From positions 1 to 12,804 of the forward strand of contig JACNFQ010000015.1 in NCBI GenBank assembly GCA_014384545.1: DNA of 12,804 nt, written 5' to 3'. The position numbers were made by a program, and so were the translations under genes. The stretch is from a bacterium. GTDB lineage: Bacteria > UBP7 > UBA6624. This document shows, one piece after another, positions 1 to 12,804 of this stretch; the first letter of the stretch is position 1, and the number at the start of each line of letters is the position of its first letter. The notes under the pieces are model-generated. The model saw only the letters and a list, made by a program, of their open reading frames with translations. It searched no databases and was not told the origin of the DNA.

Positions 1-809
1 GGCGGTGTGTAGGACTCGTGTTTGGTGGCGGTCATCTTCTTGTTAACGCGGTAGAGGTCGTTGAAGTGATGGGGCTTAGAGAGGTTGACAGATTGGTTCG
101 AGTGGAGGGAGGGAGAACCATTGACTTGGTGGGATATACCACTGCTGCCCTCCTCTTGGAAGTAGTGTTCCAGTTGGAAGAGAGTGTACCCAGTGGAGGT
201 GTGGACATCTTAGCAACGGGGTTCATCTTGATTGCTTTCTTGATTCAAGTTGCTCGAGCGTCCATGGGAAAGCCCCTCTATAGAGTTTCTGAGCTTTCTA
301 CCACTTTTTTTGGTGTATTCTTGACGGCAGGATTACTTTCGTATATCTTTAGGTTTCATTCCCTTGCAGACCTCTTCCCAGATGCTTCTTGGCCCGCTTT
401 TGTTCTCATACCCGTGGTGGGAGCTTGGGGCTACGATTCCAGTGCTTTTTTTTCGGGAAAGTTTTTTGGCGAAGCGACCTACTTGCCCCACGTCAGTCGA
501 AAGACTTGGGAAGGTACGGCAGGGGGATTGTTGGGGGTTTCTGTAGGGATGGCTTTCTTTGCGGGGATAACGGGTCTTGCTCAGACGATTCCTGAGCTGG
601 GCAAGTGGTGGAGCTTAGGGCTGATTTGTGGATTGGCTGCCCAGGTGGGAGATCTGGGGTTCTCGGTCTTCAAGAGAGAGATGCAACTCAAGGATTCAGG
701 TAATTCCATTCCCGGGCATGGGGGCATCTTGGACCGATTGGACTCCTTTCTCTTCGTTCTTCCTGTAGCGTTTACATTGATGGGCATCTTCTTTGGGATG
801 AGTGGTTGA
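1..809 (+). CDS. cdsA: Phosphatidate cytidylyltransferase (CDP-diacylglycerol synthase), 5' end cut by window
   Basis: An integral membrane enzyme that converts phosphatidic acid and CTP to CDP-diacylglycerol and pyrophosphate, the branch point of bacterial phospholipid synthesis. The reading frame (first full codon at base 3) is open to the left edge, and the first visible residues already look like the end of the first hydrophobic stretch. The true start therefore probably lies just outside the window; the GTG at 18 is unlikely to be the start. About 268 residues are visible, slightly short of the usual 270-300. The C-terminal family signature is complete at about 663-743 (SVFKR, then KDSG, then PGHGGILDRLD), with the acidic and metal-binding residues present. 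Upstream of it are WGYDSSAFFSGK and KTWEGTAGG, the typical conserved cytoplasmic segments, with several hydrophobic helices between. The stop TGA shares one base with the ATG of the protease gene. The cdsA-rseP order is common in bacteria. Confidence 0.95.
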   Translation, partial: RCVGLVFGGGHLLVNAVEVVEVMGLREVDRLVRVEGGRTIDLVGYTTAALLLEVVFQLEESVPSGGVDILATGFILIAFLIQVARASMGKPLYRVSELSTTFFGVFLTAGLLSYIFRFHSLADLFPDASWPAFVLIPVVGAWGYDSSAFFSGKFFGEATYLPHVSRKTWEGTAGGLLGVSVGMAFFAGITGLAQTIPELGKWWSLGLICGLAAQVGDLGFSVFKREMQLKDSGNSIPGHGGILDRLDSFLFVLPVAFTLMGIFFGMSG

Positions 810-2278
810 TGGCTATTGTGAGTGGTGTATTGGGGGCTGTCCTTCTCTTTGGATTGGTCGTTTTTGTTCACGAATTGGGACATTTCCTTTTTGCCCGAAT
901 GATGGGGGTAGGGGTTGAGGAATTTGCCCTTGGTTGGGGTCCTCTCTTGAAATCTTGGCGTGGGAAGAAGACCAAATGGTCGCTTAGGGCGATTCCTTTA
1001 GGAGGATACTGTTTAATTCAAGGGATGGCAGGGGAGGAGAATGAAGGGGATAAGAGCGAAGGGAAACCTAAGAGGGGAGATTTCTTGGCAGCTGGGCTCT
1101 TTGCTCGCATCCTCGTTCTTCTGGGAGGAAGTATCTTCAACCTCCTCTTGGCCGTTCTCTTACTTTTTGGGATTTCTAAGGCGTATGGAACGGACAGACA
1201 ACTCGTATTGATCAACGAGATTACCCCTTCTATTCAGGTGCAGGGTGTTATTCCCTCGGGAGGCGTGATTGCCTCGATTGCTACCGAAGATCGCAGGATT
1301 GAAGCGGTGGAATGGCCCTCGCCCGAGGCGTTCCATCAAACGATTGAGACCGCCCGTTCTCGGGGTGTAAAGGTTCATATGGATATCACTTGGATGGGTG
1401 CACGATTTGGTCCCTTAGTTTACGCCCCCATTGAAGGAGAGACCCCCCTTTCGTTGACACTATCACCCGTATTGACTGGACGGGTTGCCGCATTGGGCGA
1501 CTGGGGGGCAGGGAAGATTGAAGGAGTGGGTCCTTGGCATGCTACGGATGGGGAGCCACTGACGGGACCTGTCCTCCAACTCTTGGACGGCTTAGAAGCT
1601 ACACTTGTATTGGAGAGTGAATCGGGATTACGTGTCGTTGGAGTACCTAGAGAAGAAGTAAGAGCGTGGTTGGAGGCGGGGGAAAGACCATCAGGAATTT
1701 CCGCCAACGAAGTCGTTGTGTGGGCGGATGGTGTTCAAGGAGCGAATGCGTTGGAGGGGGCTGCATCACCTACAGTGCAGGTTCGGCTCTTGAAAGAAGA
1801 GGGATTAGAAGTCATTGACTTGGAGCGAGGAATCCTGATGAATTCCACGGGTTGGGAAGCAGAAACTACAGAGGCAGGTTGGGGAGAAGCTTGGGAGAGA
1901 GGCACTAAAGAGACTGCTTTTAGAGTTTTCTTGATTGGGGCGTTTATCAGAGATTTGTTCAAGGGGAAGAAGGATGCTGTAGAAGGTGTTTCAGGTCCTG
2001 TGGGCATATTCAAGATTTCCTATCAGGCAGCCCAGATGGGATTACAGGCTGCTCTTGGATTTGCCGCATTCCTATCGATAAACTTAGGGCTGATCAACCT
2101 ACTTCCCATTCCAGCAATGGATGGGGGAAGAATCATTCTCCAACTCGTTTCAGCATTTATCTCCTTCCTTGGGTTTCGGATGTCTCCAAGAGTCGAGGAA
2201 AGAATCAATGCTGTAGGCTTCGCCTTTCTCATACTCCTCTTTGTCTTGGTTAGCATTCGTGACTTGATCGCTCTGTAA
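809..2278 (+). CDS. rseP: RseP-type site-2 intramembrane zinc metalloprotease
   Basis: A membrane protease (M50 family) of the RseP/SpoIVFB class, which in relatives cleaves membrane-anchored anti-sigma factors and leftover signal peptides. From the ATG at 809 the protein is 489 residues. The zinc motif HELGH lies at about residues 21-25 in the first transmembrane helix. A PLGGY-containing loop follows at about 64-68. Near the C-terminus are SGPVGIFKIS and the second metal site NLLPIPAMDGGR, with the zinc-binding Asp near 438; the usual Leu before this Asp is Met. The periplasmic region between about 135 and 370 is longer than usual and shows only weak PDZ likeness. An upstream TTG (806) is a possible start, but ATG 809 overlaps the cdsA stop as TGATG and fits the family's N-terminus better. 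The gene ends TAATG, sharing its last base with the next start. Identification is sound; the substrate is unknown. Confidence 0.93.
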   Translation: MAIVSGVLGAVLLFGLVVFVHELGHFLFARMMGVGVEEFALGWGPLLKSWRGKKTKWSLRAIPLGGYCLIQGMAGEENEGDKSEGKPKRGDFLAAGLFARILVLLGGSIFNLLLAVLLLFGISKAYGTDRQLVLINEITPSIQVQGVIPSGGVIASIATEDRRIEAVEWPSPEAFHQTIETARSRGVKVHMDITWMGARFGPLVYAPIEGETPLSLTLSPVLTGRVAALGDWGAGKIEGVGPWHATDGEPLTGPVLQLLDGLEATLVLESESGLRVVGVPREEVRAWLEAGERPSGISANEVVVWADGVQGANALEGAASPTVQVRLLKEEGLEVIDLERGILMNSTGWEAETTEAGWGEAWERGTKETAFRVFLIGAFIRDLFKGKKDAVEGVSGPVGIFKISYQAAQMGLQAALGFAAFLSINLGLINLLPIPAMDGGRIILQLVSAFISFLGFRMSPRVEERINAVGFAFLILLFVLVSIRDLIAL

Positions 2279-2922
2279 TGAGGGTAACTGCTCTCGTTCC
2301 GGCGTTCAACGAGGCGCCACGCGTATCACCAATACTGAGACTGCTCGTTTCTTCCCATCGGGTCAAACGAGTTATGCTCATTGATGACGGGTCCACGGAC
2401 CAGACGGCTGGTGTAGGAGAAGGGGTTGAAGGGGTAGAGGTGATGGTTTTGCCCGAGAACCTTGGAAAAGCGGGAGCGATTGAAAGGGGTCTTGCCACTG
2501 TAGATGAGGGGATCATCCTCCTCTTGGATGCGGACCTAATCGGGTTTTCAACGGACCACCTAAACCAACTCCTTGATCCCTTAGAAAAGGGACATTGCGA
2601 GATGTCAGTGGGGGTTTTCCTTGAAGGAAAACTAAGTACGGACTTGGGGCAAGTCGTTGCTCCAGGTCTGTCCGGACAACGCGCCTTTCTGGCATCTAGA
2701 TTCCAGGGTTTCCCTCTTGGGGAGGTAAAGGGGTATGGCTTTGAAACAGCACTCAATGGTTTTGCCTTGTCTGAGGGTTGGAGAACACTTCGCATTCCCC
2801 TCGTTGGGGTCCATCAGGTTACCAAAGAGAAAAAGCGAGGCGTTGTGAAGGGGTTGGGCGAACGATTGTTGATGTATTGGGAAGTAGCCCTAGGATGGAT
2901 GGGTAGATGGACAGCGAAATAG
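2278..2922 (+). CDS. Family 2 glycosyltransferase (GT-A fold), soluble, substrate unknown
   Basis: A 214-residue protein with the core of a GT2 nucleotide-sugar transferase. The first strand is VTALVPAFNE (residues 3-12). The nucleotide-binding DDGSTD is at 36-41, NLGKAGA at 61-67, and the metal-binding DAD at 84-86 in LLLDADL. The later region, with GYGFETALN near 158-166, resembles the acceptor-side acidic motif. There is no clear transmembrane helix, so it should be cytosolic or peripheral, unlike the membrane-anchored polyprenyl-phosphate transferases. This kind of short GT2 also occurs among glucosyl-phosphoglycerate synthase-like and dolichyl-phosphate-sugar synthase-like enzymes, but the acceptor cannot be read here. 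The ATG overlaps the protease stop (TAATG) without a visible ribosome binding site, so translation probably depends on the upstream gene. It ends 16 bases inside rimP. Its position between rseP and rimP is not one I know as standard. Confidence 0.88.
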   Translation: MRVTALVPAFNEAPRVSPILRLLVSSHRVKRVMLIDDGSTDQTAGVGEGVEGVEVMVLPENLGKAGAIERGLATVDEGIILLLDADLIGFSTDHLNQLLDPLEKGHCEMSVGVFLEGKLSTDLGQVVAPGLSGQRAFLASRFQGFPLGEVKGYGFETALNGFALSEGWRTLRIPLVGVHQVTKEKKRGVVKGLGERLLMYWEVALGWMGRWTAK

Positions 2923-3335
2923 AGGTCAAGATCCGTGATTCAGTCTCCTCATTGGGGTATGATTGCTGGGACTTGTGCATCTATCGTTCAGGAAGGGTGG
3001 TTCTAACCCTGACTGGAGTCCATGTAGGCGATTGTGCCAAGGTGTCTAGAGCGTTGTTCGCTGACAAAGAGATTGGAGAGGTCTTGGGGAGAGGATCTCT
3101 TGAAGTTTCGTCTCCAGGTATCAATCCTCTCCTGAGAACTGCTGCCCATTTTGAGGCGTGGGTCGGTCGGACAATTCGCTTGAAGGTCACAGGGGTTCCT
3201 CAACCCCAATCCGGGCTGCTCTTAGGGGCGGGACAGATTCTGTCCCTCCCTCTAGAGGGGGGCTTTTTCCACTGTCCTATTTCCCGGATAAAAGAGGCTT
3301 GGGGTTGTGACAATAAGGAGGAAAAAAAGGTATGA
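2907..3335 (+). CDS. rimP: Ribosome maturation factor RimP
   Basis: A 142-residue protein needed for late assembly of the 30S subunit. The N-terminal domain contains LGYDCWDL (16-23) and DCAKVSRAL (42-50). The family hallmark LEVSSPG is at 65-71 and is followed by LLRTAAHFEAWVGR, as in RimP from many bacteria. The C-terminal SH3-like domain is short and divergent, with the typical ISRIKEA near 125-131. The length is a little below the usual 150-160. ATG 2907 lies inside the end of the glycosyltransferase gene (16-base overlap), with AGGA at 2892-2895 as a weak ribosome binding site. The stop overlaps the nusA start as ATGA. RimP directly before NusA is the widespread order. The DNA coding for the C-terminal domain also contains a hairpin plus T-run, described separately. 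Confidence 0.93.
   Translation: MDSEIEVKIRDSVSSLGYDCWDLCIYRSGRVVLTLTGVHVGDCAKVSRALFADKEIGEVLGRGSLEVSSPGINPLLRTAAHFEAWVGRTIRLKVTGVPQPQSGLLLGAGQILSLPLEGGFFHCPISRIKEAWGCDNKEEKKV
3230..3268 (+). promoter_or_regulatory. Terminator- or pause-like hairpins inside rimP, upstream of nusA
   Basis: Two inverted repeats lie back to back. The first is GGGACAG/CTGTCCC (3230-3236 with 3240-3246), seven perfect pairs around a three-base loop. The second pairs CCTCCCT (3245-3251) with AGGGGGG (3256-3262), seven pairs including one G-T, around the loop CTAG; one C and five Ts (3264-3268) follow. The second therefore has the form of a weak intrinsic terminator or pause site. The two share bases 3245-3246, so full formation of both is not possible at once. 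The site is about 65 bases before the nusA start. Because it is also coding sequence (residues LSLPLEGGFF of RimP), chance is a real alternative. Function is inference. Confidence 0.33.
3315..3321 (+). promoter_or_regulatory. Strong ribosome binding site of nusA
   Basis: AAGGAGG stands ten bases before the ATG at 3332. It is the best Shine-Dalgarno sequence in the window, where most other genes have weak ones, and it settles the nusA start over the in-frame ATG at 3350. It lies within the last codons of rimP. Confidence 0.85.
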
Positions 3336-4645
3336 CAACTGAAGTAGGTATGATTGACTTGCGGAGTGAAATCCAAGAGATCTTGAAGGAGCGAGAAATC
3401 ACAAAAAGTGAGCTTCGCGAAGCCCTAAAGCGGGCGTTTGAGGTCGCCTATTCTAGAGAGAATCGAATGGACTCTCCCCCCCCTAATTTCCGAGTTGATG
3501 TGGATTTGGGCAGGGGCAAAGTGGGGGCATTCCTAGTAAAACGAGTCTTGACCGAAGCGAGAGATCCCAGTACAGAGATTTCCATCGCAGATGTGCGGGC
3601 ATTGGGGCATGACTTGCCTGCTCGGAGTTTTTACCAAGAGCTTGTGGACTTTGGGAATCTCTCTCGCATTGCGATTCGAGAAGCGATGAGGACCCTCAAT
3701 GAAGGAATCGCCGAAGCAGAACGAGTGAATCTCACAAAGAAGTCTGAGATCTTGGTCGAGACGAATGTCTATGGCGAAATCTTCAAAGTGGTGCGTGATA
3801 CAGCTTGGGTTGAGATTGGGAAGATTGAAGGGATTCTGCGACGAAGTGAACGGATTGGGATGGAATCCAGAAAACAGAAAGTCAAGATGGGGGTGCGTGC
3901 CTACGCGCACGGTGTTACAAAGGACCGAAGCGGCCGCCCCCAACTTCTCCTTTCTCGAACCCATCCAGGTTTCCTTCGGGGCTTGATGGAAGAGAACATT
4001 CCTGAAATTGCCGAGGGGCAGATCGAGGTCAAGAACGTTCGTCGAACCCCGGGAGTTAGGGCGAAGGTTGCGGTCCACTCTGTAGAGCGGGGATTGGAGC
4101 CATTGGGAGCGTGTATCGGTCCTGCAGGTCGTCGCATTAATGCGGTTATCAAAGAGTTGTCTAACGAGAAGATTGATGTCATCAAGTGGGACGAGAAACC
4201 ACGGCACTATGTCGCAAACGCCATGCGGCCCGTCCATGTGGGTCCTCAAGATGTTATCCTGCTCCATTATTTGGGGATCAATACCGAAGAAGGGATGCCT
4301 CCAAGGAGAAAGGCTATTGTCGTTGTCCCCCTAGACCAAAAGAGCAAAGCGATTGGTAATGAAGGCGAAAATGTGGGATTAGCTGCACGAATTACCGGTT
4401 GGGCAATCGATGTTTGGTCTCGAACGGACTTTGAAAACTTGCCCGATAAGGCGCTCAGCGACGATGCCTTCGAGATGCCTCCCTTTATTCTGGAAGCGTT
4501 AGAAGGAGTGGGGGTCTTACTGGTAAGAGACCTCTTTACTTACGATGAGGAGGGGCTAGAGAAGATTGAGGGGCTTGGAAAAGAAGGGGCGCGGATTCTG
4601 CTCCAATTCTTAGATGATGTAGGTGTAACTGAGGGAGAAGAATAA
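3332..4645 (+). CDS. nusA: Transcription termination/antitermination factor NusA
   Basis: NusA binds RNA polymerase and nascent RNA, modulating pausing, termination and antitermination. The 437-residue protein shows the standard order: the polymerase-binding N-terminal domain (about 7-135), S1 domain (about 139-205), KH1 (about 235-300) with loop GPAG at 263-266, and KH2 (about 325-365) with loop GNEG at 342-345. A short helical C-terminal part (about 380-432) ends in a helix-hairpin-helix-like stretch, [15 protein letters not shown]. The repeated acidic C-terminal domains of E. coli NusA are absent, leaving one short module. KH2 reads [12 protein letters not shown] where GKxGQNxRLAAR is usual, so basic and polar RNA-facing residues have been lost. 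It overlaps rimP by four bases (ATGA) and is followed 23 bases later by infB, without the ylxR and ylxQ genes often found there. Confidence 0.97.
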
Positions 4646-4668
4646 GGCTAGAATCAGGGGTTTATACG

Positions 4669-6834
4669 ATGAAAGTATTTGAGTTGGCTAAGCGCTTAGA
4701 AATGGATTCCAGAGAGATCCAAGCAAAAGCTCAGGACTTGGGAATATCTGTCCCCACCAATTTGTCCACTCTAAGTCCTGAAGACGTAAAGGCTCTTCTG
4801 GGATATCTCCAACGAACCCTTCCAGAAGTGGAGGGGAAAGTCCCAGAGCCTGATGAGGGAAAGAGTTCGCCAAAACAGCCAAAGCCAGCACAGAGCAAAA
4901 AGCCTGTTGCTAAGAGGGGAGGGCAAGTAAGAAAACTCCACCGCAAAGAGCAAGAGAGAAGGATTCAAATGGGACGGAAGCCCAAGAGAAAGAGGAGAAG
5001 TGGAAAGATTGGCTCCCGAGTAGCAAAGTCTTTCTCGGTCAGACTGACAGAGACGGGCTCTACCCAAGATGCCCAGCTCAAGGCGGTTGAAGAAGTCCAT
5101 GCAGGAACGACATTCAAGGATCTATCTTCCTTGTTGGGCGTCCCCATGGTGACTTTGTGGTATGGCGTGTATGGTAAAGAGGCTCCCCCAATGGGAGAAA
5201 CGGATGGAGATGTGATGCCCAGTAAGAAAGAGCTAGGAGAACTCCTTGCTACATTGGGAAGAGATGAGATTAGAGTCCTTGATGCTCGGACAGATGAGGT
5301 CCAAATAGAGAGCAAAGAAGAAGGAGTTCTCCGAACCCCTGTGATTACTGTGATGGGCCATGTGGATCACGGAAAAACGACCTTGTTAGATAAGATCCGA
5401 TCAACGAATGTCGCTGATGGAGAAGCGGGGGCAATCACTCAGGCGATTGGAGCAAGTGTATCCAAGATTGAGGGACGGAAGTTGACCTTCCTAGATACAC
5501 CTGGTCATCACGCTTTTACAGCGATGCGGGCCCGCGGTGCTCAAGCGACAGATATCGTTGTCCTTGTCGTTTCGGCCGATGAAGGACCTCGAGACCAAAC
5601 AGTTGAAGCGTACGAGCATATCAAAGCATCGGGTGTTGAGATGGTCGTTGCATTGAACAAGATTGATTTGCCCCGGGCCAATGTGGACCGTGTCAAGGAG
5701 AGACTCCAAAAGATGGGGATAGAGCCCGAAGATTGGGGAGGGGACACACCCTGTTTTCCCCTTAGCGCCAAGACGGGGGATGGTGTAGATGATCTTCTGA
5801 AGGGGTTGCTTGATTTGGCGGATGTGATGGAACTTCGGGCGGTAGAGAGTGGGCCACCAAGAGGAATTGTGATTGAGTCTCATATCCAAGAAGGGGGGAG
5901 AACGGCTGCTATCTTGGTCACAGAGGGCACTCTCAAGAAGAGAGATATTCTCCTCTTTGACAAGGCTGTTGGTGTGGTGCGAACACTCCTGTCCCCTGAT
6001 GGTTCGCCTCAAGACGAGGTCAAGCCAGGGCTTCCCGCTGTCGTGACGGGATTGGACTTTTTGCCCAGTCCAGGAGAACGGTTCGTCAAAGTGCCTAGCA
6101 AGAAACGAGTCAGGAAGATACTCAAAGAGCGTGAACGGAAGGGGGGTGGTCCTGCTGGACACAAGGAGATGGATGCTGCATCCCTATTTGGTGAAGGTCC
6201 TGAGGAAGAGTTCCGAATCCTATTGAAAGCGGGAAGCCATGGGGCTCTCGAAGCGGTGCGTACCCAGCTAGAGGCACTCTCCGGAGAAGAGCTAGATCTC
6301 TTGATTGTAGGTACTGGGGTGGGAGATGTGACCGAAGGGGATGTCACGTTGGCTCATTCGGCTGGAGCGAGAATTGTGGGCTTTGAAGTGGGGATTTCGG
6401 GGGCAGGCGGAAAGTCTGCTCGCTCAAAAGAAGTGGGAGTAGATGTCTACAACTTAATCTACAAACTGGTAGAGGAAGTGCGGGAGAGGATTCTCACCAC
6501 CTTGTCACCCGAGGAGGAAGAGATTGAAACAGCACGCTTAGAGGTCTTGGGTATTTTCCGAAAGACAGCACGTTTGACCATTGCGGGCGGTAAAGTCCTA
6601 TCTGGAACGCTTCTTCGTGGTTCTCGATGTCGCTTGATTCGGCAAGGTGAGATTCTCTTTGAAGGGCGAATCGATAACTTGAGAAGATTCAAGGAAGATG
6701 TGAAGACAGTCAAGGAGGGGTTTGAGTGTGGATTTCGCTTAGTGGGCACCCCCGGCGTGAAGGTGGGGGACGAGCTGATTGCGTTTGACCTTAAGAAGAC
6801 TCAGCGGTCTGCGAAAGAGGTTTTTGGAGATTGA
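4669..6834 (+). CDS. infB: Translation initiation factor IF-2
   Basis: The GTPase that brings initiator fMet-tRNA to the 30S subunit and promotes subunit joining. At 721 residues it is a short bacterial form. The order is: an IF2_N helical domain (1-50), a linker with a Lys/Arg-rich stretch near 88-113, a second IF2_N-like segment (about 136-210), then the G domain. In the G domain, G1 is GHVDHGKT (230-237), G3 DTPGH (276-280, catalytic His 280), G4 NKID (330-333) and G5 SAK (366-368). Domain II, domain III (about 514-610) and the fMet-tRNA-binding C2 domain (about 620-708) follow, with RRFKEDV at 672-678 and ECG at 686-688. Departures from the consensus: AITQAIGA instead of GITQHIGA, DEGPRDQT instead of DDGVMPQT, and Gly 641 where C2 domains usually carry Cys. 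The start ATG has only a weak AGGGG (4656-4660) upstream. The 3' end overlaps rbfA by four bases (TTGA). Confidence 0.97.
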   Translation: MKVFELAKRLEMDSREIQAKAQDLGISVPTNLSTLSPEDVKALLGYLQRTLPEVEGKVPEPDEGKSSPKQPKPAQSKKPVAKRGGQVRKLHRKEQERRIQMGRKPKRKRRSGKIGSRVAKSFSVRLTETGSTQDAQLKAVEEVHAGTTFKDLSSLLGVPMVTLWYGVYGKEAPPMGETDGDVMPSKKELGELLATLGRDEIRVLDARTDEVQIESKEEGVLRTPVITVMGHVDHGKTTLLDKIRSTNVADGEAGAITQAIGASVSKIEGRKLTFLDTPGHHAFTAMRARGAQATDIVVLVVSADEGPRDQTVEAYEHIKASGVEMVVALNKIDLPRANVDRVKERLQKMGIEPEDWGGDTPCFPLSAKTGDGVDDLLKGLLDLADVMELRAVESGPPRGIVIESHIQEGGRTAAILVTEGTLKKRDILLFDKAVGVVRTLLSPDGSPQDEVKPGLPAVVTGLDFLPSPGERFVKVPSKKRVRKILKERERKGGGPAGHKEMDAASLFGEGPEEEFRILLKAGSHGALEAVRTQLEALSGEELDLLIVGTGVGDVTEGDVTLAHSAGARIVGFEVGISGAGGKSARSKEVGVDVYNLIYKLVEEVRERILTTLSPEEEEIETARLEVLGIFRKTARLTIAGGKVLSGTLLRGSRCRLIRQGEILFEGRIDNLRRFKEDVKTVKEGFECGFRLVGTPGVKVGDELIAFDLKKTQRSAKEVFGD

Positions 6835-7178
6835 AGAATCCACGCCCTCACTTTTCGGGCTCTGCCCGACTCGTTAGGGATGCAATCGGTAGAGGTATCA
6901 CTCATCTAGATGATCCTCGTTTTCCCCCCGACCTTGCTGTCACATTTGTCAAACTTGCTAAGGGGGGTAGCCAAGCCGTAATTGGTGTGAGCGGTACGAC
7001 CAAAAAGCAAAAGACTGTTCTCCATGCGTTGGGAAAAGCGAGTCGGTATTTGGCTGAGAGGGAGTTGGCTGGTTTGAGGTTAAGACGCATCCCAAAGATG
7101 ACTTTTGTCTGGGACGATTCGGTAGAAAAAGCTTTTGTGATGGATCAGCTTCTCAAGAAGGGTGTTTCTGATGATTGA
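6831..7178 (+). CDS. rbfA: Ribosome-binding factor A
   Basis: A 115-residue KH-fold protein that helps 16S rRNA 5'-end maturation and cold adaptation. The family pattern is visible: an N-terminal helix (SARLVRDAIGRGITHL), DDPRF (27-31), LAVTFVKLAKGGSQAVIGVSG with the central strands, the KH helices ALGKASRYLAERELAG, and LRRIPKMTFVWDDSVEKA near the C-terminus. The start is TTG at 6831, overlapping the infB stop as TTGA. AAGAGG at 6815-6820 gives a fair ribosome binding site ten bases upstream. An earlier start in this frame is possible, since the frame is open for a short way upstream, but the N-terminus fits the family as drawn. The infB-rbfA order is universal enough to support the call. Confidence 0.92.
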   Translation: MKNPRPHFSGSARLVRDAIGRGITHLDDPRFPPDLAVTFVKLAKGGSQAVIGVSGTTKKQKTVLHALGKASRYLAERELAGLRLRRIPKMTFVWDDSVEKAFVMDQLLKKGVSDD

Positions 7179-8154
7179 CCATGTTGCTGGGGAGATTCGG
7201 AACGCAAAACGCGTGGCTCTGTTTGCCCATAGGAACCCTGATGGAGATGCCTTGGGCAGTTTGATTGCGATGGATGCTCTTCTGGAGATCTTGGGGGTTG
7301 AGACGATCACTTTTTGTATTGACCCTATTCCTGATATCTACTCATTTCTCCCTAGATTGAGTCGTTTCAAGCGTTCCTTTTCAACCCAAGACTTAGCCCA
7401 AGTGGATTGTGTGTTGACATTGGATGTCGCTGTGGGTGAGAGGATGAATGAAGAGATATGGGAATGGATTCAATCTTCGGGATTGCCCGTGGTGAATATA
7501 GACCACCATCTGACAAACTCTCGATTTGGAATCGTCAATTGGGTCCGCCCAAAGAAGGCAGCGACAGCGATGATGGTCTATGAGCTGTTTGAACACATTG
7601 GGATAGAGTTGACCCCAGATGCGGCGATTGGCATCTATACCGGCATCATGACTGATACGGGTCATTTCTCGTTTAAGCGAACGGGGGCAGAGACATTTGA
7701 AATGGCTGCTCATTTGGTTCGTGCCGGAGCAGACCCCACTCAGTTGAAGGAGAAGATTTACTTCAGTCAACCTGAACGGAAGGTCACTCTTTTGGGACGG
7801 ATCATTGATCGGCTAGAGTGTGATTCCAACCACGGTGTTGCTTGGACTTGGTCTTCTTTGAAGGATTGGGAGGAGTTGGGCGTTTCAACCCCCGATTATG
7901 AAGGAATACCTGACTATGCAAATATCGTCAAGGATGTGGACCTCCTCCTCCTTTTTCGTGAGATTCCCAATGAACCGATCAAGGTCAATCTTCGGAGCAA
8001 AGGGGATGTAGATGCCAGTGCTTTTGCCGAAGCATTTGGGGGTGGTGGACATATCAATGCTGCAGGAGCAACCTATGCAGGAACATTAGAGGAAGCGATC
8101 AAAGATGTGGTCGCTTCTGCCCGTCTTTATCTTGGAAACAGACAGGCTGGATAA
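7171..8154 (+). CDS. nrnA: DHH/DHHA1 phosphoesterase of the NrnA type (oligoribonuclease / pAp phosphatase)
   Basis: Relatives hydrolyse short oligoribonucleotides and 3'-phosphoadenosine 5'-phosphate in the cytosol, using two Mn ions. From ATG 7171 the protein has 327 residues, the usual size. The metal-site motifs are all present: HRNPDGDALGS (20-30), the Asp in LTLDVAV (85), DHH (111-113) and TGIMTDTG (158-164). The C-terminal DHHA1 substrate motif GGGGHINAAGA is at 290-300. I chose ATG 7171 over GTG 7162 because AAGAAGGG (7155-7162) is well placed before it and MIDHVAGEI matches the family's N-terminus. It overlaps rbfA by eight bases. rbfA followed by a DHH enzyme is a frequent order, though truB usually comes next and is missing here. 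Its TAA is followed at once, in the same frame, by the TTG start of the next gene. The choice between nanoRNase and pAp phosphatase activity cannot be made from sequence; some family members do both. Confidence 0.93.
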   Translation: MIDHVAGEIRNAKRVALFAHRNPDGDALGSLIAMDALLEILGVETITFCIDPIPDIYSFLPRLSRFKRSFSTQDLAQVDCVLTLDVAVGERMNEEIWEWIQSSGLPVVNIDHHLTNSRFGIVNWVRPKKAATAMMVYELFEHIGIELTPDAAIGIYTGIMTDTGHFSFKRTGAETFEMAAHLVRAGADPTQLKEKIYFSQPERKVTLLGRIIDRLECDSNHGVAWTWSSLKDWEELGVSTPDYEGIPDYANIVKDVDLLLLFREIPNEPIKVNLRSKGDVDASAFAEAFGGGGHINAAGATYAGTLEEAIKDVVASARLYLGNRQAG

Positions 8155-9276
8155 TTGGATTTCTCCCAGTTTTTCCGCTCCCATCTAGAGGATGTCAATC
8201 CCTACGTACCTGGAAAGCCCGTTGAGGAAGTCCGCCGTGAGCGGGGTGTGGACAAGTTAGAGAAGTTGGCTAGCAACGAGAATTTCTTAGGAACGAACCC
8301 CGCTTCTTTGGAGGCGGCAAGAGAGATGTTGTCCTGCTCTTGGATCTATCCGGACAGTGGATGTTGGTCTCTAACAGAGTCTTTGGCTAAGAAGTGCGAT
8401 CTTTCACCAGACTCCCTCATTGTGGCAGGGGGGTCGGTAGAGGTTCTTTTTTTTCTCTCAATAGCGTCTCTTTCTAAGGGGGACGAAGTGGTCAGTCCTT
8501 TTCCGTCCTTCGCAATGTATCCCATTGCCACGAGGATTACTGGGGCGCGTTTCGTGGGCACGCCTTTGCGTTCAGATTATGGTTACGATATTGATGCATT
8601 GATTGGTGCATTTACTCCCAATACAAAGATCGTATACTTAGCCAATCCGAACAATCCCACAGGTGTAATGACTTTACCTGATGAGATTAGTAGGGTCGTT
8701 TCTGCTTTGCCGCCACAGGCATTATTGGTCATTGACGAAGCGTATTGGGACTTGGTGGACCACCCCCGTTATCCTGACGGGTTGGACTGGGTTCGAAACG
8801 CCCCCAATGTCTTCGTAACGCGTTCCTTTAGCAAGGGGCATGGATTAGCGGGATTGCGGGTCGGGTTTGGAGTGGGTCACCCTCAACTCATTGAGGGTAT
8901 CAAGAAGGTCTACCCACCTTTCAATGTCTCTTCGATTGCTCAGGTTGCCGCCTTGGCGGCTCTAGAGGCTCCAGAACATCTTGAGCGCACCAAGGAGATG
9001 TTGCGGATTGAGAGACCTTGGTTGACAGAACAGATTAGAAGGGCAGGGTTTGATGTGCCCGATTCCCAAACGAACTTCATCTGCGTAGGGGTGCGACAAG
9101 ATGCTCAATCGGTAGCAAATAGCCTAATGGACTTGGGTTACATCGTTCGGCCACTCAAGGGGTTTGGACTTCCTCAACACATTCGGGTTACCGTAGGAAA
9201 GAGAGATACGAATAGGGGGTTTGTGAAGGCGTTGGAGAGCTTGGAGATTGGGGCAACCCATAGAATGGGGCTTTGA
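8155..9276 (+). CDS. hisC: Histidinol-phosphate aminotransferase-type PLP enzyme
   Basis: A fold-type I, class II aminotransferase, most like HisC, which converts imidazole acetol phosphate and glutamate to histidinol phosphate; some homologues prefer aromatic amino acids. The 373 residues include NPYVPGKPVEEV (15-26), LASNENFLG (38-46, usually NENPLG or NENPYG), NPNNPTG (164-170) and VIDEAYWDLVD (192-202). The PLP lysine is at 227 in TRSFSKGHGLAGLRVG, and the carboxylate-binding Arg is at 344 in HIRVTVG. The length is normal. The only plausible start is TTG 8155: the preceding codon in frame is the nrnA stop TAA, and no ATG follows in the N-terminal part. The ribosome binding site is weak (AGG at 8144-8146). 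With no other his genes nearby, a role in tyrosine/phenylalanine transamination is a fair alternative. Confidence 0.88.
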   Translation: MDFSQFFRSHLEDVNPYVPGKPVEEVRRERGVDKLEKLASNENFLGTNPASLEAAREMLSCSWIYPDSGCWSLTESLAKKCDLSPDSLIVAGGSVEVLFFLSIASLSKGDEVVSPFPSFAMYPIATRITGARFVGTPLRSDYGYDIDALIGAFTPNTKIVYLANPNNPTGVMTLPDEISRVVSALPPQALLVIDEAYWDLVDHPRYPDGLDWVRNAPNVFVTRSFSKGHGLAGLRVGFGVGHPQLIEGIKKVYPPFNVSSIAQVAALAALEAPEHLERTKEMLRIERPWLTEQIRRAGFDVPDSQTNFICVGVRQDAQSVANSLMDLGYIVRPLKGFGLPQHIRVTVGKRDTNRGFVKALESLEIGATHRMGL

Positions 9277-9770
9277 AGCTAGTACCGTTTTTCTTTACTC
9301 TTTTTCTCTTGCTGGGGGGTGCAACCTTTTTGCCAGAAGAGCATGCTGTCTCTGTACAAGAGGGTAGGTACAAGGTTTGGTGGCAAGGCGAGTGGGTCGG
9401 GTTGGGAGAAGTGCCTCATGGGGAACTCTACAAAGCTGATGATCCCGCTCGGTTTCTTCCCCAAGGTCTACCTTTGGAAATCGTGGGTAGGATTGAAGCT
9501 ATTCATGCTCGTATGGAGAGAGCAAATCAGTCCCTCTGGGTTGAGGTTGTTTCTTTGTGGGACGAGGCTCTCTTGCTTTCAAAGAGAACGAATTCTCTGG
9601 ATGCGGACTATCGAGCCGCTTTACTTGAAGGTGTGCGCATTCGATTAGAAGTGATTGACTCAAATCGATACCATTTTTTCTTGGACGCTGTCCTAGAGAT
9701 TCCCCTCAATTTGCGAGAGAGTTGGTTTAGGTCTGTTGAATCTTGGACTCCTCCACCTATTATCCGATAA
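9273..9770 (+). CDS. Exported or membrane-anchored protein of unknown function
   Basis: I do not recognise this 165-residue protein. It begins at TTG 9273, overlapping the hisC stop as TTGA. An in-frame TAG at 9261-9263 rules out a start further upstream, so TTG is the first candidate. Residues 2-20 (one Lys, then a run of Phe, Leu and Gly) look like a signal peptide or signal anchor with a weak positive end. No Cys follows, so it is not a typical lipoprotein. The rest is rich in Trp (seven), with YKVWWQGEWVG at 33-43, a charged amphipathic helix near 66-85, a strand-helix region and a proline-rich tail (WTPPPII). No catalytic motif is visible. The protein is probably periplasmic or on the outer face of the inner membrane. 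The tight packing between two metabolic enzymes suggests a real gene, but says nothing certain about function. Confidence 0.7.
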   Translation: MKLVPFFFTLFLLLGGATFLPEEHAVSVQEGRYKVWWQGEWVGLGEVPHGELYKADDPARFLPQGLPLEIVGRIEAIHARMERANQSLWVEVVSLWDEALLLSKRTNSLDADYRAALLEGVRIRLEVIDSNRYHFFLDAVLEIPLNLRESWFRSVESWTPPPIIR

Positions 9771-10820
9771 GTGATTCGTATCGCTGTTTTACCAGGGGAC
9801 GGAATTGGTCCCGAGATTACGGATGTAGCTGTTCGGGCTGCCACTTCAGCGTTGCCTGAAAAGATCCATTGGGAGAGGTTTGACGAAGTTACAACGCGGA
9901 ACTACGTAGAGCAGGGGATTGGTTTGGACGAAGAAAGGATGTCCCGAATACTGGGTTGTGATGCTATCTTTTTAGGTGCTGTTGGAGATGATTTGGACTT
10001 GGACCATGCCGCCCGTATCTTGCTCCGATTGAGGTTTGACCTAGATCTCTTTGTCAATCTTCGACCGATTCGCATGTGGGCGCCTTGGAAATCACCTCTG
10101 GCCAAGACTAAGGGAATCGATTTCGTAATCGTTCGGGAAAATACAGAGGGGTTTTACAAACAGGAAGGGGGATACAACAAGAGAGGAACCCCTGAAGAAG
10201 AGGCGTGGCAAAAGGGAGTTTATACACGAAAGGGAACAGAGAGAGTGATTCGTTATGCCTTTGAACTTGCAGTTGGAGAGAATCGCCAACGGGTGACGAT
10301 GGTGGACAAATCGAATGTCTTACGACATGGGCATCAGTTGTGGTTGGATATCTTTAAAGAAGTAAGCGCCGATTATCCTCAAATGGATACCGAACATCTT
10401 TATGTGGATGCGGCTACGATGCAACTCCTCAAGCGACCGACCTCTTTCGGGGTAATTGTGACGACGAATATGTTTGGAGATATTCTCTCGGATCTTTCAG
10501 CTCAGATGGTGGGAGGGTTAGGTTTAGCTCCTTCAGCTAATCTTCACCCAGGGGAGCTTTCTCTTTTTGAACCTGTTCATGGTTCGGCACCCAAGTATGC
10601 AGGTCTTGATATCGCCAACCCCTTAGCCGGCGTTCTTTCAATGGCGATGCTCCTGAAAGAGCGGGGGCAAACTGAAGCCTCCCTTCGCTTGGAGAATGCG
10701 GTCAGATTCGTCTTGAAGAATGGGCAAACGACCCGTGATTTGGGGGGGGATTTGGGAACAAAGGGTGTCGGTGATGCGCTCGTTTCTGCTCTTGAAATGC
10801 CTCAAAAAACGCCGGTGTAG
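9771..10820 (+). CDS. Isocitrate/isopropylmalate-family beta-decarboxylating dehydrogenase, probable 3-isopropylmalate dehydrogenase (LeuB-like)
   Basis: An NAD(P)-dependent enzyme that oxidises and decarboxylates a (2R,3S)-2-hydroxy acid. The 349 residues show LPGDGIGPE (7-15), [16 protein letters not shown] (84-99) with the substrate arginines, VRENTEG (121-127), YTR (151-153), DKSNVL (179-184) and [10 protein letters not shown] (233-242) with the metal Asp residues. The cofactor loop HGSAPKYAG is at 270-278. DKSNVL, the YVDAATMQL stretch and TRDLGG favour a LeuB-like enzyme, but RENTEG replaces the LTGG of classical LeuB and the acidic substrate-helix residue of LeuB is Ala, so tartrate/malate or homoisocitrate activity is possible. 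Lys 275-Tyr 276 match the pair that selects NADP in E. coli isocitrate dehydrogenase. The start is GTG directly after the preceding TAA in the same frame, with no ribosome binding site seen. The stop TAG (10818-10820) is inside the tRNA gene. Confidence 0.9.
10742..10765 (+). other. G-quadruplex-type motif in the coding strand
   Basis: Eight Gs (10742-10749), then ATTT, GGG (10754-10756), AACAAA and GGG (10763-10765). Splitting the first run as GGG-GG-GGG gives four G3 tracts with loops of two, four and six bases, which meets the common G4 rule. It encodes LGGDLGTKG, a normal segment of the dehydrogenase, so it may be incidental in a G-rich coding strand. It would also be present in the mRNA, 45 bases before the tRNA. 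Confidence 0.3.
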
Positions 10821-10882
10821 CTCAGCGGTAGAGCGGCTCTCTCGTAAAGAGCAGGTCACAGGTTCGAATCCTGTCACCGGCT
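10811..10882 (+). tRNA. tRNA-Thr, anticodon CGT
   Basis: A complete cloverleaf can be drawn. The acceptor strands GCCGGTG (10811-10817) and CACCGGC (10875-10881) pair perfectly. The D arm is GCTC/GAGC with loop AGCGGTA. The anticodon arm is GCTCT/AGAGC with loop CTCGTAA, giving T33 and anticodon CGT at 10843-10845, which reads ACG (Thr). The variable loop is five bases, and the T arm is ACAGG/CCTGT with loop TTCGAAT. The discriminator is T at 10882. No CCA is encoded (GAT follows), so CCA must be added by nucleotidyltransferase. The first ten bases overlap the end of the dehydrogenase gene, whose stop TAG is bases 8-10 of the tRNA. No separate promoter is evident, so it is probably cut out of the operon transcript. 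Confidence 0.96.
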
Positions 10883-10899
10883 GATTAGTCGGTAGTTTT
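10876..10899 (+). promoter_or_regulatory. Alternative hairpin sharing the tRNA 3' acceptor strand, followed by a T-run
   Basis: ACCGGCT (10876-10882, the 3' acceptor strand plus discriminator of tRNA-Thr) can pair with AGTCGGT (10887-10893) around the loop GATT: seven pairs including one G-T. AG and four Ts follow (10896-10899). This structure excludes the tRNA acceptor stem and has the form of a weak terminator ahead of lptB. Bases 10888-10895 resemble the tRNA 5' end. The cloverleaf stem is perfect and probably wins, so function is speculative. Confidence 0.28.
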
Positions 10900-10938
10900 C
10901 CCTTATGACAACTCATGATGGGTTTAGGATTCTCTCCT

Positions 10939-11676
10939 ATGGAAGGGAAAGAGATTCGTGCAGAGGGATTGGTCAAGAAGTATGGGCGTCGAACGGTCGT
11001 AAAAGGGGTGTCGCTCCATGTTCCTATGGGACGAGTGACGGGGTTACTAGGTCCCAATGGAGCGGGAAAAACGACCACGTTTTACATGATTACTGGATTG
11101 GTCAAGCCAAACAAGGGTTCAGTCTTTGCAGGGGAAAAGAATATTTCTAGGTTGCCTGTATACAAACGAGCGAGGCTGGGGTTGGGGTATTTGGATCAAA
11201 GCCCCTCTGTTTTTCGCCGATTGACCGTGGCAGAGAACATCGCTCTCGTCTTGGAGATTCATGGTGTCCCTCATAAGGCGCGTGCAGAGCGCGTAGACGC
11301 ATTGATGGTAGAGATGGGGGTTCAGGACTTGTCGGAATCTCATGGATATGCGTTGAGCGGTGGAGAAAGGCGTCGGGTAGAGATTGCTAGAGCCCTTGCT
11401 GCAGACCCAGAGTTTCTCCTGTTGGATGAGCCCTTTACAGGCGTTGACCCAAAGCATATCCAACAGCTGCAAGATATTATTGTGGCGTTGAAAGATGAGC
11501 GAGGATTAGGAATCTTGATAACCGACCACAACGTGCGCGACACGATGGGGATTTCAGATTGGGTTTATCTGATGAATGAGGGAGAGATTGAGGTAGAGGG
11601 CAGTCCTGAAACGGTACGCACACATCCTCGGGCACGCGAGGTCTATTTGGGCGATCGTTTCGATTCCGAGACATGA
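10939..11676 (+). CDS. lptB: LPS export ABC transporter ATP-binding protein LptB
   Basis: The cytoplasmic ATPase that powers extraction of lipopolysaccharide from the inner membrane by LptB2FG. From ATG 10939 it has 245 residues, the family size. Walker A GPNGAGKT is at 38-45, followed by TTFYMITGLVKP, nearly diagnostic of LptB. The Q-loop Gln is at 87 in YLDQSPSVFRRLTVAENI, the signature LSGGE at 139-143, Walker B FLLLDE at 159-164 with FTGVDP, and the switch His at 197 in ILITDHNVRDT. The Q-loop normally reads YLPQE; here it is YLDQS. ATGs at 10915 and 10918 are possible starts and would add seven or eight residues. I prefer 10939 because AGGA (10926-10929) is well placed and the shorter N-terminus fits the family. 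It overlaps the permease gene by four bases (ATGA), as expected for subunits of one complex. Confidence 0.94.
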   Translation: MEGKEIRAEGLVKKYGRRTVVKGVSLHVPMGRVTGLLGPNGAGKTTTFYMITGLVKPNKGSVFAGEKNISRLPVYKRARLGLGYLDQSPSVFRRLTVAENIALVLEIHGVPHKARAERVDALMVEMGVQDLSESHGYALSGGERRRVEIARALAADPEFLLLDEPFTGVDPKHIQQLQDIIVALKDERGLGILITDHNVRDTMGISDWVYLMNEGEIEVEGSPETVRTHPRAREVYLGDRFDSET

Positions 11677-12794
11677 GACTCGTTGACAGATTACTCCTTC
11701 GGGAGGCTCTACCAACATTGGGTGCTGGGTTGGGAACATTTACCTTGTTGGTCGCTTTTTCACTCTATTTTCGGTTTGTCGTCAAAATGATAACAGAGTA
11801 CGATGTAGGACCCGACTTGATTGGACGCTTTCTCTTGCTGGGGCTTCCTGGAGCTGCTGCGGTTGCTATTCCGATGGCTGTCCTCCTAGCTACTCTCTTG
11901 ACCTTTTCTAGGTTGTCAGAGCATGGAGAACTCCGTGCTATTCTCGTTTCAGGTTTGAGTTTGAGACGGATTGCTTGGGTTCCAGGAGTCCTAGGGTTAT
12001 TGGCTTCCCTCGCTTTGATTACTCTCAACGAAAAGGTGATTCCTGATTTTGCTGGGAAGATGGAAGCCCTAAAAAGAGAAGCATTCCAACAGGGAGCGAT
12101 AAGTAGCGAGGATGTCGTTCGGCGGTCCACTTATTCATCGGGTCATTTAGAGTGGGTTCTCCTGGCTGATTCCATGGAGAAGGATGTCATGCACCAAGTG
12201 CGGATGTTGAGATATGAGGATGGTCAAGACCGAACGCCCTTGATGGATATCAGCGCCGAAAGGGGTGTCTTTATTGGAGATGGCGTTTGGGAGTTCATGA
12301 ATGTCGTTACGCGCACGTACCTAGAGGAAGATCGAACGATGGTAACCAGACAGGACAGCGTAGAGGTCATCGTGGGAGAGAGCCCTCTTGAGATAAAGAC
12401 ACTAAGAAGTCGTGACCCAATGGAGATGACTTTCTTGGAAGGGCGCTCATACTTAGCCGCACTCAAGAAACGGGGCGAGACGGCGATTGCACGCCGAGTA
12501 GCTACGCAGGTAGAAATGAAGGTAGCGGTACCCTTTGCGGCATGGATCTTCGCCTTATTGGGTGTGGGGTTGGGGACATCATTGGGACGCCAAAGTGGAG
12601 GAGCAGGTGTAGGTTTTGGCATGGCGATTCTTGTCATTTTTTTCTACTATGCCATGATGATGGTCGGGATTGGGATGGGAAAGTGGGGAGCGAATCCTCT
12701 CCTAAGTGCATGGTTGACCAATCTCCTATTTGCTCTTGTCACATTTTCACTAATCGTTGAAAGGGAGAATCCATTTCTTCTTGCAAAAAGATAG
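11673..12794 (+). CDS. LptF/LptG (YjgP/YjgQ)-family LPS export permease
   Basis: A membrane subunit of the LPS exporter. The 373-residue protein shows the family topology: three transmembrane helices at about 17-38, 51-76 and 101-121, a periplasmic beta-jellyroll region at about 150-255, and three C-terminal helices at about 284-302, 312-333 and 343-362. The cytoplasmic coupling helix, TFSRLSEHGELRAILVSGLS at about 77-96, carries the conserved Glu that docks into LptB. Features such as NEKVIPDF after helix 3 and VPFAAWIFALLGVGLGT in helix 4 are typical. The ATG overlaps the lptB stop. Whether it is LptF or LptG cannot be said, because the partner is not in the window; the ten bases left at the right edge show no start. 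Some diderm groups are thought to use a single such permease as a homodimer. Confidence 0.93.
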   Translation: MRLVDRLLLREALPTLGAGLGTFTLLVAFSLYFRFVVKMITEYDVGPDLIGRFLLLGLPGAAAVAIPMAVLLATLLTFSRLSEHGELRAILVSGLSLRRIAWVPGVLGLLASLALITLNEKVIPDFAGKMEALKREAFQQGAISSEDVVRRSTYSSGHLEWVLLADSMEKDVMHQVRMLRYEDGQDRTPLMDISAERGVFIGDGVWEFMNVVTRTYLEEDRTMVTRQDSVEVIVGESPLEIKTLRSRDPMEMTFLEGRSYLAALKKRGETAIARRVATQVEMKVAVPFAAWIFALLGVGLGTSLGRQSGGAGVGFGMAILVIFFYYAMMMVGIGMGKWGANPLLSAWLTNLLFALVTFSLIVERENPFLLAKR

Positions 12795-12804
12795 CGAGAT
12801 AGAG

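Follow-up and report, generated by a model that had tools for sequence, protein, structure and literature searches.

What becomes of a message whose stop codon lies inside the tRNA that follows it, and is such an arrangement used by the cell or merely tolerated? The question is raised by a dehydrogenase gene that runs into a tRNA-Thr gene on the same strand (Table 1) in the window, by which we mean the whole 12,804-nucleotide stretch of contig JACNFQ010000015.1 that was analysed. The 3' end of the reading frame is ...ATG CCT CAA AAA ACG CCG GTG TAG. ARAGORN and Rfam agree on the position of the tRNA, whose cloverleaf has a folding energy of -29.9 kcal/mol (z -2.9), corresponding to a stable fold. 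As the tRNA starts at 10811, its bases U8-A9-G10 form the stop codon of the dehydrogenase, and RNase P is expected to cut within the codon ACG. The initial annotation had described a structurally perfect tRNA-Thr(CGT), a stop at its bases 8-10 and a predicted cut between 10810 and 10811; ORF call, ARAGORN and Rfam bear out the tRNA and place the stop at exactly the same bases, and the cut agrees with the tRNA 5' end in both tRNA searches. The locus is thus an overlap in the sense used throughout, an ORF whose stop codon falls within a tRNA that lies downstream on the same strand.

Table 1. Features of the dehydrogenase/tRNA-Thr junction and of the loci compared with it
Feature	Position	Strand	Remarks
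Operon, genes 1-7			cytidylyltransferase (cdsA-like), M50 protease, glycosyltransferase, rimP, nusA, infB, rbfA
Operon, genes 8-14			DHH phosphoesterase, hisC-like aminotransferase, hypothetical, dehydrogenase, tRNA-Thr, lptB, lptF/G-type permease
Isocitrate/isopropylmalate dehydrogenase-family ORF	9771..10820	+	349 aa; GTG start; stop TAG 10818-10820
tRNA-Thr(CGT)	10811..10882	+	ARAGORN; Rfam RF00005, 73.8 bits; fold; CCA not encoded
ORF/tRNA overlap	10811..10820	+	10 nt; U8-A9-G10 doubles as stop codon
Predicted RNase P cleavage position	10810..10811	+	within codon ACG 10809-10811; placed by the tRNA 5' end
Trailer hairpin	10876..10893	+	7 bp, tRNA 3' acceptor strand with trailer (ACCGGCT/AGTCGGT), then AGTTTTCCCT; terminator-like, weak
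lptB, next gene of the operon	10939..11676	+	TIGR04406; start 10939 from relatives, alternative 10915
tmRNA, window's genome	C33:4675-5027
SmpB, window's genome	C33:4190-4597
Overlaps in the sister genus	L170:994-1070, L186:1641-1717, L184:1043-1118		10 nt, TAG stop; DAHP synthase/tRNA-Pro, glutamine amidotransferase/tRNA-Ala
Downstream tRNAs in the sister genus	L167, G001 C10:73785-74026; L195, G002 C36:21646-21728		L167: Tyr, then Gly, Thr; L195: Tyr
Overlaps in unrelated genomes			stop at tRNA bases 8-10 (ispE/tRNA-Gln), 21-23 (transposase/tRNA-Thr), 23-25 (tadA-like deaminase/tRNA-Ser)
ispE/tRNA-Gln pairs	L315, L316, L317, L318, L320		G023 and relatives
tadA-like deaminase/tRNA-Ser(CGA)	L264:1621-1715		25-nt overlap

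The ORF belongs to PF00180 (isocitrate/isopropylmalate dehydrogenase family, E 2e-94) and shares 63-64% identity with the sister-genus orthologues. It exceeds these proteins in length by only three residues, which excludes a spurious read-through. The conserved part of the enzyme stops upstream of the tRNA, so that the overlap is cheap for the protein. Among the NCBIfam models PRK03437 (3-isopropylmalate dehydrogenase) fits best, with 346 bits that fall short of the cut-off of 393. A profile search of the window's genome for LeuC, as a link to the leucine pathway, gave no match over the cut-off, only sub-threshold matches of the aconitase family.

The tRNA-Thr gene is part of a co-directional 14-gene operon that makes up the window and has next to no spacers. 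Junctions between its protein genes range from -17 to +23 nt, and the genes overlap at 8 of 11. No sigma-70-like promoter was found on either strand between 10500 and 11100, using a model that may not fit the promoters of this phylum. The tight packing and the negative search make a shared transcript likely, and the operon transcript would be the simplest source of tRNA-Thr. The overlap is probably a tolerated by-product of extreme compaction, in which same-strand genes are laid end to end. A dehydrogenase gene without its own stop and with a tRNA directly behind it would terminate at the first in-frame stop, U8-A9-G10, at the price of about three added residues.

It is unlikely, though less so than the schemes discussed further below, that the tRNA is instead transcribed from a separate promoter within the dehydrogenase gene. 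The two RNAs would then be mostly separate, and little nonstop message would be formed. Internal promoters for tRNAs do exist, and the promoter types of the phylum may differ from sigma-70, but no sigma-70-like site was seen in the searched interval and there is no intergenic room.

RNase P cleaves directly at the 5' end of the tRNA. The upstream piece of a shared transcript would therefore necessarily lack its stop codon, and a stop-less fragment is a sound expectation should this enzyme process the operon transcript. With compaction as the origin of the overlap, RNase P would most likely free the tRNA from the operon transcript. Ribosomes that finish ahead of cleavage would terminate normally at the TAG and would be the source of most full-length protein. 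Those still upstream at the time of the cut would run to a stop-less end and be cleared by tmRNA/SmpB. Both tmRNA and SmpB are encoded, next to each other, in the window's genome, and rescue of stop-less messages is therefore available. Its cost would be low enough for the overlap to be tolerated, making the arrangement presumably neutral. Control over the ratio of the two fates, normal termination ahead of the cut or rescue after it, is unsupported, as nothing in the data indicates any.

Two other genomes of the phylum, G001 and G002, from the same family and a different genus, were used for comparison. In both, the hypothetical gene, the dehydrogenase gene and lptB follow one another as in the window, no tRNA lies at the dehydrogenase/lptB junction, and the dehydrogenase, with 346 codons three shorter than that of the window, has a TAA stop of its own. 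The overlap is thus not conserved across related species, in keeping with compaction. Farther downstream in the sister genus, tRNA genes follow in the same orientation, 59 nt after the preceding gene. tRNA-Thr(CGT) was not detected in G001 or G002, which are 62-86% complete, so that its absence is uncertain; Thr(TGT) was detected in the relatives, and Thr(GGT) also in G001. tRNA-Thr(CGT) looks like a lineage-specific supplementary isoacceptor, with which the lower G+C of the relatives (33-37%, compared to 50-53% for the window's genome) agrees. Around 107 other leuB-family loci (912 kb, with a positive control run) no tRNAs were found, indicating that the pairing of dehydrogenase and tRNA is not a general feature.

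These comparisons bear on the proposal of the initial annotation that tRNA maturation leaves a nonstop dehydrogenase message and thereby ties amino-acid supply to a tRNA. The anatomical part holds, given the operon packing and the negative promoter search. The specific link between dehydrogenase and tRNA-Thr is not supported: the annotation had left it to be judged by the junction in relatives, and these speak against it in spirit, having no tRNA there and a dehydrogenase with a normal TAA end. As a general theme, coupling of amino-acid supply to a tRNA is undermined by the occurrence of the identical overlap with other genes and other tRNAs.

We consider it quite improbable that RNase P cleavage and dehydrogenase translation compete in a regulatory manner, linking tRNA-Thr output to enzyme yield. 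Such competition would fit the geometry of the overlap, the negative promoter search ahead of the tRNA and a genome that encodes tmRNA and SmpB, and it has a precedent in a hypothesis for selB/selC (PMC8124441). However, the junction tRNA is missing in both relatives, where tRNA-Thr(CGT), apparently a supplementary isoacceptor, was not found, and where this overlap occurs elsewhere, its partners have unrelated functions. The regulatory and amino-acid-supply reading is unsupported and is disfavoured by the relatives. A role of the split ACG codon as a sensor of tRNA-Thr(CGT) was rejected, because ACG should also be read by tRNA-Thr(TGT), which is encoded as well, and because a ribosome stalled at this codon would cover the RNase P site, the opposite of what homeostasis requires.

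Genes ending at this tRNA position recur. We located the tRNA genes of the three genomes of the family and collected same-strand CDS-tRNA junctions within 100 nt. Overlaps are present at 4 of the 41 junctions, every one with the stop exactly at bases 8-10, and represent three independent events; no gene of this set ends between -1 and +9. In G001 and G002 alike, the DAHP synthase gene (aroF) has its stop on bases 8-10 of tRNA-Pro(TGG). In G001, a class-I glutamine amidotransferase-like gene has its stop on bases 8-10 of tRNA-Ala(TGC). tRNA-Pro(TGG) of the window's genome has no overlap in the matching frame, which indicates that such overlaps come and go. Recurrence with unrelated partners and this absence both favour compaction, as does the frequency of genuine overlaps in seven unrelated genomes (160 tRNAs), at 3 of 34 junctions. 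Two of the genes concerned we take to be ispE and tadA, from their sequence and Pfam families. The tadA-like deaminase, of a tRNA-editing family, overlaps tRNA-Ser(CGA) in a small unrelated genome. Long ORFs that terminate within tandemly clustered tRNAs (93-118 aa; 81-98 aa) were discarded as translated tRNA sequence or spurious frames.

TAG occupies positions 8-10 in about half of the tRNAs of the window's genome (21 of 38) and in about half to three quarters across tRNAs, a count that tolerates a one-base uncertainty in the ARAGORN start. U8-A9-G10 is so common that it forms a natural catch for a gene without its stop, and a gene that loses its stop just ahead of such a tRNA has a chance of about 1/3 of being in the matching frame. 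A search of the openly accessible literature, which covers part of the journals, turned up no paper describing a recurring bacterial stop codon at U8-A9-G10, weak evidence of novelty.

A case of retention comes from an unrelated phylum, that of G023. The TAG stop of ispE is U8-A9-G10 of tRNA-Gln(TTG) in each of the five genomes carrying the pair, from two families. The five ispE proteins are 42-59% identical to the query and all end in ...GV. Where ispE and tRNA-Gln are in the same order elsewhere, the upstream ORF appears to end at -42, -13, -10, -3, 0 or +21. The pair shares its stop position with the window but is conserved in five genomes, whereas the dehydrogenase/tRNA-Thr overlap occurs in one only. 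As it was kept over a long divergence, the ispE overlap is compatible with both gene products, and long-term tolerance is possible, as compaction requires. However, retention in five of five genomes is more than might be expected from simple neutrality, unless stops newly arising upstream are damaging to the protein or the tRNA leader. The conservation of the pair would be compatible with selection or tolerance alike. We give little credence to the broader idea that U8-A9-G10 is a recurrent and sometimes selected stop for upstream genes. Complete translation and tRNA maturation would then exclude each other on every transcript, a simple built-in switch that the trailer hairpin would extend to lptB at this locus.

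This hairpin (-8.2 kcal/mol) and the acceptor stem of tRNA-Thr are mutually exclusive, a hint, against compaction, at more than packing. Its pairing is the longest of its kind among the 88 tRNAs of the family (single-case p 0.005), but at this p a set of 88 would be expected to yield about 0.4 such cases, and the result is not significant set-wide. We regard a translation-dependent attenuator as very unlikely. In it, a ribosome sitting on the stop codon would cover the 5' acceptor strand, leaving the 3' strand to form a terminator with the trailer before lptB; with no ribosome there, the tRNA would fold and transcription would run on. The terminator scan does include the hairpin, but its T tract is weak, terminator-like sites are about as numerous in the window as in shuffles (18 compared to 14.3, sd 4.1), and neither relative carries the junction, so that covariation cannot lend support.

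Related systems are known elsewhere. Mohanty and Kushner are said to have described, in 2008, E. coli mRNA-tRNA operon transcripts, such as secG-leuU, that are processed by RNase P. As in the transcript predicted here, a protein gene and a tRNA would be made together and parted by tRNA-processing nucleases. In the secG-leuU type the coding gene ends ahead of the tRNA and its stop codon survives cleavage, while the stop in the window lies inside the tRNA. In animal mitochondria, too, genes border directly on tRNAs or run into them, and the ends of the mRNAs are shaped as the tRNAs are excised. Many mitochondrial messages acquire their stop through polyadenylation, which would not be expected in bacteria such as that of the window.

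Among the closest known systems is the tRNA-Sec gene, which lies within selB or overlaps part of it in Alphaproteobacteria, Gammaproteobacteria and Nitrospirae (Mukai 2021, PMC8124441). It was proposed, as a hypothesis, that processing of this tRNA leaves a nonstop mRNA, with competition between protein and tRNA (PMC8124441). The dehydrogenase likewise enters a downstream same-strand tRNA, and in some species the selB stop is also inside the tRNA. However, the selB/selC overlap spans the entire tRNA or about 48 nt, with the stop at residues 46-48 (PMC8124441), compared to 10 nt and U8-A9-G10 here; its partners are functionally linked, whereas dehydrogenase and tRNA-Thr have no clear link; and it is conserved, while the overlap of the window is not. 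The latter is a short-overlap member of the selB/selC kind, for which the nonstop-mRNA hypothesis was already published in 2021.

The single case is minor, but the class may matter. Genes lying tight against a tRNA find a ready-made stop in the very common U8-A9-G10. In cells relying on it, each maturation of the tRNA from a shared transcript would leave a message without a stop. The ispE/tRNA-Gln pair would provide a natural test of whether bacteria tolerate this arrangement or use it.
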